A stretch of 31,463 nt of DNA. Origin: a virus. Shown piece after piece: positions 1 to 31,463 of the stretch. Numbering within the stretch: the first letter of the stretch is position 1; every line of letters begins with the position of its first letter. The notes beneath the pieces were generated by a model. The model was not told the origin of the DNA. It made no database searches and was given only the letters and a program-made list of their open reading frames with translations. The position numbers were made by a program, and so were the translations under genes. The stretch spans positions 1 through 31,463 of the IMG/VR virus record IMGVR_UViG_3300005511_000048; one strand, written 5' to 3'.

Positions 1-154
1 GAGAAAACGGAAGTGCCTCTTCTATAAACACGACTTTGTGGCCAAGGGCCGTCGTCTCGACAACGTTGATGGTCATTGTCTGCTCTTGGTCTATGACGAC
101 GGGAAGATCCGGATCGTAACTGCTTAAGACCGCAATCAACTCTCTGACCGTCAT
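1..154 (-). CDS. Small phage protein, MTVRELI family, 3' end outside window
   Basis: The visible 51 residues begin MTVRELIAVLSSYDPDLPVV and run off the left edge. The opening (a helix followed by 'DPDLPVVI') resembles a widespread family of short phage and plasmid proteins of unknown function. Its ATG (154-152) follows the TAG of the integrase (157-155) directly, so it is probably co-translated with it. Its presence shows that the leftward operon continues past the integrase, so the attachment site is not immediately downstream of int. No function is assigned. Confidence 0.7.
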   Translation of the reverse strand, partial: MTVRELIAVLSSYDPDLPVVIDQEQTMTINVVETTALGHKVVFIEEALPFS

Positions 155-1522
155 CTATCCCTCCGTCCCGGTCGCCTTGCGTCGGCCGCGCGGCTTGGTC
201 GACGGCCGGGCCGCGGCTTTCCTCCCCATCCCGAAGTCCAGACTGTTCGCCAGCTCCTTGGCGTATTCCGGCGCCAGGTGCAGGTAGCGCTCGACCATGC
301 GCTCGGAGCGCCAGCCGGCGGCCTTCTGGGCGGCGAGCTTGCCCCGGCCGCTCCGGATGATGTGGCTGGCGGCGTTGTGCCGGCCCCAATGGGGCGTCAC
401 CGTGCGCAGGGTGGCCGCCCGGAGCATCAGGCGGGCCGCCTGGCGCTTGTCGCCCTGGCGGAGCTTCCGGCGTGCCAGGCGCTCCACAACGGCTGCTGCG
501 CGCTCCCGCATGGCCTTCCAGGCGGTCTTGACCTGGAAGCCGCTCTGCCGGCGGGGCTTCTTATAAGGCCGGTTCTTCGGCGTCAGGATCAGGGCGTCGT
601 GCGGGTCGGTCCGAGTCTCGAGGTAGTCGTGCAGCATGGCGACATACCAGTCCGGAATCGACCGGGTGATCGGCTTGCGGTTCTTGCTTCGGGTCCAGCC
701 GAGATAGAACTCTTCGTGGCCGGGCTCGAGGTTGAGCCCGGTGCCGAGCGGATCCGCATAGTTCGGTTGGCGGCGGCTGATGTAGAGCAGCGCGCCACCG
801 CGGATGCCGGTCGCGAAGACGCCGCCGACGAAGATCTTCAGCTTCGGTCCGGCGCATTTCATCAGCAGCCGGACCTCTTCGTTGTAGAGCCACTTGTTGA
901 TCGGCGTCGCGAAGATGTCCTGCACCGGCAGTTCGGGCCGCGGGAAGTCGGCGCCGATCCAGCCCTTCGCCGCGGCGTGGTTCATCACCGCGCAATAGAC
1001 GTTGGCCTCGCGCTGCTTGGTATCGAGCCCATTGCCCTTGGCGTCATGCAGCTCGGAGAAATAGGCGCCGATGTGCGACAGGTCCTTCGGCGATCGCTTC
1101 GCCTCGCCTTTTCGCACCGGGGTCTGCCGACGGCGGTTCTCGTCTTCAACATAGTCGGCGAGGGGGATATCGGCGACGCCGCGGTCGCGCAGGAACCGGA
1201 TCCACTTCGCGACGTATTCGGCTTCCTTGTCCGCGGCGCCGGCGCGCTCGGGATTCTCGGCTACTCGGTCTTGGTACCGCTGCTCGCAGTAATCAGTCGC
1301 AGCTTCGGTGAAGGTGACGACGTGCTGCTCGCCGTAGAGGAGCGCGTTGTAGATCTTGGTTTCGCGCTGCAGCCGGATTTCTTCGACGCGGGCAGCAGCA
1401 CCGGCCTCCCCTGCGCCAATGCCAGTACTCTCGTAAACGGATCGTGACTTCTTCCCGGCTTTGACGGTGCCGCGGAGGTAGTAGTACGTCCGCCCCTTCG
1501 GGACTTTGGCTTTGAGAGGCAT
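155..1522 (-). CDS. int: Phage integrase, tyrosine recombinase
   Basis: This 455-residue site-specific recombinase should carry out integration and excision of the phage. The catalytic set is readable: Arg241 (ATGIRGG), Lys280 or Lys283 in the beta-hairpin (WTRSKNRK), His378-x-x-Arg381 (HWGRH), Trp404 in the His/Trp position (GWRSERM), and nucleophile Tyr413 (ERYLHL). The N-terminus (MPLKAKVPKG...) has the short beta-rich arm-binding look, and residues about 70-190 form the SAM-like core-binding domain. A basic tail of about 40 residues follows the tyrosine. The start lies inside the upstream HTH gene in another frame, and no strong ribosome site is seen, so coupling to that gene is likely. 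It is the next-to-last gene of the leftward operon visible here. Confidence 0.96.
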   Translation of the reverse strand: MPLKAKVPKGRTYYYLRGTVKAGKKSRSVYESTGIGAGEAGAAARVEEIRLQRETKIYNALLYGEQHVVTFTEAATDYCEQRYQDRVAENPERAGAADKEAEYVAKWIRFLRDRGVADIPLADYVEDENRRRQTPVRKGEAKRSPKDLSHIGAYFSELHDAKGNGLDTKQREANVYCAVMNHAAAKGWIGADFPRPELPVQDIFATPINKWLYNEEVRLLMKCAGPKLKIFVGGVFATGIRGGALLYISRRQPNYADPLGTGLNLEPGHEEFYLGWTRSKNRKPITRSIPDWYVAMLHDYLETRTDPHDALILTPKNRPYKKPRRQSGFQVKTAWKAMRERAAAVVERLARRKLRQGDKRQAARLMLRAATLRTVTPHWGRHNAASHIIRSGRGKLAAQKAAGWRSERMVERYLHLAPEYAKELANSLDFGMGRKAAARPSTKPRGRRKATGTEG

Positions 1523-1731
1523 GGAAGGCTTTCGATCACCCGATTGTAATGTTGCTGTTCGAAGATTTTATGCCTCTCCGTCCCGGAGTAAAAGACAATC
1601 TCCGGGAAGGAAATTCGCAGCTTTTTCAACCACTCACGCAGGGTCCGCTCGGAAACCTGCAGCTTCACGGCGAGCTCGGACTGGGTGAGCGGCCAGGTTG
1701 GAGACTCGGATTTTCGGGCCGTGGCGGTCAT
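1261..1731 (-). CDS. Small HTH protein, excisionase candidate, overlapping int
   Basis: The first 70 or so residues look genuine: MTATARKSE, then 'LTQSELAVKLQVSERTLREWLKKL', a clear helix-turn-helix of the kind found in MerR/excisionase-like and primase-associated proteins, then a short wing with FYSGTERHKIFEQQHYNRVIESL. Its position just upstream of int makes an excisionase or directionality-factor role likely, but this is inferred. The ATG overlaps the stop of the preceding gene as ATGA (1731-1728). No stop occurs before the integrase start, and the frame runs 262 bases inside int before ending at 1261. That tail (Ser, Thr, Pro and Arg rich) looks like out-of-frame sequence. Either the protein has a long low-complexity tail or a stop has been lost. 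Confidence 0.65.
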   Translation of the reverse strand: MTATARKSESPTWPLTQSELAVKLQVSERTLREWLKKLRISFPEIVFYSGTERHKIFEQQHYNRVIESLPCLSKPKSRRGGRTTTSAAPSKPGRSHDPFTRVLALAQGRPVLLPASKKSGCSAKPRSTTRSSTASSTSSPSPKLRLITASSGTKTE

Positions 1732-2054
1732 GTATGCCCCGCCTTGATGGTTACCGTCGCCCCATCGGCGAGGTCTAGCACGTCGCGGTGCGGCGCATCC
1801 CTCCAGTGCCCGGCGAACTGGACCTGGAAGGTGTGGCGGCGGACGGCATGCGTCTGGCCATGGTACTTGCCGATGCGGGGGTGCCGGCAAGGCTCGCCGA
1901 CCGTAGCGCCGCAGAGCTCGCAGGCGACATAGGCGACGCTGCGATCGGTCCGGAGATAGCGGCCGTATTCATTCGGCACCGCGACGAAGATGAACTTGCC
2001 CTGGCGATCGTCGAAGGCGACCAGGCGGATCTGCGGCATGCGGCAGACGGTCAT
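1728..2054 (-). CDS. Small zinc-finger-like phage protein
   Basis: A 108-residue protein starting MTVCRMPQIRLVAFDDRQGK. The start is set by an ATGA overlap with the DUF4326 gene (2054-2051). An N-terminal beta-rich half (KFIFVAVPNEYGRYLRT) is followed by a CELCGATVGEPC...H...H pattern. This Cys-x2-Cys-Gly-Ala-x2-Gly-x2-Cys-x-His arrangement recurs in small phage zinc fingers, where it is thought to bind nucleic acid. No enzyme motif is present. It sits immediately before the HTH/int pair and overlaps the HTH gene by ATGA. Function is unknown, and a nucleic-acid-binding role is an inference from the zinc motif. Confidence 0.75.
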   Translation of the reverse strand: MTVCRMPQIRLVAFDDRQGKFIFVAVPNEYGRYLRTDRSVAYVACELCGATVGEPCRHPRIGKYHGQTHAVRRHTFQVQFAGHWRDAPHRDVLDLADGATVTIKAGHT

Positions 2055-2506
2055 TGGTTTGCGATCTCCAGCAGCACGTCGGCGTGGCAGGGTTCGCCAG
2101 GCTTGCACCAGCAAGCGAGGTTCTTGCCCTTCAGCACCGCGACGATCTCAGCGAGAGCCGGCGCCTCACCGGCTGTGATCTTCGGACCGAGCGGCACGTC
2201 GCCTTTGTCGCCGGCCAGCCTGGGCTGTTCTTCCATGGCGATCGTCTTGCGGCCATGTCCGGGCGCGACCCAGCCCTTGAAGGCGAACACAGAGGCCTGT
2301 TGCCGTCCGAGCCGATCCGCGCGGCAGCCGTAAGAAATAGCGATCCATCCATACTCGGCCGACCGGAAGTCGAATGGATTCCCCCACTTGCTCGGCCGCG
2401 CGACGTTCACCGCCGGCAGGCCGTTCCTCGCCCGCGACAGAGCCTGCAGGTCGAAGCCCTTGCGGCGGGAGAGTTGGAGGCGGACGGGCTGGATGATTGC
2501 GGTCAT
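2051..2506 (-). CDS. DUF4326 domain protein
   Basis: This 151-residue protein carries both signatures of the DUF4326 family: an N-terminal 'RLQLSRRKGFDL...LPAVNVARPSKWGNPF' and a C-terminal 'LKGKNLACWCKPGEPCHADVLLEIAN'. The family is common in phages and its biochemical role is not established. The clustered Cys and His residues (ACWC...PCH) suggest a metal or nucleotide site. The middle (about residues 45-100) is longer than the usual DUF4326 core, with a Tyr- and Arg-rich stretch. It is coupled by ATGA overlaps both to the gene before it (2506-2503) and to the one after it. Confidence 0.88.
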   Translation of the reverse strand: MTAIIQPVRLQLSRRKGFDLQALSRARNGLPAVNVARPSKWGNPFDFRSAEYGWIAISYGCRADRLGRQQASVFAFKGWVAPGHGRKTIAMEEQPRLAGDKGDVPLGPKITAGEAPALAEIVAVLKGKNLACWCKPGEPCHADVLLEIANQ

Positions 2507-2898
2507 CGGTGATCGGCCTGCGGCACCTCGATCATGATGATCTTGTCGGGTGATACCTTCTCAGCGAGCTCGGAAAGCGGGTCGATCCGCTCATGCTGAT
2601 CGGTATCGAACTTCGGAACCGCGATTTCAGGGCCATATCGGTCAAGCCAGCGGTCGCGCCATTCGGCCCAGTTCTCTGGTGTCACGCTGCTGGCTTCGTC
2701 GATGGCGGCCTGCAACTGCGGGTGCATCGCCACGATGACCGGCGTCGCTTCGCGACTGATGCGCGGTATCTGGTGCGTGAAGACGCTCTCGCCGGTCATA
2801 TAGTTCAGCACGTCATAGACGCCGCCGATATCGGAGATGAGGATGCCGGTGGTGGTCGAGAGAACGGCGGTGGTAGGGAAGCACTTTGTCTCAGCCAT
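2503..2898 (-). CDS. Conserved phage hypothetical (FPTTAVLSTTTGIL family)
   Basis: A 131-residue protein. The N-terminal stretch 'FPTTAVLSTTTGILISDIGGVYDVLNYMTGESVFTHQ' is a pattern I recognise from many phage early regions, where proteins begin with a similar 'vLs.ttGrLl.diggvYevLnyMTGd.lfTHqlPR' block. No function is known. The C-terminal half (residues 60-131) is acidic and helical, with 'WAEWRDRWLDRYG' followed by 'EVPQADHR'. It starts three bases after the stop of the upstream 80-residue gene and overlaps DUF4326 by ATGA. Confidence 0.8.
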   Translation of the reverse strand: MAETKCFPTTAVLSTTTGILISDIGGVYDVLNYMTGESVFTHQIPRISREATPVIVAMHPQLQAAIDEASSVTPENWAEWRDRWLDRYGPEIAVPKFDTDQHERIDPLSELAEKVSPDKIIMIEVPQADHR

Positions 2899-2901
2899 CT
2901 T

Positions 2902-3144
2902 TCAATTCCTCAGATGTGCCGGCGTTTCGACCGTGTTCGCCTTCCACTTCGCGATCAACTCCTCGAAGGCCTTGATTGCCCGCTCGTGGTTCGTTTCCGT
3001 CCCGACGTAGGAGACTTCACCACCGGCCCAAACGAGAAGCTGGAATCCGACGCGTTCGCCGGCTGCCTCCGCCAGCATGCGGTCGATCGTGCCGGCGATG
3101 TCTTGCAGGCTGCTGGAAACTTTGACGGCAACGTTCGCCTTCAT
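2902..3144 (-). CDS. Conserved small phage protein, unknown function
   Basis: An 80-residue protein, MKANVAVKVSSSLQDIAG..., with a mixed alpha/beta pattern: a helix (LQDIAGTIDRMLAEAAGE), a beta hairpin (GFQLLVWAGGEVSYVGTE), and a closing helix (ERAIKAFEELIAKWKA). Similar short proteins with a 'pFaLlvf...v.Y..t.dRa..i..l.elLarWe' layout occur widely in phages. The ATG overlaps the stop of the upstream gene (ATGA, 3144-3141). No catalytic motif is visible. Confidence 0.75.
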   Translation of the reverse strand: MKANVAVKVSSSLQDIAGTIDRMLAEAAGERVGFQLLVWAGGEVSYVGTETNHERAIKAFEELIAKWKANTVETPAHLRN

Positions 3145-3719
3145 GCCGTCACCACGCCCGCCCAGTCGCTCGCCAGCGCATCGACGACATAAGCAAAGAG
3201 TTGTTCCGGGCTGAGCTGGAAGCGGTCGAAGTCATAATGGAAGTCGATGCCGCGCCGGCAGACGCTGTTCGCGTGCAGCGTCGTCATCTCTTCCAGCTTC
3301 CGCATGATCGTCACCACGACGCCTTCGCAGGGCGTGTGGTGGTATTCCATGGCCGGCATGGAATACTCCTCGCCGGGCCCGTAGCGCTCGACCGCCCGCA
3401 GGTAGACGTTGACATCGGCGACTGGAAAGCTCAGCCGCCCGCCTTTCTCGCTGCGCGGGCCATTGTGGCTGATCAGGATGTGCGAGCCGGTCTCCGGCTT
3501 GACGACCTCGAGGTCGCAGCGCTGGTTGACCTGGACGCCTTTCAGCACCCGCGAGGTGAAGCTGAAGCGGTGATTGTGCACCGCCGAATGCGCATAGCAG
3601 TTGCGGCGCGGCAGATCGGGGTGCCAGACATGCAGCCGCTGATTCCCGCCCAGCACGACCTGGATGAAGCCGAGCCCGTGCAGGCTGATGGTCTCTTTCG
3701 TGGGGGTGAAGTCTTTCAT
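3141..3719 (-). CDS. Cupin-like conserved phage protein
   Basis: A 192-residue protein starting MKDFTPTKETISLHGLGFIQ. The start is fixed by an ATGA overlap with the upstream 64-residue gene (3719-3716), because the open frame extends much further upstream through that gene. A histidine-bearing beta-strand core is seen: 'QRLHVWHPDLPRR', 'HSAVHNHRFSFTSRVLKG', 'EEYSMPAMEYHHTP'. This His-x-His...His spacing and the alternating strands suggest a double-stranded beta-helix (cupin) fold that could bind a metal, an inference from pattern only. Closely patterned proteins are common in phages of Alpha- and Betaproteobacteria and have no known reaction. The end 'FDRFQLSPEQLFAYVVDALA' is the family's typical C-terminal helix. 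Confidence 0.85.
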   Translation of the reverse strand: MKDFTPTKETISLHGLGFIQVVLGGNQRLHVWHPDLPRRNCYAHSAVHNHRFSFTSRVLKGVQVNQRCDLEVVKPETGSHILISHNGPRSEKGGRLSFPVADVNVYLRAVERYGPGEEYSMPAMEYHHTPCEGVVVTIMRKLEEMTTLHANSVCRRGIDFHYDFDRFQLSPEQLFAYVVDALASDWAGVVTA

Positions 3720-3910
3720 CTTCCCTTGTCCTTGCCGGTCGCACCGAAGAAGAGAGCCCGGCCGACGGCGTCGCAGAGGTCGGCCGTGATCGTAAGGCGG
3801 AGGCGCAGCACCGGCGCATCCTTGACGCCGGAGGCCTTCTGGCGCGTATCGGCGGCTTCCTGCAGCAGATAGCCGCCGACGGCTTCCCAGTTCATCGGCC
3901 GCTCGCTCAT
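3716..3910 (-). CDS. Small hypothetical protein
   Basis: A 64-residue protein, MSERPMNWEAVGGYLLQEAAD..., bounded on both sides by ATGA overlaps (3910-3907 with the DUF5131 gene, 3719-3716 with the cupin-like gene). That bounding is the best evidence that it is real. It is predicted to be mainly helical, with an 'RLRLTITADLCDAVGRALF' amphipathic segment. I do not recognise the family, and no motif suggests a function. Confidence 0.65.
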   Translation of the reverse strand: MSERPMNWEAVGGYLLQEAADTRQKASGVKDAPVLRLRLTITADLCDAVGRALFFGATGKDKGR

Positions 3911-4782
3911 CTCCCTGCGCCCTCCAGGCTTCGGGAGACGGGTGCCGAGGCGGGGAACTCGCGGATCCGCAGGTCGGCCGGCCATTCGGCCGGGTCGCCA
4001 CCCTTGCGGTCCTTGGTTTTGAAGGTCAACTGCTGCAGGCGGGGGTTGCTGCCGAGCTGCTTGTCGAAGACGGCGATGCCCCGCAGCTGCGCCCATTCGA
4101 GCGCGAGTGCCATCCAGGAGAGGTGGAACAATCTTGCGTTCGGACCGGATTCACCGCCGATCACCATCCACTTCAGGAAGCCCCAGTTGATCCAATCGAC
4201 GCGCTCAAGGGCCGGCTCGTAGGAGACCCAGGTCAGCCAGCCTTCGCCGGCGAGATCCGCCATGGGGTGGCGTCGCTGGTTGGCGCGCGCCTGATCCTCG
4301 ATCGAGGTGCCGAGCCAGACGTTCGGCAGCGGCCAGGCACTGCCGGCGCGCAGGGTGCAGTCGCGGACGGTGTTCGCGCGCATGTATTTGCGCATGCGCT
4401 GAGGCCGCTTGGTCAGGACCTGGAAGGTGTGATGGTTGCACAGCGCCATGACGGCGAAGATCTTGTCCAGGAACGCATCCGGCACTTCGTCATGGAAGAT
4501 GTCGCCGTGGCTCGGCACGAAGATCTTGCGCGGTTTGGTCCAGGTCAGCGGATCGGAGAGGCGGTCCTCGCGCAACGCGACCTTGCCGGTCCAAACCAGC
4601 TTGCCGTTCCGGCTCTCGACCAGGCCCTGCAGCGGGCCCGCGATCTTCGGGTTCGGATTGTGGGCGAGGCGCCAGATCAGCGGCACCGCATAGCAATTGG
4701 TGCAGCCGGGGCTCTCATAGTCGCAGCCCTGCACGATCGGCCAGGTAGAATCGGTCCACTCGACGCCGGTCTCATAAGCCAT
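3907..4782 (-). CDS. DUF5131 (phage Gp37/Gp68) family protein
   Basis: This 291-residue protein is a full-length member of the Gp37/Gp68 (DUF5131) family. The N-terminal 'GVEWTDSTWPIVQGCDYESPGCTNCYA' carries the family's three cysteines (Cys20, Cys27, Cys30), which resemble a radical-SAM-type Fe-S site but with Cys-x6-Cys-x2-Cys spacing. Later hallmarks are 'IFVPSHGDIFHDEVPD', 'HTFQVLTKRPQRM', 'LPNVWLGTSIEDQ', 'WVSYEPAL', 'WMVIGGESGPNAR' and 'FDKQLG'. The barrel-like series of strands fits a TIM-barrel enzyme. The substrate is unknown; the family is frequent in mycobacteriophages and proteobacterial prophages. Its ATG shares one base with the upstream stop (TGATG). Confidence 0.93.
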   Translation of the reverse strand: MAYETGVEWTDSTWPIVQGCDYESPGCTNCYAVPLIWRLAHNPNPKIAGPLQGLVESRNGKLVWTGKVALREDRLSDPLTWTKPRKIFVPSHGDIFHDEVPDAFLDKIFAVMALCNHHTFQVLTKRPQRMRKYMRANTVRDCTLRAGSAWPLPNVWLGTSIEDQARANQRRHPMADLAGEGWLTWVSYEPALERVDWINWGFLKWMVIGGESGPNARLFHLSWMALALEWAQLRGIAVFDKQLGSNPRLQQLTFKTKDRKGGDPAEWPADLRIREFPASAPVSRSLEGAGR

Positions 4783-5039
4783 CAGTGCACACTCCCGCAG
4801 CCGCCGGTGTGCCGGTCGATCACCTTGTCGGTCTCATCGGCGACCGCGTCGATGAAGTTCAGCGCGCCTTCGGGGTCGTAGCAGCCGAAGGCCCGGACCT
4901 TGCCGGCGGCGTCGTGGAGGCGGATCCAGATCGTGCCGTGCTCGCAGGACACGACCGTCATGTGATCGGCGGCGAAGGCGTCCGGGTCGGCAAGCTGGTG
5001 ATCTTCGGCTTCGCGCTTGATGTCGTCGGCTTCGGCCAT
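4782..5039 (-). CDS. Small hypothetical phage protein
   Basis: An 85-residue protein starting MAEADDIKREAEDHQLADPD. This ATG lies one base after the stop of the upstream lipoprotein gene; an alternative in-frame start at 5060 would overlap that gene and is less likely. The central segment 'DHMTVVSCEHGTIWIRLHDAAGKVRAFGCYDPEGALNFIDAV' reads as a compact beta-sheet with a helix, a layout seen in several small phage proteins. The C-terminus has His and Cys residues (DRHTGGCGSVH). No function can be assigned. Confidence 0.72.
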   Translation of the reverse strand: MAEADDIKREAEDHQLADPDAFAADHMTVVSCEHGTIWIRLHDAAGKVRAFGCYDPEGALNFIDAVADETDKVIDRHTGGCGSVH

Positions 5040-5040
5040 G

Positions 5041-5193
5041 TCAGTTCCCCGCCAGTCCAATCGCGGCGCCGGCGACGTCGAAGGCCAGGCCGCCCAACCA
5101 TTTGTCGGAACGATCAGCGCAGCCCGTCACCGCGGCGGCGAGCGCGCAGATGAGAAGTATGCCGATCAGGAGCTTGACGTCGGGGCGGTTCAC
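5041..5193 (-). CDS. Small predicted lipoprotein
   Basis: A 50-residue protein from a GTG start (5193-5191), chosen because it overlaps the stop of the upstream gene as GTGA. Residues 8-24 are hydrophobic (LLIGILLICALAAAVT) and end in a lipobox, VTGC, with the acylated cysteine at residue 25. The remaining 25 residues (ADRSDKWLGGLAFDV...) would then be exposed at the membrane. It resembles tiny phage lipoproteins used in exclusion or lysis, but it has no spanin partner here and lies in an early operon, so the role is open. Confidence 0.65.
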   Translation of the reverse strand: MNRPDVKLLIGILLICALAAAVTGCADRSDKWLGGLAFDVAGAAIGLAGN

Positions 5194-5513
5194 GCGATTC
5201 CCCTCTTCCGGTTGTCGATCACCTGGCCGGTATGCCGTCCGCATTCGCGGCAGAATTGCTGCCGGCGTTCCTCGATCATGTCGCGCGGGCCGGTGAAAAC
5301 CATTTCGTAGCGACAGGGCGGCGGCGGCAGATGCGCATGCTCGGAGCCGACCGGGTGGCTCTGCTTCAAGCGCTCGACGTCGCACTCCGAGAAGATGTCG
5401 TGGTTGTGCTGAAAGTGCCCGGGCTGGCCGTTCGACAGGCGATCCGGAAACTTGATCGTCCGATAGCCGGTGATCCGGAAGGTGATGTTGGGATGGACGT
5501 TAGGCTCGGTCAT
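5190..5513 (-). CDS. Hypothetical protein with C-terminal CxxC
   Basis: A 107-residue protein starting MTEPNVHPNITFRITGYRTIK. The start is set by the ATGA overlap at 5513-5510; the longer open frame upstream belongs to the preceding gene's other strand reading. It is rich in His and Pro in the middle (QHNHDIF, SEHAHLPPPP), and ends in 'RRQQFCRECGRHTGQVIDNRK', a Cys-x2-Cys-Gly-x-His knuckle that could bind zinc. I do not recognise the family. The GTGA overlap with the downstream lipoprotein gene suggests coupled translation. Confidence 0.65.
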   Translation of the reverse strand: MTEPNVHPNITFRITGYRTIKFPDRLSNGQPGHFQHNHDIFSECDVERLKQSHPVGSEHAHLPPPPCRYEMVFTGPRDMIEERRQQFCRECGRHTGQVIDNRKRGIA

Positions 5514-5947
5514 GCAGCGCTCCGTTCCTCGGCTTGCCTGGTCGCGGCGCGTCCGGTTTCGGAGTTCCATACCTGCGGCAGATGCGACCAGTGGGTGTGA
5601 TAACCAGGCCAGTCGCTGTCGCCGGGCGAACCGCACCAGGGCGCCTCGCTCACCGGCAGCTTCCACCACAGGACGGGCCCGAAATCTTCATGCCAGGTGT
5701 CGGCCGGGTAGAGATCCAGGAACTTTGCCCCGATCGCCGCGCGGCGGTGCTCAACCTCGCGGTTGTTCGCCTCCAGGAGCTCGGTCACGCGGGCGTCATG
5801 CTCCTTCAGTGTCACGAAGCCGTAGGCACGCGGATCCTGTTGGACGGCCAGCATGGTGCTGCTGACCAGTTCATCGACGAAGACCGAGGCGGCGTTCTTG
5901 ACGGCCTGATTCAAGGCGGTGTTCACCAGCTTGTCGTGGTCGGTCAT
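5510..5947 (-). CDS. Phage protein with DUF551-like C-terminus
   Basis: A 145-residue protein. The N-terminal 80 residues are helical (MTDHDKLVNTALNQAVKNAASVF..., then an 'EHDARVTELLEANNREVEHRRAAIG' coiled-coil-like stretch). The C-terminal part 'GPVLWWKLPVSEAPWCGSPGDSDWPGYHTHWSHLPQVW' echoes the short aromatic-rich W...YHTHW..LP motif of DUF551-type phage proteins. The resemblance is by eye and moderate. It is coupled by ATGA to both neighbours (5947-5944, 5513-5510). Function is unknown. Confidence 0.75.
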   Translation of the reverse strand: MTDHDKLVNTALNQAVKNAASVFVDELVSSTMLAVQQDPRAYGFVTLKEHDARVTELLEANNREVEHRRAAIGAKFLDLYPADTWHEDFGPVLWWKLPVSEAPWCGSPGDSDWPGYHTHWSHLPQVWNSETGRAATRQAEERSAA

Positions 5948-6402
5948 GCGCCGGTCTCCAGCACCGCAGCCAGGGCGGAGATGCAGAGATCCAGTTTCAG
6001 AGATACATGGGTGGTCGGTAGGCCGCGCCGAACCTCGTCCGGCGTCATGCTCGGTGTCTTCAAGTGTTCAAGCCGCGATCGTGGCCTTGGGGCGATCCGG
6101 TGGACGACGACGCGTGTCAACCGCTCGCGTTCTGCCAGCAGGAGAGCGCCGGCGCGTTCCAGATTGCGAGCCCTGGTCTTCGGCTTCCACCATTTGACAT
6201 CCCAGGGCCAGCCGAGCGGTGCGCCGTCCTCGCGCAGTGTCATGCCATGACCGGTTCCCCAGTGCATATAGATCATCGCGGCGCGCAGCATCTCGCCGTC
6301 GCTATGCTCATCATCATGCGCCAGGGTCCAACCTTCCACGGCGATCTGCCGCTTGCGCTCGGCTTCGACCAGGCTGCGCGCGGTCGCGAGAAAGTCGGTC
6401 AT
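5944..6402 (-). CDS. Conserved phage hypothetical (AERKRQ...HDDEH family)
   Basis: A 152-residue protein from ATG 6402-6400 (ATGA overlap with the HD-domain gene). The N-terminal block 'LVEAERKRQIAVEGWTLAHDDEHSDGEMLRAAMIYMHW' is typical of a large family of phage proteins beginning with an 'eR.rQi..eGwt.ehDDeH..geL..AA..Y' motif, followed by 'LGWPWDVKWWKPKTRARNLERAGALLLAERERL'. The His-Asp-Asp-x-His cluster could form a metal site, but no activity is known. The C-terminal 40 residues, after the conserved part, look like a family-specific extension. Confidence 0.85.
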   Translation of the reverse strand: MTDFLATARSLVEAERKRQIAVEGWTLAHDDEHSDGEMLRAAMIYMHWGTGHGMTLREDGAPLGWPWDVKWWKPKTRARNLERAGALLLAERERLTRVVVHRIAPRPRSRLEHLKTPSMTPDEVRRGLPTTHVSLKLDLCISALAAVLETGA

Positions 6403-7007
6403 GCAACAAGCCCCGGCAGTTTCGGCAGCAGGCCGTCGCGATGCAGGCCGCGGGCGAAGTCGATGAAGACGTCCTTGGCGACGCCCCAATATTCGTCGTG
6501 CTCGAATATGATCGGTCGCGCGCGCGGCGGCGGCATATCGACCGGCATATCGAGCGCCGGGCTGCCGGGCGGGATCAGGTCGCGATACTCGGTCGCCAAC
6601 ATGACCAGGTCGGCATGCTTGACCTCGGCATGGATATCCATCGGCACCGGCCATTGCAGGCCACAGGCGAGATGGATCGCGCGCTCGACCGGCTCGGTGA
6701 CTTGGTCATAGGCGGCCAGGGCCGCCGGCGAGAGCATGCGCATTGCGTTCTTCAGCGGCGTCGAGACGTCGCCCAGATAGCCTTCCGCCGCATCGTGCAG
6801 CAGCGCATAGGGCTTCACCGCATCACGGCAGAGCTGGGCGACCGCGACGCTGTGGCTGGCCACGCTGTAGAAGCCCTGGATATGGCCGGTCCAGCGGCAC
6901 ATCTTCGCCGTGGCCGCCGCGATCACGCGCAAACTCACCTGCTCCAGGGAGGGACAAAGCAGGTCGAAGCGGCGACCGTCGGCGGTGATGATCCACGGCG
7001 AAGGCAT
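6399..7007 (-). CDS. HD-domain phosphohydrolase, 5'-nucleotidase-like
   Basis: This 202-residue protein has the YfbR-like HD fold: 'GFYSVASHSVAVAQLC' gives the first metal-binding His (about residue 52), 'KPYALLHDAAEGYLGDVSTPLK' gives the His71-Asp72 pair and the conserved Glu/Asp, and 'HADLVMLATEYRDL' gives the last Asp. The start 'WIITADGRRFDLLCP' is typical of phage-encoded members. Enzymes of this family hydrolyse deoxynucleoside monophosphates, so a role in nucleotide-pool control during phage replication is likely, though substrate choice cannot be read from sequence. It lies five bases after the DUF2303 gene in the same operon. Confidence 0.9.
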   Translation of the reverse strand: MPSPWIITADGRRFDLLCPSLEQVSLRVIAAATAKMCRWTGHIQGFYSVASHSVAVAQLCRDAVKPYALLHDAAEGYLGDVSTPLKNAMRMLSPAALAAYDQVTEPVERAIHLACGLQWPVPMDIHAEVKHADLVMLATEYRDLIPPGSPALDMPVDMPPPRARPIIFEHDEYWGVAKDVFIDFARGLHRDGLLPKLPGLVA

Positions 7008-7012
7008 GGCGG

Positions 7013-7999
7013 CTATTCCGGCTTGCCGAAGAACAGCGGCAATTCGGTCTCGGCCTGGGCGCGGTTGGCGGCTTCCTTGAAGGCGTAGTCGAAGACGCGC
7101 TCATGCTGGTAGAGCTGGTAGAACCAGACCACGCTGGACCCGGAGACCCGATAGCGGAGACGAGCCGCGATGCGGTAGAGCTTGCCGTGCAGCCAGATCG
7201 GGATGGCGATCAGGAACAGGTTCGGCACCCGAAGCGGCTTGCCCTCTGCGTCACCGTGGCTGTTCTGGTACTGGATCGTCGCCTCACCGGTGCCGAGATT
7301 GACGGCCCCCTTGACGCTCGAGGTCTCATAGACGGACAGGCCGCGAGAGAGCTCGACCATCTGCGCCGGAGTGGCGAAGTTGCCGCCCAGGAGCTTCGCG
7401 AGGGCGGCCAATTGTTCCGCCGGCGTCTTGGTGCCGAAGTCGCCGCCGGTCGCCGCCTCGGCGATGTTGCCGACAAGCTGCGCATCCGGCATGTCGATGT
7501 CGCCGAGCCGGTCTTCGATGAAGGCGGCGAACTCGCCCTGCTTCATCGGCTCGCCGTCCATCTCCAGCCACTTCTTCCACTCTTCGGACAACGGCAGCGG
7601 ATAGACCGCGCGATGGTCGTTCCAGCGCGCGACACCGCCGCCGGCCAGGTTGGTGATCGCATCGCCGCCGCGGCGGTTGTAATTGAATATCGCCATCAGG
7701 CTGGCTTCCGTCATGGACGGGTTGGCATAGAGCGCGCTCTCCGCGTCCTTGAACCGGTTGGCCAGGGCGATGAAGCTGTCCAAGGTCGTGACCTGGGCGG
7801 TGCCCTTGCGGCGCTCAGGCACCGGCAGGTGTCGGTCCACGATGTCTTTCAGGCTCTGCGCTTCCATGCCCTTGGGCGCGATCAGGACCTGCACGTCGCG
7901 GCCGTTGACCGTGGTGATGGTCTGCACTTCGGGCTTGAAGTTGTCCTTGATGATGTCGGCCAGCGCACCGGCTTCGGTGGGGCCTTTCAGGTCGTTCAT
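7013..7999 (-). CDS. DUF2303 (YfdQ) family protein
   Basis: A 328-residue protein matching the DUF2303/YfdQ family layout: an N-terminal 'VQVLIAPKGMEAQSLKDIVD', then 'RKGTAQVTTLDSFIALANRFKDAESALYANP...SLMAIFNYN', and 'YPLPLSEEWKKWLEMDGEPMKQGEFAAFIEDRLGDI'. It ends with a strand-rich C-terminal domain (LRVPNLFLIAIPIW...YRIAARLRYRVSG). Family members occur in phage recombination/early operons, and no reaction has been proven. A ribosome site (AGGAG) lies about six bases before the ATG. The upstream gap of 68 bases holds a REP-like palindrome, so this gene is probably translated independently of the one before it. Confidence 0.94.
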   Translation of the reverse strand: MNDLKGPTEAGALADIIKDNFKPEVQTITTVNGRDVQVLIAPKGMEAQSLKDIVDRHLPVPERRKGTAQVTTLDSFIALANRFKDAESALYANPSMTEASLMAIFNYNRRGGDAITNLAGGGVARWNDHRAVYPLPLSEEWKKWLEMDGEPMKQGEFAAFIEDRLGDIDMPDAQLVGNIAEAATGGDFGTKTPAEQLAALAKLLGGNFATPAQMVELSRGLSVYETSSVKGAVNLGTGEATIQYQNSHGDAEGKPLRVPNLFLIAIPIWLHGKLYRIAARLRYRVSGSSVVWFYQLYQHERVFDYAFKEAANRAQAETELPLFFGKPE

Positions 8000-8020
8000 G
8001 CGAATCTCCTATGACGAAGG

Positions 8021-8052
8021 CGTGGATGCCGGGAGTAAGTCCCGGCATGACG
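8021..8052. repeat. REP-like intergenic palindrome
   Basis: ATGCCGGGA-GTAAG-TCCCGGCAT is a perfect 9-bp inverted repeat (8026-8034 and 8040-8048), flanked by CGTGG on the left and GACG on the right. The whole unit resembles the 'CGTGGATGCC...GGCATGACG' palindromes scattered between genes in many alphaproteobacterial chromosomes. It lies in one of the few gaps in the leftward operon and could form a hairpin in the mRNA. This is the main content of the 68-base gap between the two genes. Confidence 0.7.
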
Positions 8053-8067
8053 GTGGTGATGGGTGAT

Positions 8068-8460
8068 TCAGGTGGCGCCGGTGCCGAAGATCGGGTCGGA
8101 GACCTCGCGCGGCTTGCCGAACATGACGAGCTGTCGCGGATCCTGCGGCGTGAAGTAGTTTTCCGGCGAGAGCCACATGACCGTGGTGCCGGGCTTGTCT
8201 TCCGGCAGCGTCACCTTGAGCTTGGGCGAGATGTAGTGCATGCCCTTCTCTTTCTTGAACTCGATGGTGATCACCATCTTCGCCTTGGCAACGCCACTGT
8301 TCTCTGCGGCATGGTTTTCCATTGCCGCGGCGAGATCCCGAAGCTCCTCGCCGCACAGCTGGTGGAACGTCCCGTACTCGATCATGCGGAGGAAGTCGGC
8401 GAAGGTGACGGCCTTCTGCAGGCCTTCGGGATCTTTTCCGGCGCTGGCGTAGTCGGACAT
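8068..8460 (-). CDS. Conserved phage hypothetical next to DUF2303
   Basis: A 130-residue protein. It begins with a helical part (DPEGLQKAVTFADFLRMIEYGTFHQLCGEELRDLAAAMENHA), followed by a strand-rich half 'KMVITIEFKKEKGMHYISPKLKVTLPEDKPGTTVMWLSPENYFTPQDPRQLVMFG'. The second half matches a pattern seen in small phage proteins that usually sit directly before DUF2303 genes. Translation starts at ATG 8460-8458 with a GGGAGAG ribosome site about six bases upstream. The function is unknown, and the conserved adjacency suggests the two products work together. Confidence 0.85.
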   Translation of the reverse strand: MSDYASAGKDPEGLQKAVTFADFLRMIEYGTFHQLCGEELRDLAAAMENHAAENSGVAKAKMVITIEFKKEKGMHYISPKLKVTLPEDKPGTTVMWLSPENYFTPQDPRQLVMFGKPREVSDPIFGTGAT

Positions 8461-8483
8461 CGGTCTCTCCCTGGTTGGACTGG

Positions 8484-8771
8484 TTAACGGCTGTACGCGG
8501 CGAGGCGATCGGCGACCGGCGAGGCGCGGCCTTTGAGCTTGGCGGCTTCGGTCTCGCGCTCGATGAAGGGGCGGATGACGTCCTTGGCTTCGGCGCGCAG
8601 TCTCGCCGCCTCGCGCTGGTTCGCGTCGGCGAGCTCGGTGTCGCCTTGGGCGCGATAGCCACGCGCGAGCTTGTCGCAGATGTCCGCCTTGGTGTTCAGG
8701 TGGCGGTACTGCTTCTCGTCGGGCGAGAGCGCGGGCGCCGGCGGGCGGCGGACGGGAAGGGGGCGGCGCAT
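8484..8771 (-). CDS. Small basic helical hypothetical protein
   Basis: A 95-residue protein from ATG 8771-8769, whose A is shared with the upstream stop (TGATG). The N-terminus is basic and proline-rich (MRRPLPVRRPPAPALSPDEKQ). The rest is a long charged helix (KADICDKLARGYRAQGDTELADANQREAARLRAEAKDVIRPFIERETEAAK) with heptad-like spacing that could form a coiled coil. I do not recognise the family. Confidence 0.65.
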   Translation of the reverse strand: MRRPLPVRRPPAPALSPDEKQYRHLNTKADICDKLARGYRAQGDTELADANQREAARLRAEAKDVIRPFIERETEAAKLKGRASPVADRLAAYSR

Positions 8772-9043
8772 CAGTATTCTCCGGAGTCCGGCAGCTTGCG
8801 CAGGGTGGAGATCGAGGCGGCGCGGGTGATGCCGCAGCGGGAGCCGCCGAGCGCCACCATGGCCATATGCGCCTTGAAGCCGCGGATCCGCCCCGTCGCC
8901 CCGTCCGCGCACGCGACCAGGTCGTTGACCTTGAAGGCGTGCGGCTGCATCGGCAGACCGACCGCGCGCGCGGCGCGGGCGTTCGCGAAGTCGATCACCG
9001 TGCAGAGGTTCGGACGGCTGCTCAAGGGGCGGATCGTTTCCAT
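8771..9043 (-). CDS. Small protein with SH3/KOW-like C-terminus
   Basis: A 90-residue protein. The C-terminal half 'FKVNDLVACADGATGRIRGFKAHMAMVALGGSRCGITRAASISTLRKL' reads as a short beta-barrel of the KOW/SH3 kind ('V.dlV...dG.tGrI.gf....m..V'), a fold often used to bind nucleic acid or protein. The N-terminal half is basic and Ala/Arg rich. No other motif is seen. Its end overlaps the next start (TGATG). Confidence 0.65.
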   Translation of the reverse strand: METIRPLSSRPNLCTVIDFANARAARAVGLPMQPHAFKVNDLVACADGATGRIRGFKAHMAMVALGGSRCGITRAASISTLRKLPDSGEY

Positions 9044-9052
9044 CGGGTCGCC

Positions 9053-9364
9053 TCAGTAGCGGCGGAGGATCCGGCCGAGCTTGATCGGCTGGGCGATGAT
9101 CACCGGCTCGTCGCCGATGGTCTCCGCTTCGACCAGCTGTTGCTGGACCTCGACGCCGACGCGCTTGGCATTGGCGAGCGCTGCGTTGTAGGCGCTGGCC
9201 GTCTCGCGCACCGTGGCGGAGAGCAACCGATCCTCGGCGATGGTGCCGAGCGGGGCGGTCTGCTCGGCGGCGGAGAGCTTACGTCGCCTCGGCTTGTTGC
9301 GAAGCTGGGCGACGCGCTTCCTTTTCTTTGTCTTCGCCGCCAGTAACAAGAGATGCTTGGTCAT
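9053..9364 (-). CDS. Small basic hypothetical protein
   Basis: A 103-residue protein with a strongly basic N-terminus (MTKHLLLLAAKTKKRKRVAQLRNKPRRRK), followed by a neutral helical region 'ATVRETASAYNAALANAKRVGVEVQQQLVEA' and a strand ending in 'KLGRILRRY'. The basic head suggests nucleic-acid binding, but no known domain is evident. It is separated by 18 bases from the small membrane protein gene upstream. Confidence 0.6.
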   Translation of the reverse strand: MTKHLLLLAAKTKKRKRVAQLRNKPRRRKLSAAEQTAPLGTIAEDRLLSATVRETASAYNAALANAKRVGVEVQQQLVEAETIGDEPVIIAQPIKLGRILRRY

Positions 9365-9382
9365 GGTCAGGACACCTTTCGG

Positions 9383-9589
9383 TTAGAGCCCCTGATAGGG
9401 CGGGAAGAGCGGCACCGGGTGATCAGGAATCACCGAGTGCCGCCTGCGCCGCAGCTTGCGGCGGTGGTCCAGAACCTGGCCGAAGGCGACCAGGGCGATG
9501 AAGACGAGGCTGATCAGAGCCGCAGCGGCGAGCAGATTGCCGATCCAGGCCAGGACCTGAAGCGCTGCGCCGGAGGCCTCGATTTCCAT
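9383..9589 (-). CDS. Small single-span membrane protein
   Basis: A 68-residue protein whose residues about 13-37 form one hydrophobic segment (LAWIGNLLAAAALISLVFIALVAF). A basic stretch (HRRKLRRRRH) follows on what should be the cytoplasmic side, with a short Pro-rich tail. Its ATG overlaps the upstream stop as TGATG at 9591-9587. The size and basic flank fit small phage inner-membrane proteins, for which no role can be assigned from sequence. Confidence 0.65.
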   Translation of the reverse strand: MEIEASGAALQVLAWIGNLLAAAALISLVFIALVAFGQVLDHRRKLRRRRHSVIPDHPVPLFPPYQGL

Positions 9590-9894
9590 CAGCGGCGGAC
9601 CTTCTGCTCGCGAGACATGCGCTTGATGTGACCAGGCGCTGCGCTCAGGTCGCGCGAACCAGCGCGCTGCCAGCGCGCGACGCGGCGGCGGGCCGTTTCG
9701 GCGCGTTGCTCGGCAAAGGCCTGCAATGCGGGTGCGACGCGTTCGGCCTGCTGTTCACGATGCGCACGCTCGCGCACGGCGGCACGCGCGGCACCCTGCC
9801 CAGGCTGATGCGCCATCCGGTGCGACCCGAAGCCGAACAAGGCGCCGAGCGAACCGGCCGATGCGGCGAGGCTCATGACGTGGGGGCGCTCCAT
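9589..9894 (-). CDS. Small basic hypothetical protein
   Basis: A 101-residue protein from ATG 9894-9892 (TGATG overlap with the upstream gene). After MERPHVMSLAASAGSLGALFGFGSH it becomes a highly Ala/Arg/Glu-rich helix (ARAAVRERAHREQQAERVAPALQAFAEQRAETARRRVARW) likely to form a coiled coil, and ends basic. The start was chosen over far-upstream in-frame positions, which would run antiparallel through other genes. No family recognised. Confidence 0.6.
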   Translation of the reverse strand: MERPHVMSLAASAGSLGALFGFGSHRMAHQPGQGAARAAVRERAHREQQAERVAPALQAFAEQRAETARRRVARWQRAGSRDLSAAPGHIKRMSREQKVRR

Positions 9895-10202
9895 CACGCA
9901 CCGCCCTGCAGGCCCGGGGCCTTCTTCGCGGCGAGGCGCACGGCGGCGGGCAGGTGCTTCAGGTCTTCGGGCTGGAAGCCGGCGCGCTTGAGATCGCCTT
10001 CGGTGCAGCCGCCGCCTTCGGCGGTGCGCTCGACGATGAAGGTCGCCATGCGTGCGGTGACCGCGATCGGTCCCTGGAGGACCAGGGTCTCGCGCTGGGT
10101 CTCGACGCCGCGGGCGCGGTCGGTGGCGCGGTTGCGGTGATAGCGCCGCTCCTCGCCCTGGTTGGCCTGGTTGAAACGGCTCTGCGGATTGAGGGCTTTC
10201 AC
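9894..10202 (-). CDS. Small hypothetical phage protein
   Basis: A 102-residue protein from a GTG start (10202-10200), set by the GTGA overlap with the gene before it. The sequence has a basic head (NPQSRFNQANQGEERRYHRNRATDRARG), then 'TLVLQGPIAVTARMATFIVERTAEGGGCTEGDLKRAGFQPEDLKHLPAAVRLAAKK'. The second half has a small helix-turn-helix-like layout (CTEGDLKRAGFQPEDLKHL), but the match is weak. Function is unknown. Confidence 0.65.
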   Translation of the reverse strand: MKALNPQSRFNQANQGEERRYHRNRATDRARGVETQRETLVLQGPIAVTARMATFIVERTAEGGGCTEGDLKRAGFQPEDLKHLPAAVRLAAKKAPGLQGGA

Positions 10203-10786
10203 GCGCTACGCTCCTTCTGCGTGGACGCAATTGCCGCATGCGCGGCGGGCGGCTCCTCGGTGCGGGTGACGGGGTTCGCGGCGACGATGTCGCGCGCGAC
10301 CTGCCAGAGGGATTCCTGGAACGAGGTCTCGCCGAACGGCATGTCGGCGATCGTGCCGCGCATGGCGGCGAGGAAGTCGCTGTCGCCGTCGTGGAACAGG
10401 ACCAGGTTGCGCAGCGCCTGGAGTGGGGTGAAGGCGGGTGCCGGCGCCAGCCGCTCGGTCGCCGTCAGGGCCGCGAGCGTTTCGAGCAGGTTGGCGGGCT
10501 TCTCGGTCGCGGTGACCAGCGGCTCGGCACCTTCGGGCGCGTGGCGGTCGAAGCGGCGCTCGCCGGTCCAGATCTTGGCCACGGGATCGACGTCCGTGGT
10601 GTTGCCGGCGAAGATCAGGAAATAGTCGCCGCTGGGATCGTCCTTGCGCCAGGCGGTGACGCCGCCGGCGCGCTGCTCGCGGCGCCAGCCGCGCGGCTTC
10701 ATGATCTCCGCGGCCGTGAACGCGGGCTCGGCCGGGCCCTGCGGCGGGTAGATCAGGCTCGCCTGATTGCTTGAGGTCTTGCCCAT
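10199..10786 (-). CDS. Hypothetical protein with GWRRE-AWRKD domain, copy A
   Basis: A 195-residue protein. Residues about 24-82 hold 'AAEIMKPRGWRREQRAGGVTAWRKDDPSGDYFLIF...DVDPVAKIWTGERRFDR'. This block recurs in the 123-residue protein encoded at 11019-11390, so the two are paralogous over about 60 residues. The rest, after residue 90, is Ala/Thr rich and helical and is absent from the shorter paralogue. The conserved aromatic and charged residues (GWRRE, AWRKD, DPxAxIWT) mark a compact beta-rich domain that I do not recognise. It starts in a TGATG overlap and ends in a GTGA overlap. Confidence 0.75.
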   Translation of the reverse strand: MGKTSSNQASLIYPPQGPAEPAFTAAEIMKPRGWRREQRAGGVTAWRKDDPSGDYFLIFAGNTTDVDPVAKIWTGERRFDRHAPEGAEPLVTATEKPANLLETLAALTATERLAPAPAFTPLQALRNLVLFHDGDSDFLAAMRGTIADMPFGETSFQESLWQVARDIVAANPVTRTEEPPAAHAAIASTQKERSA

Positions 10787-10998
10787 CAGGCGCGTGCCTC
10801 CAAGGGAATGCCGAGGCAGAAGCGCCGCTCGACGTCGTAGTCGTCCGGCGCCTGGTTGCAGAGCCCGGCTTCGGTCTCGGCCTCGCCGCGTTCGGAGAAG
10901 TCGGCGACGATGTCGTCGGGGTTCTCGCGGTCCATCACGCCGAAGCTGATGACCGCCCCACGCGCGTCCAGGATTTCATCGACGAAGAAGCGGTCCAT
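10786..10998 (-). CDS. Small acidic hypothetical protein
   Basis: A 70-residue protein. The ATG at 10998-10996 is preferred over an in-frame TTG two codons upstream because a GGAGGA ribosome site sits seven bases before it. The sequence MDRFFVDEILDARGAVISFGV...DDIVADFSERGEAETEAGLCNQAPDDYDVERR is strongly acidic, a feature shared by many DNA-mimic or inhibitor proteins of phages, but nothing further supports that role. It lies between the two paralogous GWRRE-domain genes. Confidence 0.68.
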   Translation of the reverse strand: MDRFFVDEILDARGAVISFGVMDRENPDDIVADFSERGEAETEAGLCNQAPDDYDVERRFCLGIPLEARA

Positions 10999-11018
10999 CT
11001 GCAAATCCTCCTGGGGCC

Positions 11019-11390
11019 TCAGTCCTCGGCGCGCGGCTGGTGCTGGAAGATCAGGTCCGGCTCGGCCGCCGAGCCGGCGGCCGACACGTCGTCGGCCACG
11101 GCGAGCGTGGCGACACGCTCGATCGCGCGGGCGAGGCTGGTGTGGTGGGGAGACATCGTGCCGTCGATATAGGCGGCATCCTTGCGATAGCGGCCGGCGG
11201 TCCAGATGATCGCCAGCGGATCGGCGTCGCAGTCGCCGTCGGCGGTGATCAGCGCGAACTCGTCGTTCTCGAGGTCCTTGCGCCAGGCCTGGACGTTGCC
11301 GCCCATGTTCTCGCGGCGCCAGCCGGCGGCCGTCATGATCTGCTCGGCGGCGCTCGGCGTGGCGGCGGTCGCGGTGGTCTGGTCGGTCAT
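11019..11390 (-). CDS. Hypothetical protein with GWRRE-AWRKD domain, copy B
   Basis: A 123-residue protein and the first gene of the leftward operon. Residues about 14-72, 'AAEQIMTAAGWRRENMGGNVQAWRKDLENDEFALITADGDCDADPLAIIWTAGRYRKD', align with the domain in the 195-residue product encoded downstream. A ribosome site (GGGAG) lies seven bases before the ATG. It is the first product expected after derepression of the leftward promoter, about 100 bases upstream. The protein is acidic in its C-terminal third. Function is unknown. Confidence 0.78.
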   Translation of the reverse strand: MTDQTTATAATPSAAEQIMTAAGWRRENMGGNVQAWRKDLENDEFALITADGDCDADPLAIIWTAGRYRKDAAYIDGTMSPHHTSLARAIERVATLAVADDVSAAGSAAEPDLIFQHQPRAED

Positions 11391-11494
11391 GGTGGCTCCC
11401 CGTGCTGGCTCCCGGGAAAGACCCTCCGGCGGTGGGGTGCCGGAGGGAGTTAACAGGGAGGCTTAACGCCAGGCTGGAGGCCCGGACAGGTGAA

Positions 11495-11524
11495 GTGTTA
11501 CGACATCCGGAACATTGGCGTCAA
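11495..11524 (-). promoter_or_regulatory. Predicted promoter of the leftward operon
   Basis: On the minus strand, TTGACG (11524-11519) is followed, after 18 bases, by TAACAC (11500-11495). The same arrangement (TTGAAG, 17 bases, TAACAC) precedes the Cro-like gene. The match to a -10 box is weak, but the two loci share 18 identical bases from ATGTTCC to TAACAC. Operator O2 lies between the two boxes, so bound repressor would block polymerase. A leader of about 100 bases would precede the first gene. Confidence 0.6.
11496..11514. promoter_or_regulatory. Predicted repressor operator O2
   Basis: TGTTACGACATCCGGAACA is a 19-bp site of the form TGTTCCG-N5-CGGAACA with one arm mismatch. It is identical (read on the other strand) to the site at 13413-13431. 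It lies between the putative -35 and -10 boxes of the leftward promoter. Confidence 0.75.
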
Positions 11525-11530
11525 GCAGTT

Positions 11531-11549
11531 TGTTCCGATAACCGGAACA
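11531..11549. promoter_or_regulatory. Predicted repressor operator O1
   Basis: TGTTCCGATAACCGGAACA has perfect 7-bp inverted arms around a 5-base spacer. Its centre lies exactly 35 bp from the centre of O2, the same spacing as in the second module. It is upstream of the leftward promoter and about 43 bases before the predicted start of a divergent rightward transcript toward the WYL-TerB gene. The rest of the 242-base gap (11391-11632) holds the leader, a ribosome site (GGGGGAGGG) and a GATTC site at 11555-11559. Confidence 0.78.
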
Positions 11550-11632
11550 TCGCGGATTCAGGCTCTTCCCAGATTGCGGGTGTCCTCCTCGATCGCCGAT
11601 GATCCACGGTTGCAGAGCGGGGGAGGGCAGCA

Positions 11633-12634
11633 ATGATAAATTATTGGCTCGCGGCGTTTGCAATCCTGGGCGCGCTGCTCTTCCTATATTTCCGTTCGCG
11701 CTCGAAAACGGAGCCCAGCATCGAGCCGCCCGTCAGCAACGATGACGCTGATGCCTGGAAGGCTGTGTTCGAGCAGCGCGCTGCGAGCGTGCCTTACCGG
11801 GCACCGGCATCGCCGTCGGGAATAGTCTTCACCGTGTCGGTCGATCCCCAGGACGATTACTTCGGCGACGCTGTCGCGGATCCTGTCCTCTCTCGCGGCG
11901 AAGATGACATGGACGTCAAGATCGACCTGGACAATGCGGGCGCGCGCGCTGCCGGCGGCACGTTCGACAAGCGCGCACGAGACACCGTCGTCGGAATCAA
12001 GTACGTGGATGCGCGGGGCGTGGAGACGGTGAGAGATATCGCCGTCTGGCAGTTCAACAACTTCTATCTCGGTGCATGGTGCTTCGAGCGGCAGCGGCCT
12101 CGCACCTTTCGATGGGATCGCATCTCAGCGGCATTCGACGCCAAGACCGGAGAAATCATTCCAGACCTGCGCGCGATGTTGCGCGACATCGCCGACCAGA
12201 GCGAGACCTGGAAACCGCTTTGGCCTATCGTGAGGCGCGGCCTTCGCATCCTCGCCTATATTGCTCACTGCGATGGCAGTGTGCATACAGCAGAGCGGGA
12301 CGTCATGCGGTCGTATATCAGGTCAGCTCTGGCGGCATCAAAGGATTCTCCGGCCGTCAATGATGAGACATTGACAGCCCTGGTCAGGCAGACGGAGCGA
12401 ACGCTGCCGCATCCGGACAGCCTTCAGGAATCGCTGGATGCGATCGTGACGCATGAGCGCCAAAGCCAGCGTTATCGCATCATCGCTGAGCACGCCTTGC
12501 AACTGGTCGAAGCCGACGGGACGATAACGCCGGAGGAACAGGCAATGGTGTCGGGCCTTCGCGATTGGCTTAGCCGCATGGAAGTTAAGAAGGCCGCGAA
12601 GTCGAAGCGAGCAAAACTGCCGAAGGCTGCTTAA
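11633..12634 (+). CDS. Membrane-anchored WYL-like and TerB-like protein (accessory gene)
   Basis: A 333-residue protein. Residues 2-20 are one hydrophobic span (YWLAAFAILGALLFLYF) followed by a basic stop, so the rest should be cytoplasmic. Residues about 117-178 (VVGIKYVDARGVETVRDIAVWQFNNFYLGAWCFERQRPRTFRWDRISAAFDAKTGEII) read as a WYL domain, a ligand-sensing fold common in defence and regulatory proteins. Residues about 200-315 resemble a TerB (tellurite-resistance) helical domain with two acidic metal-type motifs, HCDGSVHTAE and EADGTITPEE. It is rightward, against the early operon, has a strong ribosome site (GGGGGAGGG), and ends tail-to-tail with the repressor (shared TTAA). Its placement inside the immunity region suggests expression in the lysogen, for example in superinfection exclusion or host defence, which is inference. 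Confidence 0.85.
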   Translation: MINYWLAAFAILGALLFLYFRSRSKTEPSIEPPVSNDDADAWKAVFEQRAASVPYRAPASPSGIVFTVSVDPQDDYFGDAVADPVLSRGEDDMDVKIDLDNAGARAAGGTFDKRARDTVVGIKYVDARGVETVRDIAVWQFNNFYLGAWCFERQRPRTFRWDRISAAFDAKTGEIIPDLRAMLRDIADQSETWKPLWPIVRRGLRILAYIAHCDGSVHTAERDVMRSYIRSALAASKDSPAVNDETLTALVRQTERTLPHPDSLQESLDAIVTHERQSQRYRIIAEHALQLVEADGTITPEEQAMVSGLRDWLSRMEVKKAAKSKRAKLPKAA

Positions 12635-13344
12635 GGTTCTGGTCGATAGCTTCCGACCACCAGGGCTGTAATTCTCAGGTGGTCATTGGTTTCATCGAAG
12701 TCATCTTCGCCAGCTGCCGGCACCTTCCAAGGCTGCTGAAACTGCGGATGGTCTGATCGCGGCCAGAGCCACATCTGGCCATCAGCATCGATCTGCAATT
12801 CCTTGACGGTCGCTTCCATCAACCCAACTTCGTTGATGCGTTGAACCACCACGCGCATCCCGGTCTTGGGTTCCCACCCATCAGCAGACTGGGCGAGGTC
12901 GAAAACACTCACGACCACAACGATTGAACCCTCAGGGTAAAGGCGGTTCATGGACGGACCATTGACCGCCAGGCCTTCTTTCTTGAAGCGCCCATATCGA
13001 GGGTCAGTCGGAATGTCCATTTCGTACTGGTCAGCGGGTTCGTAAAGGACCGTGTCTTTGAAAACTCCAGCTGCAACTTCACCGACGACCCGGATTGATC
13101 CCATCCGCCGTGGTGTGGGATCCAAATTGAGCGGAAGCACCGACCGATCCGAGAGCTGCGCCAACAATCGATCGGCTGGCCACTCGAGATAAGCCGCGAT
13201 GGTCGGGACCTCCGACGCGCCAATTTTCCGCTCCCCGGAAATCATCTCGCTCACGCGAGAACGGGGCAGGCCCAGCACTTCGGCCAAACCCATCTGGGTT
13301 TTTCCGATCGCTTTAAGTCGTTCTTTCAACCACTTGTTCCGCAT
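12631..13344 (-). CDS. CI-like repressor, HTH plus S24 peptidase domain
   Basis: A 237-residue phage repressor. The N-terminal XRE-type helix-turn-helix covers residues about 5-65 (LKAIGKTQMGLAEVLGLPRSRVSEMISGERKI). The C-terminal LexA/S24 domain shows Ala92-Gly93 as the likely self-cleavage site (GEVAAGVF), Ser131 as nucleophile (VNGPSMNRLYPEGS), and Lys181 (EATVKEL) as the base. It should dimerise, bind the four 19-bp operators, and be cleaved when RecA is activated by DNA damage. The ATG at 13344 was chosen because the helix-turn-helix begins there; the frame stays open upstream through the operators, with a GTG eight codons earlier as the alternative. No ribosome site precedes the ATG, so a leaderless message is possible. 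Confidence 0.93.
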   Translation of the reverse strand: MRNKWLKERLKAIGKTQMGLAEVLGLPRSRVSEMISGERKIGASEVPTIAAYLEWPADRLLAQLSDRSVLPLNLDPTPRRMGSIRVVGEVAAGVFKDTVLYEPADQYEMDIPTDPRYGRFKKEGLAVNGPSMNRLYPEGSIVVVVSVFDLAQSADGWEPKTGMRVVVQRINEVGLMEATVKELQIDADGQMWLWPRSDHPQFQQPWKVPAAGEDDFDETNDHLRITALVVGSYRPEP

Positions 13345-13350
13345 TTCGTA

Positions 13351-13379
13351 AGTATCGCGGCGCACAAGTGATTCGGATG
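13351..13379 (-). promoter_or_regulatory. Predicted repressor-maintenance promoter
   Basis: A GATACT box (minus strand, 13356-13351) lies six bases before the repressor ATG, placing the transcript start at or next to the ATG. The -35 region (about 13379-13374) is a poor match and overlaps both the edge of operator O3 and a GATTC site (13370-13374). O3 is centred about 43 bases before the start, the position from which lambda CI activates its own promoter. This is inference from spacing. Confidence 0.4.
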
Positions 13380-13396
13380 TACCGATCTTCGGAACA
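13378..13396. promoter_or_regulatory. Predicted repressor operator O3
   Basis: TGTACCGATCTTCGGAACA fits TGTTCCG-N5-CGGAACA with one mismatch in the left arm. Its centre is 35 bp from that of O4. It lies upstream of the -35 box of the Cro promoter and on the -35 side of the repressor promoter. A more degenerate copy, TGTTCCG-CATTT-CGTAAGT, is seen at 13335-13353 over the repressor start codon and may be chance. Confidence 0.72.
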
Positions 13397-13403
13397 AAAT
13401 TCC

Positions 13404-13432
13404 TTGAAGTTATGTTCCGGATGTCGTAACAC
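13404..13432 (+). promoter_or_regulatory. Predicted rightward promoter of the Cro-like gene
   Basis: TTGAAG (13404-13409), a 17-base spacer and TAACAC (13427-13432) precede the ATG at 13441 by only eight bases, so the message may be leaderless; no ribosome site is visible. The spacer contains operator O4. The same layout precedes the leftward operon. Confidence 0.55.
13413..13431. promoter_or_regulatory. Predicted repressor operator O4
   Basis: TGTTCCGGATGTCGTAACA is the exact reverse complement of the O2 site at 11496-11514, with a single arm mismatch from the consensus. It covers most of the spacer and the -10 box of the rightward promoter. Confidence 0.75.
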
Positions 13433-13440
13433 GCATCCCT

Positions 13441-13746
13441 ATGAACATCGCCAAGCATGTCATTTCCAAGTGTGGCGGCGCCGCCGTGGTGGCCAGCTGG
13501 CTCGGTCGGCGTGCCGCCCGCGTTTACCATTGGACATACGATCGATCCCGAGGCGGGACGGGCGGTCTGATCCCAGCCGGTGAGCAAGTCCCTTTGCTGC
13601 TCGCCGCACGCGCCGACGGCGTTGACCTCCAGCCCATCGATTTCTTTGGCATGACCGAACTGCCCCCGCTTGGAAAATCCAATGCGGGGAAGGTGGCCAC
13701 GCCTACGCAAGGCCTCAACGACAATCCCCGGGAGAAAGTGGCGTGA
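13441..13746 (+). CDS. Cro-like regulator, carph-isopro-type HTH
   Basis: A 101-residue protein divergent from the repressor. The N-terminal 70 residues (MNIAKHVISKCGGAAVVASWLGRRAARVYHWTYDRSRGGTGGLIPAGEQVPLLLAARADGVDLQPIDFF) match the small phage HTH type in which a cysteine/glycine 'fGG...vA..lG.....V..W....gIPa....LL..A...g..l...dFF' pattern forms the whole domain. It is the expected Cro counterpart, competing for the operators in the intergenic region and starting the lytic programme. A flexible tail of 30 residues follows. The last bases overlap the next GTG start (GTGA). Confidence 0.85.
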   Translation: MNIAKHVISKCGGAAVVASWLGRRAARVYHWTYDRSRGGTGGLIPAGEQVPLLLAARADGVDLQPIDFFGMTELPPLGKSNAGKVATPTQGLNDNPREKVA

Positions 13747-14093
13747 GCAAGCTTTGGGCGCGCTTCATCTGTTGGTTCTGCCGGCCGGCGATCGAGGTGG
13801 CGCTCGCCGAAGCCGACCGACGGCGTATCCAGCAGATCGATTGCTTCGAGAGGACCGGCTCGTTCAACCCCCAGTTTCTGCTGCTGCGGACCGAAGCCGA
13901 TACCGAAATCGACAAGCTCGGTTTCGTGCACTGCATGCAGCACTCAGTGAAGGAGTACTTGCACAAGCGGTTGAGCCGGGATCGTGGTTACCGCGAAGCC
14001 GTCGAAGCCGCGCGGGTGCGGCGCATCCTGGAGGAGAACAAGCCCGCCGCCGCCAAGCCGCAGCCGAAAACGCGGAGGCGTCGGAAGAAATGA
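13743..14093 (+). CDS. Hypothetical protein with basic tail
   Basis: A 116-residue protein from a GTG overlapping the stop of the Cro-like gene (13743-13746). It begins SKLWARFICWFCRPAIEVALAEADRRRIQQIDCFERTG and continues as a mostly helical protein, ending in a Lys/Arg/Pro tail (KPAAAKPQPKTRRRRKK). The position directly after cro is one where phages often place small regulators, but no DNA-binding motif is apparent. I do not recognise it. Confidence 0.68.
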   Translation: MSKLWARFICWFCRPAIEVALAEADRRRIQQIDCFERTGSFNPQFLLLRTEADTEIDKLGFVHCMQHSVKEYLHKRLSRDRGYREAVEAARVRRILEENKPAAAKPQPKTRRRRKK

Positions 14094-14106
14094 GCGGCGC
14101 TTCTTC

Positions 14107-14352
14107 CTATCCTTGGGGTCTGAAACGCTCCGACATCGTCGCGGCAATCGCACCGATGCGTCCGACGGCTTGGCGGCCGTCATCGCCGAAGTTCTCCGCG
14201 ACGAAGTCGCCGGCGATGTCGATGATTGCTCGGTTCCGGTCGAGCGCACTGAGCTCGTGCTCGGCGATCTGGCCCCCCAGAGAGGCTGCAACAATTGCTT
14301 CGAGGGCCGCCATCCGCAGCCTTGGATCATTCAAGTCCACTTTCCGCTCCAT
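14107..14352 (-). CDS. Possible small leftward gene within the rightward operon
   Basis: An 81-residue frame on the opposite strand, MERKVDLNDPRLRMAALEA..., with balanced composition: two helices (LRMAALEAIVAASLGG and ELSALDRNRAIIDIAGDFVAE) and a tail GDDGRQAVGRIGAIAATMSERF. The forward-strand frames across the same bases are Ser/Pro/Arg rich and look like shadows, so this is the best candidate for the 340-base gap between the flanking rightward genes. The ribosome site is weak. A GAGTC sequence (14357-14361) lies just before the start. No family recognised. Confidence 0.5.
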   Translation of the reverse strand: MERKVDLNDPRLRMAALEAIVAASLGGQIAEHELSALDRNRAIIDIAGDFVAENFGDDGRQAVGRIGAIAATMSERFRPQG

Positions 14353-14433
14353 CGTTGAGTCTCGACAACCGACGAGCGTAGCGGAAAACCGGTCCGGCGG
14401 CACGCCGGACCGGCCCAACTCATCGGTGCACGC

Positions 14434-14901
14434 ATGACCAAGGTCCGGGACCCCCGCAGCTTCGAAGAGGCGGCGCTCGACATCGCGCGTCATTTCGGCG
14501 CGCCGGTCGCGGCCAAGTTCGTCGATCGCGGCGAGGCGACGATCCGGCGCTGGACCGATCCCGACAAGGACGGCCAGCCGACCATCCACCAGGCGCTGCG
14601 GCTCGATGTCGAGTATCTCAAGGCCTTCGGCACTGCGCCCTTCCTGCAAGCCTATGTGGCGCAGCTCCAGGAGCGCGCGCCCGAAGCGATGCGCTCACGC
14701 AGCGTCGCCGATCTCTTCTCCGAAGCCATGGATCTGCCGGTCGAGGCCGGAAAGCTGATCGACCTGCTGCGCCGCGTGCGTGGCGCGCAGTCGGAAGCGG
14801 GGCCGGGCCTCAGTGTCGCGGAGAAAGCGGCCTTGCAGAAGAGCATCAGGCAGGTGCGCGACGAAGTCGACGACATCGAAGTGGCGCTGAAGAAGAGCTG
14901 A
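14434..14901 (+). CDS. Phage regulatory protein, CII-like position
   Basis: A 155-residue protein. The N-terminal part 'FEEAALDIARHFGAPVAAKFVDRGEATIRRWTDPDKDGQPTIHQALRLDVEYLKAFGTAPFLQAYVAQL' contains a helix-turn-helix-like segment (GAPVAAKFVDRGEATIRRWTDP) with the Trp-Thr-Asp-Pro ending common in phage regulators of alphaproteobacterial elements. The C-terminal half is a long charged helix that should dimerise. It occupies the CII-like place after cro. The frame continues beyond the stop as 34 plausible codons (see findings). The 236-base gap that follows (14902-15137) has no other gene-like feature. Confidence 0.75.
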   Translation: MTKVRDPRSFEEAALDIARHFGAPVAAKFVDRGEATIRRWTDPDKDGQPTIHQALRLDVEYLKAFGTAPFLQAYVAQLQERAPEAMRSRSVADLFSEAMDLPVEAGKLIDLLRRVRGAQSEAGPGLSVAEKAALQKSIRQVRDEVDDIEVALKKS

Positions 14902-15137
14902 GGAATCCAGGCCCGCAGAAAGGGCATCGCCGGGAAGGCTGCACGCCTCAACCCCGGGCCGAAGCTGCCACAGCGGGAGGCAGCCGCCTTGCTGTCGAAG
15001 GCGTGAGCAATACCCATTAGCGGCGTTTCATACACGCCGCAACCGGTGCATCGAAGAACCGCGCAGGGGCTGTCTCAGACTTGCACGCGGGAGACCGGTG
15101 GAACCCCGGCGCCGAATTTGGGTGAGGCGGGGACGAC

Positions 15138-17390
15138 GTGCTGCTGGACAATGAAATCATCGTCGACAACTTCGCCGGCGGGGGCGGGGCATCCGAAGGG
15201 ATCGAGCAAGCACTCGCCGTGCTCGCACCCGGCCGCTTCGTCGATATCGCGATCAACCACGATCCGGAAGCGGTCACGCTCCACAAGGCCAACCACCCGC
15301 GGACCGAACACTATTGCCAGTCGGTCTGGAAGGCGGATCCGCGCGATGTGACGAAAGGCCGGCCGGTCGGCCTCGCCTGGTTCTCGCCGGACTGCAAGCA
15401 TTTCAGTAAGGCCAAGGGCGGCAAGCCGGTCGAGAAGAAGATCCGCGACCTGGCCTGGGTGGTGGTGCATTGGGCCAAGCTGGTGAAGCCCCGCATCATC
15501 ATGCTGGAGAATGTCGAGGAGTTCCGCGACTGGGGCCCGCTGATCGAAGCCGAAGGCGGCAAGCTGGTGCCGTGCCCTCTGCGCAAAGGGCTCACCTTCA
15601 AGCGCTGGGTGCGCGAGCTGCGGAAGCTCGGCTATGTGGTCGAGTACCGCGAGCTCCGGGCCTGTGATTACGGCACGCCGACCATTCGCAAGCGGCTGTT
15701 CCTGATCGCGCGCTGCGACGGCGCGCCGATCGTCTGGCCGAAGGCGACGCATAAGCCGGGCAAGGTGAATGAAGACGGCATCGTGACCAAGTGGGCGAAG
15801 GGCCGGGGCCTGACGCTCCGCGATATCCAGGCCCTGAAGCCGTGGCGGACCGCGGCGGAATGCATCGACTGGTCGCTGCCGTGCCCCTCGATCTTCGACC
15901 GGAAGAAACCCCTGGCTGAGGCCACGCTGCGGCGGATCGCGCGCGGCATCCAGCGCTATGTCCTCGAGGCGCAGAAGCCGTTCATCGTCCGCACCGACAT
16001 GACCAGCGGCGCCCATAAGAACGGGTTGCACGATCCCGACGACCCGATGCGCACGCAGACGACGGCGAACTCCTTCGCCGCGGTCGAGCCGTTCATCGTG
16101 CCGATCACCCATCATGGCGACGATCGCTGCCATGGCGGTGGCGAACCGACGCGCACGGTCACGACCGCGCATCGCGGCGAGATGGCCATTGTGGTGCCGA
16201 GTGTCGTCGGCGTCGGCGGGCGGGCAGGGCAGTCGCGCCCGCGGGGCGGCGGCGAGCCGTTGCAGACGTTCACCGCCAAGGCCGATTCCGCACTCGTCTC
16301 GGCGACGCTCATCAGTCGGCACAGTGATCACGGCACTGACGTGCGGGCGAACTCTCCGGAGGATCCGGCGAGCACATTGACGGGCAGCGGCGGTCCTTCG
16401 GTCGTCGCCGCGCATCTGACCAAGTTCCGCGCGAACTCGATCGGCTCGGACATGGCGGATCCTGTGCCGACCGTGACGGCGAACAGCTTCATCAAGCGCC
16501 CGGGCGGGGCACCGCCGATTGGCGTCGTGGCGGCGCATCTGCAGCGCCAGTTCGGACACTCTGTCGGCAGCGATGCGGAGGATCCGGCGGGAACGGTGAC
16601 GGCGGGCGGCGGGGGCAAGACCGCGCTCGTTGCCGCCACCATGGTGCAGACCGGATACGGCGAGCGCGAAGGCCAGGCGCCACGCGCGCTCGATATCGAG
16701 AAGCCAGCCGGCACCGCGGTCGCGGGCGGTGCGAAGGCCGCCGTGGTCGCCGCCTTCCTGGCACAGCACAACACCGGGCTGGTCGGTCACGATGCGGAGG
16801 AGCCTGTCTCCACCATCATCGGCAAGGGTTGCACGCAGGCGGTGGTCGCCGCCTCGCTGATGGTCAACACGACCGGGCATTCCGGTGCCGCAGCGGATGA
16901 CGTGATGCCGACGGTCACGACCGGCGGGCATCACGCCGCGGTCGCGGCCCATATGCTGAGCCTTAAGGGCTCGGACCGCCGCGATCGTCCGGCCGATGAA
17001 CCGGCGGCTTCGGTCTGCGCCGAAGGTACGCATGCCGCTTTGGTCGCGGCCTTCATGCAGAAATACTACGGCACCGGCGGCCAGGACGCGCCGGCCGACG
17101 AGCCGATGCACACCGCGACCGCCAAGGCGCGGCACGGCCTGGTCACGGTCACGATCGACGGCGAGAGTTACGTCATCGTCGATATCGGCATGCGGATGCT
17201 GACGCCGCGGGAGCTCTATCGCGCGCAAGGATTCCGCGACAGCTACATCATCGATCCGCCCTTCAACGGCAAGCCGTTGACCAAAACCGCGCAGATCCGC
17301 ATGTGCGGGAACTCGGTCTGTCCGCCGATGGCGACCGCCCTGGTGCTGGCGAACTTTGCCGCACCGGTCGAGCAGAGCGAGGTCGCATGA
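15138..17390 (+). CDS. DNA cytosine-5 methyltransferase with internal repeat array
   Basis: A 750-residue enzyme that should transfer methyl groups from S-adenosylmethionine to cytosine C5. Motif I is DNFAGGGGASEG (residues 10-21), the catalytic cysteine is Cys86 in a variant motif IV (SPDCKHFS rather than PPCQ-type), motif VI is ENVEEF (124-129), and motif VIII is TIRKRLFLIA (182-191). Motifs IX/X lie near the end (MLTPRELYRAQGF, QIRMCGNSVCPP). Between them, residues about 280-675 are not a normal recognition domain but about 11 degenerate repeats of 32-40 residues. The start is a GTG with a GAGG about 12 bases upstream. Its stop overlaps the next ATG (ATGA). The product may protect phage DNA or mark it for regulation. 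Confidence 0.93.
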   Translation: MLLDNEIIVDNFAGGGGASEGIEQALAVLAPGRFVDIAINHDPEAVTLHKANHPRTEHYCQSVWKADPRDVTKGRPVGLAWFSPDCKHFSKAKGGKPVEKKIRDLAWVVVHWAKLVKPRIIMLENVEEFRDWGPLIEAEGGKLVPCPLRKGLTFKRWVRELRKLGYVVEYRELRACDYGTPTIRKRLFLIARCDGAPIVWPKATHKPGKVNEDGIVTKWAKGRGLTLRDIQALKPWRTAAECIDWSLPCPSIFDRKKPLAEATLRRIARGIQRYVLEAQKPFIVRTDMTSGAHKNGLHDPDDPMRTQTTANSFAAVEPFIVPITHHGDDRCHGGGEPTRTVTTAHRGEMAIVVPSVVGVGGRAGQSRPRGGGEPLQTFTAKADSALVSATLISRHSDHGTDVRANSPEDPASTLTGSGGPSVVAAHLTKFRANSIGSDMADPVPTVTANSFIKRPGGAPPIGVVAAHLQRQFGHSVGSDAEDPAGTVTAGGGGKTALVAATMVQTGYGEREGQAPRALDIEKPAGTAVAGGAKAAVVAAFLAQHNTGLVGHDAEEPVSTIIGKGCTQAVVAASLMVNTTGHSGAAADDVMPTVTTGGHHAAVAAHMLSLKGSDRRDRPADEPAASVCAEGTHAALVAAFMQKYYGTGGQDAPADEPMHTATAKARHGLVTVTIDGESYVIVDIGMRMLTPRELYRAQGFRDSYIIDPPFNGKPLTKTAQIRMCGNSVCPPMATALVLANFAAPVEQSEVA
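15975..17160 (+). repeat. Repeat array inside the C5 methyltransferase
   Basis: Protein-level tandem units of about 32-40 residues, each with a core like 'G.D.AEDPAGTVTAGGG...ALVAA': examples are EPTRTVTTAHRGEMAIV, DPASTLTGSGGPSVVAA, DPVPTVTANS, DPAGTVTAGGGGKTALVAA, KPAGTAVAGGAKAAVVAA, EPVSTIIGKGCTQAVVAA. The bases are diverged, so the repeats are old in this copy. They fill the target-recognition region. Confidence 0.8.
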
Positions 17391-17656
17391 GGATCGCGGA
17401 CGCATCCTGCGAACCCGTGCTGCCGGTTTGGGACAAGTATGACCGCGACCCCGCTCTCGAACCGCGCGCGGGTGACCGCGTCGTCAAAAACACACGGGGG
17501 GGGGTAATGGTCCGCGCCGTTCTCCGCACCTTCTTCAGCGTTCCGGCGCAGAAGCGCTTCGTGGTCTACCGCACGCCGAGCGGCAGTTGCTTCTCGGTCG
17601 CGATCGAGCGCTGGCGGCGCTGGGCCAAGGGCGCGTCGCAGAGCGGTGCGGCATGA
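17387..17656 (+). CDS. Small hypothetical protein containing a G9 tract
   Basis: An 89-residue frame from the ATG that overlaps the methyltransferase stop (17387-17390) to the ATGA at the GcrA-like gene. A run of nine G (17496-17504) lies in the middle, reading ...NTRGGVMVRAV. The second half, MVRAVLRTFFSVPAQKRFVVYRTPSGSCFSVAIERWRRWAKG, is the more protein-like part and could start on its own at the ATG at 17507, just after the G run. The true length is therefore uncertain. No family recognised. Confidence 0.55.
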   Translation: MRIADASCEPVLPVWDKYDRDPALEPRAGDRVVKNTRGGVMVRAVLRTFFSVPAQKRFVVYRTPSGSCFSVAIERWRRWAKGASQSGAA

Positions 17657-18282
17657 GCTGGGGCGATCGCCAGGTCGAGTATCTGCGGGCGCGCTGGGGC
17701 ATCGATACGCCGCGCGCGATCGGGCTGGCGGTCGGCATGACCCGCAATGCGGTGATCGGCAAGGCGCACCGGCTGGGCTTGCCCGACCTCGGCAATCCGG
17801 TCGGCGGCGGCAGTCGCGAGAAGCATGCGCCGAAACCGCGGGCGCCTTACGCCCGACGGGATGAATCCGGCGCGCCGAAGGTCACCGGGGTCAAGGCGAT
17901 GCGGCTCGCGGCGGCCGAGGCGGTGGCAGCATCGTCGCCCGCGCCGCAACCGAAAGAACCGCCGGTCGTCATCCCGTCGCGCTTCGCCAAGGTGAAGCCC
18001 ATCGCCCATGACGGGACCGCACTGCCCATGCCGGTCCTCGGCTCCGGTCAATGCGTTTGGCCGGTCGAGAGCGGCCCCCAGGGTCATCGCTTCTGTGGCC
18101 AACCGGTCGAGCCCGGAAAGCCCTACTGCGCGGACCATCGGGCGCGCGCGAAAGGCGCGCAGAGTGCCAAGAGCACGGCGATCGGCCGCGAGAATGCGCG
18201 GCGCCAGTCCCAACTCAATCGGGCGGAGCGGGAGTCCGGCGCCGGCTTCTTCCATCACGGCCGCGGGTGGAAGGAACTCTGA
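17653..18282 (+). CDS. gcrA: GcrA-family cell cycle regulator homologue
   Basis: A 209-residue protein whose first 45 residues (MSWGDRQVEYLRARWGIDTPRAIGLAVGMTRNAVIGKAHRLGL) are the GcrA DNA-binding helix-turn-helix. The C-terminal part (GQCVWPVESGPQGHRFCGQPVEPGKPYCADHRARA, about 138-172) is the sigma-70-binding end, with cysteines and histidines in the family order. In Caulobacter and relatives, GcrA joins sigma-70 and activates promoters with methylated GANTC sites made by CcrM. A phage copy could redirect host or phage transcription by methylation state. A Pro/Ala linker joins the two domains. Start and stop are coupled to both neighbours (ATGA and TGATG). Confidence 0.92.
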   Translation: MSWGDRQVEYLRARWGIDTPRAIGLAVGMTRNAVIGKAHRLGLPDLGNPVGGGSREKHAPKPRAPYARRDESGAPKVTGVKAMRLAAAEAVAASSPAPQPKEPPVVIPSRFAKVKPIAHDGTALPMPVLGSGQCVWPVESGPQGHRFCGQPVEPGKPYCADHRARAKGAQSAKSTAIGRENARRQSQLNRAERESGAGFFHHGRGWKEL

Positions 18283-18626
18283 TGACCCACCTTCGCCAAG
18301 GCTCCGGCGGGCAGGTCCGCGGCATCAGGTCGATGGCCGAGCTTCGCCTGAAATGGGGCCCGGGAAACATCCCGAAAGAAATTGTTTCCCGGGAAACAAT
18401 TTCTTTAGAGCCGCCGCAATCAAGCCGACGCAACCGCGGGCATGGCGTTGATTGGTCGGAGGCTGAGCTGGAGGTCCTGCGCCGGGACGACCTGCGGCCC
18501 CGTGAGATGCCGGCCCTGCTCCCCGGTCGCACGCTCCGCGCCATCCTGGTCAAGCGGCATCGCATCGGCGCATCGGCGAAGTACATGACCTGTGCACGGG
18601 CGCTGCGCGGCCCGGAGGTGGAATGA
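18282..18626 (+). CDS. Small Myb/GcrA-like HTH protein with inserted repeats
   Basis: A 114-residue protein. Residues about 62-100 (WSEAELEVLRRDDLRPREMPALLPGRTLRAILVKRHRIG) have a SANT/Myb-like helix-turn-helix pattern, 'W...E...L...d....ei..lLPGRT..AI..k..RiG'. The first 50 residues carry two odd pieces: a LRQGSGGQ peptide encoded by a repeat-like sequence (18291-18312), and PKEIVSRETIS, encoded by a 32-bp palindrome (18375-18406). An alternative start is the ATG at 18333. It is the second of three consecutive genes with such a domain, after GcrA. Confidence 0.72.
   Translation: MTHLRQGSGGQVRGIRSMAELRLKWGPGNIPKEIVSRETISLEPPQSSRRNRGHGVDWSEAELEVLRRDDLRPREMPALLPGRTLRAILVKRHRIGASAKYMTCARALRGPEVE
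18291..18312 (+). repeat. Short dispersed-repeat-like sequence encoding LRQGSGGQ
   Basis: CTTCGCCAAGGCTCCGGCGG and the next two bases resemble the palindromic CTTCGCCAAGGCTTCGGCGG-type repeats that appear, in translation, as 'LRQGFGGQ' within unrelated proteins of several bacterial genomes. It lies at the fourth to eleventh codons of this gene. Confidence 0.45.
18375..18406. repeat. 32-bp perfect palindrome with a parS/Noc-site-like core
   Basis: The left half is AAAGAAATTGTTTCCC and the right half its exact complement. The central GTTTCCCGGGAAAC (18384-18397) has the outer bases of ParB's parS (GTTTC...GAAAC) and the inner CCGG of the Noc binding site (TTTCCCGGGAAA). A half copy, CCCGGGAAACA, lies 29 bp upstream (18359-18369). 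It sits inside a coding region and encodes KEIVSRETIS. Confidence 0.8.
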
Positions 18627-19153
18627 TGCCGGCGCGGGTTTGGAACCAGGACCCGGCCAGCGATATGGGACGCCGCGCGGCGGCCGGCGGCCTGTCGATC
18701 CGCGCTTGCCCCTATCCCGAAGGGAACTGGCTGGGCGAGCGGTGGCGAGCGGCCTGGCGGGTCGAGACGGCACGGCTGGGCGGGCTGGAGCATCGCAACG
18801 TCACGACGCCGGCGATCTTTGCCGGAAACGAGCCTTACAGCTTCGAGGAGACCGACAGCATCCACGCCATGCTCGCGCGCGGGCGCGATGCGGCCTATAT
18901 CGCGCGCGCCCTCAATCGACCGCAGCATTCGGTCGAAGTGAAGATCGGCGCGATGATGAACAGCTACGCGGCCTGGTCGCCGGCACAGGACCGCGACCTG
19001 ATCGCCCGGGTGCAGCGGCAGGGCCTACCGTCGCTGCGCCAGATCGCGGAAGAGATCGGCCGGACCGTGCATTCGGTCGGTTCCCGCGTCGCCCATCATG
19101 GCGGGTTGAAGCGGCTCCGCGCTGCCGCGACGCAAGCGAGGGCGGCGGAATGA
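18623..19153 (+). CDS. Protein with two Myb/SANT-like domains
   Basis: A 176-residue protein with two consecutive small helix-turn-helix units: 'YSFEETDSIHAMLARGRDAAYIARALNRPQHSVEVKIGAMM' (about residues 72-112) and 'AAWSPAQDRDLIARVQRQGLPSLRQIAEEIGRTVHSVGSRVAHHGGL' (about 115-162). Each has the layout of the GcrA-type domain ('D..I..l...g.....IA..l.R..hSV..ri'). The N-terminal 70 residues are Arg- and Trp-rich (WLGERWRAAWRVETARLGG). It is likely to bind DNA, and its relation to the GcrA gene two places upstream is inferred. The ATG overlaps the previous stop. Confidence 0.78.
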   Translation: MMPARVWNQDPASDMGRRAAAGGLSIRACPYPEGNWLGERWRAAWRVETARLGGLEHRNVTTPAIFAGNEPYSFEETDSIHAMLARGRDAAYIARALNRPQHSVEVKIGAMMNSYAAWSPAQDRDLIARVQRQGLPSLRQIAEEIGRTVHSVGSRVAHHGGLKRLRAAATQARAAE

Positions 19154-19380
19154 GCAAGGTTCCGCTGAAACCCGTGCCGGAAGTGCCGCAGCCGCCGAAG
19201 TGCTTCAAGGAAGGCTGCGATGACTGGGGCTCCTACGGCTTCACCTTCCCCGGCGGGCGCCAGGTCTGGGTGTGCCGGGAACATCGCGACGAGACGGACG
19301 CCGCCTGGACCGAAGCGGTGCAGGCCAAGATCGATGAGGATGCCCAAGCCTTGAAGCCGGCACAGGGGAAGCTCCTCTGA
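19150..19380 (+). CDS. Small zinc-binding-like protein
   Basis: A 76-residue protein from ATG 19150 (ATGA overlap). A short Pro-rich start (MSKVPLKPVPEVPQPPK) leads into 'CFKEGCDDWGSYGFTFPGGRQVWVCREHRDETDAAW', with Cys18, Cys23, Cys42 and His45 in a likely zinc-knuckle arrangement (C-x4-C...C-x2-H). A helical acidic tail follows. Similar short CxxxC/CxxH proteins are frequent in phage replication regions, and their role is unknown. Confidence 0.7.
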   Translation: MSKVPLKPVPEVPQPPKCFKEGCDDWGSYGFTFPGGRQVWVCREHRDETDAAWTEAVQAKIDEDAQALKPAQGKLL

Positions 19381-19550
19381 TGCCGTATCTGCATCCACCC
19401 TGCGATCGCTGCGACGTCTCGGTGCTGTGCGCCTCGCCGAACGTTGGTGAATGTCCCAGCTGCATGCCGCAGCGGCGGCCGGCCAATGACGAGCCTGCCT
19501 TGGATGATGCGTCAGACCTGCCGGATGTCGTCGAGGCGGTGCATCAATGA
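19380..19550 (+). CDS. Tiny zinc-ribbon-like protein
   Basis: A 56-residue frame starting at the ATG that shares its A with the previous TGA (19378-19382) and ending with a TGA that overlaps the next start as ATGA (19547-19550). MPYLHPPCDRCDVSVLCASPNVGECPSCMPQRR contains Cys8-x2-Cys11 and Cys25-x2-Cys28, a plausible zinc ribbon. The tail is acidic. Coupling on both sides and the conserved-looking cysteines are the evidence that it is a real gene. Confidence 0.65.
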   Translation: MPYLHPPCDRCDVSVLCASPNVGECPSCMPQRRPANDEPALDDASDLPDVVEAVHQ

Positions 19551-22186
19551 ACGCATCCGTCCTTCCGGCCGATTGCACGGCCTTCGTAGCGGTCGAAGAC
19601 GCCTATCGGCGCTTCCTCGAGGCGAAGGTGCCGCCGGTGCAGAGCGACGGCATCGAAATCGACCCGGCGCAACTCTCGCCCTGGCTGCGCCCGCATTGCC
19701 GGATCATCGTGCCCTGGGCGGTGCGGGGTGGAAGGCGGGCGATCTTCGCGCGGTTCGGGTTGCACAAGACCGCGATGCAGATCGACATCGTGGCACTCTG
19801 CATCGAAAACTGCCCGGTCACGAAAGGGCAGGGCGCGGGCTTGATCGTGCTGCCGCTCGGGGTCCGCAAGGAGTTTATCGACGAGGCCGCACGCATGGGC
19901 CGGCGGGTGAAGTTCATTCGCCGGGAATCGGAAATCGAACCGGGCGTGGTGCACCTGACCAATTACGAGACGGTGCGGGACGGGAAGATCCGGCCCGAAC
20001 TCTTCGTGGTCGCCAGTTTGGACGAAGCGGCGGTGCTGCGGGACTTCGGCTCGAAAACCTATCAGGAGTTCCTGCCGCTGTTCGAGGGCGTGCGGTACCG
20101 GTTCGTCGCCACGGCGCTGCCGGCACCCAACCGCTACAAGGAATTGATCCACTATGCCGCCTTCCTCGGCATCATGGATTCCGGCCAGGCGCTGACCCGC
20201 TGGTTCCAGCGCGACAGCGAGCAGGCCGGCAATCTGACCCTCTACCCGCACAAAGAAGAAGAGTTCTGGCACTGGGTGCATAGCTGGGCGGTGTTCCTGA
20301 CCAAGCCCAGCGACCTCGGCTGCAGCGACGAAGGCTACGTGCTGCCGGAGCTCGAGGTGCACTGGCACGAAGTCGCGACCGATCACAGCGGCGCCGGCGC
20401 GGACCGGGACGGGCAGTCGCTGATGTTCAAGGATACGGCGCTGGGCGTTGTGCAGGCGGCGGCGGAGCGGCGAGACAGCACGGCCGTGCGGGTCGCGAAG
20501 ATGAAGGAGATCGTCGCCGCCGATCCGAAGGACCATTTCATCCTGTGGCATGACACCGATGCCGAGCGCGACGCGATCGTGCGGGCGATTCCGCGAGCGA
20601 TGGCCGTTACCGGCACCATGGAGTTGGACGATCGCGAGCGGATCACATCGCGCTTTGCCGATGGCGAGCTCGGCCTGCTGGCGACCAAGAAGATCCTGAA
20701 CGGTGCCGGGTCGAATTTCCAGCGGCATTGCCATCGCGCGATCTATGCCGGCATCGACGACAAGTTCCACGACTTCTTCCAGTCGATCTTCCGGATCCTG
20801 CGCTTCGGCCAGACGCAGGCCTGCCGCATCGACATCATCCACACCGAGGCGCAGCAGGAACAGGTGCGCCGGATGAAGAAGAAGTGGGCGGAGAACGATG
20901 CGTTGACCGCGCGTATGTCGGAGATGATCCGGCAATACGGGCTCAACCACATCGAGATGACGACCGTGCTGAAGCGGTCGATCGGGATCGCGCGGCAGGA
21001 GTCTGCAGGCGAGAGCTTCACGATCGCGAACAACGACTGCGTGCTGGAGGCGCGGTCGATGCCGGCGAGCAGCGTGAAGCTGATCGTGACCTCGATCCCC
21101 TTCGCCAACCATTATGAGTACAGCCCCAGCTACAACGATTTCGGCCACACCACCGACAATGCCGAGTTCTGGGGGCAGATGGATTTCTTGTCGCCGGAAT
21201 TGCTGCGGATCCTGGAACCGGGGCGGCTCGCCTGCATCCATGTGAAGGACCGGATCCTGTTCGGCGCCGTGACCGGAGCGGGCGCGCCGACCGTCTCGCC
21301 CTTCCATGCCGAGGCGATCATGCATTACCGCCGGCACGGCTTCGACTACATGGGAATGATCACCGTCAACACCGACGTGGTGCGCGAGAACAACCAGACC
21401 TATCGCCTGGGCTGGTCGGAGAATGCCAAGGATAGCACCAAGATGGGTGTCGGCTCGCCGGAATACATCCTGCTGCTGCGCAAGCCGCAGTCCGACCGGT
21501 CGAAGGGTTACGCGGATGTGCGGGTGACCAAGGCGAAGCCGCTCTGCGAACGCGACGACGGCACGCCCACAGAAGCCTTCGACGAGAAGCTGATGCCGAT
21601 TCCCGGCACGGGCTACAGCCGCTCGCGCTGGCAGATCGACGCGCATGCCTTCTGGCGCTCGAGCGGCGACCGGCTGCTCTCGGCGGAAGAGATGGCGTCT
21701 TACGGGCCGGCCAAGCTTGCCAAGGTCTATACATCCTTCAGTCTCGCCCACGTCTATGACCATGAGCATCATGTTGGCATCGGTGAAGAGCTCGACGCCA
21801 AGGGCGCGCTGCCTTCGACCTTCATGAGCCTGGCGCCAGGTGCCCATGACGGCTGGACCTGGCACGACGTGGTGCGGATGCGGACACTCAACAGCGAGCA
21901 GTCGCAGCGTCGGCGGGAGAACCATCTCTGCCCGCTGCAGCTCGACATCGTCGATCGCCTGATCCGCCGCTTCAGCAATCCCGGCGACCTGGTCTTCGAT
22001 CCCTTCATGGGCATCGGCACCGTGCCGGCGCGCGCCATCCGCCAGGGGCGGCGCGGGGGCGGGTCCGAGCTCAGCGCGGAATACTTCGCCGATGCACTGC
22101 ACTACTGCCGCGCGGCGGAGAAGGAAGCGCAGGTGCCGACGTTCTTCGACTTTGAGAAGGTCGAAGAGGATGGTGAGGCGGCGTGA
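19547..22186 (+). CDS. SF2 helicase fused to N4/N6 amino DNA methyltransferase
   Basis: An 879-residue fusion. Residues about 60-450 form a SNF2/DEAD-like helicase core: a variant Walker A FGLHKT (70-75), DEAA motif II (159-162), ATALPAPN motif III (188-195), and the arginine finger block SIFRILRFGQ (413-422). Residues about 490-860 form a beta-class amino methyltransferase: TSIPFANHYEYSP (515-527), a variant of the DPPY catalytic motif, and FDPFMGIGT (817-825), the S-adenosylmethionine loop. Such helicase-methyltransferase fusions are known from alphaproteobacterial phages, where they may methylate adenine or cytosine N4 while moving along DNA. The histidine replacing glycine in GxGKT is unusual. 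Both ends are coupled (ATGA start, GTGA with the next gene). Confidence 0.9.
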   Translation: MNASVLPADCTAFVAVEDAYRRFLEAKVPPVQSDGIEIDPAQLSPWLRPHCRIIVPWAVRGGRRAIFARFGLHKTAMQIDIVALCIENCPVTKGQGAGLIVLPLGVRKEFIDEAARMGRRVKFIRRESEIEPGVVHLTNYETVRDGKIRPELFVVASLDEAAVLRDFGSKTYQEFLPLFEGVRYRFVATALPAPNRYKELIHYAAFLGIMDSGQALTRWFQRDSEQAGNLTLYPHKEEEFWHWVHSWAVFLTKPSDLGCSDEGYVLPELEVHWHEVATDHSGAGADRDGQSLMFKDTALGVVQAAAERRDSTAVRVAKMKEIVAADPKDHFILWHDTDAERDAIVRAIPRAMAVTGTMELDDRERITSRFADGELGLLATKKILNGAGSNFQRHCHRAIYAGIDDKFHDFFQSIFRILRFGQTQACRIDIIHTEAQQEQVRRMKKKWAENDALTARMSEMIRQYGLNHIEMTTVLKRSIGIARQESAGESFTIANNDCVLEARSMPASSVKLIVTSIPFANHYEYSPSYNDFGHTTDNAEFWGQMDFLSPELLRILEPGRLACIHVKDRILFGAVTGAGAPTVSPFHAEAIMHYRRHGFDYMGMITVNTDVVRENNQTYRLGWSENAKDSTKMGVGSPEYILLLRKPQSDRSKGYADVRVTKAKPLCERDDGTPTEAFDEKLMPIPGTGYSRSRWQIDAHAFWRSSGDRLLSAEEMASYGPAKLAKVYTSFSLAHVYDHEHHVGIGEELDAKGALPSTFMSLAPGAHDGWTWHDVVRMRTLNSEQSQRRRENHLCPLQLDIVDRLIRRFSNPGDLVFDPFMGIGTVPARAIRQGRRGGGSELSAEYFADALHYCRAAEKEAQVPTFFDFEKVEEDGEAA

Positions 22187-23019
22187 CGAGAATCATCCGA
22201 GTCTTCCCGCGCATTACGAAGGCAACGCCGCAAGATGATCTTGCGCGCTTCGGCTCGCCGAACATGCTGGATGAAGCCGACGAGGTCCATGTCTCGGTGA
22301 CGTTCAGCCAGGACAAGATGATCGCCGAGCGGCTGGCTGAGGAATGGAGGTGGGTCGCGCCGGTAAAGATCGGCGGCGTTGCTTACGGAGATTCGTCTCT
22401 CGAGTTTATTCCTGGTCGCTACATCAGGCCGGGATATACCATCACATCACGCGGCTGCCCGCGGCGATGCTGGTTCTGTGGTGTCTGGACCAAATGGCCG
22501 ACCGTAAATCCTCTGCCGATCTATCCGGGTTGGAACATCCTCGACGACAACCTCTTGGCTGCGCCTCGCGATCACGTCGAGGCGGTCTTCAAGATGCTGC
22601 GCCAGTATGATCAAAAGCAGCGCGTGACCTTTACTGGCGGGCTGGAGGCGCTATCTCTCCAAGATTACCAGGTCGATCTGCTGGCCAGCTTGAGACCCAA
22701 GCCGGCAATGTTCTGGGCCTACGACCCAGGCGACGAGTTCGAGACACTGGAGCGGGCGGCACGCTTAATGATTGGCGCGGGGTTCACCGCGGCATCCCAT
22801 AGGCTCCGCGTCTATGTCCTGATCGGCTATCCCAAGGACACGTTCGATCTGGCGGAGAAGCGTCTCAACCAGATGATGGCGATCGGCCTCACACCGATGG
22901 CGATGCTCTGGTCGCCCGACAAGCCATCTCAAGAGCGTTTCCGTCCTGCCCCGGAGTGGCGCGCCTTTCAGCGTAGATGGGCGAGGCCTGCGATCATTCA
23001 TGCGCAAGAGGCAGCATGA
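22183..23019 (+). CDS. Phage radical SAM protein
   Basis: A 278-residue protein with the radical SAM cluster motif Cys92-x3-Cys96-x2-Cys99 in 'TITSRGCPRRCWFC'. The surrounding sequence (an N-terminal 'HVSVTFSQDKMIAERLAEEW', 'GYTITSRGC', 'FTGGLEALSLQDYQ', 'VYVLIGYPKDTFDLAEKRLNQM', and a C-terminal 'FQRRWARPA') fits a family found in phage genomes with no known reaction. It would use a 4Fe-4S cluster and S-adenosylmethionine to make a radical. Its place between a DNA methyltransferase and the primase suggests a DNA- or nucleotide-modifying role, which is inference. The codon use is visibly more A/T at third positions than in its neighbours, suggesting a separate origin. It starts with a GTG in a GTGA overlap. 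Confidence 0.88.
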   Translation: MTRIIRVFPRITKATPQDDLARFGSPNMLDEADEVHVSVTFSQDKMIAERLAEEWRWVAPVKIGGVAYGDSSLEFIPGRYIRPGYTITSRGCPRRCWFCGVWTKWPTVNPLPIYPGWNILDDNLLAAPRDHVEAVFKMLRQYDQKQRVTFTGGLEALSLQDYQVDLLASLRPKPAMFWAYDPGDEFETLERAARLMIGAGFTAASHRLRVYVLIGYPKDTFDLAEKRLNQMMAIGLTPMAMLWSPDKPSQERFRPAPEWRAFQRRWARPAIIHAQEAA

Positions 23020-24284
23020 CCGACCGCCCCGACATCCACGAGGCCATGCGCGCGCTCGCCGACGAGTTGCGGCGGCGCATCGACCTGGTCTCCATGATCG
23101 GCAATGCCGTGAGCGGCGTGAAGAAGCGCGGGCGCAACGCCTCGGCCTGCTGCCCATTCCACAATGAGAAGTCGCCCAGCTTCCAGATCTATGGCGGAGC
23201 CGATGCGCATTATCACTGTTTCGGCTGCGGCGCGCATGGCGATGCGATCACCTTCCGGATGCAGTTCTACAATCTCGACTTCAAGCCTGCGATCGGCGAG
23301 CTCGCGGAGGAGTATGGGCTCCGTGATCGCTTCGAGGCGATCACCGGCGAGAAGGCGCAGAAGCGGGAGAAGGCCACGCCGCTGAAGCGTCCGATCGCGG
23401 AAGGCGATCGCGAGCGAGAGCAAAAGCGCCGCGACGATTTCATGTTGGATCTGTCGCTGCACTGGTGGCGCGAAGGTGTGGCATCGCCCGGCACCCTGGT
23501 GCAGGTCTATATGGAATACCGGATCCCGGGCTATGCCCGGCTCCGGCCGGACGGCCCTCCGCCGTCCCTGCGATTCCATCCGGCGGTTCCGGAGACCTTC
23601 GACCCGGAGGATCCGCAGCACAAGGTGACCTGGCCGGCGATGCTGGCCGGTGTGCAGCATCCGGCCTTCGGCGGCAAGATGCGCGGCCTTCACATCACCT
23701 ATATGGCGCGCGACGGCCGCGGCAAGGCGCCGATCGAGACCAAGAAGCGCATGCTGGGCCAATGCTGGGGCGGGGCGGTGCGCCTCTCGCCGATCGTGCC
23801 GGGCAAGCCGTTCTTGGTCGGCGAGGGCATCGAGACGGTCGAGACGGTGCATCTGCGCCGGTTCCTGAAACATGGTGCGGAGTCCGGGACGTTCTGGGCG
23901 GCACTCTCCTGGGGCAATCTCTCCGGTGCCGGCGATCCGGATAAGCAGGCGATCGCACCCTTCCATCCGACCAAGCGGCAGAAACCGCGACCCGGCCATG
24001 AGCTTGGGGCGCGGGTGCGGTTGCCGACGATCTATCCCGATCTCACCCGGCCGGGCATCACCGTGCCGGAGGAATGCAGCGAGGCGATCCTGCTCTGCGA
24101 CGGCGATTCCGATCCTTGGAACACGCGCGCGATGATGCGGCGCGCCACCCGGCGCATCCAGCACCAGGGCAAGCCGGTGCGGCAGGCCTGGCCGAAGCCC
24201 GGCACCGACTTCAACAGCATGGCGCAGACGGCGCAGGTCGATCCGTTCGGCCTGCCGTCGCTGCCCGAAGACAGAGTGGCGTAG
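23016..24284 (+). CDS. DNA primase, CHC2 zinc finger plus Toprim
   Basis: A 422-residue primase. The N-terminal zinc finger (CCPFHNEKSPSFQIYGG...HYHCFGCGAHGD) uses Cys46-x2-His49 and Cys68-x2-Cys71, as in DnaG. After a helical linker, the Toprim_3-like catalytic domain shows LVGEGIETV (residues 267-275, Glu270) and LLCDGDSDP (359-367, DGDSD). It should make RNA primers for replication. The fold is split from the helicase, which is encoded next, unlike the fused P4 alpha protein. The start is set by ATGA at 23016-23019. Confidence 0.94.
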   Translation: MTDRPDIHEAMRALADELRRRIDLVSMIGNAVSGVKKRGRNASACCPFHNEKSPSFQIYGGADAHYHCFGCGAHGDAITFRMQFYNLDFKPAIGELAEEYGLRDRFEAITGEKAQKREKATPLKRPIAEGDREREQKRRDDFMLDLSLHWWREGVASPGTLVQVYMEYRIPGYARLRPDGPPPSLRFHPAVPETFDPEDPQHKVTWPAMLAGVQHPAFGGKMRGLHITYMARDGRGKAPIETKKRMLGQCWGGAVRLSPIVPGKPFLVGEGIETVETVHLRRFLKHGAESGTFWAALSWGNLSGAGDPDKQAIAPFHPTKRQKPRPGHELGARVRLPTIYPDLTRPGITVPEECSEAILLCDGDSDPWNTRAMMRRATRRIQHQGKPVRQAWPKPGTDFNSMAQTAQVDPFGLPSLPEDRVA

Positions 24285-24291
24285 GGGCGGC

Positions 24292-25977
24292 ATGGGTTCC
24301 GGGGAAGACGATATCGACGATGTGATCGAGACGGCCGACGTCGAGCCGGATGCCGGCGACTATGACCTCGCCAAGCTGCCGCGCAACGACACCGGCAATG
24401 CCGACCGGCTGGTCGCGCGCGAAGGGCATAATCTCATCCATCTGGACGAAGCGGGCTGGCACTGGTGGGGCGGCAAGTATTGGCAGCCGGGCCCGTCGCG
24501 CAAATCGCCCGATGCCACGCTCGCCGCGCAGCGCGTCGCCGATGCGATCGCGCGCGAGGCCGAGGCGCTGAAGCGGGAGGCGAAGGACTTCAAGGACGCC
24601 ATGCCGGCCGAACCGCCCAAGGTGAAAGAGGGCGAGACCGATCCCTATGCGCTGGAGCGGGCGACCTATCGCATGCTGTGCACCGAGCTTGAACTGAAGC
24701 TGAAGCGGATCGACGCGCATTTCCGCTTCGGTGTCGGCAGCGGCAATTCCGCGCGCATCAACGGCATGCTCGCCATGGCGGAGCCGAAGCTGCGCAAGCG
24801 ACCGGAGGACATGGACCGCGCGCCCTTCGTGTTCAACACCCAGAGCTGCACGCTCGAGTTGGGCGACCCCGAATATGGCCATGGGGAGATCCGGCAGCGC
24901 GAGCATCGGCGCGAAGACTACATCACCCGCATCGCCGGCACCGGCTACGACCGCGCGGCCTATAACGGTGCCGGCGTGCCGCGGTGTCCAGAGTTCCTGC
25001 GATTCCTGGAATGGGCGCAGCCTGACCTGCATGTGCGGCTCTTCCTGCAGCGCTGGTTCGGCTATTGCCTGACGGCCGACAATTCCGAGCAGGTCTTCAT
25101 GATGTTCTATGGCTCCGGCTCGAACGGCAAGTCGGTGCTGATGATCATCATGGAGACGCTGCTGGGCTCTTACGCCGCGACGGTGCCGATCGAGGTGTTC
25201 CTGCACGATGACCGCAAGCGCGGCGGCGACGCCACGCCGGAGTTGGTGCCGCTGATCTCGGCGCGCCTGGCGCTGGCGTCGGAGCCGGAGGAAAGCACGC
25301 GGCTCTCCGAAGCCGTCACCAAGCGTGTCACCGGCGGCGACAAGATGAACGTGCGCCGGCTGTTTGAAGGCATGATCTCCATCGTGCCGAAGTTCAAGGT
25401 GATGCTCAGCTTCAACAACAAGCCGCAGGTGCGCGGCCAGGACGAAGGCATCTGGCGCCGCATCCTGCTGGTGCCGTTCAACAGCTTCATGGAGAAGGAC
25501 AAGGAAGACAAAGGCCTCGCAAAACGCCTGATCGCGACCGAGGGGCCGGGGATCTTGAACTGGGCGATCGAGGGCTATCGCCTGTGGCGCGAGGGCGGGC
25601 TGAAGCCGCCGGAAGCCGTGAAACTGGCCACGCAGGAATACCGCGAAGAGAGCGATCCGATCGGCAAGTTCCTCGAAGTCTGCACCGATCGTACGACCGC
25701 GGGCGAGGTTCAAGCGACCCGGCTTTACGAGGTCTATCGCCGCTGGTGCCTGGTCAACGGCCACCACGCGTTTTCCTCGACCGCCTTCGGACTGAAGCTC
25801 AAGGCGAAGAAAATCACGGTCAAGAAGTCGAGCGTCAATGTCTATCTCGGCATCGCGCTCGACCTTGATGCGGTCGCGGCGCTGGAGCGCAGACCCTCCC
25901 ATAACCCTCCCGCGGACGGCGACAGCGGCGGCGGCGACCCGCGCGACGAAGGAGGCTATGGCGATGGAACACGCTGA
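24292..25977 (+). CDS. D5/P4-type superfamily 3 helicase
   Basis: A 561-residue replicative helicase. The D5_N-like domain precedes a Walker A loop GSGSNGKS (residues 274-281) in MFYGSGSNGKSVLM, followed by 'EVFLHDDRKRGGDATPELVPLISARLALASEPEE', 'KRVTGGDKMNVRRLFEGMISIVPKFKVMLSFNNKP' and 'GIWRRILLVPF', the standard order of SF3 helicases in phages and plasmids (P4 alpha-type C-terminus). The N-terminus has 'GHNLIHLDEAGWHWWGGKYW', a small domain seen in such proteins. A GGGGCGG ribosome site lies seven bases before the ATG. It ends where the iteron-rich segment begins, as in elements where primase/helicase acts at an adjacent origin. Confidence 0.94.
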   Translation: MGSGEDDIDDVIETADVEPDAGDYDLAKLPRNDTGNADRLVAREGHNLIHLDEAGWHWWGGKYWQPGPSRKSPDATLAAQRVADAIAREAEALKREAKDFKDAMPAEPPKVKEGETDPYALERATYRMLCTELELKLKRIDAHFRFGVGSGNSARINGMLAMAEPKLRKRPEDMDRAPFVFNTQSCTLELGDPEYGHGEIRQREHRREDYITRIAGTGYDRAAYNGAGVPRCPEFLRFLEWAQPDLHVRLFLQRWFGYCLTADNSEQVFMMFYGSGSNGKSVLMIIMETLLGSYAATVPIEVFLHDDRKRGGDATPELVPLISARLALASEPEESTRLSEAVTKRVTGGDKMNVRRLFEGMISIVPKFKVMLSFNNKPQVRGQDEGIWRRILLVPFNSFMEKDKEDKGLAKRLIATEGPGILNWAIEGYRLWREGGLKPPEAVKLATQEYREESDPIGKFLEVCTDRTTAGEVQATRLYEVYRRWCLVNGHHAFSSTAFGLKLKAKKITVKKSSVNVYLGIALDLDAVAALERRPSHNPPADGDSGGGDPRDEGGYGDGTR

Positions 25978-25980
25978 AAC

Positions 25981-26189
25981 TCTCCCAACCCTCCCAAATC
26001 GCGGGAGAGTTGGGAGGCGAATGTTTTAACCCTCCCGTTCTGCGAGCCGCTTTGCAGAAGGGGACGGGAGAGTTGGGAGGGTTGGGAGGCTTCCGGAGCC
26101 CCGCGTATAGGTGCGGGTGCGTGTGCACATACACGTTGATCTTACCTCTTATATATAGAGGTAACCGGAAACCCTCCCAACTCTCCCAT
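25981..26189. repeat. Iteron cluster, candidate replication origin
   Basis: Six exact copies of CTCCCAA or its complement TTGGGAG: 25982-25988, 25991-25997, 26010-26016, 26073-26079, 26082-26088 and 26174-26180. Two pairs are spaced nine bases apart. The longer GGGAGAGTTGGGAGG occurs at 26003-26017 and 26066-26080, and inverted at 26173-26187. The 236-base noncoding segment between the helicase and the DUF6362-like gene also holds an AT-rich palindrome. This is the only segment in the rightward operon with such density, and it lies next to the replication genes. Confidence 0.65.
26142..26164. repeat. AT-rich inverted repeat in the origin-like segment
   Basis: TTACCTCT-TATATAT-AGAGGTAA, 8-bp perfect arms around a 7-base AT spacer. 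In a genome this GC-rich the run of A/T is conspicuous, and would ease local melting or form a hairpin. It could also contain a -10-like TATATA element for the downstream gene. Confidence 0.6.
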
Positions 26190-26213
26190 GAAAGTTAATG
26201 AAGGGAAGTTGTG

Positions 26214-26801
26214 ATGAGTGAAACGACCTTGCGATCCAGCCTGGAACTGAACGAGGCACAGAAGGCGGCTTTGCACGAAGCCGCCTTACGCAGCTTGCCG
26301 CTGAGCTCGACGAAGCGGGTCGATCGGCGTCGGAAGCGGGTTGAGCGCATGACCGATGCCGACCTGATGAAGCGGTTCAAGGTCGAATGGATCGCGGTCG
26401 AGCTCGCAGCGGCAGCCGAGACCTTGCGGAATCATCAATCGCGCCAATGCTGGCCGGCGGGTATGCGCGCGGCTTGGCCTGACGTCGTGCAATCGACCTT
26501 CGAAAGTTACAACACCGACCGGGCGCGTGCCGGGATCGAACGTCACCGCGTCACGCCTTCCGCGGCTGAGATCAGCCGGTTGGATAGGGCGATCGGCTGG
26601 CTGCTCTGGCTGAATGCACGGGAGCGGAAGGTTGTCTGGGCGATTGCGAGCGGCCTCTCGCTGCGGAAAGTGGCTGCGATGTTCGGTCGAGGCCGCACGG
26701 CCATCCATGAAGATCATGTCTCGGCACTGCTGATCATCGCGCTCCGCTTGTACGAAGTGAGTCGTCAACAGGGAAAACCGACAATCGCGAAAATAAAGTA
26801 G
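26214..26801 (+). CDS. DUF6362-like HTH phage protein
   Basis: A 195-residue protein. The C-terminal 'RLDRAIGWLLWLNARERKVVWAIASGLSLRKVAAMFGRGRTAIHEDHVSALLIIALRL' is the DUF6362 block: an aromatic helix followed by a sigma-region-4-like helix-turn-helix. An N-terminal 'RFKVEWIAVELAAAAETLRNHQSRQCWPAGMRAAWPDVV' is also typical. Proteins of this type sit just before the terminase in many phages, a place consistent with a late-gene regulator, which is inference. The ATG at 26214 is chosen over a GTG one codon before it because a GAAGGGAAG ribosome site lies well placed for it. Confidence 0.88.
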   Translation: MSETTLRSSLELNEAQKAALHEAALRSLPLSSTKRVDRRRKRVERMTDADLMKRFKVEWIAVELAAAAETLRNHQSRQCWPAGMRAAWPDVVQSTFESYNTDRARAGIERHRVTPSAAEISRLDRAIGWLLWLNARERKVVWAIASGLSLRKVAAMFGRGRTAIHEDHVSALLIIALRLYEVSRQQGKPTIAKIK

Positions 26802-26852
26802 CGGACAGGACGGACAAAAATCGGCATGTATTTTGGCAAGATCGAACCGAAC

Positions 26853-26883
26853 AGCGCCCGCCACCATCCAGTGTGCGGGCGCT
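26853..26883 (+). terminator. Predicted rho-independent-type terminator
   Basis: AGCGCCCGC (26853-26861) pairs perfectly with GCGGGCGCT (26875-26883), with further CAC/GTG pairing inside the loop, and TTCTCGTTT follows. The T tract is interrupted, so efficiency is uncertain. It lies about 50 bases after the DUF6362-like gene and before the small membrane protein gene, marking the end of the early/middle right operon. Confidence 0.6.
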
Positions 26884-26903
26884 TCTCGTTTCCGAGGGGC
26901 GTG

Positions 26904-27053
26904 ATGCTCACACTGCTCAACGTTCTCAACGACCAGATCGACCCGGCGACGGGACGTGTCACGCCGCTCGGCTGGTCCATCGTCATCGGCCTCAACCTGG
27001 CCGCCTTCGGCGGTGCTGTTGCCGGTCTCGCGGCTGCCATCATCGGCGTGTGA
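26904..27053 (+). CDS. Tiny single-span membrane protein
   Basis: A 49-residue protein from the ATG at 26904, preceded by a GAGGGGC ribosome site; the longer open frame upstream crosses the terminator hairpin and is rejected. MLTLLNVLNDQIDPATGRVTPLGWSIVIGLNLAAFGGAVAGLAAAIIGV has one membrane span (about residues 25-48) with a short, Asp-containing N-terminal part outside it. It could be a holin-like or signalling peptide, but this is uncertain. Confidence 0.5.
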   Translation: MLTLLNVLNDQIDPATGRVTPLGWSIVIGLNLAAFGGAVAGLAAAIIGV

Positions 27054-27166
27054 CCCACGACCGGCGTTAATATTGATCAATGTGAAGGTTCACGGGTCCT
27101 TCCCCCACCCAATTCGTATGCGGGCGGCTGAGGCGTGGGATATTTCCAGCGAGACTGGAATTTGAA

Positions 27167-27206
27167 GGCTAAAGTTTAGGATGTTTAGGGCTAAAGGCGA
27201 GTTTAG
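27167..27206. repeat. TTTAG/CTAAA repeat cluster before terS
   Basis: GGCTAAAG occurs at 27167-27174 and 27189-27196 (22 bp apart), and GTTTAG at 27174-27179, 27183-27188 and 27201-27206. Together they make alternating inverted pairs such as CTAAAGTTTAG, ending just before the terS ATG. The rest of the 155-base gap (27054-27208) shows no gene. A packaging (cos/pac) recognition site is a plausible role, by analogy to binding sites of small terminases near their own genes. Confidence 0.6.
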
Positions 27207-27208
27207 CT

Positions 27209-27877
27209 ATGCAGGAAGCGCAGGCTGAACAACGTCTTGTGACCAAGGGGCAGTTGGCGAAGATCGCCGGCGTCTCGCCCGGCCGCGTCTCGCAGTGGAT
27301 CGCGGAAGGCAAGGTCACGAAAGAGGCCATGGTCGGCGAAGGCCGGTCGGCAATGATCGATTTGAACATTGCCGGTCCGCAACTCGACCTCACCCTCGAC
27401 TTCGATCAGCGCCAGGCTCAGGCGATCGCGAAGCCAACGACGGCGATAGCGACGGCCAGCATCACGCCGGAGCAGCAGCGGATCGCCGCAGTCAAAGCGG
27501 AGACGGCGGAGATTGAGCTTCGGCAGCTTCGCCGGCGCGAGCAGGAGCAGCAGGGCGTTCTGATCCGCGCATCGGAGGCGCGGCAAGTTTTCGGGCGCGA
27601 GCTCAGCGAGTTGATCACCGCGATCGAGCAGCAGTTCCTACCCGAAGCGGCGGAAACCGTTGCCCGGGAATTGGGAATCGACCACAAGGCGGTGACCACG
27701 ATCCTGCGCGCGGCGTTTCGGGATTTCCGAGCCAAGCGTTCCGACCTGGCCAAGAGCGCCGCGGTGACGACCGCGCAGATGGTGGAAGAGAGTTCGCATG
27801 GAGACCCTGCTCACCAATCCGGAATGGATGGTGCAGGACATCCTGTCGGAGAGCCTGGAGCCGCCGCCGCCGGTTGA
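27209..27877 (+). CDS. terS: Terminase small subunit-like protein
   Basis: A 222-residue protein. The N-terminal helix-turn-helix (LVTKGQLAKIAGVSPGRVSQWIAEGKV, residues about 10-36) is the DNA-binding type of lambda Nu1-like small terminases. A long charged helix follows (ITPEQQRIAAVKAETAEIELRQLRRREQEQQGVLIRASEARQVF), as in Nu1, where it drives oligomerisation. It should recognise the packaging site and load the large subunit. The frame overlaps the terL start by 80 bases, and the last 28 residues (SHGDPAHQSGMDGAGHPVG...) are out of frame with terL and look unconstrained. Confidence 0.85.
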   Translation: MQEAQAEQRLVTKGQLAKIAGVSPGRVSQWIAEGKVTKEAMVGEGRSAMIDLNIAGPQLDLTLDFDQRQAQAIAKPTTAIATASITPEQQRIAAVKAETAEIELRQLRRREQEQQGVLIRASEARQVFGRELSELITAIEQQFLPEAAETVARELGIDHKAVTTILRAAFRDFRAKRSDLAKSAAVTTAQMVEESSHGDPAHQSGMDGAGHPVGEPGAAAAG

Positions 27878-29768
27878 CTATCTCGCCTGGGCTGGGCGCA
27901 ACGTCGTCTTCGGCTCGGAAAGCCCGCTGCCTGGGCCCTATAATCGGGAACTGTTCCCGTTCTTCGATCGGATCCTGGAGGTATTGGGGCCGGATCATCC
28001 GGCCCGCACGGTCGTGCTGCAGAAGTCGGCCCAGCTCGGCGGCACCGTGCTGGCACAGATATTCACCGGCGGGTCGCTCGACATGGACCCGTGCTTGTTC
28101 ATGTACATCCACCCGACGACCGATAACGGCACGCGATGGGTGAACACGAAATGGCGGCCGATGCTGCGCCAGACGACATCGCTGGTGGGCATCTTTCCGT
28201 CGACCAAGTCGCGCGATGCCGGCAACTCGATGTTCTATCTCGAGCGCAATGATGGCCGCGGCGCGCTTCTGGTCAGCGGCGCTAATTCCGAGGCGAGCTT
28301 GTCGCAGGTCTCGCCGCGGCGCCAGGTGCAGGACGATCTCTCCAAATGGGAGATGAACAACGCCGGCGACCCGGAAGACCAGGCGGATACGCGGTCGAAG
28401 GCCTTCGACTGGGCGAAGATCTTCAAGATCAGCACGCCGCTGATCAAGGCCGGCTGCAGGATCTCGCGGGCTTACAAGAATTCGACCCAAGAGCGCTTCC
28501 ATGTGCCCTGTCCACAATGCGGGCACATGCACGCGCTTGAATGGGAAAACTTCGTCGCCAACATCGACCCGGAGGATCCGGGTGCAGCGCACTTCACCTG
28601 CCCGAAGAACGGTTGCGTCATCGAGCAGCATCACCTTCGGTCGATGCTGCAAGACGGCCAGTGGGTCGCGCAGAACCCGTCGGCGAAGATCATCGGGTTC
28701 TTTCTCTGGACCGCCTATTCGCTGCTCGAGCGCTGGGAGAATATCGCAGCGCGCTGGATCGCCGCGAAAGGCGACGCCGCGAAAGAGCAGACATTCTTCA
28801 ACGATTGGCTTGGCCTGCCCTACGAGGCGGCGGGTGAATCACCGCCCTGGGAGGAGATCAAGGCCAGGGCGGAAGAAGACGGCCATCAGCGTGGAGTCAT
28901 TCCTGTCGGCGGGCTGCTGCTATCGCTCGGGATCGACTGTCAGAGCGATCGCATCGAATGGCATCTCAGGTCGCATGGACGCGACGTGCGCGCATGGACG
29001 GTCGATTACGGCGTCATCGAGCACCACATCGCGACCGATGAAGGCCGCGCTGCGCTCGACGCGTTGTTGAAACGAGACTGGCCCGACAGCTTTGGCGGAC
29101 GGCGGAGCCCACAGAGCGTCGCGATCGACGGCAACGCCTGGACCGAGGACGTCTATGACTGGGCGAAGCGGCACCCGGCGAGCCGCGTGATGATGGTTCG
29201 CGGTGTCGCCTCGGAGGCCGCGCCCTTCATCGCCCGGGTGAAGCGCGAGCGCTCGCGTGACGGCCGACTGCTGCGGTATGCCCGGCGGTTTTTCAACGTC
29301 GGCACGGCGCCGATGAAGGCGGCCTTGTACAAGCACCTGGCGGTCAAGGATCCGCTGGCGCGTGGGTACAACGGATTCCCGATGGGGATGGAGGACGACT
29401 TCTTCCAGCAGCTCTGTTCAGAGCGCCGGGTGCCCATCAATCGCAAGGATGGGTATGTCGAGTTTCGTTGGAAGAAGGATCCGAGCGTCCGAAACGAGGT
29501 GCTGGACACCGCGATCTATGCCGACGCCGGCGCAGTTCGCCAAGGCTGGCGCACACTGACCGAAGATCAGTGGGACAAGATCGAGGCGCTGCTCGAAAAA
29601 CCGGCGATCGAGAAGGGGCAGCTCGATCTTGAAGACCTTCCGGCCCAGCCGAAGGCGACCGAGGCCGAACCGGCGCCCGAATCGGCGACGGAACCGGACG
29701 TTTCGACGCCAAGAACCGAATCGCAGCCGGTGAAACCCGCCGCGCCGCTTAGCAAAGGTCTCGCCTGA
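27798..29768 (+). CDS. terL: Terminase large subunit, GpA family
   Basis: A 656-residue packaging motor and nuclease of the lambda GpA family. The variant Walker A is KSAQLGGTV (residues 76-84), the Walker B-like block is RRQVQDDLSKW (174-184), and a zinc ribbon has Cys238, Cys241, Cys268 and Cys273. The nuclease acid cluster begins at GIDCQSDRIEW. It cuts concatemers and pumps DNA into the prohead through the portal. The C-terminal 60 residues are Pro/Glu/Ala rich and probably disordered. A GAAGAGAG ribosome site precedes the ATG. GpA-type terminases usually make cohesive ends, so a cos site is expected nearby, possibly at the repeats before terS. Confidence 0.96.
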   Translation: METLLTNPEWMVQDILSESLEPPPPVDYLAWAGRNVVFGSESPLPGPYNRELFPFFDRILEVLGPDHPARTVVLQKSAQLGGTVLAQIFTGGSLDMDPCLFMYIHPTTDNGTRWVNTKWRPMLRQTTSLVGIFPSTKSRDAGNSMFYLERNDGRGALLVSGANSEASLSQVSPRRQVQDDLSKWEMNNAGDPEDQADTRSKAFDWAKIFKISTPLIKAGCRISRAYKNSTQERFHVPCPQCGHMHALEWENFVANIDPEDPGAAHFTCPKNGCVIEQHHLRSMLQDGQWVAQNPSAKIIGFFLWTAYSLLERWENIAARWIAAKGDAAKEQTFFNDWLGLPYEAAGESPPWEEIKARAEEDGHQRGVIPVGGLLLSLGIDCQSDRIEWHLRSHGRDVRAWTVDYGVIEHHIATDEGRAALDALLKRDWPDSFGGRRSPQSVAIDGNAWTEDVYDWAKRHPASRVMMVRGVASEAAPFIARVKRERSRDGRLLRYARRFFNVGTAPMKAALYKHLAVKDPLARGYNGFPMGMEDDFFQQLCSERRVPINRKDGYVEFRWKKDPSVRNEVLDTAIYADAGAVRQGWRTLTEDQWDKIEALLEKPAIEKGQLDLEDLPAQPKATEAEPAPESATEPDVSTPRTESQPVKPAAPLSKGLA

Positions 29769-29995
29769 TGGCCACGCAGCAGCAGATCGATGCCTGGCAG
29801 GCGGAGCTTACGCAGCTCGAGACCGCGCGGACCTCGATTCTTGGCGGGAAACAGACCGTTTCGGTATCGGCCGGCGATAAGCGCGTCGAATATAGCAACG
29901 GGTCGGCGGATATGCAGGCGCTGCTCAATCGGATCAACGAATTGAAGCTGATGCTCGGCCAATCTTGCCGCCGCGCGCTTCGGATCGGGTTCTGA
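29768..29995 (+). CDS. Head-tail joining protein, gpW-like
   Basis: A 75-residue protein of the lambda gpW family: MATQQQIDAWQAELTQLETARTSILGGKQTVSVSAGDKRVEYSNGSADMQALLNRINELKLMLG shows the two-helix plus beta-hairpin pattern, with the polar hairpin (SVSAGDKRVEYS) between helices. gpW joins the packaged head to the tail. It lies between terL and the portal gene, as in lambda (A-W-B), with a TGATG overlap to terL. A short Arg-rich tail (CRRALRIGF) follows. Confidence 0.9.
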   Translation: MATQQQIDAWQAELTQLETARTSILGGKQTVSVSAGDKRVEYSNGSADMQALLNRINELKLMLGQSCRRALRIGF

Positions 29996-29996
29996 C

Positions 29997-31445
29997 ATGG
30001 CTTTTTTGAACGCAGACGGCTCGAAAATGCAGCGTATGGCGCATGTTTCGACGCCTTCTTACCAGGCGAGCGATCATTTCAGCCAGGAGCTCGCGTCCTG
30101 GCGGCCGTGGCTGGCGTCGCCGGACGCCGAACTGCTCTACGAGCGCGACACGATCACCGCCAGGATCCGCGACCTGGTGCGGAACAACGGTTGGGCGTCG
30201 AGCGCGGTCACCCGCGAGCTCGACAACGTCATTGGAAGCGGTCTTCGCCTCTCCGCGAAGCCAAACTGGCGCCGCCTCGGTCTCTCGGAGGATTGGGCGC
30301 ACGAATTCTCCGCCGACGTCGAGAGCGTCTGGCGAGACTTTGCCGAGGATCCGAACTTCTTTTGTGACGCGGCGCGTCACCATCAGATGAGTGGGTTGTT
30401 CGGGCTGGCTTACCGGCATTATCTGAAGGATGGCGACGCGTTCGGCGTATTGCTGTGGTTGCCGGACCGGCCGTCCGAATGGGCAACGGCGCTGCAGATC
30501 GTGCATCCGGACCGCGTGTCCAACCCGAACGGGCAAGCCGATAGCGATCAGGTTCGCTGCGGTGTCGATCTCGACGAGAACGGTGCCGCGACGGGCTACC
30601 ACATCCGCAAGCGGCATCCCTATGACATCGCCGACACGAACGGCCAGGGCTTCGTCTGGGAGCATGTACCGCGCGAAACCGAGTGGGGTCGGCCGATCGT
30701 CGTTCACCACTATGACAAGGACGCTGCCGGTCAAACACGCGGCATCGGTCGCCTGACGCCGATCCTCGAGCCTCTGAAGATGCTCGAAAAACATGGCAAG
30801 GTCGAACTGCAGGCGGCGGTTCTGAACGCGATTCTGGCGGCCTTCATCGAAAGCCCGCTGGACCATGAGTTCGCAGAAGGCATCATCGGTGGTGATAGCC
30901 TCGGCAAATACCAGGACGAGCGGTCGGCCTTCCACAAGGACCGCAACATCACGCTGGGCGGCGTCCGTGTACCGATCCTGTTTCCGGGCGAGAAGGTCGG
31001 CTTCCAAGCCGCCACGCGACCCAACCCCGCGTTCAGTGAATTCCAAGCCGCCGCGTTGCGCAACATCGCGGCCGGCACCGGCACGGTCAGCTATGAGCAA
31101 CTGTCCGGGGACTGGTCGCGCACTAACTATTCCTCCGCGCGGGCTTCGATGGTCGAGATTTGGAAGTCCCTGATCCGCCGGCGCCGGGATTTTGCGCCAC
31201 GGTTCGCCACGCCGGTCTTCGCCGCGGTGCTCGAGGAGGCGATCGAGACCGGTCGAGTGACCGTGCCCTCCGGCGCGCCGAGCTTCCAGGAGGCGCGCGC
31301 AGCCTATGCCCGCTGCAGTTGGATCGGCCCGGGACGCGGTTGGGTGGATCCGCTGAAGGAGAAGCAGGCGGCGGTGATGGGAATCGCCGCGGGTCTCTCC
31401 ACGCTTGAGGCCGAGTGTGCAGAACAGGGCCTCGACTATGAATAA
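29997..31445 (+). CDS. Portal protein, lambda GpB family
   Basis: A 482-residue portal protein. Residues about 35-330 show the lambda GpB pattern: 'ELLYERDTITARIRDLVRNNGWASSAVTRELDNVIGSGLRLSAKP', 'YLKDGDAFGVLLWLPDR', 'GVDLDENGAATGYHIRKRHPYD', 'RGIGRLTPILEPLKMLEKHGKVELQAAVLNAILAAFIESPL'. Later parts are 'EFQAAALRNIAAGTGTVSYEQLSGDWSRTNYSSARASMVEIWKS' and 'GWVDPLKEKQAAVMGIAAGLSTLEAECAEQGLDYE'. Twelve such subunits form the DNA entry ring. The frame ends right after QGLDYE, where related portals normally continue with a further helix of about 20-50 residues. The bases after the stop read in frame as VQAQIA to the window edge. Confidence 0.93.
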   Translation: MAFLNADGSKMQRMAHVSTPSYQASDHFSQELASWRPWLASPDAELLYERDTITARIRDLVRNNGWASSAVTRELDNVIGSGLRLSAKPNWRRLGLSEDWAHEFSADVESVWRDFAEDPNFFCDAARHHQMSGLFGLAYRHYLKDGDAFGVLLWLPDRPSEWATALQIVHPDRVSNPNGQADSDQVRCGVDLDENGAATGYHIRKRHPYDIADTNGQGFVWEHVPRETEWGRPIVVHHYDKDAAGQTRGIGRLTPILEPLKMLEKHGKVELQAAVLNAILAAFIESPLDHEFAEGIIGGDSLGKYQDERSAFHKDRNITLGGVRVPILFPGEKVGFQAATRPNPAFSEFQAAALRNIAAGTGTVSYEQLSGDWSRTNYSSARASMVEIWKSLIRRRRDFAPRFATPVFAAVLEEAIETGRVTVPSGAPSFQEARAAYARCSWIGPGRGWVDPLKEKQAAVMGIAAGLSTLEAECAEQGLDYE

Positions 31446-31463
31446 GTGCAGGCGCAGATCGCG

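Follow-up and report, generated by a model that had tools for sequence, protein, structure and literature searches.

We analyzed a 31,463-nucleotide stretch of viral DNA (positions 1 to 31,463 of IMG/VR record IMGVR_UViG_3300005511_000048), referred to here as the window. It represents a temperate, lambda-like phage with an integrase gene (155-1522, minus strand), a terminase gene (27798-29768) and a portal gene (29997-31445), and it also carries leftward genes, Cro-like and CII-like genes, and replication genes. Its immunity region contains the following features.

11019 to 11390, minus strand: first gene of the leftward operon, beyond the left operator (open reading frame; no Pfam match)
11496 to 11514: left operator, outer 19-bp dyad (plus-strand pattern match without mismatches)
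11531 to 11549: left operator, inner 19-bp dyad; the WYL-TerB start codon follows after 83 bp (0 mismatches, both strands)
11633 to 12634, plus strand: gene for the WYL-TerB membrane protein, 333 aa (open reading frame, Pfam, AlphaFold2)
11639 to 11704, plus strand: predicted N-terminal membrane helix, residues 3-24 (hydropathy, AlphaFold2 helix)
11984 to 12139, plus strand: WYL beta-barrel, residues 118-169, with an invariant FRxDRI...TGE (Pfam, alignment, fold match)
12167 to 12616, plus strand: TerB helical domain, residues 179-328; D214, E221 and E302 are its acidic residues of note (Pfam, profile, fold)
12631 to 13344, minus strand: CI-type repressor with HTH_3 and Peptidase_S24 domains, convergent with the WYL-TerB gene (Pfam, PHROG 4)
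13378 to 13396: right operator, inner 19-bp dyad (1 mismatch)
13413 to 13431: right operator, outer 19-bp dyad (0 mismatches on the minus strand)
13441 to 13746, plus strand: Cro-like (YdaS-like) gene that opens the rightward early operon (phrog_8008, Pfam)

The WYL-TerB gene is real: the 333-residue reading frame named in the original prediction is present on the plus strand, with an ATG start and a GGAGG-type ribosome site. Single-protein scans of viral contigs recovered nothing but a 100% identical copy in one other record, IMGVR 3300025297_000088, and the exact gene is thus known from one sequence lineage only (two records).

The operators are four copies of a 19-bp dyad, TGTTMCG-N5-CGGAACA, a number of matches reached by none of 100 shuffles. 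They form a left pair (11496-11549) and a right pair (13378-13431) that mirror each other and share a spacing of 35 bp, and 21 bp of the outer operators are 100% identical, the inverted copy lying at 13412-13432. A third dyad at 13335-13353, which resembles the right operator less closely (2-3 mismatches), overlaps the likely start codon of the repressor. The repressor was assigned to PHROG 4 (transcriptional repressor), and its start is probably the ATG at 13344 (237 aa), because the 359-aa reading frame would run through the right operators. The Cro-like gene matched phrog_8008 (DNA binding protein, E 4e-4) and scored 17.9 bits with the Pfam YdaS_toxin model, short of the cut-off of 30. The repressor and WYL-TerB genes are enclosed by the operator pairs, and beyond these pairs lie the starts of the Cro-like gene and of the leftward genes. 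The WYL-TerB gene is therefore located between two operator modules, as had been proposed, and it is convergent with the repressor and shares stop bases with it: the TAA codons at 12632-12634 (plus strand) and 12633-12631 (minus strand) produce a 4-bp, tail-to-tail overlap.

The leaders pointing inward from the two operators are also alike, with TTTGTTC...GATTCA preceding WYL-TerB and TTTGTTC...GAATCA preceding cI (local score including operators, 100; shuffle maximum, 82). This likeness suggests that the two genes may be under similar, parallel control. Because a consensus scan detected no sigma-70-like promoter, the promoter argument draws on operator and leader symmetry alone. From the mirror-image inner operator and leader, the WYL-TerB gene is probably expressed in lysogeny, but co-expression is not assured because the gene is convergent with cI.

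In phage lambda, rexA and rexB have an exclusion function and are transcribed with, and in the same direction as, cI. The WYL-TerB gene also sits between the left operator and cI, the rex position of a lambda-type immunity region, and shares with rexAB a candidate exclusion function. It differs in being one gene with unrelated domains on the strand opposite to cI, and hence cannot form one transcript with it; 18 of the relatives described below are on the same strand as cI. The proposed resemblance to rexAB thus held for position and failed for orientation.

We next considered the protein itself. Structure prediction had been proposed as a check on the WYL and TerB folds, and Pfam, AlphaFold2 and fold searches agreed on both. 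The AlphaFold2 model, built with 35 sequences (mean pLDDT 78), has an N-terminal helix at residues 3-24, a five-stranded barrel at 118-169 and seven helices at 179-328. Pfam identified WYL (PF13280; 30.6 bits, cut-off 21.8) at residues 119-167 and TerB (PF05099; 33.1 bits, cut-off 24.4) at residues 207-312. The N-terminal helix coincides with a hydropathy peak, in line with the membrane span originally noted; its Kyte-Doolittle value of 2.03 was matched by 110 of 2000 composition shuffles, and the best window outside the N-terminus reached 0.79. Basic residues follow the helix and, by the positive-inside rule, the predicted topology would be N-out/C-in with a cytoplasmic body. Neither DUF4041 nor GIY-YIG was found in the protein by Pfam, and no nuclease or known effector domain was found. 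PADLOC 2.0 matched it with generic WYL models only and with no whole-protein system model.

In Foldseek searches of the PDB, the top matches to the WYL domain were PafBC, BrxR, CapW and DriD, most with a probability of about 1, and DriD structures with ssDNA were among them. PafBC and DriD, both WYL proteins, respond to DNA damage. This raised the possibility that the window protein is a lysogeny regulator, whose WYL domain would sense DNA damage or a nucleotide and which would thereby modulate the repressor or induction. However, PafBC, BrxR, CapW and DriD carry an HTH, whereas Pfam detected no HTH or other DNA-binding domain in the window protein, whose N-terminus is a membrane helix instead and which has TerB; a membrane anchor would also be odd for a repressor cofactor. 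An identity as a pure transcription regulator was rejected because no HTH is present.

The TerB part modeled alone again formed seven helices, with a pLDDT of 86. Its best fold match was the tellurite-resistance protein 2ou3, a modest one (probability 0.90, E 0.2), and the TerB profile picked up 2h5n and 2ou3 by sequence. The two DG-x3-E motifs originally read in this domain proved to be DG-x5-E (D214-G215...E221) and DG-x4-EE (D295-G296...E301-E302). TerB takes its name from tellurite resistance, and its conserved acidic residues could bind metal; prophages, moreover, often carry fitness genes next to cI. These points would fit a general lysogenic-conversion gene that makes the host more tolerant of metal, oxidative or envelope stress and does not itself act against phages. 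We regard such a role as quite unlikely, since no other Ter-system genes were seen among the window proteins scanned (a tellurite-resistance operon was unsupported on the same ground), since the comparable slot in Vibrio prophages, described below, holds defense and exclusion genes, and since WYL domains are often tied to defense regulation according to the passages of Makarova et al. cited here (PMC4012209).

In the 35-sequence alignment, Y124, R134, C150, F159, R160, D162, R163, I164, T172, G173, E174, D214 and E221 were invariant, and E302 was conserved. Invariant residues thus occur in both WYL and TerB, and both domains are therefore under constraint. This bears on the idea that the gene is a passenger with no selected function in the phage. 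Such an idea draws on the restriction of the exact gene to one sequence lineage, which also means that selection on it is not directly measurable; the constraint seen in 35 diverse relatives and in their recurring genomic position makes a passenger very unlikely.

To collect relatives, we searched viral contigs with a degenerate DNA motif for FRxDRI...TGE and obtained 69 stretches, nearly all of them encoding real WYL proteins. The set came from viral contigs or phage records only, which favors phage contexts but not cI adjacency in particular; genome-contig scans (with a two-sequence alignment and a strict WYL motif) gave 0 loci, so chromosomal homologues were unsampled rather than absent, and a wider role on chromosomes is possible. 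No WYL-TerB fusion turned up among 50,697 phage records and 72,556 plasmids at the sensitivity used. A strong hydrophobic segment was present in 27 of the 57 complete WYL relatives, and about half have no membrane helix. Domain order also varied, with TerB following WYL in many relatives and a TerB-like helical domain preceding WYL in others.

At 70% identity, the relatives formed 52 nonredundant WYL(-TerB) groups. A CI-type repressor was the immediate neighbor in 28 of these, always with the WYL gene on the 3' side of cI (p 4e-9): cI was upstream on the same strand in 18 groups and convergent in 10, and the other two orientations did not occur. Gene calls in the surveyed loci were mechanical, and an HTH/S24 profile that we built from just the window repressor lacked sensitivity. 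Because the seeds of the similarity-based repressor list had been picked partly by eye from the same loci, we added independent Pfam tallies. Peptidase_S24 was detected in 16 of 94 immediate neighbors versus 0 of 94 genes at positions 4-5 (Fisher p 1.5e-5), and HTH_3 gave the same counts, 16 of 94 immediate neighbors versus 0 of 94 at that distance. The neighborhood survey called for by the original prediction therefore placed the viral-contig relatives chiefly beside CI repressors; among homologues surveyed in viral contigs, neither a scatter of housekeeping genes nor a fold other than WYL and TerB was encountered.

The other convergent cI/WYL pairs measured (9 of 9) lay between an 18-bp overlap and a 12-bp gap, and the stop-base overlap of the window is therefore a recurrent arrangement. 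Such abutting or overlapping pairs occur tail to tail in unrelated prophages (loci L012, L032, L043, L044, L049, L053, L061, L071 and L072), where coupling through convergent transcription is possible. In L012/L086, the nearest-repressor relative, the repressor is 43% identical to that of the window and the layout is the same. In Acetobacter phage phiAP1, a TM-WYL protein of 171 aa that lacks TerB is encoded in the corresponding place; WYL genes adjoin a regulator or repressor gene in Komagataeibacter phiKM1 and in Yersinia phage 201.16, the latter with the gene order cI, WYL, int. In L004 and L005, which are lytic Stenotrophomonas Autographiviridae phages, 69-aa WYL-only proteins are encoded beside primase/helicase genes and are a different use of the WYL fold.

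As a swap test, we then baited a search with the CI of Vibrio P2-like prophages, which fetched 55 loci. The gene that comes first behind cI, usually at a distance of 24-31 bp, was exchangeable. It encoded TM-TerB-WYL or TM-WYL proteins in 8 loci, WYL-BRCT in 7 and SNIPE/PD-lambda-1 in 5; bPH_3-SHOCT proteins, zinc-ribbon membrane proteins, secreted proteins and others accounted for further contents. The SNIPE/PD-lambda-1 protein of L113 scored 406 bits in PADLOC and carries Pfam DUF4041 and MUG113. Farther along were Lamassu LmuB, pAgo, type II restriction and AriA-like genes. This very cI-integrase interval is a published anti-phage hotspot (Rousset et al. 2022, PMC9122126). In the Vibrio proteins, the TerB-like and WYL domains are in reverse order relative to the window protein, and homology of their TerB-like domain to the window TerB was not established (profile comparison probability 1%). 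They are relatives by WYL and layout, not orthologues of the window protein.

The small WYL-BRCT-like proteins were encoded in L099, L104, L107, L111, L121, L126 and L137; their BRCT was assigned by eye and from a weak match to K139 Orf2. This slot thus seems to be a place where modules of the WYL, BRCT and TerB-like kinds are shuffled. In L131 and L132, the TM-TerB-WYL gene is followed, within the cI-integrase hotspot, by a gene for an unannotated protein of 1262-1266 aa, the L131 copy of which had no PADLOC match. In L112, L119, L120 and L141, the K139 exclusion slot directly behind cI holds a gene for a secreted protein, which in three of the four loci is about 155 aa long. These proteins have a relative in Vibrio phage vB_ValM-yong1 and are candidate periplasmic exclusion proteins.

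These surveys bear on the lysogeny-regulator explanation introduced above. No feature of the family is more constant than its adjacency to cI, and the tail-to-tail overlap could couple the cI and WYL-TerB transcripts. However, the WYL gene does not track repressor lineage: relatives of the window repressor in L084, L085, L087 and L088 lack it, and L088 has an acyltransferase at the slot in its place, as expected of cargo. Moreover, only about 15 of the 55 Vibrio CI relatives have a WYL gene at the slot, and the remainder have unrelated genes, several of them for defense. We therefore consider a regulatory role unlikely; the slot facts fit interchangeable protective cargo better than a cofactor dedicated to the repressor.

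Two known systems occupy comparable positions. SNIPE is a membrane-anchored nuclease that cuts DNA during injection (PMC13190303). Like the window protein, SNIPE/PD-lambda-1 (DUF4041-GIY-YIG) has an N-terminal membrane helix and cytoplasmic domains, and in Vibrio P2-like prophages it uses the same first-after-cI slot as the WYL genes. The window protein differs in having WYL and TerB and neither DUF4041 nor a nuclease, and membership in the SNIPE family was rejected for that reason; SNIPE nevertheless offers a mechanistic model for a membrane-tethered defense protein. The cI-integrase interval of K139 holds orf2 and glo, lysogenic-operon genes directly after cI. Glo is annotated as "involved in phage exclusion," and Orf2 is cited for superinfection immunity in a review (PMC7997343). 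By hhalign, the Orf2 helical domain matched its counterpart in the Vibrio TM-TerB-WYL proteins (E 9e-7, 91%) and, weakly, the window TerB (E 2e-4, 45%), but Orf2 has BRCT at its end and no WYL.

Taken together, these data lead us to propose, with moderate confidence, that WYL-TerB is an accessory gene of the prophage immunity region that protects the lysogen from competing phages by superinfection exclusion or anti-phage defense. By analogy with SNIPE, K139 Orf2 and WYL biochemistry, we infer a chain in which the membrane helix would tether the protein at the inner membrane, the WYL barrel may bind a nucleic-acid or nucleotide signal of the incoming genome near the entry site, and the TerB helical domain would relay that signal, such that DNA entry or early replication would be blocked or abortive infection would follow. 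This chain is putative as regards its ligand, its effector step and the resulting phenotype, and no functional experiment on any WYL-TerB protein was found in the open-licence literature. More speculatively, many temperate lineages might share an as yet undescribed class of lysogeny-linked immunity genes made of shuffled WYL, TerB-like and BRCT modules, in membrane or soluble form; in the anchored forms, WYL would sense incoming DNA locally at the inner membrane and TerB would stop its entry without a nuclease. We hold this wider scheme only tentatively.

The gene had been called possibly undescribed. That does not apply to the domain fusion, which was listed by Makarova et al. in 2014, citing Anantharaman et al. 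2012 (PMC4012209), with a proposed role in defense or stress signaling. The fusion listed there has the same two domains in one chain as the window protein, and the passages cited here present the fusion only, mentioning neither a membrane anchor nor a CI-adjacent prophage position. None of the open-licence papers searched was found to tie this family to the slot beside cI; the adjacency of WYL(-TerB) genes to the 3' side of cI is what is new here. This place, and a slot common with SNIPE and K139 Orf2 in one lineage, turn WYL-TerB proteins into testable superinfection-exclusion candidates and make the window gene a candidate prophage exclusion or defense gene. As a screening rule, the 3' side of cI can be searched for WYL, TerB or BRCT genes to find further prophage defense genes, which could explain protection by prophages that have no recognized system.

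Two further observations were made. In L016, around 3954-6167, a gene for an FRG-domain protein lies between those for the CI repressor and a TM-WYL protein, and the FRG and TM-WYL genes are likely a multigene defense cassette. In the window, positions 15138-17390 encode a cytosine-5 DNA methyltransferase of 750 aa; its PHROG profile match spans residues 3-742 yet uses only about 290 profile positions, which points to a large insertion, possibly an intein or an inserted domain.
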